Shown: positions 1-64,000 of the stretch, piece by piece
Position numbering within the stretch: the stretch's first letter is position 1
How the letters are laid out: the number at the start of each line of letters is the position of its first letter
Source of the DNA: Paenibacillus sp. 32O-W
Lineage (GTDB): Bacteria > Bacillota > Bacilli > Paenibacillales > NBRC-103111
DNA: 64,000 nt
Assembly (NCBI RefSeq): GCF_007679495.1
Contig: NZ_VEGP01000008.1
Location: 1-64,000 of the forward strand
Direction: 5' to 3'
Program-made: the position numbers and the translations under genes
The notes under the pieces: model-generated
Databases searched by the model: none
The model's input: only the letters and a program-made list of their open reading frames with translations
Told to the model about the DNA's origin: nothing

Positions 1-92
1 TAGACGAAACGAACACAACCGAAGGTTTTGGCAAGGAGTTTCTCTTGTTCTTGCGTGGGATACAGACGGAACTTATATGCTTTGTTTGCCAT
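1..92 (-). CDS. tnpB: IS605-family TnpB, N-terminal fragment cut by window edge
   Basis: Reading leftward from an ATG at 92-90, the first 30 codons give MANKAYKFRLYPTQ, the characteristic N-terminus of TnpB (OrfB) proteins of IS200/IS605 elements. TnpB is an RNA-guided nuclease related to Cas12; the catalytic RuvC part lies outside the window. A ribosome binding site (GAGGTGATT) sits just upstream and the ATG starts 11 bases after the tnpA stop, so the two genes form one transcription unit. The call is inferred from the short N-terminus plus the linked tnpA. Confidence 0.8.
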   Translation of the reverse strand, partial: MANKAYKFRLYPTQEQEKLLAKTFGCVRFV

Positions 93-103
93 ATCGAATC
101 ACC

Positions 104-502
104 TCACTTTACACCTTGATTTTCTATATATTTTTTTATCACTTCAATGGGAGCATCACCTGTTGTAAGCAAACAAAAACTCCTTGACCAAAAATTCTCT
201 TTCCACAGTTTCTTTTTCACCTGTGGAAAATGCTTTTTGATAAGTCGTGAACTTGCACTTTTATAGGCATTGATGAACTTTGACATTTCAGTATTCGGAT
301 GTGCTTTGAACAAAATATGCACATGGTCAATATCGTGATTCCATTCGACTAAGGAAATATTGTAACGTTCGCCCAATCGAACAAACATATTTTTTGCATA
401 GTCAGATATGGTATCATCCATCACTTTTCTGCGATATTTTATGACCAGAACAAGATGAAAATACAATAGGAATACTGAATGATTATTATTGTCTAATTTC
501 AT
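104..502 (-). CDS. tnpA: IS200/IS605-family transposase TnpA (HUH, Y1)
   Basis: A 132-residue protein of the usual size for Y1 HUH single-strand transposases. The metal-binding HUH motif is visible as HVHILF around residue 61, and the nucleophilic tyrosine lies in the C-terminal helix motif KKYIENQG. TnpA dimers cut and join single-stranded hairpin ends of the element. tnpB follows directly on the same strand, the IS605/IS608-type order. The frame is intact from start to stop with both motifs present, so it may be active. Whether the element is complete cannot be told because its right end lies beyond base 1. Confidence 0.92.
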   Translation of the reverse strand: MKLDNNNHSVFLLYFHLVLVIKYRRKVMDDTISDYAKNMFVRLGERYNISLVEWNHDIDHVHILFKAHPNTEMSKFINAYKSASSRLIKKHFPQVKKKLWKENFWSRSFCLLTTGDAPIEVIKKYIENQGVK

Positions 503-559
503 TTACATAACAGCCTTTCTTTCATCTAAGACTGATTATATCATGGTACAAAAAAAGAG

Positions 560-650
560 ACAACTTTAGGCTACGCCTAACCTGTAATTCATCTCCCACT
601 TTCACTGGTGCTAAAAGCACCTTCACGTTTAGAAGTGGGAGACTTCTTTC
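560..650 (-). mobile_element. Probable subterminal end of the IS200/IS605 element
   Basis: Upstream of tnpA lie imperfect palindromes of the kind TnpA recognises. The arms TCTCCCACT (592-600) and AGTGGGAGA (634-642) enclose a smaller hairpin, GGTGCT/AGCACC (607-621). A second small hairpin (TTAGGC/GCCTAA) lies at 566-580. IS200/IS605 elements end in such hairpins rather than terminal inverted repeats. The exact cleavage position is not identified. Confidence 0.55.
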
Positions 651-769
651 GGAGGAAGGTTAAAATATAGTACCTGATAGATTCCCGGAACGCAACGAGC
701 CGAATAGGGAGAAAACCCTCTGGTAAAGGAGAATAATCGGACCGAAAGCTGTTTTTTAGACAAATTTCG

Positions 770-798
770 CAAAAAAAATAGCGCGGCAAAAGCGGCGC
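770..798 (-). terminator. Rho-independent terminator of the 866-1150 gene
   Basis: On the minus strand a GC-rich hairpin (GCGCCGC, loop TTTT, GCCGCGC with one mismatch) is followed by TATTTTTTTT. It lies about 70 bases downstream of the small gene at 866-1150 and supports that gene being transcribed. Confidence 0.6.
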
Positions 799-865
799 GT
801 GGGCGGCATTCGTTTTCGTGCCGCTTATCCTTATTGGGGATGTGGATTCGTAGCTTCGTACCATG

Positions 866-1150
866 CTACCGGCTGTTCATCGCTTTAACGACGTCTACGT
901 TCCTTCCGCGCAGCGTGTCCACAATCAATTCGATAAATTCCTTGGACGTGTTGGCTGCCACAGCCTGCCGGTAAATATTCAGCAATTCTTTGCTGTCCAG
1001 CGTTTCCAAAGCCGATGGCCTTGGAGAACGATTATAGTGATTCCTGATGACCTCCACCCAATCATATGACTTAACGGCATGGAAATGATTCGTTATATTT
1101 TTCCAAGATGCTTGTATCGTTTTCTTGGAGGCTTCGGCAACATCGGTCAT
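866..1150 (-). CDS. Small conserved-looking hypothetical protein
   Basis: I do not recognise the family. The chosen ATG at 1150-1148 is preceded by a near-perfect site, GGGGAGGA with a 7-base spacer, and gives 94 residues starting MTDVAEASKK. The sequence looks like a soluble, mainly helical protein: a Trp/His-rich N-terminal half (SWKNITNHFHAV) and a C-terminal half with regularly spaced leucines (ELLNIYRQAV, FIELIVDTL). A longer GTG start at 1225 is possible but is less well supported. A terminator follows at 770-798. No functional inference is made. Confidence 0.5.
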   Translation of the reverse strand: MTDVAEASKKTIQASWKNITNHFHAVKSYDWVEVIRNHYNRSPRPSALETLDSKELLNIYRQAVAANTSKEFIELIVDTLRGRNVDVVKAMNSR

Positions 1151-1225
1151 GATGTCTTCCTCCCCGACGTTCCCTGCGGTCTCTCTCTCGTTATCCGGCG
1201 TCTGAACATACTTTCCACCAGACAC

Positions 1226-1426
1226 TTAACCCCTCTCCCTTCGGGAAATTTCTTTCTGGTATCTTTTACTTAGTCCTAGCATAACATGAGCCCATCGTCC
1301 CGTCTTTACCGTTTCGCGCTCCAAAAAAACCTTTACATATTGTGGAAAATATGCAATAATATTTCCTTTGCTTTCGAAAAAAATCAAACAGCGCCAATGA
1401 GAAAAACTCGTATCGGAGTATTTCAT
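1226..1426 (-). CDS. Doubtful small ORF upstream of and in frame with the 866-1150 gene
   Basis: An open frame of 66 residues from ATG 1426 (MKYSDTSF) or 79 residues from a TTG at 1465. It ends in a TAA that directly abuts the in-frame GTG at 1225, so it is separated from the next ORF by a single stop codon. No clear ribosome binding site precedes either start and the composition gives no family hint. It may be the remnant of a longer gene or a non-coding stretch. Confidence 0.22.
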   Translation of the reverse strand: MKYSDTSFSHWRCLIFFESKGNIIAYFPQYVKVFLERETVKTGRWAHVMLGLSKRYQKEISRRERG

Positions 1427-1513
1427 GGATGAGCGACCGCGTTTAAAGGATGTTTTTATCGCCAAATAGAATTTGAAGTTATTCAGGACGCATAACTTAT
1501 AAATTCTATTATG

Positions 1514-1538
1514 GTAAAAAAAGCTCCTAACGGAGCCT
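1514..1538 (-). terminator. Hairpin plus T-tract, minus strand
   Basis: On the minus strand GGCTCC GTTA GGAGC is followed by TTTTTTT. No gene ends just upstream on that strand (the next element at higher coordinates is the long repeat), so it may terminate a non-coding transcript from the repeat or readthrough from the agr-like operon. Confidence 0.5.
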
Positions 1539-1574
1539 CTTCGAAGACGAATAACCCGGTTTTAAAGGAGACCT

Positions 1575-1958
1575 GAGGGAAAACCAACATCGCATCCGGG
1601 TCGGTAAAGACATCGCAAAGACGAGCAAAAATACATTAAAATCGTGCCCTTTTCCAAAAAGAAGGCGAAAGACGCTCAAATGTGCAGGTCTTTTTCAAAA
1701 AATGGGGCCATTTCGCAAAAAATCGCTCCAAAGACCTGCATTATCGCTTTAGAATCAGGTATGTGGCGACTTTTCTCCAAAAAGACGTGCATTATCGCTT
1801 TAGAATAGGGGGAAAATTCCGGTGCTAGCGGTGCTGAAAAATCGCAAACTGGATTTTGGGGCAGCCCCTTGATTGAAAGAAGAGCTATCCGCCAAAACGT
1901 TCGGTTTTAAATAAGGAACTAAATAAGCTCTCGAAACTTATACTTTCTTTTATTTTTA
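1575..1958. repeat. Long dispersed non-coding repeat, copy 1
   Basis: About 385 bases closely related to 60203-60630 in the same orientation. Shared blocks include CGCATCCGG, GACGCTCAAATGTGCAGG, TGGGGCCATTTCGCAAAA, CAAAGACCTGCATTATCGC, GCTGAAAAATCGCAA, AAAACGTTCGGTTTTAAATA and the terminal AACTTATACTTTCTT. Inside, TGCAGGTCTTT and AAAGACCTGCA form an 11-bp inverted repeat, and GTGCATTATCGCTTTAGAAT recurs. No open frame is shared. Like copy 2 it directly abuts the terminator of a minus-strand operon. Confidence 0.75.
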
Positions 1959-1990
1959 AAAAAGAGCCCGACCTGTTTCAGGTCGAGCTC
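1956..1990 (-). terminator. Terminator of the agr-like operon
   Basis: On the minus strand GAGCTCGACCTG AAA CAGGTCGGGCTC is followed by TTTTTT. The stop codon of the LytTR gene (1980-1978) lies inside the hairpin. Confidence 0.85.
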
Positions 1991-2310
1991 TTCTTGTTTT
2001 CCTCCATATATCTTTTGATCCGCTTTTCATTCGATTCGGAAACGGTTGCGAAGGTACCGGCTCCCTCGAAGCTGACGATCTTTCGCTCGGAATCGTAACC
2101 GGACACATTCTTGAGATTAACGACGTTGGAGCGATCCAATCTCTCAAAACCGCTCGAATGATAGGCGGCATAAAGATCGGAGAGAGTGGTGGGGACGACA
2201 AATTCGCCTTCTTTAGTATGGACGTATATTGTATTTTTATGATTGGAGAAATACAATATTTCTTCCTCCTGGATTTCACAAGAAGAACCGTCATTTTTCA
2301 GAACACGCAT
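1978..2310 (-). CDS. Stand-alone LytTR DNA-binding regulator
   Basis: A 110-residue protein consisting of little more than a LytTR DNA-binding domain, as at the C-terminus of AgrA. Diagnostic features are the EEEILYFSNHKNTIYVHT beta-strand block, the FERLDRSNVVNLKNVSGYD segment (usually F-R-C-H-R-S-Y-I-V-N in the family) and the C-terminal basic tail. There is no receiver domain, so no phosphoacceptor aspartate. A good site (AAGGTGGGGAG) lies 3 bases before the ATG, and the gene starts 22 bases after the AgrD-like peptide. It is inferred to be the output of the agr-like cassette, controlled without classical phosphorelay, as proposed for LytTR regulatory systems with a membrane inhibitor. Confidence 0.85.
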   Translation of the reverse strand: MRVLKNDGSSCEIQEEEILYFSNHKNTIYVHTKEGEFVVPTTLSDLYAAYHSSGFERLDRSNVVNLKNVSGYDSERKIVSFEGAGTFATVSESNEKRIKRYMEENKKSST

Positions 2311-2332
2311 GTACTCCCCACCTTACTATCCT

Positions 2333-2458
2333 TTACTGCTTTTTCATAAGCTCTTTAGGCGCTTGCGGGCTGTGAAACATCGGTTTAAGGATTGCTGCAA
2401 ACACGACTGCGCAAGAAGCCAGGACGGAAGACGCGCACCGGGCTGCCATTTGTCTCAT
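2333..2458 (-). CDS. agrD: AgrD-like autoinducer precursor peptide lacking the core cysteine
   Basis: A 41-residue peptide with an amphipathic/hydrophobic N-terminal half (ASSVLASCAVVFAAIL) and an AgrD-type C-terminal recognition tail, HSPQAPKELMKKQ, matching the P-x-x-P-x-E-L pattern AgrB needs. Its ATG overlaps the agrB stop (ATGA) and GGGGGG lies just upstream, so translation is coupled to AgrB. In normal AgrD the cysteine (or serine) that forms the thiolactone (lactone) sits about five residues before the tail. Here that stretch reads ILKPMF with no Cys or Ser; Cys8 and Cys16 lie in the leader. Known: AgrB cleaves such tails and cyclises the product. Inferred: the mature signal is linear, cyclised in another way, or the peptide is decaying. 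Confidence 0.8.
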   Translation of the reverse strand: MRQMAARCASSVLASCAVVFAAILKPMFHSPQAPKELMKKQ

Positions 2459-2979
2459 AGCGTTCCCCCCTTTCTCCATGGTATAACTGTTAAGGACTGG
2501 ACCAGAAAGGCCAATCCAATAACATGCGAGCCAATAATGAAGTTGGAGCCGACCAAACCTATGGAAATCCATTTTAATAAAGGGTACATCTTGGCGGGAA
2601 TAGCGACGTTAGCATCCGGACGCGGGGCAAAAGTGATCATAACGGTCAGATTCGTGAGATTAATCAGGAAGAGCAGCGTTTCCGGATAGACGGGCACATG
2701 CGGAATTCCGGCACACAGCAGCACCGAGACGATATTGCAAGCCCACACCGACTTGAAGTGGGTGCCGCCCGACGCCATTCTTAGACTGCCTAAACCGATC
2801 AGGACCAGCAGTGTAGATGCCAACTCGCCGGTAGACCATCCGATTAACAACGAAGTTGCGACAATCAATCCGGTATTAAGCAGAATGCCTAACGAATACT
2901 GCATGACCTCAATGGAGTGAGTGCGGTCCGGATCGGCCTTCTTGATCGCCACGGCAATTCTATATGCTAAAGTGTTCAT
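2455..2979 (-). CDS. agrB: AgrB-like peptide-processing membrane protease
   Basis: AgrB is an integral-membrane cysteine endopeptidase that cleaves the AgrD precursor. The start at 2979 (MNTLAYR) gives 174 residues and has GAGGC upstream; an in-frame start at 3036 would extend it by 19 residues. The catalytic pair is present in GGTHFKSVWACN, with His and Cys seven residues apart as in Staphylococcus AgrB (H77, C84). About five hydrophobic segments follow the usual amphipathic N-terminus. It overlaps the end of the upstream sensor gene by 20 bases and the agrD start by 4, so the three are probably co-translated. Confidence 0.9.
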   Translation of the reverse strand: MNTLAYRIAVAIKKADPDRTHSIEVMQYSLGILLNTGLIVATSLLIGWSTGELASTLLVLIGLGSLRMASGGTHFKSVWACNIVSVLLCAGIPHVPVYPETLLFLINLTNLTVMITFAPRPDANVAIPAKMYPLLKWISIGLVGSNFIIGSHVIGLAFLVQSLTVIPWRKGGTL

Positions 2980-3631
2980 CTTCGCCTCTATCCTTTTTAT
3001 AAGAAACGTATAAGTACCCATATAGAATGACTGCATTGGCAGTTGGCACTAGAAAAAACAAACCCGATAGGTAGTTGGCAAAATACATCGTCAGCAGAAC
3101 GATCACGACGGAAGGAATGTTCAATATTAACAAAACCTTTTCCCATGTCTTAACCGCTATTTTCCCGCTGGGCTTGTCCGGCACGAAATCGAAGCCTTTG
3201 CGCTTCACCGATAGGATATAACCCGCTCCGATAGCCGTGGCCGCAGAAAGCGCCTGCAAAATAAACGTGCTTATGCTTAAAATATAAGGAATAGTACCGC
3301 TATCAAACAGTCCGGCGCTATCCATAATGAAATAATAGAGTGTTTGAATCAGCATGTAAGCCTGATACGCCATTCCCGTCAAAATAACAGCATAAAAAAC
3401 ATGAATTTTAAAGAGCAGCCATATAAAAGAAAACATGAGAAGAACTTGCACGACAACATCCGCTTGCGGCAACTCATAAACTGTTCTTAATACGTAAGAA
3501 ATGAACGACATAATGATACTCGCGAAGATCATTTCTTTAGGGAATAAATCAATTTTAAACAGTTTAAAAATCAGATAAAACATGGCATAAGTTTCCAGCA
3601 TGGAGAAACCGATATACAGCCATAAGTCCAT
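2960..3631 (-). CDS. Polytopic membrane protein, kinase-less AgrC-like sensor candidate
   Basis: A 223-residue protein with about seven hydrophobic segments (roughly residues 5-25, 35-52, 60-76, 80-98, 115-142, 165-185, 190-210) and a short charged C-terminus (YKKDRGEDEHFSI). The topology recalls the AgrC sensor domain, but the histidine kinase dimerisation and ATPase domains are missing and no kinase is encoded nearby. It is first in the agr-like operon. Either TTG 3634 or ATG 3631 could be the start; GGGAG lies 9-12 bases upstream. Inference: it senses the AgrD product and acts on the LytTR protein directly, or is an exporter/immunity partner. No family name is claimed. Confidence 0.7.
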   Translation of the reverse strand: MDLWLYIGFSMLETYAMFYLIFKLFKIDLFPKEMIFASIIMSFISYVLRTVYELPQADVVVQVLLMFSFIWLLFKIHVFYAVILTGMAYQAYMLIQTLYYFIMDSAGLFDSGTIPYILSISTFILQALSAATAIGAGYILSVKRKGFDFVPDKPSGKIAVKTWEKVLLILNIPSVVIVLLTMYFANYLSGLFFLVPTANAVILYGYLYVSYKKDRGEDEHFSI

Positions 3632-3681
3632 CAACCTGAAACACTCCCGCTGCCGACAAAGTTCGACTTTTTTCTATATCC

Positions 3682-3710
3682 AATATACTAGATGGAAGAT
3701 GTTTCTACAA
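3682..3710 (-). promoter_or_regulatory. SigA-type promoter of the agr-like operon
   Basis: On the minus strand -35 TTGTAG (3710-3705) and -10 TATATT (3687-3682) are separated by 17 bases, about 50 bases before the sensor gene. Confidence 0.5.
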
Positions 3711-3855
3711 TAGCCTTTCCCGTTCTTTCAGTGTAAAACCGCCTTTTTCTGCCTCTTTTCCGACATTTCGGTTAGTAGTATAATCCTATTATGCTATGGA
3801 GTGACGATTTTCCTATAAAAACCGTCTATGGAATGGATAGAAAGCGGGTAAAAAG

Positions 3856-4563
3856 ATGACTTTGGATGAAGTTATGGATCAGCTCAAGCTTCTCGGAACC
3901 GAGCAAACCAAGAAGACATTCTCCCGGCATGGGGCGAAGGAACCTCTCTTCGGCGTTAAAATAGGGGATTTAAAGCCGTTGGTCAAGCAGGTCAAGAAAG
4001 ATCAGGCTCTGGCCTTGGCCCTATACGATACTGGAAATCATGATGCTATGTATCTCGCAGGGCTTTCCGTCGATCCGAAAGCCATGACCCGGGAACAGCT
4101 GCAAAATTGGGTAGAGCGAGCATACTGGCATATGCTTGCCGAATGCACGGTGGCCAACGTAGCTGCCGAGAGCCATTATGCGCTGGATCTGGCCAGGGAA
4201 TGGATGGCGTCAACGGAGGAAACCGTCGCCTCCTGCGGCTGGAGCACCTATACGTCTTACTTGTCCGTTACTCCTGACGAACAGCTTGATTTCGCTGAAA
4301 TCCGCCGTCTATTAAAGCAGGTGGAGAAGACGATTCATCAGGAAAGGAACCGTGTCCGATATACGATGAACAACTTTGTCATTGCCGTCGGAAGCTTTGT
4401 GGCGGGGCTTCATGAAGAGGCTCTGGAGGTCTCCGGGAACATAGGGAAGGTTCATGTCGATGTCGGACAGACCGCGTGTAAAGTGCCTTTGGCTGCGGAT
4501 TATATCGAAAAGGTGAAAGCCAAGGGAAGGATCGGAGTCAAGAAAAAAACCTGTATCTGTTAA
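3856..4563 (+). CDS. DNA alkylation repair protein, AlkD/HEAT-repeat family
   Basis: A 235-residue all-helical protein of the size and pattern of AlkD-like DNA glycosylases, which remove bulky or charged alkylated bases by wrapping DNA in a HEAT-repeat groove. Family features are the N-terminal GVKIGDLKPLVKQVKKDQALALALYDTG block and the central DLAREWMASTEETVASCGWSTYTSYL stretch. It is monocistronic: the agr-like operon diverges from it upstream and a hairpin at 4583-4617 follows. Only a weak site (GCGGG) precedes the ATG. The C-terminus, KKKTCIC, carries two cysteines; I cannot say whether they matter. Confidence 0.8.
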   Translation: MTLDEVMDQLKLLGTEQTKKTFSRHGAKEPLFGVKIGDLKPLVKQVKKDQALALALYDTGNHDAMYLAGLSVDPKAMTREQLQNWVERAYWHMLAECTVANVAAESHYALDLAREWMASTEETVASCGWSTYTSYLSVTPDEQLDFAEIRRLLKQVEKTIHQERNRVRYTMNNFVIAVGSFVAGLHEEALEVSGNIGKVHVDVGQTACKVPLAADYIEKVKAKGRIGVKKKTCIC

Positions 4564-4582
4564 ACGGGACTTTGCTCAAAGG

Positions 4583-4617
4583 AAGGCCAGCCAACCTTAA
4601 ACGGTCGGCCGGCCTTT
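4583..4617 (+). terminator. Terminator after the AlkD-like gene
   Basis: AAGGCCAGCCAACC pairs with GGTCGGCCGGCCTT (12 of 14 positions), followed by a short T-rich stretch. It could act on both strands, because the FAD lipoprotein gene ends convergently at 4737. Confidence 0.5.
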
Positions 4618-4736
4618 ATCAAATTGCTCGATCATCCGGTTGCCGGCCAGGGTGACTGTTCTGCGAGCATGTCATCCCCAGCCGAGGCATCGGCAAGATC
4701 CTCCAAATCTTATTTTACATAAGATTGCAGCGGCCG

Positions 4737-6224
4737 TTACTCCACCGCCAATTTTCCTCTGTTAATCAGTTCGAGCTGCTCCTCCGAATAGCGGCCGATT
4801 TTATTTTTGGCCTGCACTCCGCTTAAGGTAATATCATAATTCTTCTTGATATATTGATGAAGCTTCTCCATGTCCTTCTCCGAAAGCTCTGCCAGTTCGC
4901 TCTTGCCGTCGATCTGGCCGAGAATAATCCCGATCACTTCCCCGGCCAGCGAAGTATTCGGCTGGATTCGGGCGCTTCCATAAGCTACTGCGGATGCCCC
5001 GACATTCTTCCCGGCCGTGAGCACGTTGGAATAGCCTTTTAACTGGAATGCCCGCAGCGGCATCCCATATTTATCGGGCTTGCCCGTGCTTGTCCCCCAT
5101 GGATTCGCCTGGTTGCCCTGAAGATCAATCGGATAGCCCGCTATGCTTACGTTATCCCAAAACATGGCTCCGCCCAACAGATCCGTCGCCTGCAGAACAT
5201 ATTCCGTTTCGTAGCGGGTCGAATCACGAATATAGAGGTAATCGGGATAGCCATTGACCTCGGCCTTCTCCCATCCCGGCAGCTGCTGCCGCAGGTGCTT
5301 GACCACCCGGTCCGTTTCGGTCTTCCCGGCTTCCAGCGCCTCCTGAATCCGCCGATCATCGGACGGGTCTACATTGAAAACAAGAAGGGCGTTAATCAGC
5401 GCTTCCCCATCCCGCTGATTAATGATGTTTAATCCGCGCAGGAACACATCCTTCTGGCTGGATGAATAGCTTTTCCCAATATTTCCGAATCCGTAAGCAA
5501 ACGTCCCGGTGAGATAGGTGTTCGAACCGTAGATTTCTTCCTTCTTATCCTGGCTCAGACTATTTATTTCTCCGGCAAACTTCTCCCAATCCACCTGGCG
5601 GAATTTCATCATGATGGATGCGGCCATATAATCCGTCGCTTCCCCGCCGAACACCGTCTCGATTCCTGGAATCCGCGTCGTCTCCAATCGGCTGGACAGG
5701 GCGCCGAAATCCGTATTCTCCACCCAATACTTGGCAGACACCGTCCTCTCTTCCCCGCCTGCAGTCCGGTAGGTGAGCGATTTGATTGTTTGCTTGGAAT
5801 GGGCATCCGGCTCGCTATCGATTTTCACAATCTGGATTCCCGATTCGATCGGTATCCCTTCGGCAATCGATTGGAAATAGTCCACGAACTCTTCTTTCTT
5901 GCGGATTTCCCCTTGTTTATAACGATCAAAGAGCTCCTTGACGCGCCCTTGCAGCAGCGATTGGCCGGCATCATCGAAGGGCTCGTCCAAATACAGCATC
6001 TCTCCCTGAATCAGCTGTCCGCCCGGCTGCTTCCGCGGATCGAGAACCATCACGTTAAGCCCTTCATCCGCAGCCGCCCGGGCCAGATACATCCCTTCTA
6101 TTTCGGAACCGATCAGCACGATATCCGGGTCCGAGCCCCGGTCTTTGCCCCCAGGCTTCTTCTCTCCTTCACAACCGGCAACAAGCAGTACGACAAGCGA
6201 CAACAGCCACACGACACGTTTCAC
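4737..6224 (-). CDS. Lipoprotein FAD-dependent oxidoreductase
   Basis: A 495-residue protein of the FAD_oxidored superfamily (FAD-dependent oxidoreductases of unknown substrate). The GTG at 6224 is preferred because GGAGAGGGG lies 7 bases upstream and it places a lipoprotein signal at the very N-terminus: KR, a hydrophobic run WLLSLVVLLV and lipobox VAGC. The mature protein should be anchored outside the membrane. The Rossmann fold follows at residues ~34-65 (DIVLIGSEIEGMYLARAA...MVLDPR); the dinucleotide loop is GSEIEG, not the canonical GxGxxG. PGGQLIQGEMLYLDEP and a C-terminal FAD-closing region (GKNVGASAVAYGSARIQP) are also typical. It has no operon partners. Confidence 0.75.
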   Translation of the reverse strand: MKRVVWLLSLVVLLVAGCEGEKKPGGKDRGSDPDIVLIGSEIEGMYLARAAADEGLNVMVLDPRKQPGGQLIQGEMLYLDEPFDDAGQSLLQGRVKELFDRYKQGEIRKKEEFVDYFQSIAEGIPIESGIQIVKIDSEPDAHSKQTIKSLTYRTAGGEERTVSAKYWVENTDFGALSSRLETTRIPGIETVFGGEATDYMAASIMMKFRQVDWEKFAGEINSLSQDKKEEIYGSNTYLTGTFAYGFGNIGKSYSSSQKDVFLRGLNIINQRDGEALINALLVFNVDPSDDRRIQEALEAGKTETDRVVKHLRQQLPGWEKAEVNGYPDYLYIRDSTRYETEYVLQATDLLGGAMFWDNVSIAGYPIDLQGNQANPWGTSTGKPDKYGMPLRAFQLKGYSNVLTAGKNVGASAVAYGSARIQPNTSLAGEVIGIILGQIDGKSELAELSEKDMEKLHQYIKKNYDITLSGVQAKNKIGRYSEEQLELINRGKLAVE

Positions 6225-6410
6225 TCCAAATCCCCTCTCCCTGTTCACTCTCTCTTGGTACAACTATGCAAAAGGATAGCAAATCCGGCGCCTGATTTCC
6301 AGCGAACGATCCGGCCTGGGCGAGCGGTCTCCCTCCCCGCCGTTTTCAACAGGGACCGCAATCCGGTTCCATTCGTTGTGCAAGCATATTCGAAGAATAT
6401 TTTTTTCCAC

Positions 6411-6440
6411 TTGAACAAGAACGTATATTCGCCATATAAT
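6411..6440 (+). promoter_or_regulatory. SigA-type promoter for the leader ORF and yhjD-like gene
   Basis: TTGAAC (6411-6416) and a perfect TATAAT (6435-6440) with an 18-base spacer, about 50 bases upstream of the leader ORF. Confidence 0.65.
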
Positions 6441-6486
6441 AATCATAAAATAGAAACATATGTTCTGTAAAAGGGGAGAGTTTGTT

Positions 6487-6561
6487 ATGGCCATTAACCC
6501 ACCTGCGGGTCATTGTGACTTTTATCTCCTGACTTCTGTCCTAAGGAGGGTCCCTCGATGA
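6487..6561 (+). CDS. 24-residue leader ORF coupled to the yhjD-like gene
   Basis: ATG at 6487 is preceded by GGGGAGAG and opens a 24-codon frame (MAINPPAGHCDFYLL...) whose TGA overlaps the ATG of the next gene (ATGA at 6558-6561). The next gene's own Shine-Dalgarno, AAGGAGGG, lies inside this frame. It looks like a translationally coupled leader peptide; the peptide itself need not have a function. Confidence 0.5.
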   Translation: MAINPPAGHCDFYLLTSVLRRVPR

Positions 6562-6926
6562 ATAAGGCGACTCTGGAGACAGAAGAAGAGCTTCAATTAA
6601 TCAAAGAATACACCCTGCTGCCCATCCTTCTGGACGTACTGGAAAGGGACGTTGCCGTGCTGGAGAAGGCCCGGCTCAAGATGTCCCCTGTCTATGTCAG
6701 AAAGTTAAAGCAGGCCCAGGATCAGATATCGATCCATCTTGCGCACATCCGCAAGGCATTGCGCCGCCGGGGAATCAAAGTTTACGAGCTGCAGCGCACC
6801 CGCTTGGGAATCGAAGCCCATTACCTATGCAAAGGGTACAATCATACTTTTTCCATGCTTTGGAGCCTGGTGAAAGCCGAGCTGTACAAGGAGTTAAGCA
6901 GCCTTTTGGAGAGGAAACAAGGATAA
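6558..6926 (+). CDS. YhjD-like small conserved protein
   Basis: 122 residues with a strong site (AAGGAGGG, 7-base spacer). The pattern LLPILLDVLERDV, a long helical middle (KLKQAQDQISIHLAHIRKALRRRGIKVYE) and a C-terminal YLCKGYNHTFSMLW resemble Bacillus YhjD-type proteins, of unknown function and probably sporulation-related. No membrane or signal segment is seen. The last codons and stop (QG*) lie within a dispersed short repeat starting at 6919, so the C-terminus may have been set by repeat insertion. The family assignment is from recollection of the pattern. Confidence 0.65.
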   Translation: MNKATLETEEELQLIKEYTLLPILLDVLERDVAVLEKARLKMSPVYVRKLKQAQDQISIHLAHIRKALRRRGIKVYELQRTRLGIEAHYLCKGYNHTFSMLWSLVKAELYKELSSLLERKQG

Positions 6927-6985
6927 ACGGCTATCGCCGTCCTTTGGACAGGCGCGTTTACCGATGAAATATAAGAACAGGAGTA
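6919..6985. repeat. Short structured dispersed repeat, copy A
   Basis: Reads AAGGATAAACGGCTATCG... to ATATAAGAACAGGAGTATAA. It is nearly identical over about 63 bases to 35100-35189 and 36593-36690 but lacks their AACTTATA tail. Predicted pairings are TAAACG/CGTTTA (outer), GGC/GCC and GTCC/GGAC (inner). It begins inside the end of the yhjD-like gene and supplies its stop codon. Confidence 0.75.
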
Positions 6986-7151
6986 TAAAGGGGGAATGAG
7001 ACCGCGTTTTAAAGGAGGCTTTACCCACACTAGAAAGTACTTCGCTAAGCTATGGAAGTGATATCCTTATGCAACTGCTGTTTAGCCAGGCTTCGTGCAG
7101 AAGCTTGTGTTCTACTACCAGGTACAGACATCAAGAGATAAGGAGTATCCT

Positions 7152-8417
7152 ATGAACAAACAAAACCGAGTCGTTATGTTGGCAGACTGTCAATCCTTCT
7201 ACGCCAGCGTGGAGAAAGCGGCGCATCCCGAATACAAAGACCGGCCTGTCGTTGTGGCGGGGGACCCGGCACGCAGGTCCGGAATCATTCTGGCCGCGTG
7301 TCCGCTTGCCAAGCGGTACGGCGTCACTACGGCCGAACGGCTGGGAGAAGCCATCGGGAAGTGCCCCGATCTGGTGGTCATTCGCCCGCGAATGCAGGAA
7401 TACATTGATACGTCGCTGATGATTACAAGGATTTATGAAGAGTTTACGGATCTGGTCGAGGTTTTTAGCATTGACGAGCAATTTCTCGACGTTACGGCGA
7501 GCCTCCCTCTCTTCGGAGACCCCGAGACCATCGCCAGGTCCATCCAACAGAAGGTTCTGAAGCAAACCGGAGTATGGGTCAGGATAGGAATCAGCTCCAA
7601 TAAAATACTGGCCAAAATCGCCACCGATATCTGGGCGAAAAAAAATGAAAGTGGCATCTTCACTCTGCCTCGGGACCGCATTGAAGACAAGCTGTGGCCT
7701 CAGCCGGTTCACCAAATGTTCGGGGTCGGTTCGCGGATGACCGCTCACTTCGCCCGGCTCGGCATCCGGACTATCGGCCAGATTGCGCAGACCCCGCTGC
7801 CCAGGCTCCAGCAGATGTTCCGGGTCCGTTTCGGCAAGCAGTCGGATATCCATGCCGAGGTCTTGTGGCGAACCGCCAATGGGCTGGATGAGAGTCCGGT
7901 AACCCCGGGAACCTTCAACGCCGCTCCCAAGTCCGTAGGCCACATGATGACCTTGCCCAGAGACTACACGGATTCCTGGGAAGTGGATACCATCTTGCTG
8001 GAGTTGGCGGAGGAGGTGTGCCGCGACTGCCGCCGCAAGGGATACATGGGCTCCGTCGTCACGGTTAGCTGCATGTGCAGCCCTTACGAATCCCCGACCG
8101 GATTTTCCCGCCAGATGAAGATGCCGGACCCTACCAACCACACCAATACTGTATTTGAAATCGCCAAAAAGATTTTTTATAAATTTTGGAACACGATGCC
8201 GGTTCGCCGGGTCGGAGTCACCTTAAGCCAACTGACGGATGATCAGTCTTATCAGCTCACCTTTTTCGAGGACCAGGTCAAAAATAGAGCCTTAGAGTTA
8301 GCAACCGATCGCATTAAGGACCGGTACGGCAGTTCTGCCATCGTGAGAGCCTCCTCCCTGACAACGGCCGGGCAGGCGGCGGAGAGATCACTGAAAATCG
8401 GGGGCCATTATAAATGA
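7152..8417 (+). CDS. Y-family DNA polymerase (UvrX/YqjW type, DinB/UmuC superfamily)
   Basis: 421 residues from the ATG at 7152, which has AAGGAG six bases upstream. Y-family error-prone polymerases copy across damaged DNA. The first catalytic motif is MLADCQSFYASVEKA (Asp of motif I; F-Y-A-S steric gate region) and the second is VEVFSIDEQFLDV (SIDE acidic pair). Palm (GISSNKILAKIATD), thumb helix-hairpin-helix (VHQMFGVGSRMTAHFARLGIRTIGQI) and little-finger regions follow in order. The N-terminus MLADCQSFYAS and the linked yolD gene favour the UvrX/YqjW branch over DinB/PolIV. No SOS box was recognised upstream. Confidence 0.9.
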   Translation: MNKQNRVVMLADCQSFYASVEKAAHPEYKDRPVVVAGDPARRSGIILAACPLAKRYGVTTAERLGEAIGKCPDLVVIRPRMQEYIDTSLMITRIYEEFTDLVEVFSIDEQFLDVTASLPLFGDPETIARSIQQKVLKQTGVWVRIGISSNKILAKIATDIWAKKNESGIFTLPRDRIEDKLWPQPVHQMFGVGSRMTAHFARLGIRTIGQIAQTPLPRLQQMFRVRFGKQSDIHAEVLWRTANGLDESPVTPGTFNAAPKSVGHMMTLPRDYTDSWEVDTILLELAEEVCRDCRRKGYMGSVVTVSCMCSPYESPTGFSRQMKMPDPTNHTNTVFEIAKKIFYKFWNTMPVRRVGVTLSQLTDDQSYQLTFFEDQVKNRALELATDRIKDRYGSSAIVRASSLTTAGQAAERSLKIGGHYK

Positions 8418-8746
8418 GCAAGAAGCTGCAAGGAAACGGGTTGTTTGAATCCTCAAGAATGATGCTCCCGGAGCACAAGGAAGCCTACCTGCGGCAGCGG
8501 CAAGACTTAAGCAAAAAGACACGCCCCCAATTGGATGAGCAGGAAGTCGAACGAATTTCGATGATCCTCGCCGAATCCATGCAGCTCCGGAAAGAAGTGA
8601 TACTGGTATTGTTCGGGGAATTGGATAGGCGGGAATTGTCAGGGAAAGTCACACGAATGGACCAACAGCAGAAAAGAGTGCAATTCACTCACGGGGATGA
8701 TTCTGTGTGGGTCCAAGTAGCGGATATTGTAGATGTAATCTGTTAG
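8414..8746 (+). CDS. YolD-like protein
   Basis: A 110-residue protein starting within the polymerase stop (ATGA overlap). YolD-like proteins are small partners encoded next to UvrX/YqjW polymerases in Bacilli; a UmuD-like accessory role has been proposed. Family features are the N-terminal GNGLFESSRMMLPEHKEAYL block and the C-terminal small beta domain (GKVTRMDQQQKRVQFTHG...VQVADIVDV). The two genes form an operon. Its stop overlaps the end of the converging serine hydrolase by four bases, leaving no room for a terminator between them. Confidence 0.9.
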   Translation: MSKKLQGNGLFESSRMMLPEHKEAYLRQRQDLSKKTRPQLDEQEVERISMILAESMQLRKEVILVLFGELDRRELSGKVTRMDQQQKRVQFTHGDDSVWVQVADIVDVIC

Positions 8747-9795
8747 TTTTCGTATTGACCATTCCCAAACAACAAATCCTCGAATTTGCGGTGGATTCCG
8801 ATGGTGCCCTGAGCATCGTAGTTGGATAAAATCACCAATGTATAACCGCTAAGCATATACATGTTCAAAAGCGCGCTAACACCGGGAAATCCGCCGTTAT
8901 GACCGACGATCCGCTCTCCGTGCTTCCGGATATCCATAAAGCCATACCCATAGTGCTTCTGCATATCCGGTCCGTAAGACTGAAATTTGTCTGTTATGGC
9001 CAGAGCGGTCCATTCCGGGCTCAGCAGCTTATTCCCGCGAAGGGCGATGTCGAACCGCAGCAAATCCTCCACAGTGGAATATCCCCCTCCGGCCGGGCCT
9101 CCCTTAACGGCATGGAGGAACCAGTTATTGCGCCGAGGCTCCCCCTCCTTCGTTCCTTCGCGAGTATAACCCGCAGCCAGATTGGGGACATCGTACTCCA
9201 GATCATAACAATCTGTATCGGGCATATTGGCCGGTCCATAAACGTTTTCTTTGACAAATGTAAAGTAATCCTTCCCTGAAACCGACTCAATGATGGCACC
9301 CAGAATGATATACCCTGAATTACTATAAAACCATTGGGTGCCCGGTTCGAACAACAGAGGATCTTCGATAAAAAGCGGAAGGTAATCCTCCACGGTTTTG
9401 AGTTTCGTGAAGCTGGCCTCATATTCATCATTCCAGTAAAGTCCGGTTCCCGACGTATGCGTCAGCAGATGGTGGATCGTAATTTTGTTAGCCGGCTCCG
9501 GCGGAAAATGAGGCAAATATTTTCCAATCAAATCATGGACATGCAGCAGGCCGTCTTCAGCCAGCCTCAGGATGGCAACGGCAGTAAACATCTTGTTCAC
9601 CGAGCCGAGATTAAATTTGGTATCCGTTCGGTTGGGAATGCCGTATCCCTTGTTCGCCAGGCCGAAAGCATTTTTGTAAACCGGTTCTCCATGCTTTGCC
9701 ACCAATACCGCCCCCGAGAATTGATCCTCGGCAACCAGGCTTTCAATATGAGCATTAAATTTGGCCAGGTCCATATCCGTTAATGTCATGGTCAT
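8743..9795 (-). CDS. Beta-lactamase-family serine hydrolase (class C-like)
   Basis: 350 residues from an ATG at 9795 with GGGGAGG eight bases upstream. The penicillin-binding/class C fold motifs are in order: SxxK as SVNK (with the usual LGSVNKMFTAVAI context), YxN as YSN in FYSNSGYIILG, and HxG as GHNGGFPG. No signal peptide is visible, so it is probably cytoplasmic and more likely an esterase, D-aminopeptidase or related hydrolase than an antibiotic-resistance enzyme. It stands alone between the yolD-like gene (convergent, 4-base overlap) and a repeat-containing gap. Confidence 0.85.
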   Translation of the reverse strand: MTMTLTDMDLAKFNAHIESLVAEDQFSGAVLVAKHGEPVYKNAFGLANKGYGIPNRTDTKFNLGSVNKMFTAVAILRLAEDGLLHVHDLIGKYLPHFPPEPANKITIHHLLTHTSGTGLYWNDEYEASFTKLKTVEDYLPLFIEDPLLFEPGTQWFYSNSGYIILGAIIESVSGKDYFTFVKENVYGPANMPDTDCYDLEYDVPNLAAGYTREGTKEGEPRRNNWFLHAVKGGPAGGGYSTVEDLLRFDIALRGNKLLSPEWTALAITDKFQSYGPDMQKHYGYGFMDIRKHGERIVGHNGGFPGVSALLNMYMLSGYTLVILSNYDAQGTIGIHRKFEDLLFGNGQYEN

Positions 9796-10129
9796 CCATT
9801 GTTCCTCCCCTATGAGTTTGTCCGACAACGGTTCCCGGATTTACCTGCACATTCGCATGTCTTTGGCTCATTTTAATCAAAATCCCTGCAAAGACCTGCA
9901 CAATCGCCGGTTCTTGCCGCTCTTTAACGAGGGGTTGGCTTTCTGTGATGCTTTATCGTTGGACAGGTAAATTATTACATTTTTCATTTTATCAAAAATT
10001 GCTTCCGCTGAAAACAAATGGTTTTCCTTTTTAAATGCTTTTTTACGACGGGCTGCTCCCATAAACAGAAGGCGGAGTTTCCTCTGCATCGGAAACTCCG
10101 CACTTGTATATTTCATCCTGCTTCTATAG
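9796..10129. other. Intergenic interval with a repeat fragment and a strong hairpin
   Basis: No gene is seen in these 334 bases. Around 9885-9920 is a fragment of the long dispersed repeat (CTGCAAAGACCTGCA, CAATCGC). At 10072-10101 a perfect 11-bp stem, GCGGAGTTTCC/GGAAACTCCGC, probably terminates the GGDEF-EAL gene ending at 10130, although its T-tract is poor. Confidence 0.6.
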
Positions 10130-11848
10130 TCAGGAGGTCACCTTCAATTGCATGTATCGGGCAAATTCCACCGCGGGTAGCGGCTTGCCGATCAAATATC
10201 CTTGAACCTCGTCACAATGATGCCTGGTTAGAAACTTAAGCTGCTCCTCCTCCTCTACGCCTTCCGCAATCACCCGCAAATTCAAGGCATGTGCCATATA
10301 GATGATCGCCTTGATGATCGCCGCATTATTCTCTTCTCCCAGTGACTGGATGAAGGATTGATCAATTTTCAGCGTATCAATCGGGAAACGGCGCAAATAC
10401 CCTAATGAGGAGTAGCCTGTCCCGAAATCGTCAATGGAAATCGATATACCGAGCTGCTTGAGCTCCTTGAGCACATCCAGGGAATGCTTCGTATTCCGCA
10501 GCATAATGTTTTCCGTAATTTCCAGCTCCAAATACTTCGGCTCAAGCCCGGTTTCCTCCAGAATTTCCTTCACTTTTCGGGCAAAACCGGCTTGCTGGAA
10601 ATGGATTGCGGAAATGTTCACCGCCACACGCATCGGCGGAAATCCCGCTTCCTGCCATTGCTTGTTCTGGCGACAGGCTGCCCTCAATGTCCAATAGCCC
10701 AGAATGGAGATTAGTCCCCGCTCCTCCGCCAAAGGAATAAACTGGCTGGGAGGAATGGAGCCGAGCTCGGGATCGGTCCAGCGTACAAGAGCCTCCATGC
10801 TGTAGATATTCTCCTGCAGCATGTCCATCTTCGGCTGATAATGGAGCTCCAGGCCTTCGGACTCGATAGCTTTGCGCAGCTTCGTTTCCATCAGCAGCAG
10901 GGATGCGTAGTCCTTATTCATGGCAGTCTGGTAAACGGTCACCATGCTTTCGCCATACTCCTTCGCCCGGTACATAGCAACGTCCGCATGCCGCACCAGT
11001 GAGTCCATATCATCGCCATGATCCGGATAGAAACTGACGCCGAGGCTGACCGTCACGAAAAATTCGTGGCCCTGAATAATAAAACTCCCTTCAAACAGCC
11101 TCAAAATATCGGCGCTCTTCTGTAGCGCCTCATCATTATTGTGCACCGGAAGCAAAATAGTGAACTCATCCCCGCCCCAACGAAACAGCCGCGAACGGAC
11201 AAAAGACAGCGTCTCCAGCCGCTCTGCGACTTCGATTAACAGCATGTCTCCTACGGTATGCCCCAAGCTGTCGTTCAAGGTTTTGAACCGGTCTATATCC
11301 AAAAACAAGAGAGCCAATTTCTGGTCCTGTTCTTTAGCCTTATCGATCTCCTCGGTCAGACGCTCCTGAAACATTCTTCGGTTAGGCAGATTAGTAAGCG
11401 AATCATGATACGCCATATGCCGGATCGTCTCTTGAGCATGCTTCAATTCACTTATTTCGTTTCGGATAGCGATAAACTGATAGGGAATGCCTTTGTCATC
11501 AAGCAGAGGAACAATTGTTGTCTTTACCCAGTACAGGCTGCCATCCTTGGCCCGGTTGCAAATTTCTCCATGCCATACCCGACCGCTGCGGATCGTCCTC
11601 CACAGCTTAGTGAAGAACTCCTTGGGGTGATACCCCGAATTAACTATCCGATGGTCTTGTCCAAGCAGTTCCTCTTTAGAGTACTTGGAAATCAGGCAAA
11701 ATTGATCGTTCACCGAAATAATTTTGCCCTTCCGGTCGGTCACCGCCAGAATAGACGATTGATCCAGAGCATATTTAATATCCTGCAGCTCTTTGACCGT
11801 TCTTTTTAATTCAAATTGATAGTCCTTCTGATTCTCTTGACTGTTCAT
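10130..11848 (-). CDS. PAS-GGDEF-EAL cyclic-di-GMP signalling protein
   Basis: 572 residues in three domains: PAS (about 20-135, with [10 protein letters not shown] and a PAC-like [13 protein letters not shown]), GGDEF (about 140-305) and EAL (about 320-565). The diguanylate cyclase signature is intact (RWGGDEF) and so is the phosphodiesterase signature (MEALVRW, with [28 protein letters not shown] and QGYLIGKP), so both activities are possible. No transmembrane segment or signal peptide is present; the PAS domain presumably sets the balance. A strong site (GGGGGGAGG) precedes the ATG. It is apparently monocistronic. Confidence 0.95.
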
Positions 11849-12015
11849 GAGTTCCTCCCCCCTAACCTGCTTCAGGGAACGGGCATTCCCTTCATCTCCC
11901 TTTATATACGCAGCAAAGCTTTAATTGGTTTCGATGCAAAAAAATAATATACCCCCTTTTTTCTTATAGATTTTAAAGGATATTACGAAGACTTTATACT
12001 TTCTCCATGAATCTG

Positions 12016-12044
12016 TTGATTTGTTATATAAAAAAAGTGATAAT
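12016..12044 (+). promoter_or_regulatory. SigA-type promoter of the ferredoxin gene
   Basis: TTGATT (12016-12021), 17-base spacer, GATAAT (12039-12044), with an AT-rich spacer and about 95 bases to the ferredoxin start. Confidence 0.5.
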
Positions 12045-12139
12045 AAACACGTAAGGCAAAATCAGAGATTACCAGTTAACCGCTGGTTCTCTTATAGCTA
12101 ATACTACTTACCATTTTTTAAAAAGAGGAGGTTATTACA

Positions 12140-12379
12140 TTGGCTTTCGTTATCACCTCTCCATGTATCGGAGAAAAAGCCGCAGACTGCGTGACATCCT
12201 GTCCGGTAGACTGCATTCATGAAGGCGAAGATCAATACTACATTGATCCGGATACCTGTATCGAATGCGGTGCTTGTGAAGCCGTTTGCCCAGTAGCCGC
12301 TATTTTCCATGAAGATGATGTACCGGATGACGAGAAGGAATTCATCGAGAAAAACCGACTATTTTTTCAAAATAATTAA
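12140..12379 (+). CDS. 7Fe-type ferredoxin (FdxA-like, short form)
   Basis: 79 residues from a TTG at 12140 with GAGGAGG eight bases upstream. Cysteines at 9, 17, 21, 25, 40, 43, 46 and 50 match FdxA. By comparison with Azotobacter ferredoxin I, Cys9, 17 and 50 would hold a [3Fe-4S] cluster and Cys21, 40, 43 and 46 a [4Fe-4S] cluster. The cysteine equivalent to FdxA Cys11 is absent, consistent with the 3Fe form. The C-terminal extension of proteobacterial FdxA is missing, as usual in Firmicutes. It is a cytoplasmic one-electron carrier with unknown partner, transcribed alone. Confidence 0.9.
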   Translation: MAFVITSPCIGEKAADCVTSCPVDCIHEGEDQYYIDPDTCIECGACEAVCPVAAIFHEDDVPDDEKEFIEKNRLFFQNN

Positions 12380-12398
12380 TAGTATCGTACACATAAAC

Positions 12399-12430
12399 AA
12401 ACTGCACAGATTCACAAGTCTGTGCAGTTT
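12399..12430. terminator. Bidirectional terminator between ferredoxin and ilvN
   Basis: A perfect 12-bp stem, AAACTGCACAGA/TCTGTGCAGTTT, with an 8-base loop lies between two converging genes and has T-rich flanks in both directions. Confidence 0.8.
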
Positions 12431-12443
12431 GTCATCTTACCCG

Positions 12444-12926
12444 TTAATGCGTTCCTCTGGATATGGCGGTCGCTCCGGTACAGGTCAGCTCGACAATGCC
12501 ATATGGCCTCATTAGCTCCGTCATCGCCTGGACTTTGTCCGCATCTCCCACTATCTCGATAACCATCGTATCCGATGATACGTCGATAACGGAACCGCGG
12601 AACGTCTCGACAACCCCGAGGATCTCCGGACGGTCAGCCGGCTGCACGTTCACTTTGAGAAGAGCGAGCTCCCGCGACACCATCGGCTTCGCGCTAAGCA
12701 GCCTTACTTCCAGGACGTCAATCAGCTTCAGCAGCTGCTGCCTGATTTGCTCCAGCGTCCGTTCATCCCCTGTGGTCACCACAATCATCCGCGACAAACC
12801 GGGCTCTTCGGATGTGCCTACGGTAATGCTCTCGATGTTAAAACCTCTGCGCCCGAACAGTCCGGCCACGCGCTGCAGTACCCCTGGCAAATCATTGACT
12901 AGAATGGATACCGTATGCTTGTTCAC
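12444..12926 (-). CDS. ilvN: Acetolactate synthase small (regulatory) subunit
   Basis: 160 residues, normal length for IlvN/IlvH. The N-terminal ACT domain is clear (SILVNDLPGVLQRVAGLFGRRGFNIESI), followed by the LLKLIDVLEVRLL linker and the C-terminal regulatory domain. It activates the catalytic subunit and mediates valine feedback in isoleucine/valine/leucine synthesis. Its start overlaps the ilvB stop by 4 bases, giving a coupled ilvBN pair; ilvC and leu genes do not follow. Confidence 0.95.
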   Translation of the reverse strand: MNKHTVSILVNDLPGVLQRVAGLFGRRGFNIESITVGTSEEPGLSRMIVVTTGDERTLEQIRQQLLKLIDVLEVRLLSAKPMVSRELALLKVNVQPADRPEILGVVETFRGSVIDVSSDTMVIEIVGDADKVQAMTELMRPYGIVELTCTGATAISRGTH

Positions 12927-14668
12927 TGTTCTCCCCCCAATATCATTTCGTTAATGGCTTTGCCCTGAGGAACCATCGGGAATACGAATTCTTCCTGGGA
13001 GACAACAAAGTCAATGAGCACCGGCCCCGGGATTTCCATCGCTTCCTGCCATGCCCTCCGCGCTTCCTCTTTGCTTGTCGCCCGCAGTCCCTTGATCCCA
13101 TAAGCTTCCGCCAGCTTGACGAAGTCCGGACTTCCTGCCAGATCGCAATGGCTTAACCGGCCTTCATATACGATTTCCTGCCATTGCCGGATCATTCCCA
13201 GCACCCCATTGTTAATAACGACAATTTTAACAGGGATCTGATGAATCGCGCAGACTGCCAGCTCCTGGGCACACATCTGCATTCCTCCATCTCCGTTGAT
13301 GGAGATGACCAGTTTATCCGGATTACCGATCTGGGCCCCCATGGCCGAAGGCAGGCCAAATCCCATAGTTCCAAGGCCTCCGGATGTAATCAGTGAGCGA
13401 GCTCTCCGAAACGGGAAATATTGAGCGGCCCACATTTGGTGCTGTCCAACATCGGTTGTGACAATCGCTTCTCCTCCGGTCATTTCTCCAATCATTTGAA
13501 TCACATATTGAGGCTTCAGTTCTTGCTCCGAATCTTTGTAGACGAGAGGATATTCGATCTTCATCTGCTGGATGCGGCGGAGCCACGATTCCGCTCTTGC
13601 CGCCCGCTTCGCCTTCCGGTTCGCTAGGTTCAATACGGCCTTAATGTCGCCGACCACCGGATACTGCGTCTTTACATTCTTGCCGATTTCAGCCGGATCA
13701 ATATCGATATGGGCAATCGCTGCGTGTGGTGCGAACCCGTCCAATTTCATCGTTACCCGGTCGTCGAACCGGGCTCCGATCGAAATGATCAAATCGGCCT
13801 CCGTCATTGCCATATTGGCGGTGTAAGTCCCATGCATCCCGGGCATTCCCATCGACAGCTCATGCCCGCTCGGGAAGCCTCCCAAGCCCAGGAGCGTCGT
13901 CGTCACCGGAATCTCCGTCCGGCTGACGAATTCCAGCAGCTCGGCGGAGGCGTCGGCGTATACTACCCCTCCGCCCGCGAGAATGACCGGGCGCTCCGCC
14001 TGTTCAATGGCATCCAGCAATGCATCGATCTGGGCCTCGTCCGCTTCTGCAACCGGCCGATAACCGCGGATGCTGACCGTCTCGGGATAGACAAATTCGG
14101 CAAGAGCGGCGGATACGTCCTTGGGAATATCAATGAGCACCGGTCCCTTCCGTCCTGTATTGGCAATGTAGAAGGCTTCCCGGACCGTCCGGGCCAGGTC
14201 CTCAACGTTCCGGACGAAATAGCTGTGCTTCGTAATAGGCATCGTAATACCCGTTATGTCCGCCTCCTGAAACGCATCCGAACCGATCAGCGGACTCGGA
14301 ACATTACCCGTTATAACTACCAGAGGAACGGAGTCCATATAGGCCGTAGCGATTCCCGTGACCAGGTTGGTCGCCCCGGGGCCCGAAGTGGCGATGCAGA
14401 CGCCCACCTTGCCGGTGGAACGGGCATAACCGTCAGCCGCATGGATCGCTCCTTGCTCATGCCGCGTCAGCAGATGCTTGAAATCCGGATTGCCGTGCAT
14501 GGCATCATAAATGTAGAGAACGTTGCCCCCGGGATAGCCGAATACGCACTCGACCCCTTCAAGCAATAAAGACCTTAACAAAATTTCAGAACCGGAAATA
14601 CGGTCGGGCTGCAGCAGCCGGTTGCGGAGATCCGCTGTCGAGCCTGCCTCGGAATAAACGATACTCAT
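12923..14668 (-). CDS. ilvB: Acetolactate synthase large (catalytic) subunit
   Basis: 581 residues from the ATG at 14668 (MSIVYSEAG), chosen because GAGGAGG lies nine bases upstream. It condenses two pyruvates, or pyruvate plus 2-oxobutyrate, using ThDP and FAD. Signatures: the catalytic glutamate segment GYPGGNVLYIYDAM...LTRHEQGAIHAADGYARSTG, a central FAD-binding domain, and the C-terminal ThDP/Mg site GDGGMQMCAQELAV...NNGVLGMIRQWQ. Expression should depend on the two T-box leaders upstream. Confidence 0.96.
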   Translation of the reverse strand: MSIVYSEAGSTADLRNRLLQPDRISGSEILLRSLLLEGVECVFGYPGGNVLYIYDAMHGNPDFKHLLTRHEQGAIHAADGYARSTGKVGVCIATSGPGATNLVTGIATAYMDSVPLVVITGNVPSPLIGSDAFQEADITGITMPITKHSYFVRNVEDLARTVREAFYIANTGRKGPVLIDIPKDVSAALAEFVYPETVSIRGYRPVAEADEAQIDALLDAIEQAERPVILAGGGVVYADASAELLEFVSRTEIPVTTTLLGLGGFPSGHELSMGMPGMHGTYTANMAMTEADLIISIGARFDDRVTMKLDGFAPHAAIAHIDIDPAEIGKNVKTQYPVVGDIKAVLNLANRKAKRAARAESWLRRIQQMKIEYPLVYKDSEQELKPQYVIQMIGEMTGGEAIVTTDVGQHQMWAAQYFPFRRARSLITSGGLGTMGFGLPSAMGAQIGNPDKLVISINGDGGMQMCAQELAVCAIHQIPVKIVVINNGVLGMIRQWQEIVYEGRLSHCDLAGSPDFVKLAEAYGIKGLRATSKEEARRAWQEAMEIPGPVLIDFVVSQEEFVFPMVPQGKAINEMILGGEQ

Positions 14669-14929
14669 GAAACTCATCCTCCTCATTCATACTGTTTTTT
14701 ATCGATAAAATGCCCCCACAAACATACACGACCTGTCGGTTAAATGTGGGACGTTGTGCCGAGAGGCGAAAGGGTGGCTTGATACGGAAATTGCTGTATT
14801 ATCCCAGACTTTTCACTGGAGCGCTCGGGATCGATTCAAGATAGATGTATAATCGCAGGAATTTGTTCCCGCTTTAATACGTCTAAATCTTCCTCTGAGC
14901 GCTGCCGCTCTTGCCGACTTTCCAAATTA

Positions 14930-15275
14930 TAAAAAAACCTTCCGTCCCCGCGCTCTAAAGCGCTGCGGGACGAAAGGATTGCTCGCTTCCGTGGTACCAC
15001 CCGGATTTACCGGCACTTTCGCAAGTTCCGGCCTCCAAGGGTTGGAATCAGCCCCTGCCGGACGTCACGACAGGAATGAAGATTCCAACCCGGCACGGTA
15101 ACGGGTGCCAACCGTCTTGCCCTACTACCTTCGGGCATGAAGCTCCGAGGTGACATCGTCGTAAAGGATTATGGCGCGGTCTCAGCTTCTCCGCCGCTCT
15201 CTGTACATAGAGCCTCTGCGACTTTATCCTCTTCACAGCTTGTTCTGCTATTCCTCTGTCCGGATCGAAATAAAG
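14930..15275 (-). ncRNA. T-box leader 1 (proximal to ilvB)
   Basis: On the minus strand the 3' part has the T-box CGGGTGGTACCACGG (about 15004-14990), which pairs with an uncharged tRNA acceptor end. It is followed by the terminator CCTTTCGTCCCGCAGCG...CGGGGACGGAAGG plus TTTTTTT (14977-14931). Stem I is visible in ACAGAGAGCGGCGG (distal loop) and GACGATGTCACC. By position and the following purine the specifier is probably GTC (Val) at 15154-15152; this is read by eye. ilvB starts about 260 bases downstream of the terminator. Confidence 0.88.
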
Positions 15276-15429
15276 CCCCTCACAATGTGACATATGGCCA
15301 TCTAAGCTTATTCCGTCCGACAACTGACAGGGCCGCCGTCTAAACTTCGGCCGCTCCTCCTGACATTACTTCGAAAGTGGTTTAATCGCTACATTGCAGG
15401 GAGCCCCCGGAATGGAATTACAAATTCTA

Positions 15430-15765
15430 AATGAATAAAAAAACCCTTCCGTCCGCACGCTTATTCAAGCGCAGCGGGACGAAAGGGGCTCTCTTCCGTG
15501 GTACCACCCGAATTCACCGTCATCTTGCGATGCCGGACTCGACAGGTCGAAGCTGCTCCCGGAGGTTAACCCGGTTTAAGCTTCTACCGATGCACGATAA
15601 CGGGTGCCAATCGTTCCTTCCTACTGCACTTCGTTTCGGAAGGAAAGCTCCGAGGCGACATCGTCTAAAGGATTATGGCAGTGGTTTCAGCCGTTCCACC
15701 GCTCTCTGGCAACATAAGAGCCTTTAACACTATAACCTCTTCATAGCTGTCAATATGAATGAATA
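15430..15765 (-). ncRNA. T-box leader 2 (distal, tandem with leader 1)
   Basis: A second complete T-box element on the minus strand. It has stem I with CCAGAGAGCGGTGG, GACGATGTCGCC with the same probable GTC specifier (15659-15657), T-box CGGGTGGTACCACGG (about 15511-15497) and terminator CCCTTTCGTCCCGC...GCGGACGGAAGGG plus TTTTTTT (15487-15438). It is similar to but clearly diverged from leader 1, consistent with duplication. Transcription starts from the strong promoter at 15771-15799, so both terminators must be read through to express ilvBN unless an internal promoter exists. Confidence 0.88.
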
Positions 15766-15770
15766 AAGCT

Positions 15771-15799
15771 ATTATAAGAAAATTCCCTTAATTCGTCAA
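15771..15799 (-). promoter_or_regulatory. SigA-type promoter of the tandem T-box ilvBN unit
   Basis: On the minus strand TTGACG (15799-15794), a 17-base spacer and a perfect TATAAT (15776-15771), just upstream of T-box leader 2. Confidence 0.8.
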
Positions 15800-15822
15800 T
15801 CCTATTCATTCCGCAAAGATCG

Positions 15823-16110
15823 TTAACGAAACATCCCCCATAATTTGATTAAATGAAAGGTGTTGTTGGGATCTATTTTCTGCGCCAGGACAAAATTAAC
15901 AATTTGACTGGATTGTTTCTCGGACAAATTTTCGCCTAACACCTTGGCAATCCGGCTCAGCAGCCCTCTGACCTTCGCACGATCTTGAAGATCATGTTTA
16001 TTAACTCCATGGAGCACGGCTTTAACACGCTCCTTGACCAACGGATTCTTCATCTTCATCTTGACGCGTTCCACCAATTCCCGGTCAATGCCATATTGCT
16101 GGTAGCTCAT
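15823..16110 (-). CDS. SpoVIF-like sporulation protein
   Basis: 95 residues. The C-terminal two thirds follow the SpoVIF (YjcC) pattern: a V-x-K-x-D-L-x-D-x-x-x-V-R-x-L-L motif (GVNKHDLQDRAKVRGLLSRIAKVLG) then LSEKQSSQIVNFVL. In Bacillus this protein acts late in spore coat and resistance assembly. An N-terminal extension (MSYQQYGIDRELVERVKMKMKNPLV) precedes it. The gene stands alone upstream of the ilv promoter. The family call rests on the motif pattern only. Confidence 0.6.
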   Translation of the reverse strand: MSYQQYGIDRELVERVKMKMKNPLVKERVKAVLHGVNKHDLQDRAKVRGLLSRIAKVLGENLSEKQSSQIVNFVLAQKIDPNNTFHLIKLWGMFR

Positions 16111-16445
16111 CTTCTCCCCTCCACAGAAAAGTCATTCTCTATTCTATGTCGGTTTTCCGTCGAATGTGCCTGTTACCCGCTATCTTGTTCGTCATTCTTC
16201 GCCCGCACTCCCGTTTTTCGACTGGCTAAGGAAGATGAACTTATATCATTACCATAAACAAACGTGCAACGACAACGGACACCAATAACTTTATTCTTTG
16301 GCCGCCAAGCTCATTTCGCTTGTTTTGACCCGAATAAGTGCATTGGTGTCCGTTAAATTGACGCATATTAGCTTCGGCCGAAAAAACAGATTTGACCTAT
16401 ACTTAGAGCCGGGAGCCGTCCCGCCGTTCTATCGAACCTGCCCTT
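16111..16445. other. Intergenic interval between spoVIF-like gene and recG, with inverted repeat
   Basis: No gene in 335 bases. The main structure is an inverted repeat at 16275-16296 (ACGGACACCAATAACTTTATTC) and 16332-16353, matching in about 18 of 22 positions and enclosing a 35-base loop. It lies about 90 bases past the recG stop and may act as its terminator or be a small mobile repeat. Confidence 0.5.
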
Positions 16446-18497
16446 CTAATCGAACGGGCGGCCGCCAAAGACCTGCTCCCGCTGCAAGTAATCGCGAAGC
16501 GGCAAGTAACGCGCAGCCGTCCAGAACTCCGACTGGGCGACAAGCTTGGCCGCGTCTTCTCGCGCATACTCCAGAATTTCATAGTCGCTCATCAGATCCG
16601 CCACCTTAAATTCGGGGAGGCCGCTTTGTTTCGTTCCGAAGAAATCGCCCGGCCCTCTGATTTCCAAATCCCGGTGCGCGATTTCGAAACCATCGTTAGT
16701 CTCCGTCATGACCTTGAGCCGTTCCCGGCTGACCTCGTTCTTCGGATCGGCAATCAGTATGCAATAAGACTGATGCTCGCCCCGCCCGACCCGGCCGCGG
16801 AGCTGGTGAAGCTGGGACAATCCGAACCTGACCGCATCGTATACCACCATCAGAGTGGCATTAGGGACATCGACTCCAACCTCTACGACCGTCGTAGATA
16901 CCAGCACCTGAATCCGGTTATCGCTGAACTCAGCCATAACCTGTTCCTTCTCCTGATTGGACATTCTGCCGTGCAGAAGTCCAACCGACAAATCGGGAAA
17001 ATGATAAGTAAGCTGTGCGTGAACATCAATCGCATTCTGCACGTCTAGCTTGTCCGATTCTTCGATTAATGGACAGATGACGTAGGCCTGACGGCCCGCG
17101 GCCGCTTCTTTCCGGATAAAGCGCAGTACGCGCTCCAGCATATCGTGGGGTACGGCGTAGGTTTTGATCGGCTTGCGGCCTTTGGGCAGCTCCTTGAGCG
17201 TAGATACGTCCATATCGCCAAAGGCAGTAATCGCCAGCGTGCGTGGGATAGGAGTTGCCGTCATCGTAAGAACATCTGGGTTCAGCCCCTTGCGGCGCAG
17301 AATGCTCCGCTGGTTGACCCCGAACCGGTGTTGCTCGTCGGTAATCACCAACCCGAGACGGCGAAAGACAACGTCCTCCTGAATCAGCGCATGGGTGCCA
17401 ACGACAATGTCGGTCAGCCCCATCTGTATGGAGGCCAGTGCTTCCCGCCGCTGCTTCTCGGTAAGGCTTCCTGTAAGCAGCGTAACCTCGATGCCGTATG
17501 AGGCGAACATCTTCTCCAGCGACCGCTTATGCTGCTCGGCCAGGATTTCCGTCGGCACCATCAGCGCACCCTGAGCCCCCGCCTTCACCACGGCAAACAG
17601 AGCGACGGCCGCCACTACCGTTTTACCCGAGCCGACATCTCCCTGAAGAAGCCGGTTCATCGCATAGGATTGTTTAAGGTCCTGCAGGATTTCGGAAACT
17701 ACCGTTTTCTGGGAATCGGTAAGCACGAAGGGCAGAGAGCGGACGAACTGCTTCACCGCCTGGGAATCTACTGGATGGGCGATCCCATCGGATTTCCCCC
17801 GGTTCAAGGCACGGAAAGCTTGCATTTTCAATTGAAAAAGAAACAACTCCTCATATACGATCCGTCTGCGCGCCTTCCTGCCCTCCTCCCAATCCTTCGG
17901 CTGGTGGATAAGAGAGAAGGCCTCACGGCGGGATATGAATCGATAGCGGGCGACCAGTTCCTCCGGCAAAATCTCCTCCACCCACTGCCCATATTCCGCC
18001 AAGACTTGACGGATAGCTTTGCGCAGCCAATTCTGGGTGATCGGCCCGGCCACCGAATAAACAGGCTGCAGCGTACCTGTTCGCGAAGCTCCGCCCCGAT
18101 CTGGGAATTCGTGCTCCGAAACGGTTATCTGCAGCCTGGCCTGCTCCCACTTGCCGGTGAGAACAATCCTCGTACCGGACGTCAGCTGATCCTTGATAAA
18201 ATGCCTGTTAAACCAGACCGCCGTAATCACCACCTGATCGACCAACACTTTACAGGCCAGGCGGGACTTCTTGCGGCCATACATCTGTAACAGGGGAACC
18301 CCATATACCGTCCCCTCAATCGTAATCTTCTCGCCGTCCTTGACCCCGGCCAAATCCCGGATATGGTAATCTTCATAGCGATAAGGAAAATATTCCAGAA
18401 GGTCGTATGCTGACTCTATGCCAAGCGCCTTAAGGTCTTCCGCTTTGCGGGGACCTACTCCACGTACTTGACGGACAGCCAATTCCCTGAGATCCAT
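16446..18497 (-). CDS. recG: ATP-dependent DNA helicase RecG
   Basis: 683 residues, full length. RecG remodels stalled replication forks and branched recombination intermediates. The N-terminal wedge/OB domain (about 1-200, with YRYEDYHIRDLAGVKDGE) precedes the SF2 motor: Walker A GDVGSGKT, motif II DEQH in ITDEQHRFG, motif III TATPIPRT, motif VI QLRGRVGR, and the RecG TRG-like end. It is the last gene of the yloU-fakA-fakB-recG run, five bases after the DegV-family gene. Confidence 0.97.
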   Translation of the reverse strand: MDLRELAVRQVRGVGPRKAEDLKALGIESAYDLLEYFPYRYEDYHIRDLAGVKDGEKITIEGTVYGVPLLQMYGRKKSRLACKVLVDQVVITAVWFNRHFIKDQLTSGTRIVLTGKWEQARLQITVSEHEFPDRGGASRTGTLQPVYSVAGPITQNWLRKAIRQVLAEYGQWVEEILPEELVARYRFISRREAFSLIHQPKDWEEGRKARRRIVYEELFLFQLKMQAFRALNRGKSDGIAHPVDSQAVKQFVRSLPFVLTDSQKTVVSEILQDLKQSYAMNRLLQGDVGSGKTVVAAVALFAVVKAGAQGALMVPTEILAEQHKRSLEKMFASYGIEVTLLTGSLTEKQRREALASIQMGLTDIVVGTHALIQEDVVFRRLGLVITDEQHRFGVNQRSILRRKGLNPDVLTMTATPIPRTLAITAFGDMDVSTLKELPKGRKPIKTYAVPHDMLERVLRFIRKEAAAGRQAYVICPLIEESDKLDVQNAIDVHAQLTYHFPDLSVGLLHGRMSNQEKEQVMAEFSDNRIQVLVSTTVVEVGVDVPNATLMVVYDAVRFGLSQLHQLRGRVGRGEHQSYCILIADPKNEVSRERLKVMTETNDGFEIAHRDLEIRGPGDFFGTKQSGLPEFKVADLMSDYEILEYAREDAAKLVAQSEFWTAARYLPLRDYLQREQVFGGRPFD

Positions 18498-18502
18498 AAC
18501 GG

Positions 18503-19360
18503 CTACACCGGCAGCATGAATACCGCTACCGTCCCCGGACCCGCATGCGTGCCAATGACCGGTCCAATCGACGTATAGGACAAATGCTTCACTTGGAAGT
18601 GGCTTTGAATGAGCGAGCTCAACTCCTCGGCCGCCGGCAGGGAGTTGGCATGAGCAATAATCGCCCGCACATCCTTCCCGGCAAATCCATTTTCCTTCAG
18701 CAGTTCGATAATCCGGGCCATCGCCTTCTTCTGTCCTCTGGCCTTCTCGATGGAAGTAACCTCGCCTTCGTCATCGATCGACAGAATCGGCTTGATATTT
18801 AATAGAGATCCCAGGAATGCCGCAGCTTTCCCGATTCGGCCGCCCTTCTGCAAATATTCCAGCGTATCGACCAGGAAGAACAAGCCCGTGCCTTCCCGCG
18901 TCTTGCGGATTAACTCCAGGCAGTCCTCCTTGCTCTTGCCGGCCTGAGCCGCTTCTGCCGCCGCAACAGCGAGCAGACCGAACCCGTAGGACGCGGACTT
19001 CGAATCGATAATCGTAATATCCGCCTGCTCCTCCAGCAGAGACTTGGCCAGAACCGCAGACTGGTAGGTTCCGCTCATTGCGGAAGACAGATGAATTGAA
19101 ATAATCTGTGCTTCGGGGTCTTCGGCCAATATTTTCTTGTACATGTCGAGAAAATCGACGGGCGAAGGCTGGGAAGTCGTAGGCAGGGTATTCGATTGGG
19201 CCAGCAATTCATAAAACTGCTGCGATTGGATCGTTACCGCATCCACATAGGTATCATTCCCGAAATGCACTTTGAGAGGCACCATTTCTATTCCGAGTCT
19301 CTCCCGCTCCTCCACGGGAATATCCGCGGTGCTGTCTGTTACGATGCGAACTTTACTCAA
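18503..19360 (-). CDS. DegV-family fatty-acid-binding protein (FakB-type)
   Basis: 285 residues from a TTG at 19360 with GGAAGGTG six bases upstream; a longer ATG start at 19390 lacks as good a site. DegV proteins bind a fatty acid in a buried tunnel and present it to the kinase FakA. Family signatures: VRIVTDSTADIPVEER, the HLSSAMSGTYQSA loop (Ser contacts the carboxylate) and GPVIGTHAGPGTVAV near the C-terminus. It follows directly after the FakA homologue, strongly supporting a FakA/FakB phosphorylation system that feeds exogenous fatty acids to phospholipid synthesis. Confidence 0.9.
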   Translation of the reverse strand: MSKVRIVTDSTADIPVEERERLGIEMVPLKVHFGNDTYVDAVTIQSQQFYELLAQSNTLPTTSQPSPVDFLDMYKKILAEDPEAQIISIHLSSAMSGTYQSAVLAKSLLEEQADITIIDSKSASYGFGLLAVAAAEAAQAGKSKEDCLELIRKTREGTGLFFLVDTLEYLQKGGRIGKAAAFLGSLLNIKPILSIDDEGEVTSIEKARGQKKAMARIIELLKENGFAGKDVRAIIAHANSLPAAEELSSLIQSHFQVKHLSYTSIGPVIGTHAGPGTVAVFMLPV

Positions 19361-19397
19361 TCCGTTCACCTTCCCATTTATCGATATCAAACGTTCA

Positions 19398-21134
19398 TTA
19401 CTCTACGGAAAATAAATAGAAATAGAGCGGCTGTCCCCCGGAATGAATTTCAATCTCCACCTCCGGGTAGGCTTCCTCCAAGTAAGCTTGAATGGCGGAT
19501 GTCAAATCGTCCGTTGCCTCTTCTCCGGCCAACAGCGTGACGATTTCTCCATCCTCGCTAAGCATCTCGTCCAACAGCTGCTTGCAGGTTTCCAGCAGAT
19601 CGGGCTTGGAGCTGACAATTCTGCCATCGAGAATACCGAGGAAATCCCCTTCGTTAATCTCCATTCCGTCTATGGAGGAATTACGCACCGCATGGGTTAC
19701 CTGGCCTGAGCGGACCCGACTCAAGGCATCTTCCATCGCCGCCGCGTTCGAATCGGCATCGGCTCTTTCCTGGAAGGCCAGCATCGCAGCCATTCCCTGC
19801 GGAATCGTCTTCGATGGTATCACAACGACTTGCTTGTCCTCCACCAGGTCTCTGGCCTGCTGGGCAGCCATCACAATATTGGAATTGTTGGGCAGAATAA
19901 ATACCGTCTCCGCCGGCACCTTCCGGATAGCTTGAACGATATCCTCCGTACTCGGATTCATCGTCTGGCCGCCGGCAATAATCTCATCCGCCCCCAAGCT
20001 TTCGAAGATGTCGGATATTCCTTGCCCAACGGATACGGCGACGAAACCGTATGGACGGAGCTCTTCCGCCTCCACTTCTTCTTCCGCGGGTCTCTCCTCT
20101 TCTTCGGCTTTAGGCGAAGCATAGGTCGTGTCGGATTCGTCAGCGTGAAGGAGATGGGAATGCTGTTCGCGCATATTCTCAATTTTAATCCGGGTCAGAT
20201 CGCCGTAATTCATGGCGTAATTCATTACTTCTCCCGGATATTCGGCATGAATATGAATTTTGACCAGATCGTCATCGGCCACAACGAGCAGGGAATCCCC
20301 GAATTTCTCCAGATCCCGGCGGAATTTGCTCTCCTCAAACTGATACCCGGGAACCTTCCCCGGCACAAGATTGACCATGAATTCGGTACAGTAACCAAAC
20401 TCAATGTCTTCCGTGGCCAGCTTCGACTGGGCATTAGCCGCCTCGTGCAGCGATTGTCCTGCAGGCTGAACAGCCTTGTCCCTCGCTTCGGGTTCCGCAT
20501 CGTAATCGAAATCCCCGGTAAGAGCGGCAAGCATTCCCTCATAGATCAAAACGAGACCTTTGCCCCCGGCATCTACAACTCCCACCTGTTTAAGCACCGG
20601 GAGCATGTCCGGAGTCCGGTTCAGCGTCTCCTCCGCCTTGTTCAGCACTTCTCGCATCAAATCTGCCAGATCATCGGTCCTCCGTGCATAAGACAAGGCA
20701 TGTTTGGCTGCTTCACGGGCTACGGTCAGGACCGTGCCTTCCACAGGCTTGACCACCGCCTGATAAGCGGTATCCACCCCTTGCTGGAGAGCCTGGGCGA
20801 ACTGCTGTGCGTTAACCGTGTCCAGATCGTGAACCGACTTGCCGAATCCGCGAAAAAGCTGGGAGAGGATGACGCCGGAATTCCCGCGCGCCCCCATCAG
20901 CAAGCCTTTGGAAAGGGCCTCGGCCGACTTGCCGACATGATCGCTCTTCCTTCTCTGCAGCTCTTCGATGCCCGATGACATCGTTAAATTCATATTGGTG
21001 CCGGTATCGCCGTCCGGCACAGGAAATACATTGAGTGCGTTTACCATGCTGACATTGCTCTGCAGCCGCGCAGCTCCGGACCTCATCATATGAATAAAAT
21101 CCGTACCGTCTAGAAAATTAAAGCGCTTACTCAA
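19398..21134 (-). CDS. fakA: Fatty acid kinase FakA (YloV, DAK2 domain)
   Basis: 578 residues from a TTG with AGGAAGGAG upstream. The N-terminal DhaL/DAK2 ATP-binding domain (1-210) has the Mg-binding signature PDGDTGTNM and the nucleotide loop GARGNSGVILSQL. The middle and C-terminal regions match YloV, including a C-terminal FakB-interaction domain (YGFVAVSVGQGISDIFESLGADEIIAGGQTMNPS). It phosphorylates FakB-bound fatty acids. An acidic linker (KAEEEERPAEEEVEAEE) joins the domains. It is second in the yloU-fakA-fakB-recG order; the serine dehydratase genes found here in B. subtilis are absent. Confidence 0.93.
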   Translation of the reverse strand: MSKRFNFLDGTDFIHMMRSGAARLQSNVSMVNALNVFPVPDGDTGTNMNLTMSSGIEELQRRKSDHVGKSAEALSKGLLMGARGNSGVILSQLFRGFGKSVHDLDTVNAQQFAQALQQGVDTAYQAVVKPVEGTVLTVAREAAKHALSYARRTDDLADLMREVLNKAEETLNRTPDMLPVLKQVGVVDAGGKGLVLIYEGMLAALTGDFDYDAEPEARDKAVQPAGQSLHEAANAQSKLATEDIEFGYCTEFMVNLVPGKVPGYQFEESKFRRDLEKFGDSLLVVADDDLVKIHIHAEYPGEVMNYAMNYGDLTRIKIENMREQHSHLLHADESDTTYASPKAEEEERPAEEEVEAEELRPYGFVAVSVGQGISDIFESLGADEIIAGGQTMNPSTEDIVQAIRKVPAETVFILPNNSNIVMAAQQARDLVEDKQVVVIPSKTIPQGMAAMLAFQERADADSNAAAMEDALSRVRSGQVTHAVRNSSIDGMEINEGDFLGILDGRIVSSKPDLLETCKQLLDEMLSEDGEIVTLLAGEEATDDLTSAIQAYLEEAYPEVEIEIHSGGQPLYFYLFSVE

Positions 21135-21153
21135 ACAAATTCTCCTTCCTGGG

Positions 21154-21513
21154 CTAGCGGGTTACACGAACTCCCTGTACAAATATATTAATATGATTAA
21201 CCTGAAGCCCCACAATATCGTTCAGCACATACTTCACCCGGTTCTGGACGTTATGAGCGACTTCCGATATTTTAGTTCCATAGCTGACAATAATGTACAA
21301 GTCAATTTGCAGTTCGTCCTGATCCCGTCTCACTTCCACGCCTCGACTTAAATTCTCCTGGCCCAACAGCTCGGAGATACCATCCTTCAACTGCTTGCGG
21401 GAAGCCATGCCGACGAGACCATAGCAGTCCAGAGCAGCGGAACCCGCTATGACGGCAATTACTTGATCATCTACATTAATGCTGCCGTATTCGTTAGCTA
21501 CTTTAATTGGCAT
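21154..21513 (-). CDS. yloU: Asp23/YloU-family protein
   Basis: 119 residues from the ATG at 21513; GGGTGG lies five bases upstream. Asp23/YloU signatures include an N-terminal strand (EYGSINVDDQVIAVIAGSAALDCYGLVGMA) and the C-terminal VAHNVQNRVKYVLNDIVGLQVNHINIFVQGV. These small cytoplasmic proteins associate with the membrane/cell envelope and accompany fakA in Firmicutes. It is the first gene of a four-gene unit reading away from rpmB, with its own promoter at 21559-21587. Confidence 0.93.
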   Translation of the reverse strand: MPIKVANEYGSINVDDQVIAVIAGSAALDCYGLVGMASRKQLKDGISELLGQENLSRGVEVRRDQDELQIDLYIIVSYGTKISEVAHNVQNRVKYVLNDIVGLQVNHINIFVQGVRVTR

Positions 21514-21558
21514 GTGAACCACCCTTTTCCGAAAATATTAGGGACTAAGTCTCATTGT

Positions 21559-21587
21559 ACTATAATAAATACAAGAAATAAATGCAA
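21559..21587 (-). promoter_or_regulatory. Promoter of the yloU-fakA-fakB-recG unit
   Basis: On the minus strand TTGCAT (21587-21582), 17-base spacer, TATAGT (21564-21559), about 45 bases before the yloU start. Confidence 0.6.
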
Positions 21588-21605
21588 ATCGGCGTTTTTC
21601 TGCCG

Positions 21606-21635
21606 TTGACTGACAACTTTCTGCTATGCTATCAT
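21606..21635 (+). promoter_or_regulatory. Promoter of rpmB
   Basis: TTGACT (21606-21611), 18-base spacer, TATCAT (21630-21635), divergent from the yloU promoter. Confidence 0.6.
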
Positions 21636-21706
21636 ATTGTAGTATGTTCATCTAACGAGATTGATGATTGTGGACGTTGTTTGAAGGCGTCAGAGGAGGT
21701 GGAATC

Positions 21707-21895
21707 ATGGCTCGCAAATGCTTCATTACTGGTAAATCGCCGAAATCGGGACATCATGTATCCCATGCCAATAACAAAACCAAACGTACCTGGGGAGTTA
21801 ACGTGCAGAAAGTAAGAATCCTCGTGGACGGCAAGCCGAAGCGTGTCTATGTCAGCACGCGCGCGTTGAAATCCGGCAAAGTTACCCGCGTATAA
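21707..21895 (+). CDS. rpmB: 50S ribosomal protein L28
   Basis: 62 residues from the ATG at 21707, preceded by AGAGGAGG; upstream in-frame codons are non-coding leader. The signature [10 protein letters not shown]...[12 protein letters not shown] is L28. Only one cysteine remains in the N-terminal region, so this is not the CxxC zinc-binding form. It is monocistronic with its own promoter and terminator, oriented against the neighbouring block as in Bacillus. Confidence 0.97.
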
Positions 21896-21914
21896 TCAAT
21901 AAGCTCTAATAGAC

Positions 21915-21946
21915 AAAAAGCACCTTTTTACGAGGTGCTTTTTTTT
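21915..21946 (+). terminator. rpmB terminator
   Basis: AAAGCACCT, a loop TTTTACG and AGGTGCTTT followed by a run of eight or more T. Confidence 0.9.
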
Positions 21947-21965
21947 CGCCCGAAAGAAGGTATGA

Positions 21966-22046
21966 TTAATTTTTGCTGAAAGTATTCAGGATTGCTTTGA
22001 CAAACCCTCCTAAAAACTTCGGGAGTTTGATCGTATAAAATTTCAT
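21966..22046 (-). CDS. spoVM: SpoVM, stage V sporulation peptide
   Basis: A 26-residue peptide, MKFYTIKLPKFLGG..., nearly identical in its first 14 residues to Bacillus SpoVM. SpoVM is an amphipathic helix that recognises the positive curvature of the forespore and recruits SpoIVA to start coat assembly. The family's conserved Pro (LPKFLGG) is present. GGAGGGG lies five bases before the ATG. It sits between rpmB and rpe as in Bacillus. In the mother cell it would be expected to be under SigE control, but I did not identify a SigE promoter. Confidence 0.95.
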   Translation of the reverse strand: MKFYTIKLPKFLGGFVKAILNTFSKN

Positions 22047-22445
22047 TCCTACCCCTCCTAACCAGTTTGTCACCGAAACGGCTTCGAAACGATCCTTCTT
22101 ACGGCACCGCCCGCTTCCATCCCCGTCTTCCTTGTGCCTAATCATTACTATTACTATATTCCGCCTACGACAAAAAGTGCCTGGCCGAACCTGAGTGCTC
22201 CAGTTTTTTTTGTGTCCCGCTGCGAGGATAACGGCTTCGCCGGGTATTCAATAGACGACAGCCCGTCGGTCAATCAAATTTCGGGGACCCCGGTCATACT
22301 CATGCTTTTTACAGCCATCCGAATAGAGACTCCTCTTCGCCCGCCATCAGCTTAGCTTCCGAATGGGCATAAAAAGGGGTTACAAAAGCCACCCGGCTTC
22401 TGTAACCCAGTATATTCCGCTATTCGACTCATGATTCCTGCTGTT
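22047..22445. other. Gene-free interval upstream of spoVM
   Basis: About 400 bases between the end of the 22446-22718 gene and spoVM. The terminator at 22371-22408 belongs to the first. The rest presumably holds the spoVM promoter. No convincing ORF or structured RNA was recognised. Confidence 0.5.
22371..22408 (-). terminator. Terminator of the rlmN-prpC-prkC-rsgA-rpe unit
   Basis: On the minus strand GGGTTACAGAAGCC, loop GGGT, GGCTTTTGTAACCC is followed by CTTTTT, 38 bases past the 3-TM protein gene. Confidence 0.85.
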
Positions 22446-22718
22446 TCACTGTACCCCTTCCAAAAATTGCGGCGGGACATACCATCCGTTGGCATAAGCA
22501 AATAATACGTAGGTAGGAGGCAGCAGGAAGGAAAATACCAATGTCAACAAAATAAAGGCTATCTTCGGTCCCTTCGTTTCATAGGATTTAAAGACATAAA
22601 TCCCGATCAGGACAGCACCGAGCGAGAAAAAATGCTTATAAAACCCGGACATAAAGACAAAAACCGACATTAAGCAACCGGCAGCCAGACTGAGCAGAAA
22701 CAGCAGCAATTTTCGCAT
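22446..22718 (-). CDS. Small three-segment membrane protein of unknown function
   Basis: 90 residues with three hydrophobic segments (about 4-25, 29-45, 55-76) and a short C-terminal tail (YVPPQFLEGVQ). I do not recognise a named family. It follows rpe by two bases and ends the operon, occupying the place where B. subtilis has thiN (thiamine pyrophosphokinase). A membrane location is inferred from hydrophobicity. Confidence 0.75.
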   Translation of the reverse strand: MRKLLLFLLSLAAGCLMSVFVFMSGFYKHFFSLGAVLIGIYVFKSYETKGPKIAFILLTLVFSFLLPPTYVLFAYANGWYVPPQFLEGVQ

Positions 22719-22720
22719 CG

Positions 22721-23386
22721 TTAACGCTCCCCTGCCGAACGAATGCGGCGGATCGCCGCGGCGCGGTCCGGCATCCCGAATACCGCGCTGCCGGCCACCA
22801 GCACGTCGGCTCCCGCTTCAGTCACTAGCGGCGCCGTTTCCTCGTTGATCCCCCCGTCGACTTCGAGGGCGATCTCCCGTCCGGTCCGTTCAATCCTGCG
22901 GCGTAATTCACTGATTTTGGGCAGCATGGAATGAATAAAGCGCTGTCCGCCGAAGCCGGGGTTGACCGTCATAATCAATATAAGGTCCGCTTCCTCCAGA
23001 ACATGGTCCAGAACAGACAGCGGAGTGGCCGGATTCAGCGCGATTCCCGCTTTGGCCCCTTCCTCCTTGATCATATGAAGAGTGCGGTGGAGGTGCGGAC
23101 AGGTTTCGGCATGGACGGTTATGTAATCCGCCCCCGCTTTGGCGAAGGCGGAAATGTAGCGCTCCGGCTTCTCGATCATCAGATGGACGTCCAACGGCAG
23201 AGAGGTGCCCGGACGGATCGCTTCCACAATGAGGGGACCGAGCGTCAGATTAGGAACGAAGTGCCCGTCCATCACATCCACATGAATCCAGTCTGCCCCT
23301 CCCTTTTCCACTATGTCGATATCCTCTGCCAGCCGGCCGAAATCGGCGGAGAGAATGGATGGTGCAATTCGCAGCTTCCCCAACAT
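22721..23386 (-). CDS. rpe: Ribulose-phosphate 3-epimerase
   Basis: 221 residues, a TIM barrel converting ribulose-5-phosphate to xylulose-5-phosphate in the pentose phosphate pathway. Signatures: APSILSADF, the metal-binding [28 protein letters not shown] and [14 protein letters not shown], then VDGGIN and VAGSAVFG. The ATG at 23386 shares its A with the rsgA stop (TGATG), and GGAGG lies five bases upstream within rsgA, so the two are coupled. Confidence 0.97.
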
Positions 23387-24294
23387 CAATACCTCCGTTT
23401 TTTGTCCCTGATTTCCGTAAGGAAAGTCAGGTAATGATTGTATCGCGTAGAAGCGATTTCATCAGCATCGACCGCCTCGCGGACTTTGCAGCCCGGTTCA
23501 TGCTGGTGCAAGCAGCCCCGGAACCGGCAGCCTTCGGAATAGCTGCGGAATTCCCGGAAGCAATCCGCCAATTGCTCCGCTTCCACATTCATGAAATCAA
23601 GCTGGCTGAAGCCGGGAGTATCCGCTACCCAGCCATCCGGCTCCAGTGCAATCAGCTCCACGTGGCGGGTAGTATGCCGGCCTCTTCCCAATCTGTGGCT
23701 GATTTCACTCGTCTCCAGACGAAGCTCCGGCACGAGCGCATTAAGCAGCGAGGACTTGCCCACACCCGACTGCCCGGCGAAGACGCTGATCCTCCCCTGC
23801 AGGCGGGTGCGGATCTCCTCCAGGCCGGACCCGGCCAGCGCGCTGGTCGTCACGATCGGATAGCCGATCGATTCGTACAGGCTTCGAATATCGCCGAAGC
23901 CCGAATCGGAATGAACCGTGCCGGCCGCAAGCAAATCGTGCTTGGTGAACACAAGCACCGTCTCCAGTCCGGCACTTTCCGTATGAACCAGAAATTTATC
24001 CAATAGCGGCAAGCTGATGGCGGGCTCGGCCACAGAGAAAACCAGAATGGCCAGTTCCACATTGGCTACCGGCGGCCGGATCAATTCCGTGGAACGGGGG
24101 AGGATTTCGTCTATCGTTCCTTCCCCGTTCTCCGTCAGCCCGTACACGACCCGATCCCCGACAAGAGGGCTTATATTCCTTTTCTTGAAGATCCCCCTTG
24201 CCCGGCATTGAATCCGGTCGCCCTCGCGGGCCGGACCGTCCGGCAGCACATAATAGTAGCCGCTCAGCGCCTTGACAATCATCCCTTGCGGCAT
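23386..24294 (-). CDS. rsgA: Ribosome small-subunit GTPase RsgA (YloQ/CpgA)
   Basis: 302 residues. A circularly permuted GTPase that matures 30S subunits: N-terminal OB fold, then G4 (VFTKHDLL), G1 ([12 protein letters not shown]), G3 (DTPGFSQLD) and a C-terminal zinc-binding motif C-x-x-x-x-C-x-H-x-x-x-x-x-C ([14 protein letters not shown]). It begins two bases after prkC; in Bacillus CpgA is phosphorylated by PrkC, which fits the neighbourhood. Confidence 0.97.
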
Positions 24295-24296
24295 CC

Positions 24297-26354
24297 TTAT
24301 TGCCCCCCTTGTTCCGGCGGCTTGGCGGATTCGTTCGGCTGCGGTGTCGCCGCAGCGGATCGATCGCCGGCAGGGTCAGGCGTAGGAGTCGGGCTGGCCT
24401 CATTGGGCTTCATCCCTTCCTTCTGATGCAGATAGTCGTTATAAGTGACGGTTTTCGTGTCATAGTGCTCGTCGTTGCGGAACATCTTAATGACCGCATT
24501 TCGCTCCTTGGTCACGATCACCGGAACATTCAGCAACCCCGGCTTCGTTATATCGAAGGTCCGGTATTCGTAATTCTCATATTGGGCATCCGTAATAACG
24601 ATCCTGAACGTGGAGGCAGTGCCCTCCTCAACCGGCTTGAGCTCCGGCAGGGTGACGAGCATCTGTCCCGCATCCTCCGGCGGGCCTGCGCTGACATAAT
24701 AAATAATGTTGTTCGTTCCCGATTCGACCTCCTGCCCAGGCTTGTAGGGCCATTGATCGAATATTTTTCCCTTGGGCTGGAGGAAGGTATGCTGCTCGGT
24801 AATCCCTTCCTTCCCTTTCACCCTGCTCAGGTTCTTCTGGAGCAGAATGGCATCTGCCTCTTCTACTGTTTTTCCGGTTAAATCAGGCATCTTGTGCTTT
24901 TCCTTGCCCAAGCTGACTACGATCTTGACCTCTACCTTGGCCGGGTCGAATTCCTCGTCCGGCTTCGGGGACTGCTCCAGAATGGTGTCCTCCGGCTGAT
25001 CGTCATACCTGGTGGTTACATCAATCTGCGAATCGTCAATCCCCATCTCCTTCAGCGTCTTCTGCACGTCCTTCCACTTCTTGCCGACGTAATCGTCCAA
25101 GGTTTTCAGTTCAACCCCGTGGCTTACGGTAAGCGTGACTTCACTTCCTTCGACCAGCTTGATATTTTTGTGGCTCTGGTCAATGACATGGTCCTTCTCT
25201 ATCGTATCGCTATTTTCGTAAGTAATCTTTGGAGTGAGAGAGGCCTCTACTAACATTGCCTCGGCTTTTTCTACGTGCTCGCCTACTACATCCGGTACGA
25301 GAACTTCCTTGACGGCAAACTGACCCTTCACATAGTAAATCCCTGCCAGCAATCCCCCGACCACGACCAGGAAGACGATCGTCCATATCCAGGGGGCCGC
25401 CCTTCTGCGCTTCTTGCCCTCCGGCTCGGAATCCTCTTCGAAACGGTCGGAACGGATCGCCGGCACTACCTTGGTCTTCTCGTCATCGTCACCGTCATCC
25501 ATGTCGGGATCGTCCAGCTTCGGTTCGTTCCTCCGCTCCGGAAGCAGGCATGTCTCGAGATCGCTCAGCATCTCCACCGCCGATTGATAGCGCTGCTCCG
25601 GCTTTTTGCGCATCGCCTTCAGAATGATATTCTCCACGCTTTGCGGAATGAGAGGATTCACCTTGCGCGGCTCTTCCACGTTCTCCTGCAGATGCTTGAG
25701 CGCCACGCTGATCGGACTGTCCGCGAGAAACGGAAGCTTCCCCGTCAGCATCTGGTACAATACTATGCCAAGCGAATACAAATCGGACTTCGCCCCGGCA
25801 GCTATCCCCTTGGCGTGCTCAGGAGAGAAATAATGAACTGATCCGACGACGGACCCGGTCTGGGTAATACTCGACGAAGTTCCTGCCTGGGCAATTCCGA
25901 AGTCGGTTACCTTCACCCGGCCGTTCTTTCCCATCAGAATGTTATGGGGTTTAATATCTCTATGAATAATTTCATTCGCATGAGCATGGTCCAGAGCATC
26001 GCAAATCTGGGAAGCGATGTGAACGGCTTCCTCAACCTGAAGCGGAGCTTTCTGCTTAATCAGATCGTTCAGCGTCATCCCTTCCACATATTCCATAACG
26101 ATGTAGTGGACGTCCTCATCCTGCCCGACATCATAAATGCTGACGATGTTAGGATGAGACAGGGCCGCTGCCGACTGCGCTTCCCGGCCGAAGCGATGGA
26201 TGAACTCTTCATCGTGAATATACTGCTGGCGAAGAACTTTAACGGCTACATGGCGATTGAGCAGCAGATCATGGGCTTTGTAGACGAGCGCCATTCCACC
26301 CCCGCCCACTCTCTCTAGGATTTCATATCTCCCACCGAGTATCTGACCTGTCAC
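24297..26354 (-). CDS. prkC: PASTA-domain Ser/Thr kinase PrkC
   Basis: 685 residues from a GTG start whose ribosome binding site (GAGGTGAT) covers the prpC stop. The kinase domain (about 8-270) has glycine loop GGGGMALVY, catalytic lysine in HVAVKVL, HRDIKPHN and DFG. An acidic juxtamembrane stretch and basic KKRRR precede one transmembrane helix (about 330-352). Three PASTA repeats (about 360-565; VPDVVGE, LDDYVGKKW, MPDLTGK) bind muropeptides, and a further beta region plus a Thr/Pro-rich tail (SPTPTPDPAG) follow outside. It senses cell-wall fragments, for example in spore germination. Confidence 0.97.
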   Translation of the reverse strand: MTGQILGGRYEILERVGGGGMALVYKAHDLLLNRHVAVKVLRQQYIHDEEFIHRFGREAQSAAALSHPNIVSIYDVGQDEDVHYIVMEYVEGMTLNDLIKQKAPLQVEEAVHIASQICDALDHAHANEIIHRDIKPHNILMGKNGRVKVTDFGIAQAGTSSSITQTGSVVGSVHYFSPEHAKGIAAGAKSDLYSLGIVLYQMLTGKLPFLADSPISVALKHLQENVEEPRKVNPLIPQSVENIILKAMRKKPEQRYQSAVEMLSDLETCLLPERRNEPKLDDPDMDDGDDDEKTKVVPAIRSDRFEEDSEPEGKKRRRAAPWIWTIVFLVVVGGLLAGIYYVKGQFAVKEVLVPDVVGEHVEKAEAMLVEASLTPKITYENSDTIEKDHVIDQSHKNIKLVEGSEVTLTVSHGVELKTLDDYVGKKWKDVQKTLKEMGIDDSQIDVTTRYDDQPEDTILEQSPKPDEEFDPAKVEVKIVVSLGKEKHKMPDLTGKTVEEADAILLQKNLSRVKGKEGITEQHTFLQPKGKIFDQWPYKPGQEVESGTNNIIYYVSAGPPEDAGQMLVTLPELKPVEEGTASTFRIVITDAQYENYEYRTFDITKPGLLNVPVIVTKERNAVIKMFRNDEHYDTKTVTYNDYLHQKEGMKPNEASPTPTPDPAGDRSAAATPQPNESAKPPEQGGQ

Positions 26355-26361
26355 TTCTCAA

Positions 26362-27120
26362 TCACCTCGCTTCCCCCGAAGGATTGGGGTCGTTGGCCAT
26401 CAGAACCACGGTAATATTATCGTCTCCGCCGGCTTCCAGCGCCTTATGAACTAAGCGGTCAGCCTTCCCGTCCAAATCGGCATCCGATTTCAGAACGAGT
26501 TCAAGCTCCTCCTTGGGCACGGCTCCGCTCAATCCGTCCGTACAGATCAGGACAATATCTCCGTCGGACCATTCCGTCTGAATAATGTCCACATCCACCT
26601 CAAGCTCGGTCCCAAGCGCCCTCATCAAAATATTTCTGCGCGGATGCCGCTCGGCTTCCTCCTCCGTAATTTGGCCCGTTCTGATCAGGACGTTGACCAG
26701 CGAATGGTCCTCGGTCAATTGCCGGAAATGACCGCCCTGCAGCAAATACGCACGGCTGTCGCCGATATGCCCCAGAATCAGGCGCTCCCGGTCGGCCAGC
26801 GTAACGATGGCTGTCGTTCCCATACCGCTGTATTCCACCGTTCGCGATGCCGCTTCGAAAATCGTGCGATTGGCCTCAAGCACGGCTTTTTTGACCGTTT
26901 GCCCGCATTCCTCGGGGCCCGACCCCGGCTGCAGAGTACGGACGAGAGATTCCTGAATGGTCTCAATGGCCAACTGACTGGCGATATCTCCGGCTTTATG
27001 ACCGCCCATGCCGTCAGCGACAACCGCCAGCGCATAACCGTTACAATCGGCCATCACCGCGGCGCGATCTTCATTCACCATCCGAATCCGGCCGACATCG
27101 CTTCGGTTAGCTATCCTCAT
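26362..27120 (-). CDS. prpC: PP2C-type protein phosphatase PrpC
   Basis: 252 residues. The metal-binding PPM signatures are NRSDVGRIRMVNEDR, VADGMGGHKAGD, ILGHIGDSRAYLL, CTDGLSGAV and GGDDNITVVL. It dephosphorylates PrkC and its substrates. The gene lies between rlmN and prkC; GAGGTG overlapping the rlmN stop serves as its ribosome binding site, so the three are translationally linked. Confidence 0.97.
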   Translation of the reverse strand: MRIANRSDVGRIRMVNEDRAAVMADCNGYALAVVADGMGGHKAGDIASQLAIETIQESLVRTLQPGSGPEECGQTVKKAVLEANRTIFEAASRTVEYSGMGTTAIVTLADRERLILGHIGDSRAYLLQGGHFRQLTEDHSLVNVLIRTGQITEEEAERHPRRNILMRALGTELEVDVDIIQTEWSDGDIVLICTDGLSGAVPKEELELVLKSDADLDGKADRLVHKALEAGGDDNITVVLMANDPNPSGEAR

Positions 27121-27126
27121 TCTTCA

Positions 27127-28176
27127 TCACCTCTTACTGGTCTCCAAATGCTTCGCGCGTAGCTGCCCGCAAGCGGCAGCAATATCGCTTCCCTGCTCCC
27201 TGCGAATCGTTGTGTTGATCTTATGCTTCTCCAGAATGCGCTGGAAAGCAAAGATGTCTTCCCGCGGCGTGCGGACAAATTTACGCTCCACGACATGGTT
27301 AACGGGAATGAGATTGACATGACAAAGCGGGATTTCCTGCAGAACCTGGGCCAATTCCTCCGCATGCTCCGGCTGGTCGTTGACACCGCCCATCAGAGCA
27401 TATTCGAAAGTCAGCCTCCTGCCCGTTTTGTTCACATAATATTTGCAGGCCTCGATCAAATCTGCGAAAGGATACCGCCGATTGACGGGCATTAGCTTGG
27501 ACCGCAGCGCATCATTCGGAGCGTGGATAGAGATTGCGAGACAGATTTGTGTCTCCTCATCGGCAAATCTGTAAATATGGGGGACAATGCCGCTGGTCGA
27601 TACCGTAATATGTCGCTGTCCGATGTTCAAGCCTTTATTATGGGTCATGATGCGAAGGAAGGTCATCATCGCATCATAATTTTCGAACGGTTCCCCGATT
27701 CCCATAATGACGATGCTGCTCACTCTTTCTCCGACTGCATCCAGAAGCTGCTGAGCCTTGACGATTTGCGCCACGATCTCGCCCGGGGCGAGATTCCGCT
27801 TCAGTCCGCCCAGGGTGGAAGCACAGAAGGTACATCCGATCCGGCAGCCTACCTGCGTGGTCACACATACACTGTTGCCGTAACTATGCTTCATAATAAC
27901 CGTCTCGATAGCATGCTTATCCCCAAGTTCGAACAGAAACTTGACCGTGCCATCTTTGGATTTCTGCTGGGCAATCTCCTTCAAGGTGACAAACTGGAAT
28001 TCCTCTTCCAGCTTCTCCCGAAGGGCTTTGGGAAGATTGGTCATAGCCTCGAAGGACTCTACCCTCTTGACATACAGCCAGTCAAAAATTTGACCCGCAC
28101 GAAAGGAAGGAAGCCCGTTCTCTTTCATCCACTGCTGCCAGCCTTCCCATGTTAAATCATATACAAATGGTTTCAT
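27127..28176 (-). CDS. rlmN: 23S rRNA A2503/tRNA A37 C2-methyltransferase RlmN
   Basis: 349 residues. A radical-SAM dual-specificity methyltransferase. The 4Fe-4S motif CxxxCxxC is [10 protein letters not shown] (after VTTQVG), with the family contexts [21 protein letters not shown] and [11 protein letters not shown]. The C-terminal catalytic cysteine is in [15 protein letters not shown]. It is separated from rsmB by 224 bases, unlike the tighter spacing within the rest of the unit, and probably starts a new transcript. Confidence 0.96.
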
Positions 28177-28362
28177 TATAGGATCACAACCTGTTTTTTC
28201 AAATATTGTTGCTAATCCCGTCTATTTTATCATAAAAGTTGGGATGGAAACACTTTTGCTGTCTGATCTGTTCTTACAGCGATAAGGACCACCTTATCAA
28301 AGTCGGAACTGCGTCCGTCGGAATGCAATGGGGATGACACGGCGCAAGACATAGAGATAGAA

Positions 28363-28390
28363 CAAGTGCACCTTTATTCAGGTACACTTG
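28363..28390 (-). terminator. Hairpin after rsmB
   Basis: CAAGTGCACC and GGTACACTTG form a 10-bp stem with one mismatch, 11 bases past the rsmB stop. The T-tract is weak, so it may attenuate more than terminate. Confidence 0.45.
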
Positions 28391-28400
28391 TATGAAGTGG

Positions 28401-29777
28401 TCAGGCCTTTTTTTGCAGTCGGGCAATAAAAAAACCGTCGCTGTTATAATCTTGGGGAAGCAATTGCAGCATGCCTTCCCGCCACCTGCTTTCCGGCAGG
28501 TGCAACGGCTCTTGGGAAGGCGTCCATGCCGCCACAGAAAATTTCGGATGACGCTCCAGGAAGGAACGGATCTGCCCTTCATTTTCATTATATTCGATCG
28601 TGCAGGTGCTGTAGACAAGAATTCCGCCCGGCTTCAAGAGCGGATGCACCGCCTCCAGCAGCTCCTTCTGAACCCGCGCTACAGCATCGGTCTCGGACTC
28701 GCTTTTGGCCCATTTCAGATCCGGCTTGCGGCGGATCACTCCCAGTCCCGAGCAGGGAGCGTCCAGCAGAATGCGGTCGAATGTGCCGGGCGGGAAACGT
28801 TCGCTCAGCTTTCTCGCATCCGTAACGACGGTATGAATGCAGGTAAGCTGCAGCCGCTCAGCCTGCTCACGAATCAGCTTTTCTTTATGCTCATGAACAT
28901 CGCAGGCGATCACTTCCCCATCGTCGTTCATTCTTTCCGCCAGATGGGTCGTTTTGCCGCCGGGGGCTGCGCAGCAATCCAGCACCTTCATGCCCGGCGA
29001 AGGCGCCACCGCATCCGCCACGAGCATGGAGCTCTCGTCCTGGATGGTCAATTGGCCGCTTCTATACCATTCGGTATCGGCCATATTTCCGGCTTGCTCT
29101 ACTACAATGCCGTCGCTGGCCAGCCGCGATGGCTCAGCCTTCACCCCGGCCTCCCTCAACCGCTCCACCATTTGGTCCCGGCTGCTGCGCAGGCTCTGGA
29201 CGCGAACGCTGGAGCTGGGAGCGGAATTGTTGGCTTCACATATCCTCTCGGCGGTTTCTTCGCCATACTGCTTCACCCAGCGCGCCACCATCCATTCGGG
29301 ATGGGAGGTCGTAAGCGCAATCCGCCGAACCGGGTCCTCCAGCTCAGGGAGAACAAGCCGGTCCGCCTGGCGCAGAACATTCCTCAATACGCCGTTAACC
29401 ATCCCGGAAATGCCTCTGTGGCCTTTTTTCTTGGCTAGGTTGACCGCCTCGTTAACGACAGCATGCGATGGGACACGGTCCAGATAATACAGCTGATAGA
29501 AGCTGACTCTCAACAAATTCCGCACCCACGGCTCCAGCTTGTCCAGCCCTTTGCTGACAAATTGCCCGAGGAAGTAATCAATCGTAGACCGGTGCTGGAT
29601 AGTCCCGTAGACGAGCTCTGTCGCAAAGGAAGCCTCCAGGCGGTCCGGCTTATGTTTGCGCAGCATCTGGTTGAGCAGCAGATTGCTGTAGGCCCTTTCC
29701 CGGTCTACGCGTGTAAGGATATCCAGAGCGAGCTCACGGGCGGTTGGCTTTGCATGGGCAGGATGGGTTGGTTTCAC
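28401..29777 (-). CDS. rsmB: 16S rRNA C967 methyltransferase RsmB
   Basis: 458 residues from a GTG with AAAGGAGG upstream. An N-terminal NusB-like RNA-binding domain (about 1-150) is followed by a Rossmann methyltransferase domain. SAM motif I is VLDCCAAPGGKTTHLA; the two catalytic cysteines are in LLDAPCSGLG (PC motif) and LVYSTCTIEYNENEG (TC motif). It follows fmt in the def-fmt-rsmB order. Confidence 0.96.
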   Translation of the reverse strand: MKPTHPAHAKPTARELALDILTRVDRERAYSNLLLNQMLRKHKPDRLEASFATELVYGTIQHRSTIDYFLGQFVSKGLDKLEPWVRNLLRVSFYQLYYLDRVPSHAVVNEAVNLAKKKGHRGISGMVNGVLRNVLRQADRLVLPELEDPVRRIALTTSHPEWMVARWVKQYGEETAERICEANNSAPSSSVRVQSLRSSRDQMVERLREAGVKAEPSRLASDGIVVEQAGNMADTEWYRSGQLTIQDESSMLVADAVAPSPGMKVLDCCAAPGGKTTHLAERMNDDGEVIACDVHEHKEKLIREQAERLQLTCIHTVVTDARKLSERFPPGTFDRILLDAPCSGLGVIRRKPDLKWAKSESETDAVARVQKELLEAVHPLLKPGGILVYSTCTIEYNENEGQIRSFLERHPKFSVAAWTPSQEPLHLPESRWREGMLQLLPQDYNSDGFFIARLQKKA

Positions 29778-29798
29778 CCGCGACGCCTCCTTTTATTA

Positions 29799-30746
29799 TC
29801 ATTCGCCCAGAACGGTGCCGGGTAGCAGTTGTGTTCCCCTTAACACCTGAGCGACTTCCATCGCCTTCTTGCCTGCGGGCTGAATGACCGTCAGCCACAG
29901 GCTTCCCTGGCCGGTAGCCACCTCAATCCCTTCCGGAAGAGCCTGAAGTATAGTCCCGGGTGCGGCCGCCGATTGCTTCTCCTGCACATCAGAGGCAGGC
30001 TTGCGGCTGGCCCAGATCTTGAGCACCTCTCCGTTCCAGGTTGTGAACGCTCCGGGCATCGGATTCAGGCCGCGAATTTGATTGTACAATTCCGCAGCGG
30101 GACGGCTCCAATCGATCCGCTCATCCTCTCTGCGGATATTCGGGGCCAGAGTCGCCTGTCCATGATCCTGGGGCACAGCCTGAATGCGCCCGGCCAGCAA
30201 ATCGGGAAGCGTGCGCTTCAGCAGATCGGCTCCGGCCAGACTAAGCTTATCGAATAACGTACCGGCGGTGTCCTCATCTTCTATCGGAACCTCCACCCGG
30301 CTGATCATATCCCCGGTATCCAGGCCCTCCGCCATATACATAATGGTGACCCCCGTTACCTTCTCTCCCCGCAGAATCGCATGCTGAATCGGCGCTCCCC
30401 CGCGATACTTGGGCAGCAAGGAGGCATGCACATTAATACAACCATGCCGCGGGAGCTCCAGCAGCGATTTGGGCACAATCTGTCCATAGGCCGCCGTTAC
30501 AATCAGGTCCGGCTCGAGATCACGAATCTGCCCGACCGCCTCTGCCGCGCGGATTCGCTCCGGCTGCAGCACGGGAAGCCCATGGGCCAGGGCAACTTCC
30601 TTAACCGGAGGAGCGGTCAGCACCCGTTTGCGGCCCTTCGGCCGGTCCGGCTGGGTGACCACCGCCTTGACCGGATAATTATTTTCCAGCAGCATCTTTA
30701 AAGAAGGGACGGCGAAATCCGGCGTCCCCATAAATACGATATTCAA
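29799..30746 (-). CDS. fmt: Methionyl-tRNA formyltransferase
   Basis: 315 residues from a TTG at 30746 (NIVFMGTPDFA) with GAGG five bases upstream. It formylates initiator Met-tRNA using 10-formyl-THF. Catalytic elements: CINVHASLLPKYRGGAPIQ (Asn/His) and TGVTIMYMAEGLDTGDM (Asp), then the C-terminal OB-like tRNA-binding domain. Its start lies eight bases from the def stop; the product's formyl group is later removed by that neighbour. Confidence 0.96.
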   Translation of the reverse strand: MNIVFMGTPDFAVPSLKMLLENNYPVKAVVTQPDRPKGRKRVLTAPPVKEVALAHGLPVLQPERIRAAEAVGQIRDLEPDLIVTAAYGQIVPKSLLELPRHGCINVHASLLPKYRGGAPIQHAILRGEKVTGVTIMYMAEGLDTGDMISRVEVPIEDEDTAGTLFDKLSLAGADLLKRTLPDLLAGRIQAVPQDHGQATLAPNIRREDERIDWSRPAAELYNQIRGLNPMPGAFTTWNGEVLKIWASRKPASDVQEKQSAAAPGTILQALPEGIEVATGQGSLWLTVIQPAGKKAMEVAQVLRGTQLLPGTVLGE

Positions 30747-30753
30747 GTCAGCC

Positions 30754-31230
30754 TCAATCCCCCTCTTCCGATTCGCTGCGGTACGTCTTTTCAGCCAGAT
30801 CGGTGAACAGGACCCCATTCAAATGATCGACCTCATGCTGGATGCAGCGGGCCAGCAAATCGGTTCCTTCCAGCTCGAATTCCTCTCCGTTCCGATTGAG
30901 CCCCTTCACCTTTACTCTCTGGGCGCGGCGAACATCGCCGGTCAGCCCCGGAATACTCAAGCACCCTTCCGGTCCGAACTGCTCTCCTTCTCTCTCAATA
31001 ATTTCCGGATTGATCAGCTCGATCAAGCCGTTCTCATCCCCGACATCCATGACGATGACTCTCTTCAATATTCCGACCTGGGGAGCAGCCAGACCGACCC
31101 CTTGGGCGTCATACATCGTCTCGGCCATATCGTCCAGCAATTTGTGTATGTTCGGGGTTATTTTGGGAACCGGCTTAGCTTTTTCCCTCAGTACCGGATC
31201 CGGATCTTTAACTATGATGCGCAATGCCAT
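30754..31230 (-). CDS. def: Peptide deformylase
   Basis: 158 residues. The three metal-site motifs are present: [18 protein letters not shown] (metal-binding Cys) and QHEVDH (HExxH). It removes the N-formyl group from nascent proteins. Encoded directly upstream of fmt. Confidence 0.97.
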
Positions 31231-31282
31231 AGGAGCACCATCCTTTATTCAAGTTCAAACATCGTATTCGCCCATCCGCCCG

Positions 31283-33796
31283 CTACATTAGTAAATACGG
31301 GTCGACATCCACGCTGATTTGCAGCCGTTCCTGCCTGACCAGATCGTCGAAGGAGGAGACCGCTTCGCGGACGCGTTCGGAAACAGACGTATCTTTCCGA
31401 TATTTTATCAGACATTGAAACCGATATCTATCTTTGATGCGGGAAATGGGAGAGGCTACCGGCCCCAATACTTCCATATCCGACAGGACTCCGGTACGGG
31501 CCGCTTCCGCAGAGGCCATCTCCTTCACCCGGGCGGCGAACGTTTCCGCCGTTCTGACGAGCAGAGGAATCTGCTCATGCGACAATGTCACCAGGATCAT
31601 CCGGCAGTACGGAGGATAATCCCTCAGCTTTCTCATCTCCAGCTCGGTGTGCACGAAGGAATGAAAGTCATGCCGACTGGCACATTGAACGCTGTAGTGC
31701 TCGGGAGTGTATGTCTGCACGAACACCTCTCCGGGCAGATGATGCCGGCCTGCCCTGCCCGCCACTTGAGTCATCAGCTGGAAGGTTCTTTCCGCCGCAC
31801 GGAAATCCGGCAGATTGAGCATCGTATCCGCCGCAATCACTCCTACCAATGTCACGTTGGGGAAGTCAAGGCCTTTGGCTACCATCTGCGTGCCCAGTAG
31901 GACATCCGCCTGCTGGTTGGCAAATTGGGTCAGCCATTTCTCATGGGCTCCCTTCTCGCTGGTCGTATCAATATCCATCCGGATGACGCGGATTCCAGGG
32001 AACAGCTTGGCGAGCTCTTCCTCCACCCGCTGGGTTCCGGTCCCGAAGTAACGGATATGCTCGCTTGCGCAATTAGGGCAAACTTGGGCCTGCCTCTCGG
32101 CATAGCCGCAGTAATGGCAGCGAACCGCCTGCGAGCTTTGGTGATAGGTCAATGAAATATCGCAATGAGGGCAGCTTAGCGTATATCCGCAAGTGCGGCA
32201 CATGACGAAAGTGGAATAACCTCTGCGGTTAAGCAGCAGAACCGTCTGTTCCTTGCGCTGCAGCCGCTGTTCGATAGCGTTGTATAACGGCCGGCTGAAC
32301 ATGGAACGATTGCCGTCCTTGAGTTCGCTTCTCATATCTACAATATGCACCGGAGGCAGGGGGCGTCCTTCCACCCGGTCCTTCATGACCAGCAGACGAT
32401 ACTTGCGGCTGGCCGCCAGGGCTTCCTCATCCGCATCCGGATGATCCGGCTTCTCTTCCGCCGCTCTCGCATAGCTCTCGAGCGAAGGGGTGGCGGAACC
32501 CAGCACCACCGCCGCACCGAAATAACGGGCCCTACGAATGGCCACTTCCCGTGCATGATACTTGGGACTGTCTTCCTGCTTATAGCTCGATTCGTGCTCC
32601 TCATCGAGAATGATCAAGCCAAGTCTGGTGAAAGGGGCAAAAACCGCAGAGCGCGCACCGATGGCCACCTTCACTTGACCAAGCGTAATTTTGCGCCACT
32701 CATCATATCTTTCTCCTTGTGACAGACGGCTGTGCAGAACGGCCACCTGATCGCCAAACCTTCCCTTGAACCTCTCCACCATCTGGGGAGTCAGAGAAAT
32801 CTCCGGAACGAGCACGATGGCTTCCCTGCCGAGGTCAAGGCACTGCTGAATGGACTGCAAATAGACTTCCGTCTTGCCGCTTCCGGTAACCCCATGCAGC
32901 AGAAATACCCGGTGAACAGAGTTCGTCAGGGAACGCGAGATCGAGCCGAACACCTTCTCCTGTTCCGGTGTGAGAGGCAGCGGGGCCGTCCGCCGGAAGT
33001 CCCTGTCCGCATAGGGGTCGCGGAATACTTCCACCTCCCGGATCGAGATCCAGCCTTTATCCGCCAATCCTTTGACCGTGCCGGCCCCGACCCCGAGCTT
33101 CTTGGTCAATTCCGCGAGCGGCACCGGATGCGGGTTGCTTCGCAGATAGTCGAGCACATCCTTCTGCCGGGCCGCCCTGGCCGGAAGCTCTCCCGCATAC
33201 TGCTCCAGCAGCTCCGGCGGTTCGGGAGGATATACTGTAAGCAGCTTCTTCCGGCCGACCCGGTCGCGAATCGAATTCGTCTCGCTGAACCGGCCTTTGC
33301 GTATCTGCTCCTTGATCCATTCTCCCTCTCCCGGATAGCGTTGGATGAGGTCATCCAGCGGCACACTGCCCTTCGCTTCCAAATACCGGATCAACTCGAG
33401 CTGCCGTGGAACAAGAAAAGCCAGCTCCGACTCCTCATACGGTTCCAGCCGTACCAGCCGCTCGTATTTCGCTTTCAGTGCACCCGGAATCATCGCTTGC
33501 AGCGCGGTAATTTCATGGCATAGATAGGTGCGGCTGATCCAGCGCCCCAGCTCCACCAGCTCCGGAGTCAGCGGAGGGTGGGCATCCAGAACACCCGCAA
33601 TATCCTTCAGTTTGCCGGCGGCCACGTCGGGCCGTTTCGTCAAGTCGACGACAAAGCCCTGAACCGTGCGATTGCCGAATGGAACACCTACCCTGCTGCC
33701 TACTTCCACCCACGGAATCAGCGCAGGGGGAACGAAATAGTCATAAGGGCGGTTCGTCTGCCGGGAGGGCACATCGACAATAACCTTGGCATACAT
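31283..33796 (-). CDS. priA: Primosomal protein N' (replication restart helicase PriA)
   Basis: 837 residues. An N-terminal 3'-end-binding domain (AKVIVDVPSRQTNRPYDYF) and winged-helix region precede the helicase core: Walker A HGVTGSGKTEVYL, DEEH (ILDEEHESSYK), and motif VI QVAGRAGR. Between helicase lobes eight cysteines bind two zincs (CRTCGYTLSCPHC...CHYCGY...CPNC). The ATG follows the coaBC stop without a gap (TAAATG). Confidence 0.97.
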   Translation of the reverse strand: MYAKVIVDVPSRQTNRPYDYFVPPALIPWVEVGSRVGVPFGNRTVQGFVVDLTKRPDVAAGKLKDIAGVLDAHPPLTPELVELGRWISRTYLCHEITALQAMIPGALKAKYERLVRLEPYEESELAFLVPRQLELIRYLEAKGSVPLDDLIQRYPGEGEWIKEQIRKGRFSETNSIRDRVGRKKLLTVYPPEPPELLEQYAGELPARAARQKDVLDYLRSNPHPVPLAELTKKLGVGAGTVKGLADKGWISIREVEVFRDPYADRDFRRTAPLPLTPEQEKVFGSISRSLTNSVHRVFLLHGVTGSGKTEVYLQSIQQCLDLGREAIVLVPEISLTPQMVERFKGRFGDQVAVLHSRLSQGERYDEWRKITLGQVKVAIGARSAVFAPFTRLGLIILDEEHESSYKQEDSPKYHAREVAIRRARYFGAAVVLGSATPSLESYARAAEEKPDHPDADEEALAASRKYRLLVMKDRVEGRPLPPVHIVDMRSELKDGNRSMFSRPLYNAIEQRLQRKEQTVLLLNRRGYSTFVMCRTCGYTLSCPHCDISLTYHQSSQAVRCHYCGYAERQAQVCPNCASEHIRYFGTGTQRVEEELAKLFPGIRVIRMDIDTTSEKGAHEKWLTQFANQQADVLLGTQMVAKGLDFPNVTLVGVIAADTMLNLPDFRAAERTFQLMTQVAGRAGRHHLPGEVFVQTYTPEHYSVQCASRHDFHSFVHTELEMRKLRDYPPYCRMILVTLSHEQIPLLVRTAETFAARVKEMASAEAARTGVLSDMEVLGPVASPISRIKDRYRFQCLIKYRKDTSVSERVREAVSSFDDLVRQERLQISVDVDPYLLM

Positions 33797-35011
33797 TTAA
33801 CGCTTCCCTCCCGCAGATGGGAGGCGTTCCGCCGCGAGCTTCAGCAGATGCCGGGCGACCTCGCGCTTGGACAGAATCGGCAGCCGCTCCACATTCCCGT
33901 CCTTGTCCAGCAGAGTAACGATGTTCGTATCCGTACCGAAGCCGGCTCCTTCGAGAGTGACATCGTTGGCCACCATCAAATCGCAGTTTTTGCGACGCAG
34001 CTTGTCCAGACCGTTCGCCTCCAGATCATTCGTTTCCGCGGCGAAGCCGATGACGTACTGCTTGGTTTTCCGCTCTCCGATTTGTTGCAGAATATCCGGA
34101 TTTTTGACCAGCCGGATGGTCATTTCCTCGTCTTTCTTCTTGATCTTGACGGGGGAGGCTTCAGCCGGACGATAATCGGCCACAGCGGCCGCCTTGATAA
34201 CAATATCGACGTCTTTCAGCCTTTCCATAACAGCCGATAGCATATCCAATGCGGAAACAACCGGAACGAACTCCACTCCTTCCGGTCTGGGCAGAGAGGA
34301 AGGTGCGCTGATCAGAACGACCTCCGCCCCCATCCCCCGGGCCTCTTCGGCAACAGCATAGCCCATCTTGCCGGAGGAATCGTTCGACAGGTAACGAACC
34401 GGATCCAGCCTCTCCACTGTCCCGCCGGCCGTCACCAGCACCTTCTTGCCCTGCAGGGGAAGATCCGGCTGCAGCATAGCAACGATCGCTTCATAAATCT
34501 GCTCCGGCTCCGCCAAACGGCCTTTGCCCACATAGCCGCATGCTAACTGGCCTTCTCCGGGCTCGATAAAGCGTACCCCCCGTTCTCGAAGGGTTTCCAT
34601 ATTGTTAAGCACCGCCGGGTGCTCGTACATATGTACATTCATCGCGGGGGCGGCAAGAATGGGGGCCGTCGTAGCCAACAGTGTCGTGCTTAACATATCG
34701 TCCCCGATGCCCAGTGCCATCTTGGCTAATATATTGGCCGTAGCGGGAGCGATAACGACCAAATCCGCATGATCGGCCAAATCGATATGGGAAACAACGG
34801 ACGGGTCCTTCTCCTCGAACGTATCCGTCATGACATGATGCCTGGAAAGAGTCTGAAACGTTAACGGCGCTACAAACTTCACAGCCGATTCGGTCATGAT
34901 CACTCTGACATCGGCCCCAGCCTGCGCGAGCTTGCTGCACAGCGATACCGCTTTGTAGACAGCAATCCCGCCGCTTACGCCCAGCAGAATCGATTTCCCT
35001 TTCAAAATCAT
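33797..35011 (-). CDS. coaBC: Bifunctional CoaBC (phosphopantothenoylcysteine decarboxylase/synthase)
   Basis: About 404 residues from the ATG at 35011 (MILKGKSILLGVSGGIA); an ATG three codons further upstream (35020) is also possible. It makes 4'-phosphopantetheine for coenzyme A. The CoaC flavodomain carries the catalytic His of LVSHIDLADHAD, PAMNVHMYEHPAV and the active-site Cys loop GEGQLACGYVGKGRLAEP. The CoaB domain begins at KKVLVTAGGTVERLDPVRYLSN and contains the synthetase KNPDIL. It lies between rpoZ and priA as in Bacillus, but separated from rpoZ by 362 bases containing a repeat. Confidence 0.96.
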   Translation of the reverse strand: MILKGKSILLGVSGGIAVYKAVSLCSKLAQAGADVRVIMTESAVKFVAPLTFQTLSRHHVMTDTFEEKDPSVVSHIDLADHADLVVIAPATANILAKMALGIGDDMLSTTLLATTAPILAAPAMNVHMYEHPAVLNNMETLRERGVRFIEPGEGQLACGYVGKGRLAEPEQIYEAIVAMLQPDLPLQGKKVLVTAGGTVERLDPVRYLSNDSSGKMGYAVAEEARGMGAEVVLISAPSSLPRPEGVEFVPVVSALDMLSAVMERLKDVDIVIKAAAVADYRPAEASPVKIKKKDEEMTIRLVKNPDILQQIGERKTKQYVIGFAAETNDLEANGLDKLRRKNCDLMVANDVTLEGAGFGTDTNIVTLLDKDGNVERLPILSKREVARHLLKLAAERLPSAGGKR

Positions 35012-35373
35012 GCTTCTCATCCTTTCTCCACGTCCATTATAATCCGGCAAACCAGACAAGCTTCCTTCGTTATAAACATTATCTAGGCATTCCAGGCAGC
35101 AAGGATAAACGGCCGTCGCCGTCCTTAGGACAGGCGCGTTTACCGATGAAATATAAGAACAGGTATATGGCGAAACTTATACTTTTTTTAAATAAGCACC
35201 CAAAAAATGACGTGCCGCCTCCGAAGCATATTCTGTCCGCATCCTACCGGGGTTGGCGTTTAAACCATCCTCCAAGCTCCGTCACTTTATACAATTTCGA
35301 CCTCACACCCATGCTTGCAGAAAAAAATAACAACCTCGAAGGGTTGTTCAAGCATTGCAGGCAGAAGATGCCG
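35012..35373. other. Repeat-bearing interval between rpoZ and coaBC
   Basis: Within a block that is usually tightly packed, 362 bases carry no gene. Short repeat copy B fills 35100-35189. A possible hairpin (CAACCTCGAAGGGTTG, 35331-35346) lies nearby. Whether rpoZ and coaBC remain co-transcribed is unclear. Confidence 0.55.
35100..35189. repeat. Short structured dispersed repeat, copy B
   Basis: Same element as at 6919 and 36593, with loop changes CTATC to CCGTC and TTTGG to TTAGG while the predicted stems (TAAACG/CGTTTA, GGC/GCC, GTCC/GGAC) are kept. The 3' part has TATAAG and CTTATA arms and ends AACTTATACTTTTTT. Confidence 0.8.
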
Positions 35374-35583
35374 TTATTCGTTCTTATGATCTAGTTTCTC
35401 GTAATAAATATAATCGGCATATAATTCTTCCAGGGCGACTCCTACCGGCTTGTGTGATTTGGGATTCTCCAGCTCCGAGACGGCCCCCTCCCTCAGCATT
35501 CTGGCCCGCTTGGCCGCGGCCACCACCAGGGAATATTTACTGTCTACTTTGGTTAACAGCTTATCGATAGATGGATATAGCAT
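35374..35583 (-). CDS. rpoZ: RNA polymerase omega subunit
   Basis: 69 residues. The omega signature is [26 protein letters not shown] followed by [15 protein letters not shown]. It stabilises the beta' subunit and assists core assembly. Its ATG directly follows the gmk stop (TAAATG). Confidence 0.95.
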
Positions 35584-36225
35584 TTACAGCACCTCTTCGA
35601 TCCATTTTTTTATTTTGGGAAGATACCGCTCTTTCTTGCAGTGTTCGGCGACCATAATTGAGCGGATACGGTTGCAGGCAGCTTCGACCTTATCGTTGAC
35701 AATGATGTAATCATAATGCTCGGATAAGCTGATCTCCTCCACTGCGGCCGTCATCCGCTTACGGATCGTCTCCTCCGATTCGGTGCCCCGGTTTGTAATG
35801 CGGTTCTGCAGTTCGTCTATCGAAGGAGGAAGCAGGAAGATAAAGACGCCTTCCGGGAACTTCTCTTTCACCTTAAGCGCTCCCTGTACCTCAATCTCCA
35901 GAATGATATCTTTGCCGGATGCCAAAGTCTGTTCTACAAATGCTTTAGGCGTTCCATAATAATTACCCACATATTCCGCCCACTCCAGAAGCTCCTCATT
36001 ATCAATCATGGACAGAAATTGCTCCCGGGTCTTAAAAAAGTAATTGACCCCGTCGATTTCGCCTTCCCGAGGAAGCCTCGTGGTAGCGGAAACTGAATAA
36101 ACGAGGTCTTTGGACATGGAGCGAAGAGCAGAGCAAACCGTCCCCTTCCCTACCCCGGAAGGTCCGGAAAGAACAATGAGAATCCCTCTTTCTTCGCCTC
36201 CCCACTGACATTCCTTATTCGTCAT
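35584..36225 (-). CDS. gmk: Guanylate kinase
   Basis: 213 residues from the ATG at 36225 with AAGGAAG upstream. It phosphorylates GMP to GDP. P-loop [10 protein letters not shown], the GMP-binding [17 protein letters not shown] and [13 protein letters not shown], and the [12 protein letters not shown] segment are present. It overlaps remA by 11 bases and rpoZ follows without a gap. Confidence 0.97.
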
Positions 36226-36475
36226 GATCATCTTCCTTGTTGGAGAGTCGGTGGGCCACCGTTTCCGGCTGAACTGCAGACAAGATGACGTGATCGCTAT
36301 CCGTAATAATAACTGCCCGGGTACGCCTTCCATAAGTAGCGTCTATCAGCATATGACGGTCCCGCGCCTCCTGTATTATTCTTTTAATGGGTGCAGATTC
36401 CGGACTGACGATCGATATGATCCGGTTGGCGGAAACAATATTGCCGAACCCGATATTAATAAGTTTAATAGCCAT
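36215..36475 (-). CDS. remA: Extracellular matrix regulator RemA
   Basis: 86 residues from the ATG at 36475 with GGGAGG six bases upstream; upstream codons in frame are leader. The DUF370/RemA signature is [29 protein letters not shown] then [25 protein letters not shown]. In Bacillus it is an oligomeric ring-shaped DNA-binding protein that activates matrix and osmoprotection genes. It sits just before gmk as in other Bacilli. Confidence 0.95.
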
Positions 36476-36825
36476 TCTGTTCCTCCCAAAAGTTTTGCCC
36501 TGACATCGCCTTCTCAAACGTCTGTCTGGGTTCGTCAACAAGAAAACAAAGCATATCAACCGTTGAAAAAGCGGTTCGTGCCCCCTGCGCCGCAAGGATA
36601 AACGGCTATCGCCGTCCTTTGGACAGGCGCGTTTACCGATGAATTATAAGAACAGGTATAAGGTGAAACTTATATTTTCTTATATTTCAAGTAAACCCGG
36701 CAATGATAACCCTCTTATAAAGCTATTCCCTCTGCCGGGGGGGCCGGCTTTTCAATTATGCTAATCGCCATAAGCGCTATGCCTTCCGGATATCTATTTA
36801 AACGAGTGTGACAAGCAGCATATCT
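36476..36825. other. Repeat-bearing interval between yicC and remA
   Basis: 350 bases without a gene, holding short repeat copy C at 36593-36690. Downstream is a hairpin with arms CCCGGCA and TGCCGGG (about 36694-36740). The remA promoter must also lie here or upstream. Confidence 0.55.
36593..36690. repeat. Short structured dispersed repeat, copy C
   Basis: Matches 35100-35189 almost base for base over the core and continues to GAAACTTATATTTTCTTATATTTC. The core is identical to copy A at 6919. The final segment resembles the terminal sequence of the two long repeats (AACTTATACTTTCTT). Confidence 0.8.
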
Positions 36826-37719
36826 CTATTCTAAATTCTGAACCTGCTCGCGGATTTTCTCCATTTCCGCCTTCATTTCTACAACGAGTGCGGCAATTTC
36901 CGCCGAATTCGCTTTGGAGCCAATCGTATTGGCTTCCCTGTTCATTTCCTGCAGTAAGAAATCCAGCTTGCGGCCGGCAGGTTCCGACCCTTCTCCTATA
37001 CGATCGAAATGATCGAAATGACTCTTCAATCTGGTGATTTCTTCCATAATATCGGCTTTATCCGCGATTAATGCCACTTCCAAAGCCAATCTTTGTTCAT
37101 CTATCGAACGATCCTCTAATAAAGTGCTCAGTCGCTGCTTTAACTTGCGATGATAATCGTCAACGACTGCAGGCGCCAATTCCTCAAGAAGCGCAACCCG
37201 TCTTCTTAAGCTCAGTAATCGCTCTTTAATATCCGCATGCAAATGAGCCCCTTCTGTTTCTCTCATAGCAGCAAGCTGCTCCAGCGCTTCCTGAAGAGCA
37301 TCCGTCATGGCCTCCTCGACCAGATGAATTTCGTCGGCGTCTTCCTTGAAAGCCAGCAGATCGGGAATGGACAGCAGGTCCTGGATCGCGAGCTTCCCAT
37401 CCAGCGAATATTTGTCCGCCAATTGCCGCGATGCGGCCAAATAGGCATCTGCAAGAGGCCAGTTGATCTCCGCCTTCTGAACGGATGCGGAATCCCGCTC
37501 CATAAGAATGGACAATTCCAGCCGGCCGCGAGTAATCTTCCCCTGAATCAGCTTCTTCAAGCGCTCTTCCATATAGCTCCACTGCCGGGGAATACGGACT
37601 ACAGTTTCCAGAAAACGATGGTTGACGGACTTGAGCTCCAACTGGATTCCGTACCCGCCCGCCTGACGCAAAGCTTGTCCGAATCCGGTCATACTGCGCA
37701 GCATCTGCATCACATCCAT
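36826..37719 (-). CDS. YicC/YloC-family endoribonuclease
   Basis: 297 residues. Signatures are the N-terminal LRSMTGFGQA...LELKSVNHRFLETVVRIPRQWSYME and the C-terminal GRKLDFLLQEMNREANTIGSKANSAEIAALVVEMKAEMEKIREQVQNLE. YicC-type proteins are RNases that act on small RNAs or mRNA. The start is uncertain: several in-frame ATGs (37719, 37710, 37704) are available and none has a strong Shine-Dalgarno. Confidence 0.92.
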   Translation of the reverse strand: MDVMQMLRSMTGFGQALRQAGGYGIQLELKSVNHRFLETVVRIPRQWSYMEERLKKLIQGKITRGRLELSILMERDSASVQKAEINWPLADAYLAASRQLADKYSLDGKLAIQDLLSIPDLLAFKEDADEIHLVEEAMTDALQEALEQLAAMRETEGAHLHADIKERLLSLRRRVALLEELAPAVVDDYHRKLKQRLSTLLEDRSIDEQRLALEVALIADKADIMEEITRLKSHFDHFDRIGEGSEPAGRKLDFLLQEMNREANTIGSKANSAEIAALVVEMKAEMEKIREQVQNLE

Positions 37720-37727
37720 ACCATATT

Positions 37728-39659
37728 TTAATTGATTTTACTTGCCGGTACAAGGGGGTGAGAACGATTGGTCTTGCTCCAGACGTACCTTGTCAGCTCC
37801 GCGGTCATTTCATAGTAAAGCATCGGCGTCATGAAGTAAAATCCTTTAAAATACTTTAACGCTGTATCGATAAGCTCCTTGGCTATTTCGACCCCTTCTC
37901 TTCTTCCTTCTTCCCGTTCCAGCCCCTTCATCCGCTGCCTTACCTCGTCGGAAATCCGGATTCCCGGCACCTCGTTATGCAGAAACTCGGCATTCCTTCC
38001 GCTGACGAGCGGCATAATTCCGATAAAGATCGGAACGCGGATGTGCTTCGTCGCTTCATACAGTCTTTCTATCATCTCGGGCTCATATACCGGCTGCGTC
38101 ATGAAATAGTCGGCTCCGGCCTCGATTTTCTTCTCCATCCGCGCCACGGCTCTCTCGATATATTTCACATTCGGGTCGAATGCGGCGCCGATGACGAAAT
38201 TGGATTTATGCTTGAGAGCCTTGCCGGAGTAGGCTATTCCTTCATTCAATTGCTTCGCCATCCGGATCAATCCGAACGAATTGAGATCATAGACGGAGCT
38301 TGAGCCCGGCAGGTCCCCGAATTTGGCCGGATCGCCGGTCAGACAGAGAATATGATCCATCCCCATGGCATGCAGACCCATCAAATGAGATTGCATTCCG
38401 ATAGAGTTGCGGTCCCGGCAAGCTATATGAACAAGCGGCCGGATGCCCAGCTTCTCCTTGACCAAATACCCGGTAGACAGGTTGCTCATCCGGGTCATGG
38501 CCAGCGAGTTATCGGCCATCGTGATCGAATCGACCCCCGCTTCCGCAAGCGCCGCCGCTCCTTCCATAAATTTGTCAATGGACAGTCCTCTGGGCGGATC
38601 CAGCTCCACAATGATCGTATGCCGCTCGCGAACAAGATCGACGATCGTCGGTTCCGTCCCTCCCGGTTCTCCTGCGCTGACGGACGGATTCAGCCGATCT
38701 GCTGCCGGCTTGGCCTCCACCTTCAACCCGACCGCTTCAGGCCGTGCCCCTGTGCCTTCGGTCTCCAACGCTCCATCCTGGTTCCGGCCCAGCCGGTAAC
38801 CGTCCAGCGCTTGGGCGATCGCGGCAATATGGTCCGGAGTCGTGCCGCAGCAACCTCCGATGATGCGCGCGCCGCGGTCCGCGAAGCGGAGCGCTGTGTC
38901 GGCCAGATATTGCGGAGTGGCGGTGTATGTGAACTGCCCGTCCACAAGCCCGGGCAATCCGGCATTGGGGAACACCGAGAACGGCAGTCCTTCTATCGGC
39001 CGCAGCTTATCCAGCGCGCGGAGAATGCCCATAGGCCCGCTGTGGCAATTGAATCCGACCACATCGGCTCCGGCTTCCTTGAGTTTGACGAAGGCCTCTT
39101 GCAGAGGTACGCCGTCCTTCGTTACGCCTCCGCCTTCGGTGGCGAATTGACAAATAACCGGAATCTGGCTCGCGCGGCGAATCCACTGCAGGGCCAGCAA
39201 GATTTCTTCCAACTCGTAGAAGGTTTCGAGCAGAATGCCGTCGACATTTTCCTCCAGCAAAGCTTCCAATTGTTCAACAAGGTCCGCTTCGATTTGCTCG
39301 CGGGTCAGGCTTTTGCGCTTGCCTCCCCGTACCGGGCCGACAGCCCCTACGACATATGCGTCTGTCCCGGCGGCCTGGCGTGCCAGAGCAACCCCTGCCC
39401 GGTTGATCGCCGACACTTCTTGCTCCAAACCGTATTTAGACAAATTTTCCCTATTCGCGGAGAAAGTATTCGTCTCTATCAAACGGGCACCGGCCTCGTA
39501 ATACTTGCGGTGCACATCCTTAATAACCTCCGGCTTGGTCAGGTTGAACTCCTCGTAGGAGACACCAATGGGAAACCCAAGCTGATACAGATATGTCCCC
39601 ATAGCCCCATCGCCGGTTATGATCTGCTCCTGAAGAGCCTGTTTTAAATTCGGCCTCAT
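37728..39659 (-). CDS. Bifunctional homocysteine S-methyltransferase / methylenetetrahydrofolate reductase (YitJ-like)
   Basis: 643 residues in two domains. The N-terminal Hcy-methyltransferase barrel (1-290) has ITGDGAMGTYL and its three zinc cysteines in VVGFNCHSGPM and IIGGCCGTTPDH. A low-complexity linker (about 295-335) leads to the MTHFR-type FAD barrel (ELDPPRG, RDRNSIGMQSHL, ILCLTGDP, AGADYFMTQPVY). It would make 5-methyl-THF and methylate homocysteine. It lies between the Ca-ATPase and yicC, where B. subtilis has no such gene. No SAM riboswitch was recognised upstream, although homologues are often so controlled. Confidence 0.93.
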   Translation of the reverse strand: MRPNLKQALQEQIITGDGAMGTYLYQLGFPIGVSYEEFNLTKPEVIKDVHRKYYEAGARLIETNTFSANRENLSKYGLEQEVSAINRAGVALARQAAGTDAYVVGAVGPVRGGKRKSLTREQIEADLVEQLEALLEENVDGILLETFYELEEILLALQWIRRASQIPVICQFATEGGGVTKDGVPLQEAFVKLKEAGADVVGFNCHSGPMGILRALDKLRPIEGLPFSVFPNAGLPGLVDGQFTYTATPQYLADTALRFADRGARIIGGCCGTTPDHIAAIAQALDGYRLGRNQDGALETEGTGARPEAVGLKVEAKPAADRLNPSVSAGEPGGTEPTIVDLVRERHTIIVELDPPRGLSIDKFMEGAAALAEAGVDSITMADNSLAMTRMSNLSTGYLVKEKLGIRPLVHIACRDRNSIGMQSHLMGLHAMGMDHILCLTGDPAKFGDLPGSSSVYDLNSFGLIRMAKQLNEGIAYSGKALKHKSNFVIGAAFDPNVKYIERAVARMEKKIEAGADYFMTQPVYEPEMIERLYEATKHIRVPIFIGIMPLVSGRNAEFLHNEVPGIRISDEVRQRMKGLEREEGRREGVEIAKELIDTALKYFKGFYFMTPMLYYEMTAELTRYVWSKTNRSHPLVPASKIN

Positions 39660-40094
39660 TCCTCATCCCACCCATTATGCATCTTATCCAGCAGTTTCTC
39701 TCTATCTGCATTGAACTCATTATAGCGAAGCCGATATCGGGGAACTCGATGGAGGCGGCTCCATCGGATTATAGCAGTCTATGTGCAAAGTTCTCCCTCC
39801 GATAAGGCACTGCCAAAACAACAGAACGGACCGGCGGCTTGCAGTCCGGACAACCGGGGACTGCTATCCGCCGGACCGGCCGGCTTGACTACTTCAATAT
39901 TAAGACTAAATCCCGCTGGATACCGTGTTATTCACCGAAATTTATAGTTGTGCCACTATCATATCGTAAAAGATCGGGAATGCATAGCCTTTTCTGCCTA
40001 AAAGAATGGATCTCCCGGCATTAAAGCGGTTATTGCCGCTTCTGCCCGTTTCCTGCCCGCGATCCTAACGTTGCCGCGCCTTCCCGTGAAGTAA
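39660..40094. other. Gene-free interval with a large two-part hairpin
   Basis: 435 bases between the Ca-ATPase stop and the methyltransferase start. At 39831-39874 CCGGCGG-CTT-GCAGTCC pairs with GGACTGC-TAT-CCGCCGG: two perfect 7-bp stems around a small internal loop. It is a candidate Ca-ATPase terminator, read on the minus strand, with only a loose T-rich tail. Two TATAAT-like boxes on the minus strand (about 39719-39724 and 39769-39774) may belong to the methyltransferase promoter. No SAM-I-type leader was found. Confidence 0.5.
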
Positions 40095-42872
40095 TTATCT
40101 CGTAATCGGTCTCGAGGTGTAACGCGCTCCCTTCTTATTGGAACGACCGGACATAATGCTGCCGAGTCCCATCAGGAAGGTAGGTATGGAGGCCATAATC
40201 AGCACGAGCACCCAATCGGCGAAGTTCAGGCTGACCGTTTTGAAAATTGGCTGGAGTGCTTCAATATACACGACTCCGAGCAGCAGCACGATGGAGGATA
40301 GGACCGACAGCACCAGGTACTTGTTCTGCAGCGGATTGCGATGAAAGATTGAGCGGGAGCTGCGGCAGTCGAATACATGAATGAGCTGAGCCATCACCAG
40401 CGTGGCAAATGTAACGGTCTGCGCTTTCATCAGATGACCGGGATCACCGGGATTCTGGCGAAGCGTCAGCCAGAAGGCCGCAAGCGTACACAGACCGATC
40501 AATACTCCGCGGCTGATGATTTTCCATCCCAGCCGGCGTGCAAATATATTTTCTCTGGCCGGACGGGGCTTCTGCTGCATCAAATCCTTCTCGGCCTGAT
40601 CGACGCCGAGCGCCATAGCCGGGAGCCCATCCGTAACCAGATTGACCCACAAGATTTGGATCGGCACGAGCGGCAGCGGCAGCCCTGCCATCATCGCCAG
40701 GAACATCGTCAAAATTTCCCCTACATTAGATGCAAGCAAATAGCGGATAAATTTCCGGATATTCTCATAAATTCCCCGTCCCTCTTCAATGGCGGCGACG
40801 ATGGTGGCGAAATTGTCGTCGCTGAGAATAAGAGCAGAGGCTTCTTTGGAGACATCCGTGCCGGTAATGCCCATGGATATGCCGATATCGGCCGCCTTGA
40901 TGGCCGGGGCATCGTTGACGCCATCTCCGGTCATGGCCACGACATGACCTTTCTTCTGCAGCGCTTTGACAATCCGCAGCTTATGCTCCGGAGATACCCT
41001 TGCATAAACGTAGATCTGCTCCACACTCTTATCAAGCTGCTGGTCCGACATAGAGCTGAGCTGCGCCCCGTTGACAACGAGTCCGTTGGCCGGAAGCATT
41101 CCCAATTGCTTGGCGATCGCCTCCGCCGTCGTTTGATGATCTCCCGTAATCATTACCGTGCGTATGCCGGCTTTCTTGCATTTATGAATCGCTTCACGCA
41201 CTTCTTTGCGCGGCGGATCGATCATTCCCGCCAACCCGATAAAAACAAGATTCTTCTCGGCATCCTCTTCGCTCTGGCAAGAATCCGCGGACTTAAGCTC
41301 CCGGTATGCCATTCCCAGCACCCGCAGCGCAGACTTGGCCATTCCTTCGTTGGCGGCAAGCACCTTCTGCTTCATCGTATTGGTGAACGGGATGACCTTG
41401 TTGTCCCATAACACATAATTGCATCGCTCTATCAGCATATCCGGGGCACCCTTGGTGTAGATCACCCGGCCGCCTGAATCGCTGACCACGACGGACATCC
41501 GTTTGCGTTCGGAGTCGAAGGGAAATTCCTTAATCCGCTCCGTCTCCCCGGGCTCAGACGAGTTTAGTATTCCGGCCTTGGCACTCAGGACAACCAGCGC
41601 TCCTTCGGTGGGATCCCCGTTAATATTCCAAGTGGCGGCTTCCTCGCCCTTCGCTTTTTTGCCCTTGCTTTCCTGCGGGCGAATCTCTACCAGCCTGGCA
41701 TTATTACAGTAGGCAGCCACTTTAAGAAAGCGGTCGAGCATCGGTTCCCGGGCCGCATCCAGCTTCTTGCCCTCATAGACGATTTCCCCCTTGGGCTCGT
41801 AGCCCTCTCCGGTCACCTCCAGCAGCCGCCCGCCAAGCCAAATGTGCGTGACGGTCATCTTGTTTTGGGTTAGCGTCCCTGTTTTGTCCGAGCAAATCAC
41901 CGAGGCGCAGCCCAACGTTTCTACAGAGGGCAGCTTGCGTACGATCGCTTTGCGCTTGATCATCCTCTGCACTCCCATAGCGAGCGCTATCGTCACTATG
42001 GCTGGCAGGCCTTCGGGAATTGCCGCCACCGCGAGCGTAACTCCCGCCAGGAACATTCCGTAGGCAGGCTGGCCATGGGTCAACCCGGCAACGACCACCA
42101 TAACGGTCAAGCCAAGGGCGACGAGAATGAGGATTTTCCCCAGCTGCTCCAGACGATACTGCAGAGGGGTCTGCATCTCCTCTGTATTCTGAATCAGGTC
42201 GGCAATTTTGCCCATTTCGGTCTCCATCCCGGTCCGGATGACGACTCCCCTGGCCGTGCCTCGGGTAATAAGCGTCCCCTTAAAGCCAAGATTACGCTGA
42301 TCCCCTACCGGAAGCTCCTCGCCAACGAGCCGTTCCTCCATTTTGCTGACCGGAACGGATTCTCCTGTCAAGGCCGACTCTTCCACATATAATCCATTGG
42401 CGGCCAGCCAACGGACATCGGCCGGAACCCGGTCACCGCTTTCCAGCAGAACAATGTCGCCCGGAACCAATTCAACCGCCGCCAGATGCAGCAGGTTTCC
42501 ATCCCGGATGACTTTGGCCGTCGGCGCCGAAAGCTCCTTCAATGCCTGAAGGGACCGTTCCGCTCTGAACTCCTGAATGAACCCCAGCACACCATTCATC
42601 AAAATAATGGCAATGATCGTGATGGCATCCAGGTATTCCCCCAGCAATCCGGAGATTAGCGTCGCCCCCATAAGCACAAGAACCATGAAATCTTTGAACT
42701 GGTTTAAGAATAACGTCACCGGCGATATTTTCTTCCCTTCCGCCAATACGTTATCCCCAACCGCCGCACGGCGTTTTTCCGCCTCGACTTGTGTCAGCCC
42801 TTGCCCGCTATCGGTCTCCAGCAGCTGCAGCGTTTCGTCCACGGACATCTGGTACCATTTTTTCTGACTCAT
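40095..42872 (-). CDS. P-type Ca2+-transporting ATPase (SERCA/PMCA-like, YloB)
   Basis: 925 residues from the ATG at 42872 with AGGAGGG upstream. P-type signatures: TGES actuator loop (ALTGESVPV), phosphorylation site CSDKTGTLTQNKMTV and hinge MTGDGVNDAPAIKAADIGISM. The transmembrane Ca-site pattern VAAIPEGLPAIVTIALAMG in M4 supports Ca2+ specificity, and N-terminal and C-terminal (cation_ATPase_C) domains are complete. In Bacillus the YloB homologue is expressed during sporulation. It is normally next to yloA; here 1.9 kb of repeats separate it from rqcH, which is also inverted relative to it. Confidence 0.94.
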   Translation of the reverse strand: MSQKKWYQMSVDETLQLLETDSGQGLTQVEAEKRRAAVGDNVLAEGKKISPVTLFLNQFKDFMVLVLMGATLISGLLGEYLDAITIIAIILMNGVLGFIQEFRAERSLQALKELSAPTAKVIRDGNLLHLAAVELVPGDIVLLESGDRVPADVRWLAANGLYVEESALTGESVPVSKMEERLVGEELPVGDQRNLGFKGTLITRGTARGVVIRTGMETEMGKIADLIQNTEEMQTPLQYRLEQLGKILILVALGLTVMVVVAGLTHGQPAYGMFLAGVTLAVAAIPEGLPAIVTIALAMGVQRMIKRKAIVRKLPSVETLGCASVICSDKTGTLTQNKMTVTHIWLGGRLLEVTGEGYEPKGEIVYEGKKLDAAREPMLDRFLKVAAYCNNARLVEIRPQESKGKKAKGEEAATWNINGDPTEGALVVLSAKAGILNSSEPGETERIKEFPFDSERKRMSVVVSDSGGRVIYTKGAPDMLIERCNYVLWDNKVIPFTNTMKQKVLAANEGMAKSALRVLGMAYRELKSADSCQSEEDAEKNLVFIGLAGMIDPPRKEVREAIHKCKKAGIRTVMITGDHQTTAEAIAKQLGMLPANGLVVNGAQLSSMSDQQLDKSVEQIYVYARVSPEHKLRIVKALQKKGHVVAMTGDGVNDAPAIKAADIGISMGITGTDVSKEASALILSDDNFATIVAAIEEGRGIYENIRKFIRYLLASNVGEILTMFLAMMAGLPLPLVPIQILWVNLVTDGLPAMALGVDQAEKDLMQQKPRPARENIFARRLGWKIISRGVLIGLCTLAAFWLTLRQNPGDPGHLMKAQTVTFATLVMAQLIHVFDCRSSRSIFHRNPLQNKYLVLSVLSSIVLLLGVVYIEALQPIFKTVSLNFADWVLVLIMASIPTFLMGLGSIMSGRSNKKGARYTSRPITR

Positions 42873-43002
42873 CCGAATTTCCCTCCTACTGTTTTGCCCT
42901 GGCAAAGCTTCCTAGATCCTCTCGGACAGACTTCTAGAGTAAATCTATTCAGACGAGCTGCAAAATATCCCTGTTTGTCCCTTCTTAATAAGAATTTATA
43001 AC

Positions 43003-43167
43003 TCAACTTTCGCAGTTTGAAATAGGCAAGTGAGCCTTGATATAGATGGGTAAACCAGCAATCCAATCGAGGAGTTGACGGATTACGTCTTGCTTGTTCC
43101 GTTTGGTTTTGGCTGCGGCAATCTCCATGAAAAATTGAAAAATGCCATCAGTTGCTGGAGCGCCGTA
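43003..43167 (-). pseudogene. C-terminal remnant of a transposase
   Basis: Reading the minus strand from 43167 gives 54 codons (YGAPATDGIFQFFMEIAAA..., LLDWIAGLPIYI, ending CES and TGA) that look like the end of a DDE transposase, probably of the IS4 type. The frame is interrupted upstream by an in-frame TAG inside a perfect hairpin at 43167-43206. The stop codon lies within the IS inverted repeat. The transposase family assignment is tentative. Confidence 0.5.
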
Positions 43168-43206
43168 ACTGAACGACTACCGGCTAAAGCCGGTAGTCGT
43201 TCAGTT
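43167..43206. repeat. Perfect 19-bp hairpin
   Basis: AACTGAACGACTACCGGCT and its exact complement flank a 2-base spacer. It resembles an IS200/IS605-type end hairpin or a REP-like palindrome, and it truncates the transposase remnant. Confidence 0.7.
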
Positions 43207-43229
43207 CAATAGGCGTTTTCCGTAAAAAA

Positions 43230-44417
43230 AGATGCATGCTCTTTTGTGGTTTTGTGGGCAAAGGCCGGAGGTGGGCATGCATGGAGACGGACCAACCACC
43301 ACGCGGGGGCCGGGAGCTTTCACATACAACGTACTATAACGCTTTCCTGGCGCTTTACGAAGAAAGCGGACAGAACCGGAGCGGGAGTGAGCTTTCCCGA
43401 CACGTATTACGGAGAAAGCCCGACAGCCGGAGCAGATCGCGCTTTCCCGGCATGCATTGTAGTGAAGATATTTTTTGATTTCAGCTGTTCCAAGTAGGAC
43501 TGGCGATAATGGCGCTTCTAACTGTATTTTGTATATTTTGTACAGTTAAATTCAAGCGAATGGGCGAAAATGATCAAACTACCTGAAAAAAACTACAGTT
43601 AAAATGGGCAACTTTGGGCGAAACGGCTGTTTTGGCGCAAACTAACTGTAGGTTTAAGGCTGTCGATGTGGAAAAGGTGTTCAACTGGATGATTGTAATA
43701 GTAAAAGCAAAATTGTGTAGCATCAATGAAACTAGTAATGGATAAAAGCGTAAACGGAACTGGGAGATCTTATTTCGTCAAAATAGGCGTTTTTTTTAGA
43801 CTAACGGAACCAGACGCGCTTATTTCATAAAATTATCCTACTTTCGCCTGAATTTCTTGGGAATAAGGTCATCTAGTTCCGTTAAAATGACCGAAAGGCC
43901 CTCTTGGAGAGATTAAGGTCGTCTGGTTCCGTTAAAACCAAATCGTGCAGGTTTCCATGATCATAATCGTATACCATTAATCGACAGCCTCGGTTTTCCA
44001 TTTAATATTTCTATTTCTCCCGAATGTAGAAATCTAACTGGATGAAAATGAAATCCATTTAGACCCCCATGCCTCTGGCAGCGACACCATCAGATGATGA
44101 AAAATAGACTGATTTTATAGGTAGTTGTGCCATTGCGCTTGCAACGTGCCAGCAGACGGTGAAATAGATGGATTTTCAAGGTAGTATTCAATTTTCACAT
44201 AATGAAGGTAGCGTCAAGAAGTTTGTGTCAGCCGCAGGGTTATCCAGCCCCTGGACAGCCCGTCCGGAACGATGGATAAGAAATTTATTATGTTTAAGCT
44301 CGGTGGAGGACGCAGCCCAAGCGAAGGCGCGGGAAGCGGCTTTTTATTCTACTTTCGGGCCATCATCCATTTTTTTGGGATTTTCCTTTATCTATAAGGG
44401 ATCCCGGTAATCTGAGT
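43230..44417. repeat. Gene-poor cluster of unrelated short repeats
   Basis: Four repeat types follow one another. At 43310-43485 are about 50-bp imperfect tandem units containing GCTTTCC...GAAAGC hairpins and AGCCGGAGC/ACCGGAGC. At 43510-43660 is recurring ACAGTTAAA/TAACTGTA. At 43750-43940 are four TAACGGAAC(C/T) boxes, two in each orientation (about 43751, 43802, 43872, 43921). At 44090-44195 two units share GGTGAAA/GATGAAAA-ATAGA-TG-ATTTT-AGGTAGT. No credible gene is seen. Open frames near 44430-44675 lack a ribosome binding site and family features. Confidence 0.6.
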
Positions 44418-44696
44418 CTGCGAAAGTTGAATTATACGTTCCGGGGCTCCCCGAAAAGTAACCGGAATAAGCATCGAAAGCTATACGCCACACTCGGCGG
44501 TCTCATTACTGCAATAGGCGGGGGCGGTTGGTGGGTCGGGATCTCGCGAACGAGTACAATAAGTGAACGACCCTTAACCCGTTCATTTGGAGGGATTGCC
44601 GCTGGAGGAGTCGCGGTAAACGAAGTCGGCACAACGGTCACAATATCATCCCCGATGGTGACCGACAGGTCATGATGCTTGTGGGGTTATTTTAAT

Positions 44697-44725
44697 TTGC
44701 AAGCCCGGGGCAAAAACAATATAAT
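44697..44725 (+). promoter_or_regulatory. SigA-type promoter of rqcH
   Basis: TTGCAA (44697-44702), 17-base spacer, perfect TATAAT (44720-44725), about 80 bases before the gene. Confidence 0.65.
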
Positions 44726-44804
44726 GATTCCCGGCCTTTCCTTCGGGGGCATAAGTGTGGCATCATTAGAGGTGCAGTCCGACATATTAATGGAGTGATA
44801 AATT

Positions 44805-46553
44805 ATGGCATTAGACGGAATCGTCGTCCGCGCGATCGTTCACGAGCTGCAAGCCTGCGTCGGAGGCCGGATCGGGAAAATCCATCAGCCTTCCGCACAT
44901 GACATCCTGCTGCATATCCGGTCGCACGGCAATAATTATAAATTGCTGCTGTCCGCCAACCCGACCTATCCCCGGGTACATCTGACGGAGGCCCCATTTA
45001 CGAATCCGATGGAGGCCCCGATGTTCTGCATGTTGATGCGCAAATACTGCGAGAACGGAACGATCGAATCGATCACTCAGGACGATCTGGAAAGAGTGAT
45101 CCGCATCCAAATCAAGCATCGGAACGAGTTAGGAGATTTGAGCTCCAAAACGATTCTGGTGGAGCTCATGGGCCGCCACAGCAACATTATTCTGCTCGAT
45201 TCGGCGGCTGAAGTCATTCTGGACGGCATCCATCATGTCACGCCGGCCATAAGCAGTTACCGGGTTGTCCTGCCCGGCAGCAAATATACGGCCCCTCCCG
45301 CACAGAACAAAGCGAATCCGTTGAGGGAAAATGAAGCCTCCTTTCGCCTTAACATGGAGCGGATGGAAGCTAGCGGAGAGAAGCAGACTGACAAGCCCGA
45401 GCAGTTGCTGGTCCGTTCGTATAGCGGGCTCAGCCCGCTTCTGGCGAAAGAGATAGTCTACCGCGCAGGCGGCCGTCTCGATAGCGAGTCGCTGTGGGCG
45501 GAGTTCCACTCCTTGATGAGGAGCTTTAAGAAGAATGAGTACGAGCCTTCCATCGTGACGGAGGATTCCAGCGGCAAGCTGTTTTTCTCGGCTACCCGGC
45601 TCACTCATATTCAAGGGGAACGGCAAACATTCAGCTCCATCAGCCAATGCCTGGAGAGCTTCTATGGCAGCAAGGCGGAGCGGGATAACGTCCGTCAGAG
45701 AGCTTCCGATTTATTACGGTTTCTGCAGAATGAAAAAACGAAAAACGTCAAAAAGCTGGATAAGCTCCGGGAGACGCTGGAGGAGGCTAAAGAGGCCGAC
45801 CGGTACCGGATTCTCGGAGAACTGCTGACGGCCTCCATGCACCTGTTTCAAAAAGGGGACAAAAAGGTCGAGGTTGTCAACTATTACGACGAAGAGCAAG
45901 GAACGGTCACCATCGAGCTCGATCCGATGCTTACCCCTTCGGAGAATGCCCAGAAATATTTTAGAAGATACACGAAGATGAAGAACAGCCTGACGGTCGT
46001 CCAGGAACAGATTGCCGGGACCCGAGAGGAAATCCGCTATCTGGACTCTTTGCTGCAGCAGCTGGATAACGCCGGATTGTCCGATATCGATGAAATCCGC
46101 GAGGAGCTCATGGAGCAAGGCTACATTCGGGATCGCGCCCGCAAAGCCCGCAAGAAGAAAAAAAACGGCAAGCCGGTGCTGACTTCATTCCTGTCCAGCG
46201 AAGGCGTACCGATTTATGTTGGCAAAAATAATACTCAGAACGAATATTTGACCAACCGCTTGGCGCATTCATCGGATACATGGCTGCATACGAAAGATAT
46301 TCCCGGTTCGCACGTCGTCATCCGGGGACAATCCTTCGGGGAGGCGACGCTGCATGAAGCCGCAATGCTGGCTGCTTATTACAGCCAGGCAAGGGAATCG
46401 AGTCAGGTACCTGTCGATTATACACTCATACGGCATGTCCGTAAGCCGAACGGTGCCAAGCCGGGCTTTGTCATTTATGAACAGCAGAAGACCTTGTTTG
46501 TTACGCCGGATGAAGCTCTCATTAAGCAGCTTCCCAGCGGGCAGCAGCCCTAA
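44805..46553 (+). CDS. rqcH: Ribosome quality control protein RqcH (NFACT, YloA/FbpA)
   Basis: 582 residues. NFACT-N domain (MALDGIVVRAIVHELQ...GRIGKIHQP...PFTNPMEAPMFCMLMRKY) followed by helix-hairpin-helix, long coiled coil (about 290-430) and NFACT-R domain (PIYVGKNNTQNEYLTNRLAHSSDTWLHTKDIPGSHVVIR). The conserved Asp-Arg pair position and the DxWxHxK-type signature (DTWLHTKD) are present. RqcH binds obstructed 50S subunits and directs C-terminal alanine tailing; it was earlier annotated as a fibronectin-binding protein. Here it reads away from its usual neighbour, the Ca-ATPase. Confidence 0.95.
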   Translation: MALDGIVVRAIVHELQACVGGRIGKIHQPSAHDILLHIRSHGNNYKLLLSANPTYPRVHLTEAPFTNPMEAPMFCMLMRKYCENGTIESITQDDLERVIRIQIKHRNELGDLSSKTILVELMGRHSNIILLDSAAEVILDGIHHVTPAISSYRVVLPGSKYTAPPAQNKANPLRENEASFRLNMERMEASGEKQTDKPEQLLVRSYSGLSPLLAKEIVYRAGGRLDSESLWAEFHSLMRSFKKNEYEPSIVTEDSSGKLFFSATRLTHIQGERQTFSSISQCLESFYGSKAERDNVRQRASDLLRFLQNEKTKNVKKLDKLRETLEEAKEADRYRILGELLTASMHLFQKGDKKVEVVNYYDEEQGTVTIELDPMLTPSENAQKYFRRYTKMKNSLTVVQEQIAGTREEIRYLDSLLQQLDNAGLSDIDEIREELMEQGYIRDRARKARKKKKNGKPVLTSFLSSEGVPIYVGKNNTQNEYLTNRLAHSSDTWLHTKDIPGSHVVIRGQSFGEATLHEAAMLAAYYSQARESSQVPVDYTLIRHVRKPNGAKPGFVIYEQQKTLFVTPDEALIKQLPSGQQP

Positions 46554-46570
46554 GCCTGCACAGGGTAACC

Positions 46571-46604
46571 CGCCGACCTTCAAGCATGGCGTCTTGAAGG
46601 CCGG
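46571..46604. terminator. Hairpin between converging rqcH and the 46621 gene
   Basis: CCTTCAAG and CTTGAAGG with flanking GCCG/CGGC form a stem between the two converging genes. No good T-tract is present on either strand. Confidence 0.4.
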
Positions 46605-46620
46605 CCGGGGATCCCGGCAG

Positions 46621-46821
46621 TTACTCTTCTTCGGAATCCGTCTCCTCCAGATCCAAATTTAGGATAATGGTATAGTGGACAGAATCATGCTTGACAACCT
46701 GAACCACTTCCACATATTCCGACCCCAGCTCCTCCTCCGCCTGATTGACAAGCTGCTGAAGCCCATCGCTTAATGTTTCTCCTTCTCTCAGGGCCATCTC
46801 CGTAAAGTATTGTCTGAGCAT
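46621..46821 (-). CDS. Small acidic hypothetical protein
   Basis: 66 residues with a strong site (AAGGAGG, 7-base spacer), so very probably a real gene. The family is not recognised. It is acidic (C-terminus LDLEETDSEEE), with a helical N-terminal half (ALREGETLSDGLQQLVNQAEEEL) and a beta-like YVEVVQVVKHDSVHYTIILNL. It recalls small sporulation-associated proteins but I will not assign it. Confidence 0.65.
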   Translation of the reverse strand: MLRQYFTEMALREGETLSDGLQQLVNQAEEELGSEYVEVVQVVKHDSVHYTIILNLDLEETDSEEE

Positions 46822-46951
46822 CCTTTTTCCCTCCTTGTTTTTGAATTGCTGCTTCCGTCCGTTAATGTTTGCATTTTGCTGTTAAAACATCCAGTATCCC
46901 AATGGAATGAACCCTGTCAAATGAAAAAACGCCGGCACATGGCCAGCGCTG

Positions 46952-48385
46952 CTATGTTGTTTTCTTCTCCAGTTGATCGTTAAGCCATTGCTCTATTCGC
47001 TTGGTCGCTTGCTCGGGCGATTCCATATTGGCCCACAGCAAATTCAAATCTTGCCAGATGGCGTCCATCTCTTGCTGACTTAAGTTCAAGGAGCTCATCG
47101 GGACCGAGTATGGAAGGACTTCCCTGAACACGTTATAATTCCGGGGATGAATCCCGTCAGTCAACCACTGGTCGTCCTCCGCCACCGATCTCAGCATCGG
47201 AATCGTACAGCCCATCTGCTTGGCGGTCGTCTGTGCCTCCTTGGATGCCAGGAAATCAACAAATCGGCGGACCAAAGTCGGGTTGGCGCTGTGCCGGTTA
47301 ATCCCTACGCCGCTTCCGAGCAGCAGAGAAACCTTCCTCCCTCCAGCCGGAACCGGCAGAACATTCCACGCAAAGTCCGATTGACGAAACTCATTCATAT
47401 AATAGTAGGTAGTCAGCACCATCGCGACCCGGTCCATCAGAAATAAATGCTCCGCGCTGTTCCGGCTTCCGTGCAGATAGACGGGAGATACATGGTGCTT
47501 GTACATCAAATCCACACAAAATTTCAGCGCCTCCACCGTAGCAGGAGAAGAGAAGACCGAACGGCTCCGGTCCGGTTTCATGATGCTCCCGCCATTCTGC
47601 AGCATGAAAATCGGCCAACGGTTCGCGCTGGTGGAGAAGCAGAAGCCGAATCGATCGGTTTTACCGTCGTAATTCAGATCTTGCGTACAGCGCTTGGCCG
47701 TCTCCAGAAATGAATCCCAGCTTTCAACGGCCTGCCGCGGATCGAGGCCGGCCTCTTCAAACATTCTCTGGTTGTATGCGAGCACGACCGGTGAGAAAAA
47801 CAGCGGAACGACCTTCTGCTCGCCGCCGTCCTTGAACATATCGAACAGAATCGGATAGCTGTCCCTCCCGGGATCAAGCGATTCCGGCAAATAAGGATCC
47901 AGCAAATCGGTTCGATTAAGTTGATGGAACTGCCGGAAATGGAAGTCGGAGACAACGAACAAATCGACGGGAAAGCCTTTGTCAATCATTTGAACTAGGG
48001 AGGAGGTATACTCCGATTGGGGCAGCAATGTCAGCTCCACTCGGATGAAAGGGTGAAGGGATTCGTATTGCCGGATCAAATGCTCGATAATCGGAATCTC
48101 GTAAGAGCCGGAAAACCAGTATAAATGAATAACGGTTCGCTCCACCTGATCCGACGGCGGCTTGACGCGGTTCCCCTTGCCCGCAATTTTTTCGATTAGC
48201 CCCTCTTCCACTAAAGCAGCCAGTACTTTTCGCACGGAAACCCTGCTTAGACCGTATTTCTGGCTTAGCGTATTTTCAGGCAGAATGAATTCGCCCGGCG
48301 GGATCGATCCGGTCAAGATCTCATTCCGCAGCTCGTTTTCAAATTTGGCGTAGCGCTCTTGAAACAGATTTCTTCTTCGTAGCAA
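46952..48385 (-). CDS. GntR-type HTH fused to solute-binding domain, regulator 1
   Basis: 477 residues from a TTG with AGGAG upstream. Residues 1-77 are a GntR winged helix (NELRNEILTGSIPPGEFILPENTLSQKYGLSRVSVRKVLAALVEEGLIEKIAGKG). Residues about 85-475 match family 1 extracellular solute-binding proteins (LYWFSGSYEIPIIEHLIRQYES, FVVSDFHFRQFHQL, PLFFSPVVLAYNQRMFEEAGLDP, DLNYDGKTDRFGF). No signal peptide exists, so the sugar-binding fold must act in the cytoplasm as the effector domain in place of UTRA/FCD. It lies 157 bases downstream of the ceramidase-like gene and has a paralogous architecture to the protein at 53254-54648. Likely role: sugar-responsive regulator of the surrounding genes. 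Confidence 0.88.
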   Translation of the reverse strand: MLRRRNLFQERYAKFENELRNEILTGSIPPGEFILPENTLSQKYGLSRVSVRKVLAALVEEGLIEKIAGKGNRVKPPSDQVERTVIHLYWFSGSYEIPIIEHLIRQYESLHPFIRVELTLLPQSEYTSSLVQMIDKGFPVDLFVVSDFHFRQFHQLNRTDLLDPYLPESLDPGRDSYPILFDMFKDGGEQKVVPLFFSPVVLAYNQRMFEEAGLDPRQAVESWDSFLETAKRCTQDLNYDGKTDRFGFCFSTSANRWPIFMLQNGGSIMKPDRSRSVFSSPATVEALKFCVDLMYKHHVSPVYLHGSRNSAEHLFLMDRVAMVLTTYYYMNEFRQSDFAWNVLPVPAGGRKVSLLLGSGVGINRHSANPTLVRRFVDFLASKEAQTTAKQMGCTIPMLRSVAEDDQWLTDGIHPRNYNVFREVLPYSVPMSSLNLSQQEMDAIWQDLNLLWANMESPEQATKRIEQWLNDQLEKKTT

Positions 48386-48542
48386 TATGAACCGCTCCTA
48401 TTTCAACTTACTAATCAGCTCGCAGGTCAAACCGTACCTTCTTGGTTATGTATATATCTTTAATATCGTAAAAACAGGAGGAAGTGCGGATTTGCACGTC
48501 CCCCTGTTTATGATCACGTCAGAATTATCCGTATATTCTATT

Positions 48543-49844
48543 CTATACATATTTCACTTTGTTGACAAGACTAGCAGCCGCTTCCTTGATCCGCCCCTCC
48601 ACGCAAGGGTGGAAGGCGGAGGGCAATCCGAAATAAACGGCGGACTCCCCGCCCTCATAGCCTCCCTCTTCGACCTGGATGGCTGTTGGAATGTAACCGA
48701 TCATTCCATTGCAGTAGGCCAGAGGGAGTACTGTCCCGGAGGAAAATTGCTTAATGAATAAACCATATTCAACAACGATCTCCCCGTTCATCGTCAGGAA
48801 GGAAAGTCCGTCTGCGATCCTGACAATCTGGAGCGATAGCGGGATTGTCGGCTGATTCCGTCCGGGATGCTCCCTGAGCAGCCGGCTCCAATCGCCCCAG
48901 ACTCCGCCCTCCGCCGCTTTGGCCGCCAGTTCTTCGGCATCCGGCAGCCGCCTGAACGGTAGTTCTACGATATGGGCGAAGCTCGCAAGGCTATATTGCT
49001 TAAGCGGGTTCATAGGTCTTCCGAGTACCCGGAAGACTTCATCGCTAAGCTGCCGGCCGAGCCTGCCTATATCCTCCTCGGTTCCCCTGTAGAACCTGTC
49101 TTCCTCGATCAGTGCGGGACGGATGTCCCCGCAGCAGCCCTGCAGGAAGGAGGCTATGGCGCCGTCCTCCAATTCTCTCTCGATATTTTCCATAGCGGCT
49201 CCCGGAAATTCGGAAGTCACCCGGTTATCTCCTGTTGTCGTTGAATGGCAAGTATAGTGGAACATGACGCCTTTAACCTTATTGTCCTCGGTCGTATAAC
49301 GGATTACGGTTACCTCCGGATCGATAGGCCCTTGCGGATTGGGAGCCATAACTATCCTGCCGTCCACTTCTTTACGCCGATTGATCCCGATTCGGCAAGC
49401 TCCGCTGCCCTTTGCCGCCGTAACGGGCTCCAGGCCGGCATAGGCCTGCCCGATTCCAGCCAGCAACTGCTCCTCCATCCATTCCACATAGTCCGAATCC
49501 ATTGGACCTAGCGCCGGAACAAAGAGCCGGGTCGTTTGCGGCCCTCCATGGGTATGACTTGCATGAAGAATGACCTCTTCGCGTTCGAGCCCCCAGCGTT
49601 CTTTCAGCTTGCGGTAAAGCGCGTCCATCCGTTCCGTACCCCACCAAATCAGATCGGCCTGGACCAGTAGGGATTGACGCTGCCGGCCTTCCCCGTCTGT
49701 CTGACGGAAAGCCCAAACTCTCAGGTATAAACGCCGCGCAATACCGTCAAAGTTCCCTTGACGGTGGGCAAAGCCGGATAGCGGAACCGGATGGGGCGGA
49801 GTGATGTCCGTCTTGGCTGTTCCCAGCAGAAGCTTCCCGGTCAT
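48543..49844 (-). CDS. Neutral/alkaline ceramidase-like hydrolase (cytoplasmic)
   Basis: 433 residues resembling the N-terminal catalytic domain of neutral/alkaline non-lysosomal ceramidases. Metal/active-site-like motifs: TAKTDITPP at the N-terminus, ILHASHTHGGP, FHYTCHSTTTGDNR followed by TSEFPGAAMENIE, and FLQGCCGDIRP. No signal peptide is visible, and the C-terminal immunoglobulin-like domain of true ceramidases is absent, so an amidase on another substrate (for example an acylated amino sugar) is more likely. It overlaps the upstream dehydrogenase by four bases and forms an operon with it and the TIM-barrel gene. Confidence 0.8.
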   Translation of the reverse strand: MTGKLLLGTAKTDITPPHPVPLSGFAHRQGNFDGIARRLYLRVWAFRQTDGEGRQRQSLLVQADLIWWGTERMDALYRKLKERWGLEREEVILHASHTHGGPQTTRLFVPALGPMDSDYVEWMEEQLLAGIGQAYAGLEPVTAAKGSGACRIGINRRKEVDGRIVMAPNPQGPIDPEVTVIRYTTEDNKVKGVMFHYTCHSTTTGDNRVTSEFPGAAMENIERELEDGAIASFLQGCCGDIRPALIEEDRFYRGTEEDIGRLGRQLSDEVFRVLGRPMNPLKQYSLASFAHIVELPFRRLPDAEELAAKAAEGGVWGDWSRLLREHPGRNQPTIPLSLQIVRIADGLSFLTMNGEIVVEYGLFIKQFSSGTVLPLAYCNGMIGYIPTAIQVEEGGYEGGESAVYFGLPSAFHPCVEGRIKEAAASLVNKVKYV

Positions 49845-50875
49845 ATCCAGTCCTTGTCCCGGGTAATTTCTTTGCCCAGCCGGGAGGATTTGTAGATGGC
49901 TTCCACCAGCTCCACAGCTCTTAAGCCGTCCTTCCCGGGAACGGCCACCTCGCGGCCCGTCTCAAGCGCTTCAATGACATCGGTCAATTGTAATCGATGG
50001 TATAAGTTCGAAATGCTTTTCGGATCGGCTACCCCTCCGCCGGAGCCGGATTCCGTTATCTCCGACGGCTGATCCACCCCTTCTACGGTCCAATGCTTGA
50101 TGGACGTTCCTTCGATTTGGATCGAGCCCCGATCGCCGTACAACGATAAGGCAGGCTGAAATCCAGGTTTGATGCTGGTGGATGCCATAATGGTGCCGAA
50201 CGCCCCGTTCGCGAATTTGATGATGGCGAGACCCATGTCTTCCGCTTCCATTCGGTGCGTCTGGGTAGCTATCTGGCCGTAGACCGAGCTGACTTCACCC
50301 GCCATCCAAAGCATCAGGTCTATGGAATGAATTCCTTGGTTCATCAGCGCTCCGCCGTCCTCCGAGATCGTTCCCCGCCAATCCGCCGAATCGTAATATT
50401 CCTGAGTCCGGTAATAAGGGGCCGTAATTTGTACCAGGAGCAGTTTACCGAGTTTCCCTTCGGCCACTACCTGCTTCACCCATTGATGCTGAGGCTCGAA
50501 CCGCCTCTGGGAAATGACTGACAATATTAACCCCTTGTCCTCCGCCAGCCGGACCAGTTCTTCGGCCTGTTGACTCGTCATCGCGATCGGCTTCTCCACG
50601 ATCAGATGCTTGCCCGCCATCAGCACTTCCTTACCGATGGATGCATGGGTTCCGCTGCTTGTCGTCAAGCAGACTATGTCTACCCCCGGATGATCGAGGA
50701 GCTGTCTGTAATCGGTTGTCCAATCGCAGCCTTCCCGCTCCGCCACTTCCTTGGCCCGATGCTCCTTACGATCCGAAATAGCAATCAGTTCAGCTTGTTC
50801 GATCTCGCGTATGGCATTCATGTGAAAATCGGCGACACTTCCGCAGCCGATCAGTCCGAATCCCCAGCGTTTCAA
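49841..50875 (-). CDS. Gfo/Idh/MocA-family oxidoreductase 1
   Basis: 344 residues. N-terminal NAD(P) Rossmann fold (FGLIGCGSVADFHMNAI; GxGxxA-like), the family catalytic KP dipeptide in HLIVEKPIAM, and the C-terminal substrate domain with DGGALMNQGIHSIDLMLWMAG (the His/Asp pattern at the active site). Such enzymes oxidise or reduce a sugar or cyclitol carbon. Overlaps of four bases on both sides (TIM barrel upstream, ceramidase-like downstream) indicate a coupled three-gene unit. Substrate unknown. Confidence 0.92.
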   Translation of the reverse strand: MKRWGFGLIGCGSVADFHMNAIREIEQAELIAISDRKEHRAKEVAEREGCDWTTDYRQLLDHPGVDIVCLTTSSGTHASIGKEVLMAGKHLIVEKPIAMTSQQAEELVRLAEDKGLILSVISQRRFEPQHQWVKQVVAEGKLGKLLLVQITAPYYRTQEYYDSADWRGTISEDGGALMNQGIHSIDLMLWMAGEVSSVYGQIATQTHRMEAEDMGLAIIKFANGAFGTIMASTSIKPGFQPALSLYGDRGSIQIEGTSIKHWTVEGVDQPSEITESGSGGGVADPKSISNLYHRLQLTDVIEALETGREVAVPGKDGLRAVELVEAIYKSSRLGKEITRDKDWI

Positions 50876-51735
50876 TCGATACCCGCCTCCTTCAAGAGCT
50901 TCTTAAGCGCTGCCAATGTCATCGCCGTGCCGTCCTTGGCCGTGCCTCCCTCGGGAACATAGTGTGTTTCGATAGTAAACAACCCGTCGTAGCCATCCCG
51001 CTGCAGAGCACGGAACTGCTCCAGGAAAGGAACCTTCCCCGATCCGATGGGAACACACTTCGATTGGCCTTCCGGAGTGATATAGGCATCCTTCAAATGA
51101 ACATGCGCAAGCCCGTCCTTGACCGCATTATAGCCTTCCGGGAAAGATGGCCTGCCGCCGTATTCCTCATTCCCCGGATCCCATAGCACCTTCAAGCTGG
51201 GGGAATTAACCTTGGCCACGATGCTTCCAACCTCGCTGGCAAATCCTCCGTTACATGCCGGTTCGTTCTCCAGCAGCAGCATAATGCCTGCCTTGCCGGC
51301 AGTTTCCGCCGCTTTGCGCAGGTGGTCTACGATTTCCAGCTCGTAACGGGCAGGCTCCTCCTCCCGCCAGAAAGAGAAGATACGGATTTTATCGGTACCC
51401 AGCAGCCGGCAAATCTCGATCGCCCGATCCAGCTTGGCGAAATGGGCCTCCACTGTTTCCTCCTGCTGTCCGAAAGTGTCTCCGGATGCCACGGGCCGGG
51501 CCGGGTCCAGAGCACATTTGAAAAGGGGAGAGGCGATCGCAGATACGAACAGTCCGCGTTTCTCCACTTCCTCTTTAACTGTAGCCACTTGCTCGTCCGA
51601 CAATTGGGAAACGTTCTTCCCGTCAACCATCCGGACCTCCACATGAACCAGCTTCTGCTCCGCTATCCAATCCAGAGCTTCGGTGAAATTAGCCGACACT
51701 TCGTCCGTCAATACTCCCAAACGGTTCAATACCAT
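50872..51735 (-). CDS. Sugar phosphate isomerase/epimerase-like TIM barrel protein
   Basis: 287 residues from the ATG at 51735 with AAGGAG eight bases upstream. The xylose-isomerase-like AP-endonuclease-2 fold is indicated by MLLLENEPAC (metal Glu), VLWDPGNEEY (metal Asp), LAHVHLKDAY (His) and GYDGLFTIETHYVPEGG (Glu). IolE, IolI and 3-keto-sugar-processing enzymes share this fold. It is first of the tight isomerase-dehydrogenase-hydrolase unit and could interconvert or dehydrate the keto product of the dehydrogenase. Exact reaction unknown. Confidence 0.88.
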   Translation of the reverse strand: MVLNRLGVLTDEVSANFTEALDWIAEQKLVHVEVRMVDGKNVSQLSDEQVATVKEEVEKRGLFVSAIASPLFKCALDPARPVASGDTFGQQEETVEAHFAKLDRAIEICRLLGTDKIRIFSFWREEEPARYELEIVDHLRKAAETAGKAGIMLLLENEPACNGGFASEVGSIVAKVNSPSLKVLWDPGNEEYGGRPSFPEGYNAVKDGLAHVHLKDAYITPEGQSKCVPIGSGKVPFLEQFRALQRDGYDGLFTIETHYVPEGGTAKDGTAMTLAALKKLLKEAGID

Positions 51736-51784
51736 TGCTCTCACTCCTTATTCTCGGCGACCAGAAATCGTATCTGTGACCTAT

Positions 51785-51813
51785 CGTATAGAGTCGCACG
51801 TTGTTCTAACCAA
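51785..51813 (-). promoter_or_regulatory. Possible promoter of the TIM-barrel/dehydrogenase/hydrolase unit
   Basis: On the minus strand TTGGTT (51813-51808), 17-base spacer, TATACG (51790-51785), within the 115-base gap after the first aminotransferase. Confidence 0.35.
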
Positions 51814-51850
51814 ATAGTACCATGACCGTCAGCGCCTTGCCATATAAAGA

Positions 51851-53050
51851 CTAAACAGACAGGCAGGACTGCATTACCTTCCGGACGCCATGGGCAATGT
51901 CCTGAATATCCTGTTCGTCACCGAGAAGCATATTCTGAACTATCCACAGCACTTCCTTCTCGCTGGCTTTCTCGCTGACCGGGCATGAGAACTCGCGCCG
52001 CTCTCCGGTCCACTTTTCAATTTCCGCCAGCACCGCTTTATTTTTGTTTAAAGGAACATAGCCGGCAGCTACCGGAATTCCTTCCGCATTAAGCTTGGCG
52101 ATCACATCCTCTTTGGAGATGCGGTCGGTCAAGCCGGAAGCGATTTTGAACATATACAGATGGTGCGCATGGGTAGTGATCCTCGGGTCTCTCTTGAACA
52201 CTTCCACACCTTCGATGTCCTGAAGCAGCTCCGTAAGCAGGGCGGCATTTTTCTCGCGGAGGGCAATTTGTTCATCCAATCGCGTCATCTGGCCCAGCAA
52301 AATCGCAGCCTGAAATTCGGTCATCCGCAAGTTCCAGCCGATATGCTCATGCTGATACCAGGCGCCATCGCGAACGCGCCCCACATTAGAGAGGGACCAG
52401 GCCATATCCGCAAGCTCCTCGCTATTGGTCAGAATAATACCGCCTTCGCCCGAATTGATATTTTTACTGGATTGGAAACTGAAGGTTCCCAAATCGCCGA
52501 TCGCTCCTACCCCGACATTTTCCCATCGCGCTCCCACCGCCTGAGCGGCGTCCTCGATCAGCTTCAACCGATGCTTGTGCGCGATCTCCTTCAGCCGGGT
52601 CATGTTCGCCGGAGCTCCTGCAATATGAACCGCGATAATTGCTTTCGTCTTATCCGTAATCGCCTCTTCCACCTTATCGGGATCCAGCAGCAAGGTCTCC
52701 GGATCGACATCGACAAACACCGGAATTGCTCCGAACATCAATGCAGAGGAAGCGGTTGCAATAAAAGTGTACGGCGGCATGATGACCTCATCCCCCGGCT
52801 GCACCCCGGCCGCCTGCAGCGCCACAGTTATCGCTACGGTTCCGTTGACTACCGTAACCGCATGCTTGGCATCATGATAAGCCGCGAATTTCTCTTCCAG
52901 CTCGGGAAGCTTGATACGGCCGGTGCCCCCCCATTTGCCCGAGTGAAGCACCTCCAGCAGCAGCTGCTGTTCCAGCTCGCCATAAATAGGCCATTCGGCA
53001 AACGGCTTGGTTCTGACCGGAGTTCCTCCATCGATCGCTAATTTTTCCAT
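51851..53050 (-). CDS. DegT/DnrJ/EryC1/StrS-type PLP aminotransferase 1
   Basis: 399 residues. The internal-aldimine lysine is in FSFQSSKNINSGEGG, the cofactor Asp/Gln in LIEDAAQAVGA and the phosphate-binding turn in VVNGTVAITVAL. The N-terminus LAIDGGTPVRTKPFAEWP resembles keto-sugar and scyllo-inosose aminotransferases of aminoglycoside pathways. It would add or remove an amino group at a keto sugar or cyclitol. GAGAGGG lies upstream of the ATG. It is divergent from the GntR-SBP regulator at 53254 across a 203-base regulatory region. It resembles the aminotransferase at 55847-57103. Confidence 0.92.
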   Translation of the reverse strand: MEKLAIDGGTPVRTKPFAEWPIYGELEQQLLLEVLHSGKWGGTGRIKLPELEEKFAAYHDAKHAVTVVNGTVAITVALQAAGVQPGDEVIMPPYTFIATASSALMFGAIPVFVDVDPETLLLDPDKVEEAITDKTKAIIAVHIAGAPANMTRLKEIAHKHRLKLIEDAAQAVGARWENVGVGAIGDLGTFSFQSSKNINSGEGGIILTNSEELADMAWSLSNVGRVRDGAWYQHEHIGWNLRMTEFQAAILLGQMTRLDEQIALREKNAALLTELLQDIEGVEVFKRDPRITTHAHHLYMFKIASGLTDRISKEDVIAKLNAEGIPVAAGYVPLNKNKAVLAEIEKWTGERREFSCPVSEKASEKEVLWIVQNMLLGDEQDIQDIAHGVRKVMQSCLSV

Positions 53051-53146
53051 TCCAATCCCTCTCTTCAGGAATTATAATAAGATATAGGTATGATACATGT
53101 AACTACATTAAAGCACAATAACATCCATATTTCCAGTATTTTTGTC

Positions 53147-53156
53147 GAAACGTTTC
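53147..53156. promoter_or_regulatory. Palindromic operator candidate between aminotransferase 1 and regulator 2
   Basis: GAAACGTTTC is a perfect 10-bp palindrome with outer TGT/ACA within a 203-base divergent promoter region. Such CG-centred sites are typical of LacI/CcpA-type repressors; no such repressor gene is in the window. A TATAAT-like box for the regulator lies at 53207-53212. Confidence 0.35.
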
Positions 53157-53253
53157 TAACATTTCTCCAAATGATCAACTTATCCAACCTGTATGTCATC
53201 TCATGCTATAATGAAGCCAAACCCATTTCTATAATAGAAGGAAGATCAGAGCG

Positions 53254-54648
53254 ATGAGGAGAGAAAATGAATTTCTTTATTCGCAGTTAGCCAATATTTT
53301 ACGGGAGCAGATTTGGTCGGGCTTCATTAAACCCGGACAATATCTGATGTCCGAGAACGAGCTGTGCAAATATTACGGAATGAGCCGCACTTCCGTGCGC
53401 AAATCGCTGGAGCAGCTCGCCAAGGAAGGGCTGGTTATCAAACGCGTCGGCCAGGGTACGATAGTGGCGCCCGACTTGAAAATTCCTGAGAGCAAGCAGA
53501 AGGTTCTGCGAATTTTAGCCACATCCCCTTCCCATTATATTGAGCACTGCATGCCCTATGTCCTAGAAGAATTCAAGAGACGCTACCCGAATGTGGAAGT
53601 CAAGCTGTTGAACTTCCCCACCCCCGATTTCTGGGAGTCGGTTCGTGCCAGCAGCGAGCTGGGAATGAAGCCCGATCTGTTTTTTGTCACCAACCGGCAA
53701 TTGGCGGAGCTGGAAAACCCGGAGCTGGTCCTTGATCTGAGCGATGTGCTGAAGGACAGCCTGCCGTCCATTTATCCGAAGCTGATTGAAGCGTTCCGCA
53801 CGGGAGACAGGCTGACGGCCGCGCCCGTCACTTTCTCAACGGTTTATTTGGCCTACAACCCGCAATTGTTCGAGCGTTACGGCGTCCCCGCACCCACCGC
53901 GAACTGGACCCGGGAAGACTTCATGCGGACAGCCCGACAACTGACGCTGGATACCGATGGAGACGGAATTGTCGATCAGTACGGCTTCTCTTTGTCTTCC
54001 TCCATAAGCCGTTGGCCGGTCATTGCCATGCAAAACGGGGTATTCTTCAACGAGGAAACCACTAAGGAAGGGCTCCTGCGGACACTCCAATTTCTGCACG
54101 ATATCCTGTTCCGCAACCGTTCCGCTTCACTGTACCAGTTTTCCCGGCTGTTGAATTCCGAGGCTTTCGCCATGCAGAAAGCGGCAATGATTCTGGCCAC
54201 CTCGATTGAACTGGCCGGGCTGCGCAGTCTTCCGCTCCCGTTCGAGCCGTTGGTCGCACCGCTGCCGTTCGGAGAATGCAAGTCTACGCTTCTGGTGTCC
54301 AACTCCCTGCTTATTCCGGCGGATGCCGGAGACAAGGAGCTTGCCGTCGAATTTTTGAAAACCGTTTATTCAGCCGAGCTTCAAGAGCAAGTAGGCCGCA
54401 GCACCGGATTTCTATCGGTCTTCGAGCCGGTTAATCGCAAGCTGTGGGACAAGTCCTATCTGGAATCTTTGAATATGACCGGTGACCAAATCAATCACTC
54501 ATACTTTTTGCACGAGCTGTTCGCGGATTATAACCTGATTGAAGAGCTCGAAGCCGAGATGGAGATGTTCTGGGCGGGAATGGAATCCGCCTCCTCTTTC
54601 GCGGCAAGGCTGTATGAAATGATCAAAACCCGGGATCACGAGCTGTAG
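53254..54648 (+). CDS. GntR-type HTH fused to solute-binding domain, regulator 2
   Basis: 464 residues. GntR winged helix at 1-75 (NILREQIWSGFIKPGQYLMSENELCKYYGMSRTSVRKSLEQLAKEGLVIKRVGQGT). A solute-binding-protein-like domain fills the rest (VLRILATSPSHYIEHCMPYVLEEFKRRYPN, PAPTANWTREDFMRTARQLTLDTDGDGIVDQYGF, FLKTVYSAELQEQVG). No signal peptide. Same architecture as the 46952-48385 protein but clearly diverged, so they probably respond to different or successive ligands. It is the only plus-strand gene in the island and is divergent from aminotransferase 1, a usual position for a local regulator. Confidence 0.88.
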   Translation: MRRENEFLYSQLANILREQIWSGFIKPGQYLMSENELCKYYGMSRTSVRKSLEQLAKEGLVIKRVGQGTIVAPDLKIPESKQKVLRILATSPSHYIEHCMPYVLEEFKRRYPNVEVKLLNFPTPDFWESVRASSELGMKPDLFFVTNRQLAELENPELVLDLSDVLKDSLPSIYPKLIEAFRTGDRLTAAPVTFSTVYLAYNPQLFERYGVPAPTANWTREDFMRTARQLTLDTDGDGIVDQYGFSLSSSISRWPVIAMQNGVFFNEETTKEGLLRTLQFLHDILFRNRSASLYQFSRLLNSEAFAMQKAAMILATSIELAGLRSLPLPFEPLVAPLPFGECKSTLLVSNSLLIPADAGDKELAVEFLKTVYSAELQEQVGRSTGFLSVFEPVNRKLWDKSYLESLNMTGDQINHSYFLHELFADYNLIEELEAEMEMFWAGMESASSFAARLYEMIKTRDHEL

Positions 54649-54660
54649 GGCTGCAGCAGA

Positions 54661-55695
54661 CTAGCTCTGCCGCAGCCACCGGTCCAGAAAGCGGTAAGCC
54701 AGCAGGCGGATTTCGTCCGGGAAATCATGTCCGGAATTCCCCATTAACGAGACAAACCGCTCCTTCGCCCCCAGCCAAGTATAGAGCTGATCCAGCTCGC
54801 CCATCGCCTCCAGGATCGGCTTCCAGTGAGGGAAGATTCGGTCCTGCTGGGCACTCCAATTGAAGAACGGCACCGGGGCGGCCAATGCGGCAATTTCGTG
54901 AAATTCAAATGGCACTTGGCCCCGCTCCACCTCATCGGATATGACCGGCAGGTGGGAGAACCAGTCCCTCCGTCCCCAGCGATGCGTCTCCTCGTCCCCG
55001 GTGAACGTACTGAAGCCGCAGCTGCTGACGACCGCCTTCACCCGTCTATCGACCCCGGCGAGAAAAAAGGCATTGTAGCCTCCGAGCGAATGGCCGATAG
55101 CCCCGATGCGTTCCCCATCCACGAATTCCAATGATGTCAGTAAATCCAGGCCATATTGATGGTCCAGCATCATTTTGCCCACCGCGCTCCACTCGTTATG
55201 CCGCTCATAGAATGGCGCTGTTTGATAAGCCTGGCTTCCGGCATAGATCCGTTCCCCTGCTGTAATTGTATCGGGCGCAAGAACTACGTATCCCCGCGAA
55301 ACCAGCTCCAGCCCGTAGCGTCTTCCCTCCCTGCCGCTCAAGGTCGCTACATCGTCCTTGCCTTCCGGCGCAGTGGGATGCAGGGCTAGCACGGCGGGAT
55401 ATCGTGCGCCGGGGCCGGGAGAAGACTGATGACCCGGAATTAGCAGATAGGCCGGCACCCGGTCGCCATCTGCCGTCCGATAGGTAAGATGCAGCCGGAT
55501 ATGATCCGGCTCCTTACTTTCGGACCGTATTTCATACTCTAAGCCCTCTCTGTTCGGCAGGCCTCCGACCACCTCCATCCAGCGGGTATAAATTTGGCTG
55601 CGCTTCTGCTGCCATTGTTCCGCCGTCTCGATCTGATCCAGCAAATGTGGAATGCCGGATGAATTCAATTCGGAAAGCTCGTATCCATGCTTCAA
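54661..55695 (-). CDS. Alpha/beta hydrolase (dienelactone hydrolase/acetyl-xylan-esterase-like)
   Basis: 344 residues. Nucleophile elbow GHSLGG (in IGAIGHSLGGYNAFFLAG), catalytic Asp probably in WSAQQDRIFP and His in MGNSGHDFPDE. An N-terminal helical cap (residues 1-60) precedes a beta-rich stretch, as in the large dienelactone hydrolase-like esterases found in carbohydrate loci. No signal peptide. It converges with regulator 2 (12 bases apart) and lies 151 bases after aminotransferase 2 beyond a terminator. Deacylation of a modified sugar is an inference. Confidence 0.85.
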   Translation of the reverse strand: MKHGYELSELNSSGIPHLLDQIETAEQWQQKRSQIYTRWMEVVGGLPNREGLEYEIRSESKEPDHIRLHLTYRTADGDRVPAYLLIPGHQSSPGPGARYPAVLALHPTAPEGKDDVATLSGREGRRYGLELVSRGYVVLAPDTITAGERIYAGSQAYQTAPFYERHNEWSAVGKMMLDHQYGLDLLTSLEFVDGERIGAIGHSLGGYNAFFLAGVDRRVKAVVSSCGFSTFTGDEETHRWGRRDWFSHLPVISDEVERGQVPFEFHEIAALAAPVPFFNWSAQQDRIFPHWKPILEAMGELDQLYTWLGAKERFVSLMGNSGHDFPDEIRLLAYRFLDRWLRQS

Positions 55696-55797
55696 AATAA
55701 ATCCCCCTTGTAAATAGGCTATGCGATCGTCTAGATGACAAGAAAAGGTGCCGTTCCGGACTTCTGTTTCCCGGATGAGAAATCTCTTTTATAGGAA

Positions 55798-55823
55798 AAG
55801 CCTCCAGGAGGACCTGAAGGCTT
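55798..55823 (-). terminator. Terminator after aminotransferase 2
   Basis: AAGCCTCCAGG and CCTGAAGGCTT pair at 10 of 11 positions; on the minus strand TTTTCC follows. It separates the alpha/beta hydrolase from the upstream three-gene unit. Confidence 0.6.
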
Positions 55824-55846
55824 AACCCAAGTGTTGGGGATCACCG

Positions 55847-57103
55847 CTAATTGCTTTTTTGATAATGAAGGGCGACCTTGCGGATCCCCGCAATGATGTC
55901 CTCCACATCCTGATCGGTATAGAATTCATCCACGCTCAACCGGACGGCGGTATCCAGAATCTGTTCCGCTGTCGGGCACAGCCCCTTTTCATACGTTATT
56001 CCGGTTAAGTCAAACGGATAATGGCTTCCCGGATAGGCATGCCGTTCCTGGAACAAGCTCTGCAGGTACACAACCGTTTTAATATAGCCCGGTGTATTGG
56101 GAATTCCTTCGGCTTTCAGAGCCTCACAGAACTCTTCACGAGTACAGGTCAGTTCCTCTTCCTTAATTCGAAGCATATAGAACCAGTAACTGGATTCTCC
56201 GCCTTCAGTTATACGATGCGGGGAAATTCCCGGGAGACCTTGAATTCCGGCCGTAATCCGGTCGCCATACTCCTTGCGCCTGTTACAAATCCACTCCAGC
56301 TTCTTAAGCTGGGCAATTCCAACAGCACCCTGAAGCTCGGTCATCCGGTAGTTAGGGGCCAGATAAGCGAGGTCCCGGTTAAACAGATTTCCGAAACGAT
56401 TATAATTTTTATCCGCAAAAGCATGAGTGACGTAATAATCCTCTTCCTCTCCCGAGTTGACCGTCACGATTCCTCCGTCCCCGGTGGAAATATGCTTGAA
56501 ATCATTCGTGCTGAAGCAGCCGTAATCCCCGATGGTTCCGGCCAGCCGTCCTTTATAACGGCACATATAGCTCTGTGCGCAATCCTCAATCACCTTGATT
56601 CCATGCTTGCGGGCAACAGCCATGATCGGATCCATATCACAAGGGTTACCGGCAAGATGAACGACGACAATCGCCTTGGTGCGCTCCGTAATCCGCGCTT
56701 CGATCGACTCCGGAGTCATGTTATAGGTATGCGGGTCCAGGTCGGCAAATACCGGAATCGCGTTCTGATACAAAATGCCGATTAGCGTTCCCTGGTCGGT
56801 AATCGGGCTGGTAATCACCTCATCGCCAACCGTTACGCCAGCCGCTCCCAGAGCCACATGAATGGCTGCCGTTCCGGAGGATGCGGCTACGCTGTATTTG
56901 ACCCCATACAATTCATTAAAATCATGGAGAAATTGCTTCACTTTATTGCCGAAATGGTAAAAAAGCGTATTCTGCTCCATAGCCTCAATCAGTTCCTTGA
57001 CTTCCTCCAAGCCGAACCTCTTACCCGTTCCGAAGGGAGTCGTCTTTACGGGAGTTCCGCCCAATACCGCAAGTTTGTCACGTGTAGCCACTTTATCGCT
57101 CAT
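55847..57103 (-). CDS. DegT/DnrJ/EryC1/StrS-type PLP aminotransferase 2
   Basis: 418 residues from the ATG at 57103 with AAAGGAG nine bases upstream; an in-frame start at 57130 is less likely. PLP lysine in CFSTNDFKHISTGDGG, cofactor Asp in VIEDCAQSY, phosphate loop ASSGTAAIHVAL. The N-terminus LAVLGGTPVKTTPFG parallels aminotransferase 1. It follows the deacetylase-like gene by 38 bases. Two family members in one island suggest either two amination/deamination positions on one substrate or a coupled amino donor and acceptor pair. Confidence 0.92.
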   Translation of the reverse strand: MSDKVATRDKLAVLGGTPVKTTPFGTGKRFGLEEVKELIEAMEQNTLFYHFGNKVKQFLHDFNELYGVKYSVAASSGTAAIHVALGAAGVTVGDEVITSPITDQGTLIGILYQNAIPVFADLDPHTYNMTPESIEARITERTKAIVVVHLAGNPCDMDPIMAVARKHGIKVIEDCAQSYMCRYKGRLAGTIGDYGCFSTNDFKHISTGDGGIVTVNSGEEEDYYVTHAFADKNYNRFGNLFNRDLAYLAPNYRMTELQGAVGIAQLKKLEWICNRRKEYGDRITAGIQGLPGISPHRITEGGESSYWFYMLRIKEEELTCTREEFCEALKAEGIPNTPGYIKTVVYLQSLFQERHAYPGSHYPFDLTGITYEKGLCPTAEQILDTAVRLSVDEFYTDQDVEDIIAGIRKVALHYQKSN

Positions 57104-57141
57104 TTTGTCATTCTCCTTTACAAGGTTCAATCAGTTTCCCC

Positions 57142-58836
57142 TTACCGGGATGCACAGGTTCGGGACAGAACCTGCTTCATGCAGGGAACCCCAAACTTGC
57201 TCTCGATCACGGCGCCGGTCTCCGCCTCACCCGTCACGGGAATCCAGACAACCAGCCGGTCCAAGGCTTCACCGTCCGCTATAACTTCGCCCCGGTCGTT
57301 CACTCCGCGGATAGACACCTTTCTCCTTGCCCGCTCCCAATCGTTAATTTCCTTACAGGTCCAGAAGACAAATCCCCTGCTCTTGGCTTCGCGAACCACC
57401 TTGCGCACGGCATCGGTCACTTTGGGCTGCTGCATAATATGAATTTGGTGGAACAGGAAATGGGCCACTCCCTGAACCTTCTTTGTCTGCTCCAGGAACG
57501 GAACCACTACGCTGGAATCCGCCAACGTTAGATGATCAAGGTCTTGAGTCAGAAACCCGATCTCCAATACATCGTACAGCCGGTTTCGTTCGTCTGCCCA
57601 CGAAATAGGGAAGTACGGGTGGCAGGTTCCGAACAAAAAGCCGATGTTCCCCTTTTTGCTCGGTCCTCTCGTCTGTTCAGCGGCAATCCCGTTCTTCTCG
57701 CAGAAGCGGAACAGCTCACCCCAGCCCTCGAAGCGGGTGTAATGGTTTTTGTTGGATGTAATTTCGGATAGCCCCGCAGCCGATTTGAGCCAGGCCAGCT
57801 GGCGGTCAAATTCCTCTTCACCCCAATGCCCCCCTTGAATATCGAGAGCATTGTAATGGAAGGCAAGCTCATGTCCGGCCTCTTTAACCCGATCATAAAT
57901 AGAGCTGCTGTAACCGGGCTCCAGCATACACCAGGTTGAACGGATGCCGCACTCCTCCAGCACTTCCAGTGTTGCTTCCGCATGTTCATCCTGATTAATG
58001 TCACTGTCATGAGAAATCATGGCGACGTGGGAGATGCCATCCGGCCAATACCCCAGAAAGGGCAGTGTCAGCCCCATCTCGACGCTCCTTCTCAATAAAT
58101 GGCCAATCAGCACTTCTCTCCAAAGATCGGCATAGGGATGGGCGAAATAAGGGGCCCCGGTTTCCGTTGTGAGACGATCATACTCCCAATCCATTTCGCA
58201 CTTGTCGTCAGCTTTTAAAATTCCTTCATCCACATTGCCGGTTCCGTCCTCCGCCGGAATTCCATCCTCGAATACCGGACCGGACCCTTGCTGCAGCGCT
58301 ACGATTGTATAGGGAATATTGACCGACCACCGATCTATAAAGCCTGAGCCCGCTTTAAACCTGAGAAGCGCCGGAGCGGTTTCTGGCCCATCGGGCCTTT
58401 CGGCATGCAGACTTCCCCAGGCTTCCCCTTCCGCCTCGTTCGTAAGAATCCAGGGCCTGGAATAGAGATAGCGAAGCGGCCGCAGGTCTTCCCCTTCACC
58501 AGGCAGACGTGCGTATCCGGGAGACCACTCCCGGCGTTCCTTACATCCGAGCTTACCCGTCAAACGGTTAAGGCCGGCGTAAGATATGACGCCTCCTCCA
58601 TCCTCCGCAAACCGAAGCAGCGTCGCCGCCTTCTTCTCCTCTTCTTCACATAAAGCGACAAGAAGAATATCCACATCGGCCCGGTCAATCGTCGCCGGAT
58701 CATCCAGCCATTGATAGGGAATTCCGGCATGGGACAGCACTTCTCCCAAATAGGCTTCAAACACGTTCTGTCCGAATGCCCAACGTCTCTCTGCGGCCTG
58801 CTTATCCAGCAGGATACCTACTCTTGCCATTTTCAT
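57142..58836 (-). CDS. Polysaccharide-deacetylase-like protein with N-terminal Rossmann-like domain
   Basis: 564 residues, no signal peptide. Residues 1-125 resemble a glutamine-amidotransferase/flavodoxin-like fold (MARVGILLDKQ, ADVDILLVAL, FAEDGGGVISYAGL). From about residue 265 a NodB-type barrel is visible: MISHDSDIN (H-D-x-D metal motif) and LAFHYNALD (second histidine motif), with TCHPYFPISW later. This two-part layout recalls uncharacterised glycoside-locus proteins. It may deacetylate a small sugar in the cytoplasm. It lies second in the 59782-55847 transcription unit. Confidence 0.7.
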   Translation of the reverse strand: MKMARVGILLDKQAAERRWAFGQNVFEAYLGEVLSHAGIPYQWLDDPATIDRADVDILLVALCEEEEKKAATLLRFAEDGGGVISYAGLNRLTGKLGCKERREWSPGYARLPGEGEDLRPLRYLYSRPWILTNEAEGEAWGSLHAERPDGPETAPALLRFKAGSGFIDRWSVNIPYTIVALQQGSGPVFEDGIPAEDGTGNVDEGILKADDKCEMDWEYDRLTTETGAPYFAHPYADLWREVLIGHLLRRSVEMGLTLPFLGYWPDGISHVAMISHDSDINQDEHAEATLEVLEECGIRSTWCMLEPGYSSSIYDRVKEAGHELAFHYNALDIQGGHWGEEEFDRQLAWLKSAAGLSEITSNKNHYTRFEGWGELFRFCEKNGIAAEQTRGPSKKGNIGFLFGTCHPYFPISWADERNRLYDVLEIGFLTQDLDHLTLADSSVVVPFLEQTKKVQGVAHFLFHQIHIMQQPKVTDAVRKVVREAKSRGFVFWTCKEINDWERARRKVSIRGVNDRGEVIADGEALDRLVVWIPVTGEAETGAVIESKFGVPCMKQVLSRTCASR

Positions 58837-58873
58837 ATGAGCAGCTCTCCTTCTTCCCCGGATTCAAATTAAT

Positions 58874-59782
58874 TTATAACAGAACGGTTTTGCCTGTTTC
58901 GCGGCTTTCATTCGCTGCTTCAATAAACCGGATGATCTGCTCGGTTTCCTCCGGATCAATATCCGGCACTCCCGAGGCAAACATCTTCATCACTCGCTCC
59001 AGCATGCTGGCATAGTAAGGTTTCGGGTGGGCATAAACATCGACAAACTGTGTATCCTGCTCCCGATGTATCAGTGCGCCGAAACGGTTGTTGCCTTTAC
59101 GATTCCCGCGAAGAGTGGCGATTCTGCCATCCTTCCACACCCCTACTACAAGATCATGATCTTCATTCTTGGTTGCCGTTACCGATAGACAGCCTTTGCC
59201 AAGCGTTCTAAACAGCATCTCGACCGTATGTATGCCATACCAGAACAATCCGGGCTGAGTCGGCTGAATGGCCATGGGACCATAGACATCCATACCGATA
59301 ATCGCCCCTTTATCCTCAGCTGCCAGCACTTCGCTAAGCCCTTCGGCATATCGCAGCGCAGAACAGCTCATTAACGGAATATTATGCTGTCGGGCCAATT
59401 TGAACATTTCGGCGGCATCCTGGGAAGACAAAGTGAACGGCTTATCAATGAAAACCGGTTTTCCATAAGGCGCTATTCTGGCGAATTGTTCCCTGTGAAC
59501 CCGGCCATCCACCGATTCCAGCAAAATCGCATCGCTTAATTCAGCCACCTCTTCCGGTGAATTCACAATCTGCACACCGTATTGATTACGCAAAGTTTCA
59601 GTATATCCCTCTACGCGGCTTATACTGAGCTCGAAATCTTCCGATCCGCCCGGGTAGGCTACGACTACTTTAGCTCCAGGCACATGATAGGCATGATTCG
59701 CATCATTTAACAATTCTGCAAAAGCCGGCACATGGGAAGTATCCAAGCCGATCATTCCTATTTTCATAATGTTGTTGTCCAT
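58874..59782 (-). CDS. Gfo/Idh/MocA-family oxidoreductase 2
   Basis: 302 residues from the ATG at 59782 (GGGAG nine bases upstream); a start three codons earlier or an ATG at 59767 are alternatives. Rossmann strand KIGMIGLDTSHVPAF (the GxGxxG-like loop is degenerate: GLDTSH), KP dipeptide in KPVFIDKPFTL, and a C-terminal YGIHTVEMLF stretch matching the family's catalytic His. The altered dinucleotide loop suggests weaker or different cofactor binding. First gene of the unit that continues into the deacetylase-like and aminotransferase 2 genes; only distantly similar to dehydrogenase 1. Confidence 0.82.
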   Translation of the reverse strand: MDNNIMKIGMIGLDTSHVPAFAELLNDANHAYHVPGAKVVVAYPGGSEDFELSISRVEGYTETLRNQYGVQIVNSPEEVAELSDAILLESVDGRVHREQFARIAPYGKPVFIDKPFTLSSQDAAEMFKLARQHNIPLMSCSALRYAEGLSEVLAAEDKGAIIGMDVYGPMAIQPTQPGLFWYGIHTVEMLFRTLGKGCLSVTATKNEDHDLVVGVWKDGRIATLRGNRKGNNRFGALIHREQDTQFVDVYAHPKPYYASMLERVMKMFASGVPDIDPEETEQIIRFIEAANESRETGKTVLL

Positions 59783-59912
59783 CCCTCTCATCTCCCGTTT
59801 TAATCATTTTTCTGAAATCGGATACATTCGGACACGGGGCCGTTTTTCAGGAGTCCCTGAAGGGGCAGCCCTGAATCGTTCGAAGGATTCTCATCCTCGC
59901 AGCAAGCATCCA

Positions 59913-59935
59913 TACATCCTGTATATAACCTGTAT
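59913..59935 (-). promoter_or_regulatory. Operator candidate: two ATACAGG boxes one helical turn apart
   Basis: ATACAGG occurs at 59935-59929 and 59924-59918 on the minus strand, 11 bases apart, just downstream of the -10 box; the second is also half of ATACA-TCC-TGTAT (59913-59925 on the plus strand). Position suits a repressor such as the GntR-SBP proteins. Confidence 0.45.
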
Positions 59936-59943
59936 TCGAGTTA

Positions 59944-59972
59944 ACCATAACCCTAACCGCGCTCTATGTCAA
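59944..59972 (-). promoter_or_regulatory. SigA-type promoter of the dehydrogenase 2-deacetylase-aminotransferase 2 unit
   Basis: On the minus strand a perfect -35 TTGACA (59972-59967), 17-base spacer, TATGGT (59949-59944). The start codon lies about 160 bases downstream. Confidence 0.7.
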
Positions 59973-60202
59973 TACAAAAAAATCGTCTATAAATCCATCG
60001 GGGGGACTGGCTGCAAAACCGGCTTCTTCGGTTCCCGGCAACGCTGCAGAATGTACCGGCGGAGCCCGGCGCCACGGATTGCTTGAAGCGGCCTGAACCT
60101 ACAAAACCGTGAAAGCTATCGAAAAAAAGCGAGGAAGAGTATAACTTTCTACTCACATTCGCTCTTCTCTTTCATCATTGCCCATTGGAGCAAATGATGG
60201 GC

Positions 60203-60630
60203 AAGGGAAATCCACATATCGCATCCGGAAAGGTAAGGACGTCCAAAGACGAGCAAGAGTGCATTAAAATCCGACCTTTTTTCCAAAAAAGAGCGAAAGA
60301 CGCTCAAATGTGCAGGTCTTTTTCACAAAATGGGGCCATTTCGCAAAATTCGCTCCAAAGACCTGCATTATCGCTTTAGAATAAGGCACCGCGCGGCTTT
60401 TTCCCAAAAAGACCTGCAGTTTTGTTTGTCTTTTACATATTCCGGCGGACGACCGGGCTGTCCCGAAAGAGTTCGCATAAAACAAGAGTCTCCGGTACTG
60501 TGCGGTGCTGAAAAATCGCAAGCCGGATATAGAGACAGCCCTCTGAGTAAAAGAGGCAGTATCAGCTAAAACGTTCGGTTTTAAATACGGAGCGGAATAA
60601 GCATGCAAAACTTATACTTTCTTATTTTCA
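60203..60630. repeat. Long dispersed non-coding repeat, copy 2
   Basis: Partner of 1575-1958, same orientation. Differences are scattered substitutions and small indels plus an extra stretch around 60418-60480 (TTTTGTTTGTCTTTTACATATTC...). The inverted repeat TGCAGGTCTTT/AAAGACCTGCA is preserved. It ends AAAACTTATACTTTCTTATTTTC directly against the terminator of the gene at 60676. Confidence 0.75.
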
Positions 60631-60633
60631 AGG

Positions 60634-60662
60634 AAAAGACGGCCCCGGCTTGGGACCGTCTT
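60634..60662 (-). terminator. Terminator of the 60676 gene
   Basis: On the minus strand AAGACGGTCCC, loop AAGCC, GGGGCCGTCTT is followed by TTCCTTG. Confidence 0.7.
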
Positions 60663-60675
60663 ACAGGCCTTCCTT

Positions 60676-60927
60676 CTATTTCAGACAGGATCGAAGGATA
60701 ATGACCAGCAAAATATAGAGTACAAGGATAGATCCTATAGAAGTGAATGCCCCGGCTACCGGAGACGGGCAGCAATGGGAAGGACCACTCGGATAGCCGT
60801 AGAAGGGAGCTACACTCGGCTTCATGTTCGGATACACATTAGCAGCGTGAATATTGGCTAATCCGTGCATGCCATAGGCAGGCATCAGATTCGCATTGGC
60901 ATTAATGTTCGGACCGATACTCGACAT
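60676..60927 (-). CDS. Small protein with C-terminal membrane anchor
   Basis: 83 residues with GAGGAG eight bases before the ATG. The N-terminal 50 residues are Asn/Pro/Tyr/Gly-rich (NINANANLMPAYGMHG, SVAPFYGYPSGPSHCCPSP), and a single hydrophobic helix ends the protein (SILVLYILLVIILRSCLK). The layout recalls small spore-associated proteins of the YjcZ type in Bacilli, but the family is not certain. It has its own terminator and appears monocistronic. Confidence 0.65.
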   Translation of the reverse strand: MSSIGPNINANANLMPAYGMHGLANIHAANVYPNMKPSVAPFYGYPSGPSHCCPSPVAGAFTSIGSILVLYILLVIILRSCLK

Positions 60928-61084
60928 GGAATCAACTCCTCACTAGACTAATGAACACACTGTATACTATGTAGGTGGTGAGGAGCGGATTGGATGCCTG
61001 CCTAACGCCGCGGCAAAAAGGTGTCCGCCTATCCATGAGACCTGCTGCAATGAATAGGCCCCTTGTGGTTAGCCGGCCTCCGGG

Positions 61085-61957
61085 TTAGTCCCAGGAATCG
61101 GTCAGCCTTCTTAAATATTGCTTTAAATGCGGAGCCAGATCCTCCCTCTGCAGAGCGAGCTCGATGGTCGCCTCAATGTAGCCGAGTTTATCCCCAACAT
61201 CATAACGTCTGCCTTGCTGCAGGAAGGCCAGCATCGGCTTCGATCGGTTCATGATCTGGAGAGCGTCGGTCAATTGGATCTCCCCGCCTCGGCCGGGCTT
61301 GCAAGTCTCCAGGATGGAGAATACTTCCGGCTCTATGACATAACGGCCGATCACCGCCAAATTGGACGGAGCCTGATCGCGGTCCGGCTTCTCGACCAGG
61401 TCGCGGATGGTGGCCACGGTAGCGCTTCTGGAGGAAGGCGAAATAATCCCGTACCGGTCAACCTCGTTCCAGGGCACCTCCTGAACGGCTATGACCGATG
61501 TCTTCGCTTCCTCATACAAATCAATCATCTGCCGGATGCATGGCGGCTGGGAATCGATCACATCGTCACCCAGAAGAAGGGCGAACGGCTCATCTCCAAT
61601 AAATCTTCTGGCGCACAGCACCGCATGACCGAGTCCAAGAGGCTGTTTCTGCCGGATATAATGGACGTCCACCAAATTGGACACCTGCTGAACCACTGCA
61701 AGGAGCTCGTCATTCCCCTTCTCCTCCAGCAGCATTTCCAATTCAACCGATTTGTCGAAATGATCCTCGATCGCCCGCTTATTCCTTCCGGTGACGATGA
61801 TGACATCTTCTATGCCCGATTCAATCGCTTCTTCCACTATGTATTGAATGGCCGGCTTATCAACAATCGGAAGCATTTCCTTCGGCTGGGCTTTGGTAGC
61901 GGGAAGGAATCTCGTGCCCAAGCCGGCCGCCGGTATAATCGCTTTACGTATAGTCAT
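61085..61957 (-). CDS. galU: UTP-glucose-1-phosphate uridylyltransferase
   Basis: 290 residues. Makes UDP-glucose for teichoic acid, glycolipid and polysaccharide synthesis. Nucleotidyltransferase signature AAGLGTRFLPATKAQPKEMLPIVDKP, VTGRNKRAIEDHF, LLGDDVI (metal Asp) and GRYVIEPEVF...GEIQLTDAL. It starts two bases after the PHP-domain gene stop, forming an operon with it. Confidence 0.95.
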   Translation of the reverse strand: MTIRKAIIPAAGLGTRFLPATKAQPKEMLPIVDKPAIQYIVEEAIESGIEDVIIVTGRNKRAIEDHFDKSVELEMLLEEKGNDELLAVVQQVSNLVDVHYIRQKQPLGLGHAVLCARRFIGDEPFALLLGDDVIDSQPPCIRQMIDLYEEAKTSVIAVQEVPWNEVDRYGIISPSSRSATVATIRDLVEKPDRDQAPSNLAVIGRYVIEPEVFSILETCKPGRGGEIQLTDALQIMNRSKPMLAFLQQGRRYDVGDKLGYIEATIELALQREDLAPHLKQYLRRLTDSWD

Positions 61958-61958
61958 A

Positions 61959-62807
61959 CTAATCCCCTCTTCGCTTTTGTAATCGTTCCAGTACAGACCT
62001 GTCGACCTTGCGGTTTCCGATCGGCCCGTGAAAAACCTCGCCGCGGCGCTCCCCGTGATAGTCGGACCCGGCGGTTACGACCAAGCCATAACGGGCAGCC
62101 AGCCGCTCGTATTTGTTCTCCTCTTCCCGCGAATGGTCGGAATGGAAGGCTTCTATTCCATCGAGCCCATATGGAATGATCTCCTCAACCAGTTCGTCAT
62201 CGTGATAAATACCGGGATGGGCCAGTACGGCGGTCCCCCCGGCTTCGTGTATCCAGCCGATGGCCTCCTTCGGATGAATGCGCGGAGGATTGACGTAAGC
62301 AGCGCCCCCGCTGCCCAAATATTTATCAAACGCCTCTTCCATCGTTCCGACGTAGCCTTTACGGATTAATAATTCCGCAATGTGGGGACGCCCGACCGTT
62401 TGATCTTCACCGGACGCTTTACTCGCGAGGTCTGCCAATTCCCGCATCGAAATCTCCATTCCCAACTCCCGCAGCTTCGCAAGCATCAACTCATTCCGCT
62501 TCTCTCTGACCTGGCGCAATTGCTGCAATCGATCCAGAAATACAGGGCAATGAGTATCGATATAATAACCCAATACATGGATATCCCGGCCTTTGGCTAC
62601 GGTACTGATTTCCACCCCGGGCACGACGATTACCCCCAGCCGCTTGCCCTCCTCCATAGCTTCCGCAATTCCTGCCACCGTGTCGTGATCCGTTACGGCT
62701 AATCCGGCCAAGCCCGCCTCCCGGGCCAGCCGAACGTTCTCCGCAGGGGACCGGGTGCCGTCCGAAGCGCTGGTATGCGTATGTAAATCCAAATAATGTC
62801 CGTTCAT
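61959..62807 (-). CDS. PHP-domain phosphoesterase (YciV/RNase AM-like)
   Basis: 282 residues. The four PHP metal motifs are DLHTHTSASDG, VTDHDTVAG, VPGVEIS and later AHPGIYHDD and AGSDYHG. Homologues hydrolyse 3',5'-nucleoside bisphosphates or trim 5' ends of short RNAs. An inserted helical domain (about 95-165) is typical of this branch. Transcribed with galU downstream. Confidence 0.9.
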   Translation of the reverse strand: MNGHYLDLHTHTSASDGTRSPAENVRLAREAGLAGLAVTDHDTVAGIAEAMEEGKRLGVIVVPGVEISTVAKGRDIHVLGYYIDTHCPVFLDRLQQLRQVREKRNELMLAKLRELGMEISMRELADLASKASGEDQTVGRPHIAELLIRKGYVGTMEEAFDKYLGSGGAAYVNPPRIHPKEAIGWIHEAGGTAVLAHPGIYHDDELVEEIIPYGLDGIEAFHSDHSREEENKYERLAARYGLVVTAGSDYHGERRGEVFHGPIGNRKVDRSVLERLQKRRGD

Positions 62808-62836
62808 TGTATCATCCTTTCCAACATGCGGCCGAG

Positions 62837-63748
62837 CTACAAATACTGGCTCAAATCCCGTTCTCGAATGAAAGACAGGAAGGTGAGAGCCGAGATGGGC
62901 AGCAGGGCCGATTTCAAATAGACCGAGTAGAAGCTGCGGTGAAAAGTCATTCCTTCAATCCGTTTCACTATTAGAAGCCCCAGCGCCACTTCGTGCTTGA
63001 CGGATGAAGGAGACAGGATGGACAATCCGAGATTAGCCTCTACGGCCGACTTGACCGCCCCGGTGCTCCCCAGCTCCATCCCGATGCGGATGGATTCCGA
63101 CTGGACTCCTTGACGCTTGAACGCTTCCTCCATGACCTGACGGGTTCCCGATCCCTGCTCCCGCAATACAAACGGGTAGGATAAGGCATCTTTCAGCGTG
63201 ATTGTCTGCTGATCGGCAAGAGGATGGCCCGCAGGCAGTATAAGCAGCAGTTCGTCATTCAGCACCTTTTCCGTGTGAACATCCGGATGCTTGACAGGCG
63301 CTTCGACCAATCCGAAATTGAGCTGATGGCTCAATATTTCTTCCACGATTTGCTGTGTATTCATGACTTTCATACGGACGGAAATGTTGGGATACTCCTG
63401 ACCGAACGGCCCAAGCAATCTGGGCAAAATATATTCACCGACGGTCAGGCTGGCTCCAAGCTGCAGCCTTCCTTCCAAAGTATGAGCGAATTTGGCCATC
63501 GAGCTTTCCGTTTCCTTCATCAGCTCCATACTCCGTCTGGCAAATGGAAGCAAAGCTTTGCCCGCTTCGGTCAGCTCCATTTTTTTCGTTGTCCGATTGA
63601 ACATCTTCGTTCCATAATAGTCTTCCAAGGATTGAATCTGCATAGTCACCGCGGGTTGAGTCATCCTTAGCGCCTGTGCGGCACCCGAGAAGCTCCCCTT
63701 TTCGGCGACCATATAGAAGATATGAAGCTGGTGAAAGTTAGGTGCCAT
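62837..63748 (-). CDS. LysR-family transcriptional regulator
   Basis: 303 residues. N-terminal winged helix (NFHQLHIFYMVAEKGSFSGAAQALRMTQPAVTMQIQSLEDYYGTKMFNRT) and a C-terminal type 2 periplasmic-binding-like effector domain beginning near residue 90 (LQLGASLTVGEYILP). It resembles the CysL/YtlI-like branch in the YILPRLLGPF opening, but the target is unknown. It is encoded 29 bases upstream of the PHP gene on the same strand, so it may be co-transcribed; no LysR-type divergent target is visible in the window. Confidence 0.93.
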   Translation of the reverse strand: MAPNFHQLHIFYMVAEKGSFSGAAQALRMTQPAVTMQIQSLEDYYGTKMFNRTTKKMELTEAGKALLPFARRSMELMKETESSMAKFAHTLEGRLQLGASLTVGEYILPRLLGPFGQEYPNISVRMKVMNTQQIVEEILSHQLNFGLVEAPVKHPDVHTEKVLNDELLLILPAGHPLADQQTITLKDALSYPFVLREQGSGTRQVMEEAFKRQGVQSESIRIGMELGSTGAVKSAVEANLGLSILSPSSVKHEVALGLLIVKRIEGMTFHRSFYSVYLKSALLPISALTFLSFIRERDLSQYL

Positions 63749-63949
63749 GTTCTTCCACCTTTCTTATATTATATCAAACAGCCGGGAGAAAGCGATTATA
63801 CCCATGAAGAGCCTCTAATTAACCATATTTAAAAAAACATCCAATGATGACTTTTCGGAGATGTTGTCGAGTAGTCCTTCCTTAAAGGTTGCTTTATGTG
63901 CGATTTAACAGAGCTTTGCCTTCGAAGCCGTTTTAATGGTCCCCAAAAT

Positions 63950-63990
63950 CAAAAAACGCCCTCGAATCACTGTCAAAGCGATTCGGGGGC
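63950..63990 (-). terminator. Terminator of a minus-strand gene beyond the window
   Basis: On the minus strand GCCCCCGAATC and GATTCGAGGGC form a stem followed by GTTTTTT. The gene it serves lies to the right of base 64000. Confidence 0.8.
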
Positions 63991-64000
63991 AATCGTTTAC

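Follow-up and report, generated by a model that had tools for sequence, protein, structure and literature searches.

An agr-type operon with a lysine-type AgrD and no kinase gene in Paenibacillus sp. 32O-W

We found that the window (the first 64,000 nucleotides of contig NZ_VEGP01000008.1 from Paenibacillus sp. 32O-W) carries a four-gene operon on the minus strand, read from the sequence at 1956-3710 in the order sensor, AgrB, AgrD-like peptide and LytTR protein. The operon is conserved, the active site of its AgrB is intact, its sensor is homologous to receptor kinases, and a Lys stands at the place equivalent to the ring Cys or Ser of AgrD. The best explanation, taken as a whole, is a self-contained, kinase-free agr-type module in which a peptide closed through Lys would be sensed by a receptor that controls LytTR, with cyclisation through Lys, peptide binding, LytTR release and autoregulation as the steps that we infer. 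We give this complete scheme an even chance.

The operon and its distribution

The features of the operon are listed below.

3705..3710, minus strand: -35 element TTGTAG, which lines up with the TTGTTG-17-TATAAT promoter of Lys-type operons
3682..3687, minus strand: -10 element TATATT after a spacer of 17 nt, read directly and by clade alignment
2960..3631, minus strand: sensor of 223 aa with seven transmembrane segments and no kinase, a candidate peptide receptor by homology to the N-terminal domain of AgrB-linked kinases
2455..2979, minus strand: AgrB peptidase of 174 aa with His74/Cys81 (PF04647, E=1.6e-17), the sole AgrB in the genome
2333..2458, minus strand: AgrD-like signal precursor of 41 aa, with Lys25 replacing the ring Cys/Ser (direct reading and survey)
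2384..2386, minus strand: Lys25 codon of AgrD, the predicted ring-closing residue (anchor Pro34 minus 9; shared by every Lys-type AgrD)
1978..2310, minus strand: bare LytTR protein of 110 aa without a receiver (PF04397, E=6.4e-15; alignment)
1956..1990, minus strand: intrinsic terminator (fold -26.5 kcal/mol, z=-8.7)

The initial annotation had read these genes as a single operon with promoter and terminator, and both elements hold up, the promoter by its alignment across the clade and the terminator by its z-score of -8.7. A generic promoter scan did not flag the operon promoter. In a comparison of upstream regions, TTGTTG-17-TATAAT was located at the same place in most main-clade Lys-type operons, and the window has TTGTAG-17-TATATT. 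The overlaps reported earlier, 20 nt between sensor and AgrB and 4 nt between AgrB and AgrD, are exact, and a gap of 22 nt separates AgrD from LytTR. The sensor starts with the ATG at 3631, and the TTG at 3634 is a possible alternative start. The longer AgrB ORF from 3036 adds a 5' extension, which is unnecessary.

Compared with the ortholog in the nearest named relative, Paenibacillus sp. J2TS4 (L084), all four genes are under purifying selection (dN/dS of 0.06 for the sensor, 0.16 for AgrB, 0.03 for AgrD and 0.13 for LytTR). These values and the conservation of the operon rule out a pseudogene or a decaying operon.

Elsewhere in the window, a 26-nt direct repeat (96% identical, 1730-1755 and 1781-1806) lies downstream of the operon terminator, and an IS200-like transposase (Y1_Tnp, 2.7e-42) is located at 104-502, near the left end. 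A FAD-dependent oxidoreductase (PF12831) is encoded at 4737-6263, and its N-terminal hydrophobic, Cys-containing stretch resembles a lipoprotein signal.

The window genome (5.76 Mb in 235 contigs) encodes a single AgrB, a single sensor and two LytTR proteins. AgrB is present in 194 of 298 genomes of the order Paenibacillales, and the sensor in 27 of the 59 genomes searched. A neighbourhood search for AgrB with LytTR and a kinase-less partner had been proposed for this locus; it recovered the sensor-AgrB-(AgrD)-LytTR quartet in 99 of 145 distinct AgrB loci dissected in the order. Another 24 of these loci carry the sensor and AgrB with no LytTR gene detected within 1 kb, so that a kinase-less sensor stands beside AgrB in 123/145 loci in total. 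The remainder comprises 3 sensor-kinase fusions, 14 loci with a canonical GHKL AgrC and 5 with neither. Negatives in all these counts are soft, since the search profiles derive from proteins of the window itself and the flanks spanned 1.5-10 kb. The sensor gene follows AgrB in L104, L110, L132, L178 and L196.

The lysine of the AgrD-like peptide

The window AgrD (MRQMAARCASSVLASCAVVFAAILKPMFHSPQAPKELMKKQ) has an amphipathic leader and a PKEL tail of the P-x-E-L type. We numbered AgrD cores from the Pro of this PKEL-type tail (anchor P; Pro34 in the window). On this count, the Cys of S. aureus AgrD lies at P-10 and the cut follows P-6. In the window peptide, neither P-9 nor P-10 is a Cys or Ser, and Lys25 is found at the equivalent place. 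The earlier call of an AgrD-like peptide stands as far as the presence of such a peptide goes, but the ring Cys/Ser is absent, and the Lys in its place had been overlooked.

In the survey of the order, Lys is at P-9 in 56 distinct AgrD cores and Cys or Ser is at P-10 in 40, where the Lys class is defined by the Lys itself, two cores (one with Cys at P-11, one with Thr) lie outside all classes, and a small number of AgrD whose anchor was unclear or whose gene order differed were read by eye. All 12 AgrC-linked cores have Cys at P-10, and five cores of the order have Ser at P-9. A hydrophobic residue occupies P-6 in 56/56 cores of the Lys type and 34/40 of the Cys/Ser type, and in both types His, Gly or Tyr predominates at P-5. 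No other core Cys or Ser is conserved throughout the Lys-type sets. Outside the order, no Lys-type AgrD was found among about 18 AgrD from 30 loci. One genome carries two complete Lys-type quartets in tandem (L144:1100-4600), and in one AgrD core of L144 a Cys at P-10 is followed by a Lys at P-9 (FASVCKLTLHSPEIPQEL).

In S. aureus, the AgrB-AgrD thioester is attacked by the AgrD Cys, which yields the 16-membered thiolactone AIP-I (PMC4979651). The Lys stands one residue closer to the cut than Cys/Ser (P-9 versus P-10), and its side chain adds three more ring atoms than theirs, the equivalent of one backbone residue, which keeps the macrocycle at the same size. Thus, either arrangement yields a ring of 16 atoms for a cut at P-6 and of 19 for a cut at P-5.

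We propose that AgrB would cut the C-terminal tail of AgrD between Phe28 and His29, the place equivalent to the S. aureus cut, and would keep the cut peptide bound to Cys81 through a thioester. The amine on the side chain of Lys25 would then attack this thioester, forming a 16-membered Lys-Pro-Met-Phe lactam with the ring size of the known thiolactones. From the sequence comparison, we place such a Lys lactam autoinducer slightly short of an even chance.

Conservation of the Lys could also reflect receptor recognition of a linear peptide. Here, AgrB would cut AgrD and the acyl-enzyme would be hydrolysed, the linear Lys peptide would be the signal, and the Lys would be kept for recognition by the receptor or a leader peptidase. 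At neutral pH most of the Lys amine carries a proton, which we count in favour of a linear signal. Furthermore, the AIP rings tabulated in a 2025 review all begin with Cys or Ser, and none of them is closed through an amine (PMC12312760). However, the shift between Lys and Cys/Ser is exactly one residue and leaves the ring size constant, the hydrophobic P-6 and the His, Gly or Tyr at P-5 are kept, and no alternative core Cys or Ser is conserved. We consider the linear peptide unlikely, although it deserves serious weight.

For the preferred lactam route, the thioester would form on an active site that is intact, as initially annotated: AgrB matches PF04647 (1.6e-17) and keeps both His74 and Cys81. 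In the alignment, no substitution occurs at R67, G72, H74 or C81 among 52 Lys-type and 46 Cys/Ser-type enzymes. Positions 121-131 differ between the two types, a difference inseparable from clade effects. On the tree, Lys-type and Cys/Ser-type AgrB separate with 3-4 changes, and a single Lys-type AgrB clade is compatible with the tree test (p-AU 0.74). Since the Lys-type enzymes possibly form one AgrB clade, the Lys may have arisen once, long ago, rather than by repeated convergence. The idea that it arose several times was set aside, as one Lys-type clade was not rejected.

The window AgrD has no NCBIfam AgrD match at E<=1, and the L084 ortholog scores 10.8 bits against TIGR04223, whose curated cut-off is 19 bits. 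The curated AgrD model TIGR04223 misses the Lys type. We found no report of Lys-lactam AIP chemistry or of a Lys-type AgrD in the literature searched, with most subscription journals outside reach.

The kinase-less sensor and the LytTR output

The sensor has seven hydrophobic segments, and its ORF stops after TM7 without a kinase domain, in agreement with the initial annotation of a seven-segment membrane protein that lacks a histidine kinase. It has no match in Pfam (E<=1) or NCBIfam, and neither DUF3021 nor DUF2154 was detected. The positive-inside pattern and the family alignment place the N-terminus outside and the C-terminus inside. In the alignment, a cytosolic KxGFxFVP motif is conserved between TM5 and TM6, and G146 is invariant. 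No solved structures related to the sensor or AgrB were found, and AlphaFold run on two sensor sequences (window and L084) returned seven helices at a pLDDT of 46 and no usable fold.

In a profile comparison, the sensor family aligns with the N-terminal domain of the AgrB-linked kinases of family f8 (hhalign 99.9%, E 2e-34). These kinases (L070, L071, L080) contain HATPase_c and share an NHTIKNE-type motif whose His is invariant. Compared with canonical AgrC, the sensor gives a collinear match to the membrane domain (hhalign 46%, E 2e-4), and because this score is only 46% we do not call the sensor a truncated AgrC. Its homology to the membrane domain of the f8 kinases indicates that the sensor is probably a peptide receptor whose kinase is missing.

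Beyond the order, a profile search revealed sensor-related membrane proteins of 150-170 aa that adjoin AgrB, mostly with a separate GHKL kinase. The sensor domain is therefore found fused to a kinase, paired with a kinase or kinase-free, which defines it as an AgrB-associated sensor module. Split receptor-kinase clusters (sensor relative, GHKL kinase and AgrB) were observed in other classes of the phylum at L202, L205, L206, L208-L211, L213-L215, L217, L219-L222, L224 and L225. Tandem sensor paralogs, up to six, were seen without extra AgrB (L050:9847-14220, L052:10215-12860, L053:4730-6503; two family f4 genomes). In two loci outside the order, a DUF4118-like protein that contains a GGDEF domain comes after kinase-less sensor-AgrB pairs (L203:2643-3413, L218:2751-3425).

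The conserved agr-type unit and the homology between the sensor and the AgrB-linked kinases make peptide control without an in-operon kinase likely, and we rate peptide signalling through a kinase-less receptor as fairly probable. The released cyclic peptide would be sensed by the 7-TM protein, whose cytosolic face (the KxGFxFVP loop and the C-tail) would control LytTR by direct contact. In the simplest form, the sensor would retain LytTR at the membrane until the peptide binds, and the freed LytTR would switch target promoters, perhaps its own among them. Direct control of LytTR by the receptor is in our judgement evenly balanced between true and false.

Alternatively, the 7-TM protein may be an accessory protein or exporter for AgrB/AgrD, with LytTR as a free one-component regulator. 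The 20-nt overlap of the sensor gene with agrB and its place as the most constant partner of AgrB are consistent with this role, as is the fact that the AIP export route is not known (PMC12312760). However, the sensor domain forms the N-terminal part of the f8 histidine kinases beside AgrB, sensor relatives pair with a separate kinase in other classes, and sensor paralogs are amplified without extra AgrB. An accessory or exporter role is rather unlikely.

We prefer a receptor that acts on LytTR. The LytTR protein had been described as stand-alone and free of a receiver, and indeed its 110 aa match only PF04397 (6.4e-15). The alignment shows that it retains the D-R-S-x-x-V-N core; against solved structures, its match to the AgrA LytTR domain is marginal. 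In the LytTR operon slot, relatives L135, L155 and L172 encode a double LytTR protein. The same slot holds LytTR-GGDEF-EAL at L136:2587-4201, L173:1-1535 and L189:1-1578, and LytTR-GGDEF at L079:1-1069. A LytTR fused to GGDEF-EAL downstream of sensor-AgrB-AgrD fits LytTR as a receptor-coupled module, and such fusions might couple peptide quorum sensing directly to cyclic di-GMP. Proteins that fuse the sensor itself to LytTR were not found. We advance only tentatively, with more doubt than confidence, the wider proposal that Lys side-chain lactam AIPs, made by AgrB enzymes of the order, may be a third chemistry next to thiolactone and lactone, sensed by a kinase-less receptor that acts on bare LytTR or, in some relatives, on LytTR-GGDEF-EAL.

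Another explanation is that a LytTR regulatory system of the HdrRM/BrsRM type is merely linked to agrBD by chance. A bare LytTR and a kinase-less membrane protein do share one operon here, and the initial annotation had inferred kinship with such systems. This kinship is not supported: DUF3021 and DUF2154 are absent, and the gene order is reversed. LytTR regulatory systems have 9-bp direct repeats with 11-13 bp spacing upstream of the -35 (PMC6193735), and among 43 promoters we found no LytTR-type 9-12-9 direct repeats in this region, a search that divergent repeats could escape. The best repeat self-match over these promoters was 4.47 of 9, and column-shuffled maxima had a median of 4.37 and a 95% value of 4.98. 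The link to the known LytTR regulatory systems is an analogy only, and a chance linkage of this kind is improbable.

A cognate AgrC kinase and AgrA elsewhere that act on this AgrD had been named as evidence against kinase-free signalling. That objection holds in part: contig C96 of the same genome encodes an AgrC-like/AgrA-like pair (L044:5804-9658), beside an ABC transporter and with no AgrB near. The kinase scores 202 bits against NF046015 AgrC and the regulator 224 bits against NF046049 AgrA, both below the model cut-offs. In principle, this pair could sense the peptide, leaving the sensor and LytTR genes to do something else. However, the kinase occurs in 3 of the 59 genomes searched (window genome included) and the sensor in 27 of them, and canonical AgrC loci have their own AgrB of a different clade and a Cys-type AgrD. 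Because it lacks AgrB and its kinase is so rare, the C96 pair is an unlikely partner; this explanation is very improbable, and canonical agr with a distant kinase, unlinked to AgrB and rare in relatives, was rejected.

Significance and comparison with known systems

If the kinase-free module operates as proposed, cyclic-peptide quorum sensing can run without phosphorelay, and an amide-closed relative joins the thiolactone and lactone signals. By chemical reasoning, the lactam should resist hydrolysis, and its formation from the thioester should be strongly downhill. Lys at anchor P-9 would serve as a genome-mining rule for signals missed by the current AgrD model. Peptide quorum sensing would be found across much of a large bacterial order from soil and plants, linked to cyclic di-GMP enzymes, and control of a bare LytTR would become a testable question in a four-gene system.

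With agrBDCA (S. aureus; also fsr and lam), the window operon shares the His/Cys pair of AgrB, the AgrD leader, core and P-x-E-L type tail, and a membrane sensor and LytTR output encoded alongside. In contrast to agrBDCA, it has no kinase and no receiver, its sensor gene lies upstream of agrB, the ring position of its AgrD is Lys instead of Cys/Ser, and the match between sensor and AgrC reaches only 46%. The peptide resembles the cyclic lactone autoinducer peptides of TIGR04223 in size, amphipathic leader and PxEL tail, but it does not match the model and lacks the Cys/Ser nucleophile.

The receptor kinases of family f8 (L070, L071, L080) have a homologous sensor domain and clustered AgrB and AgrD; L070 and L071 have a Lys-type AgrD and L080 a Ser-type one. 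Their sensor is fused to a HATPase_c kinase, and no bare LytTR adjoins it. The LytTR regulatory systems (HdrRM, BrsRM; PMC6193735) likewise combine a bare LytTR with a kinase-less membrane partner in one operon. The window operon differs from them in having no DUF3021/DUF2154, in placing the membrane gene first and in the direct repeats, which were not found, and it adds a peptide signal of its own and the enzyme that processes it. Taken together, the window operon most likely works like agr and has an output like that of a LytTR regulatory system, yet lacks some of the defining features of both.
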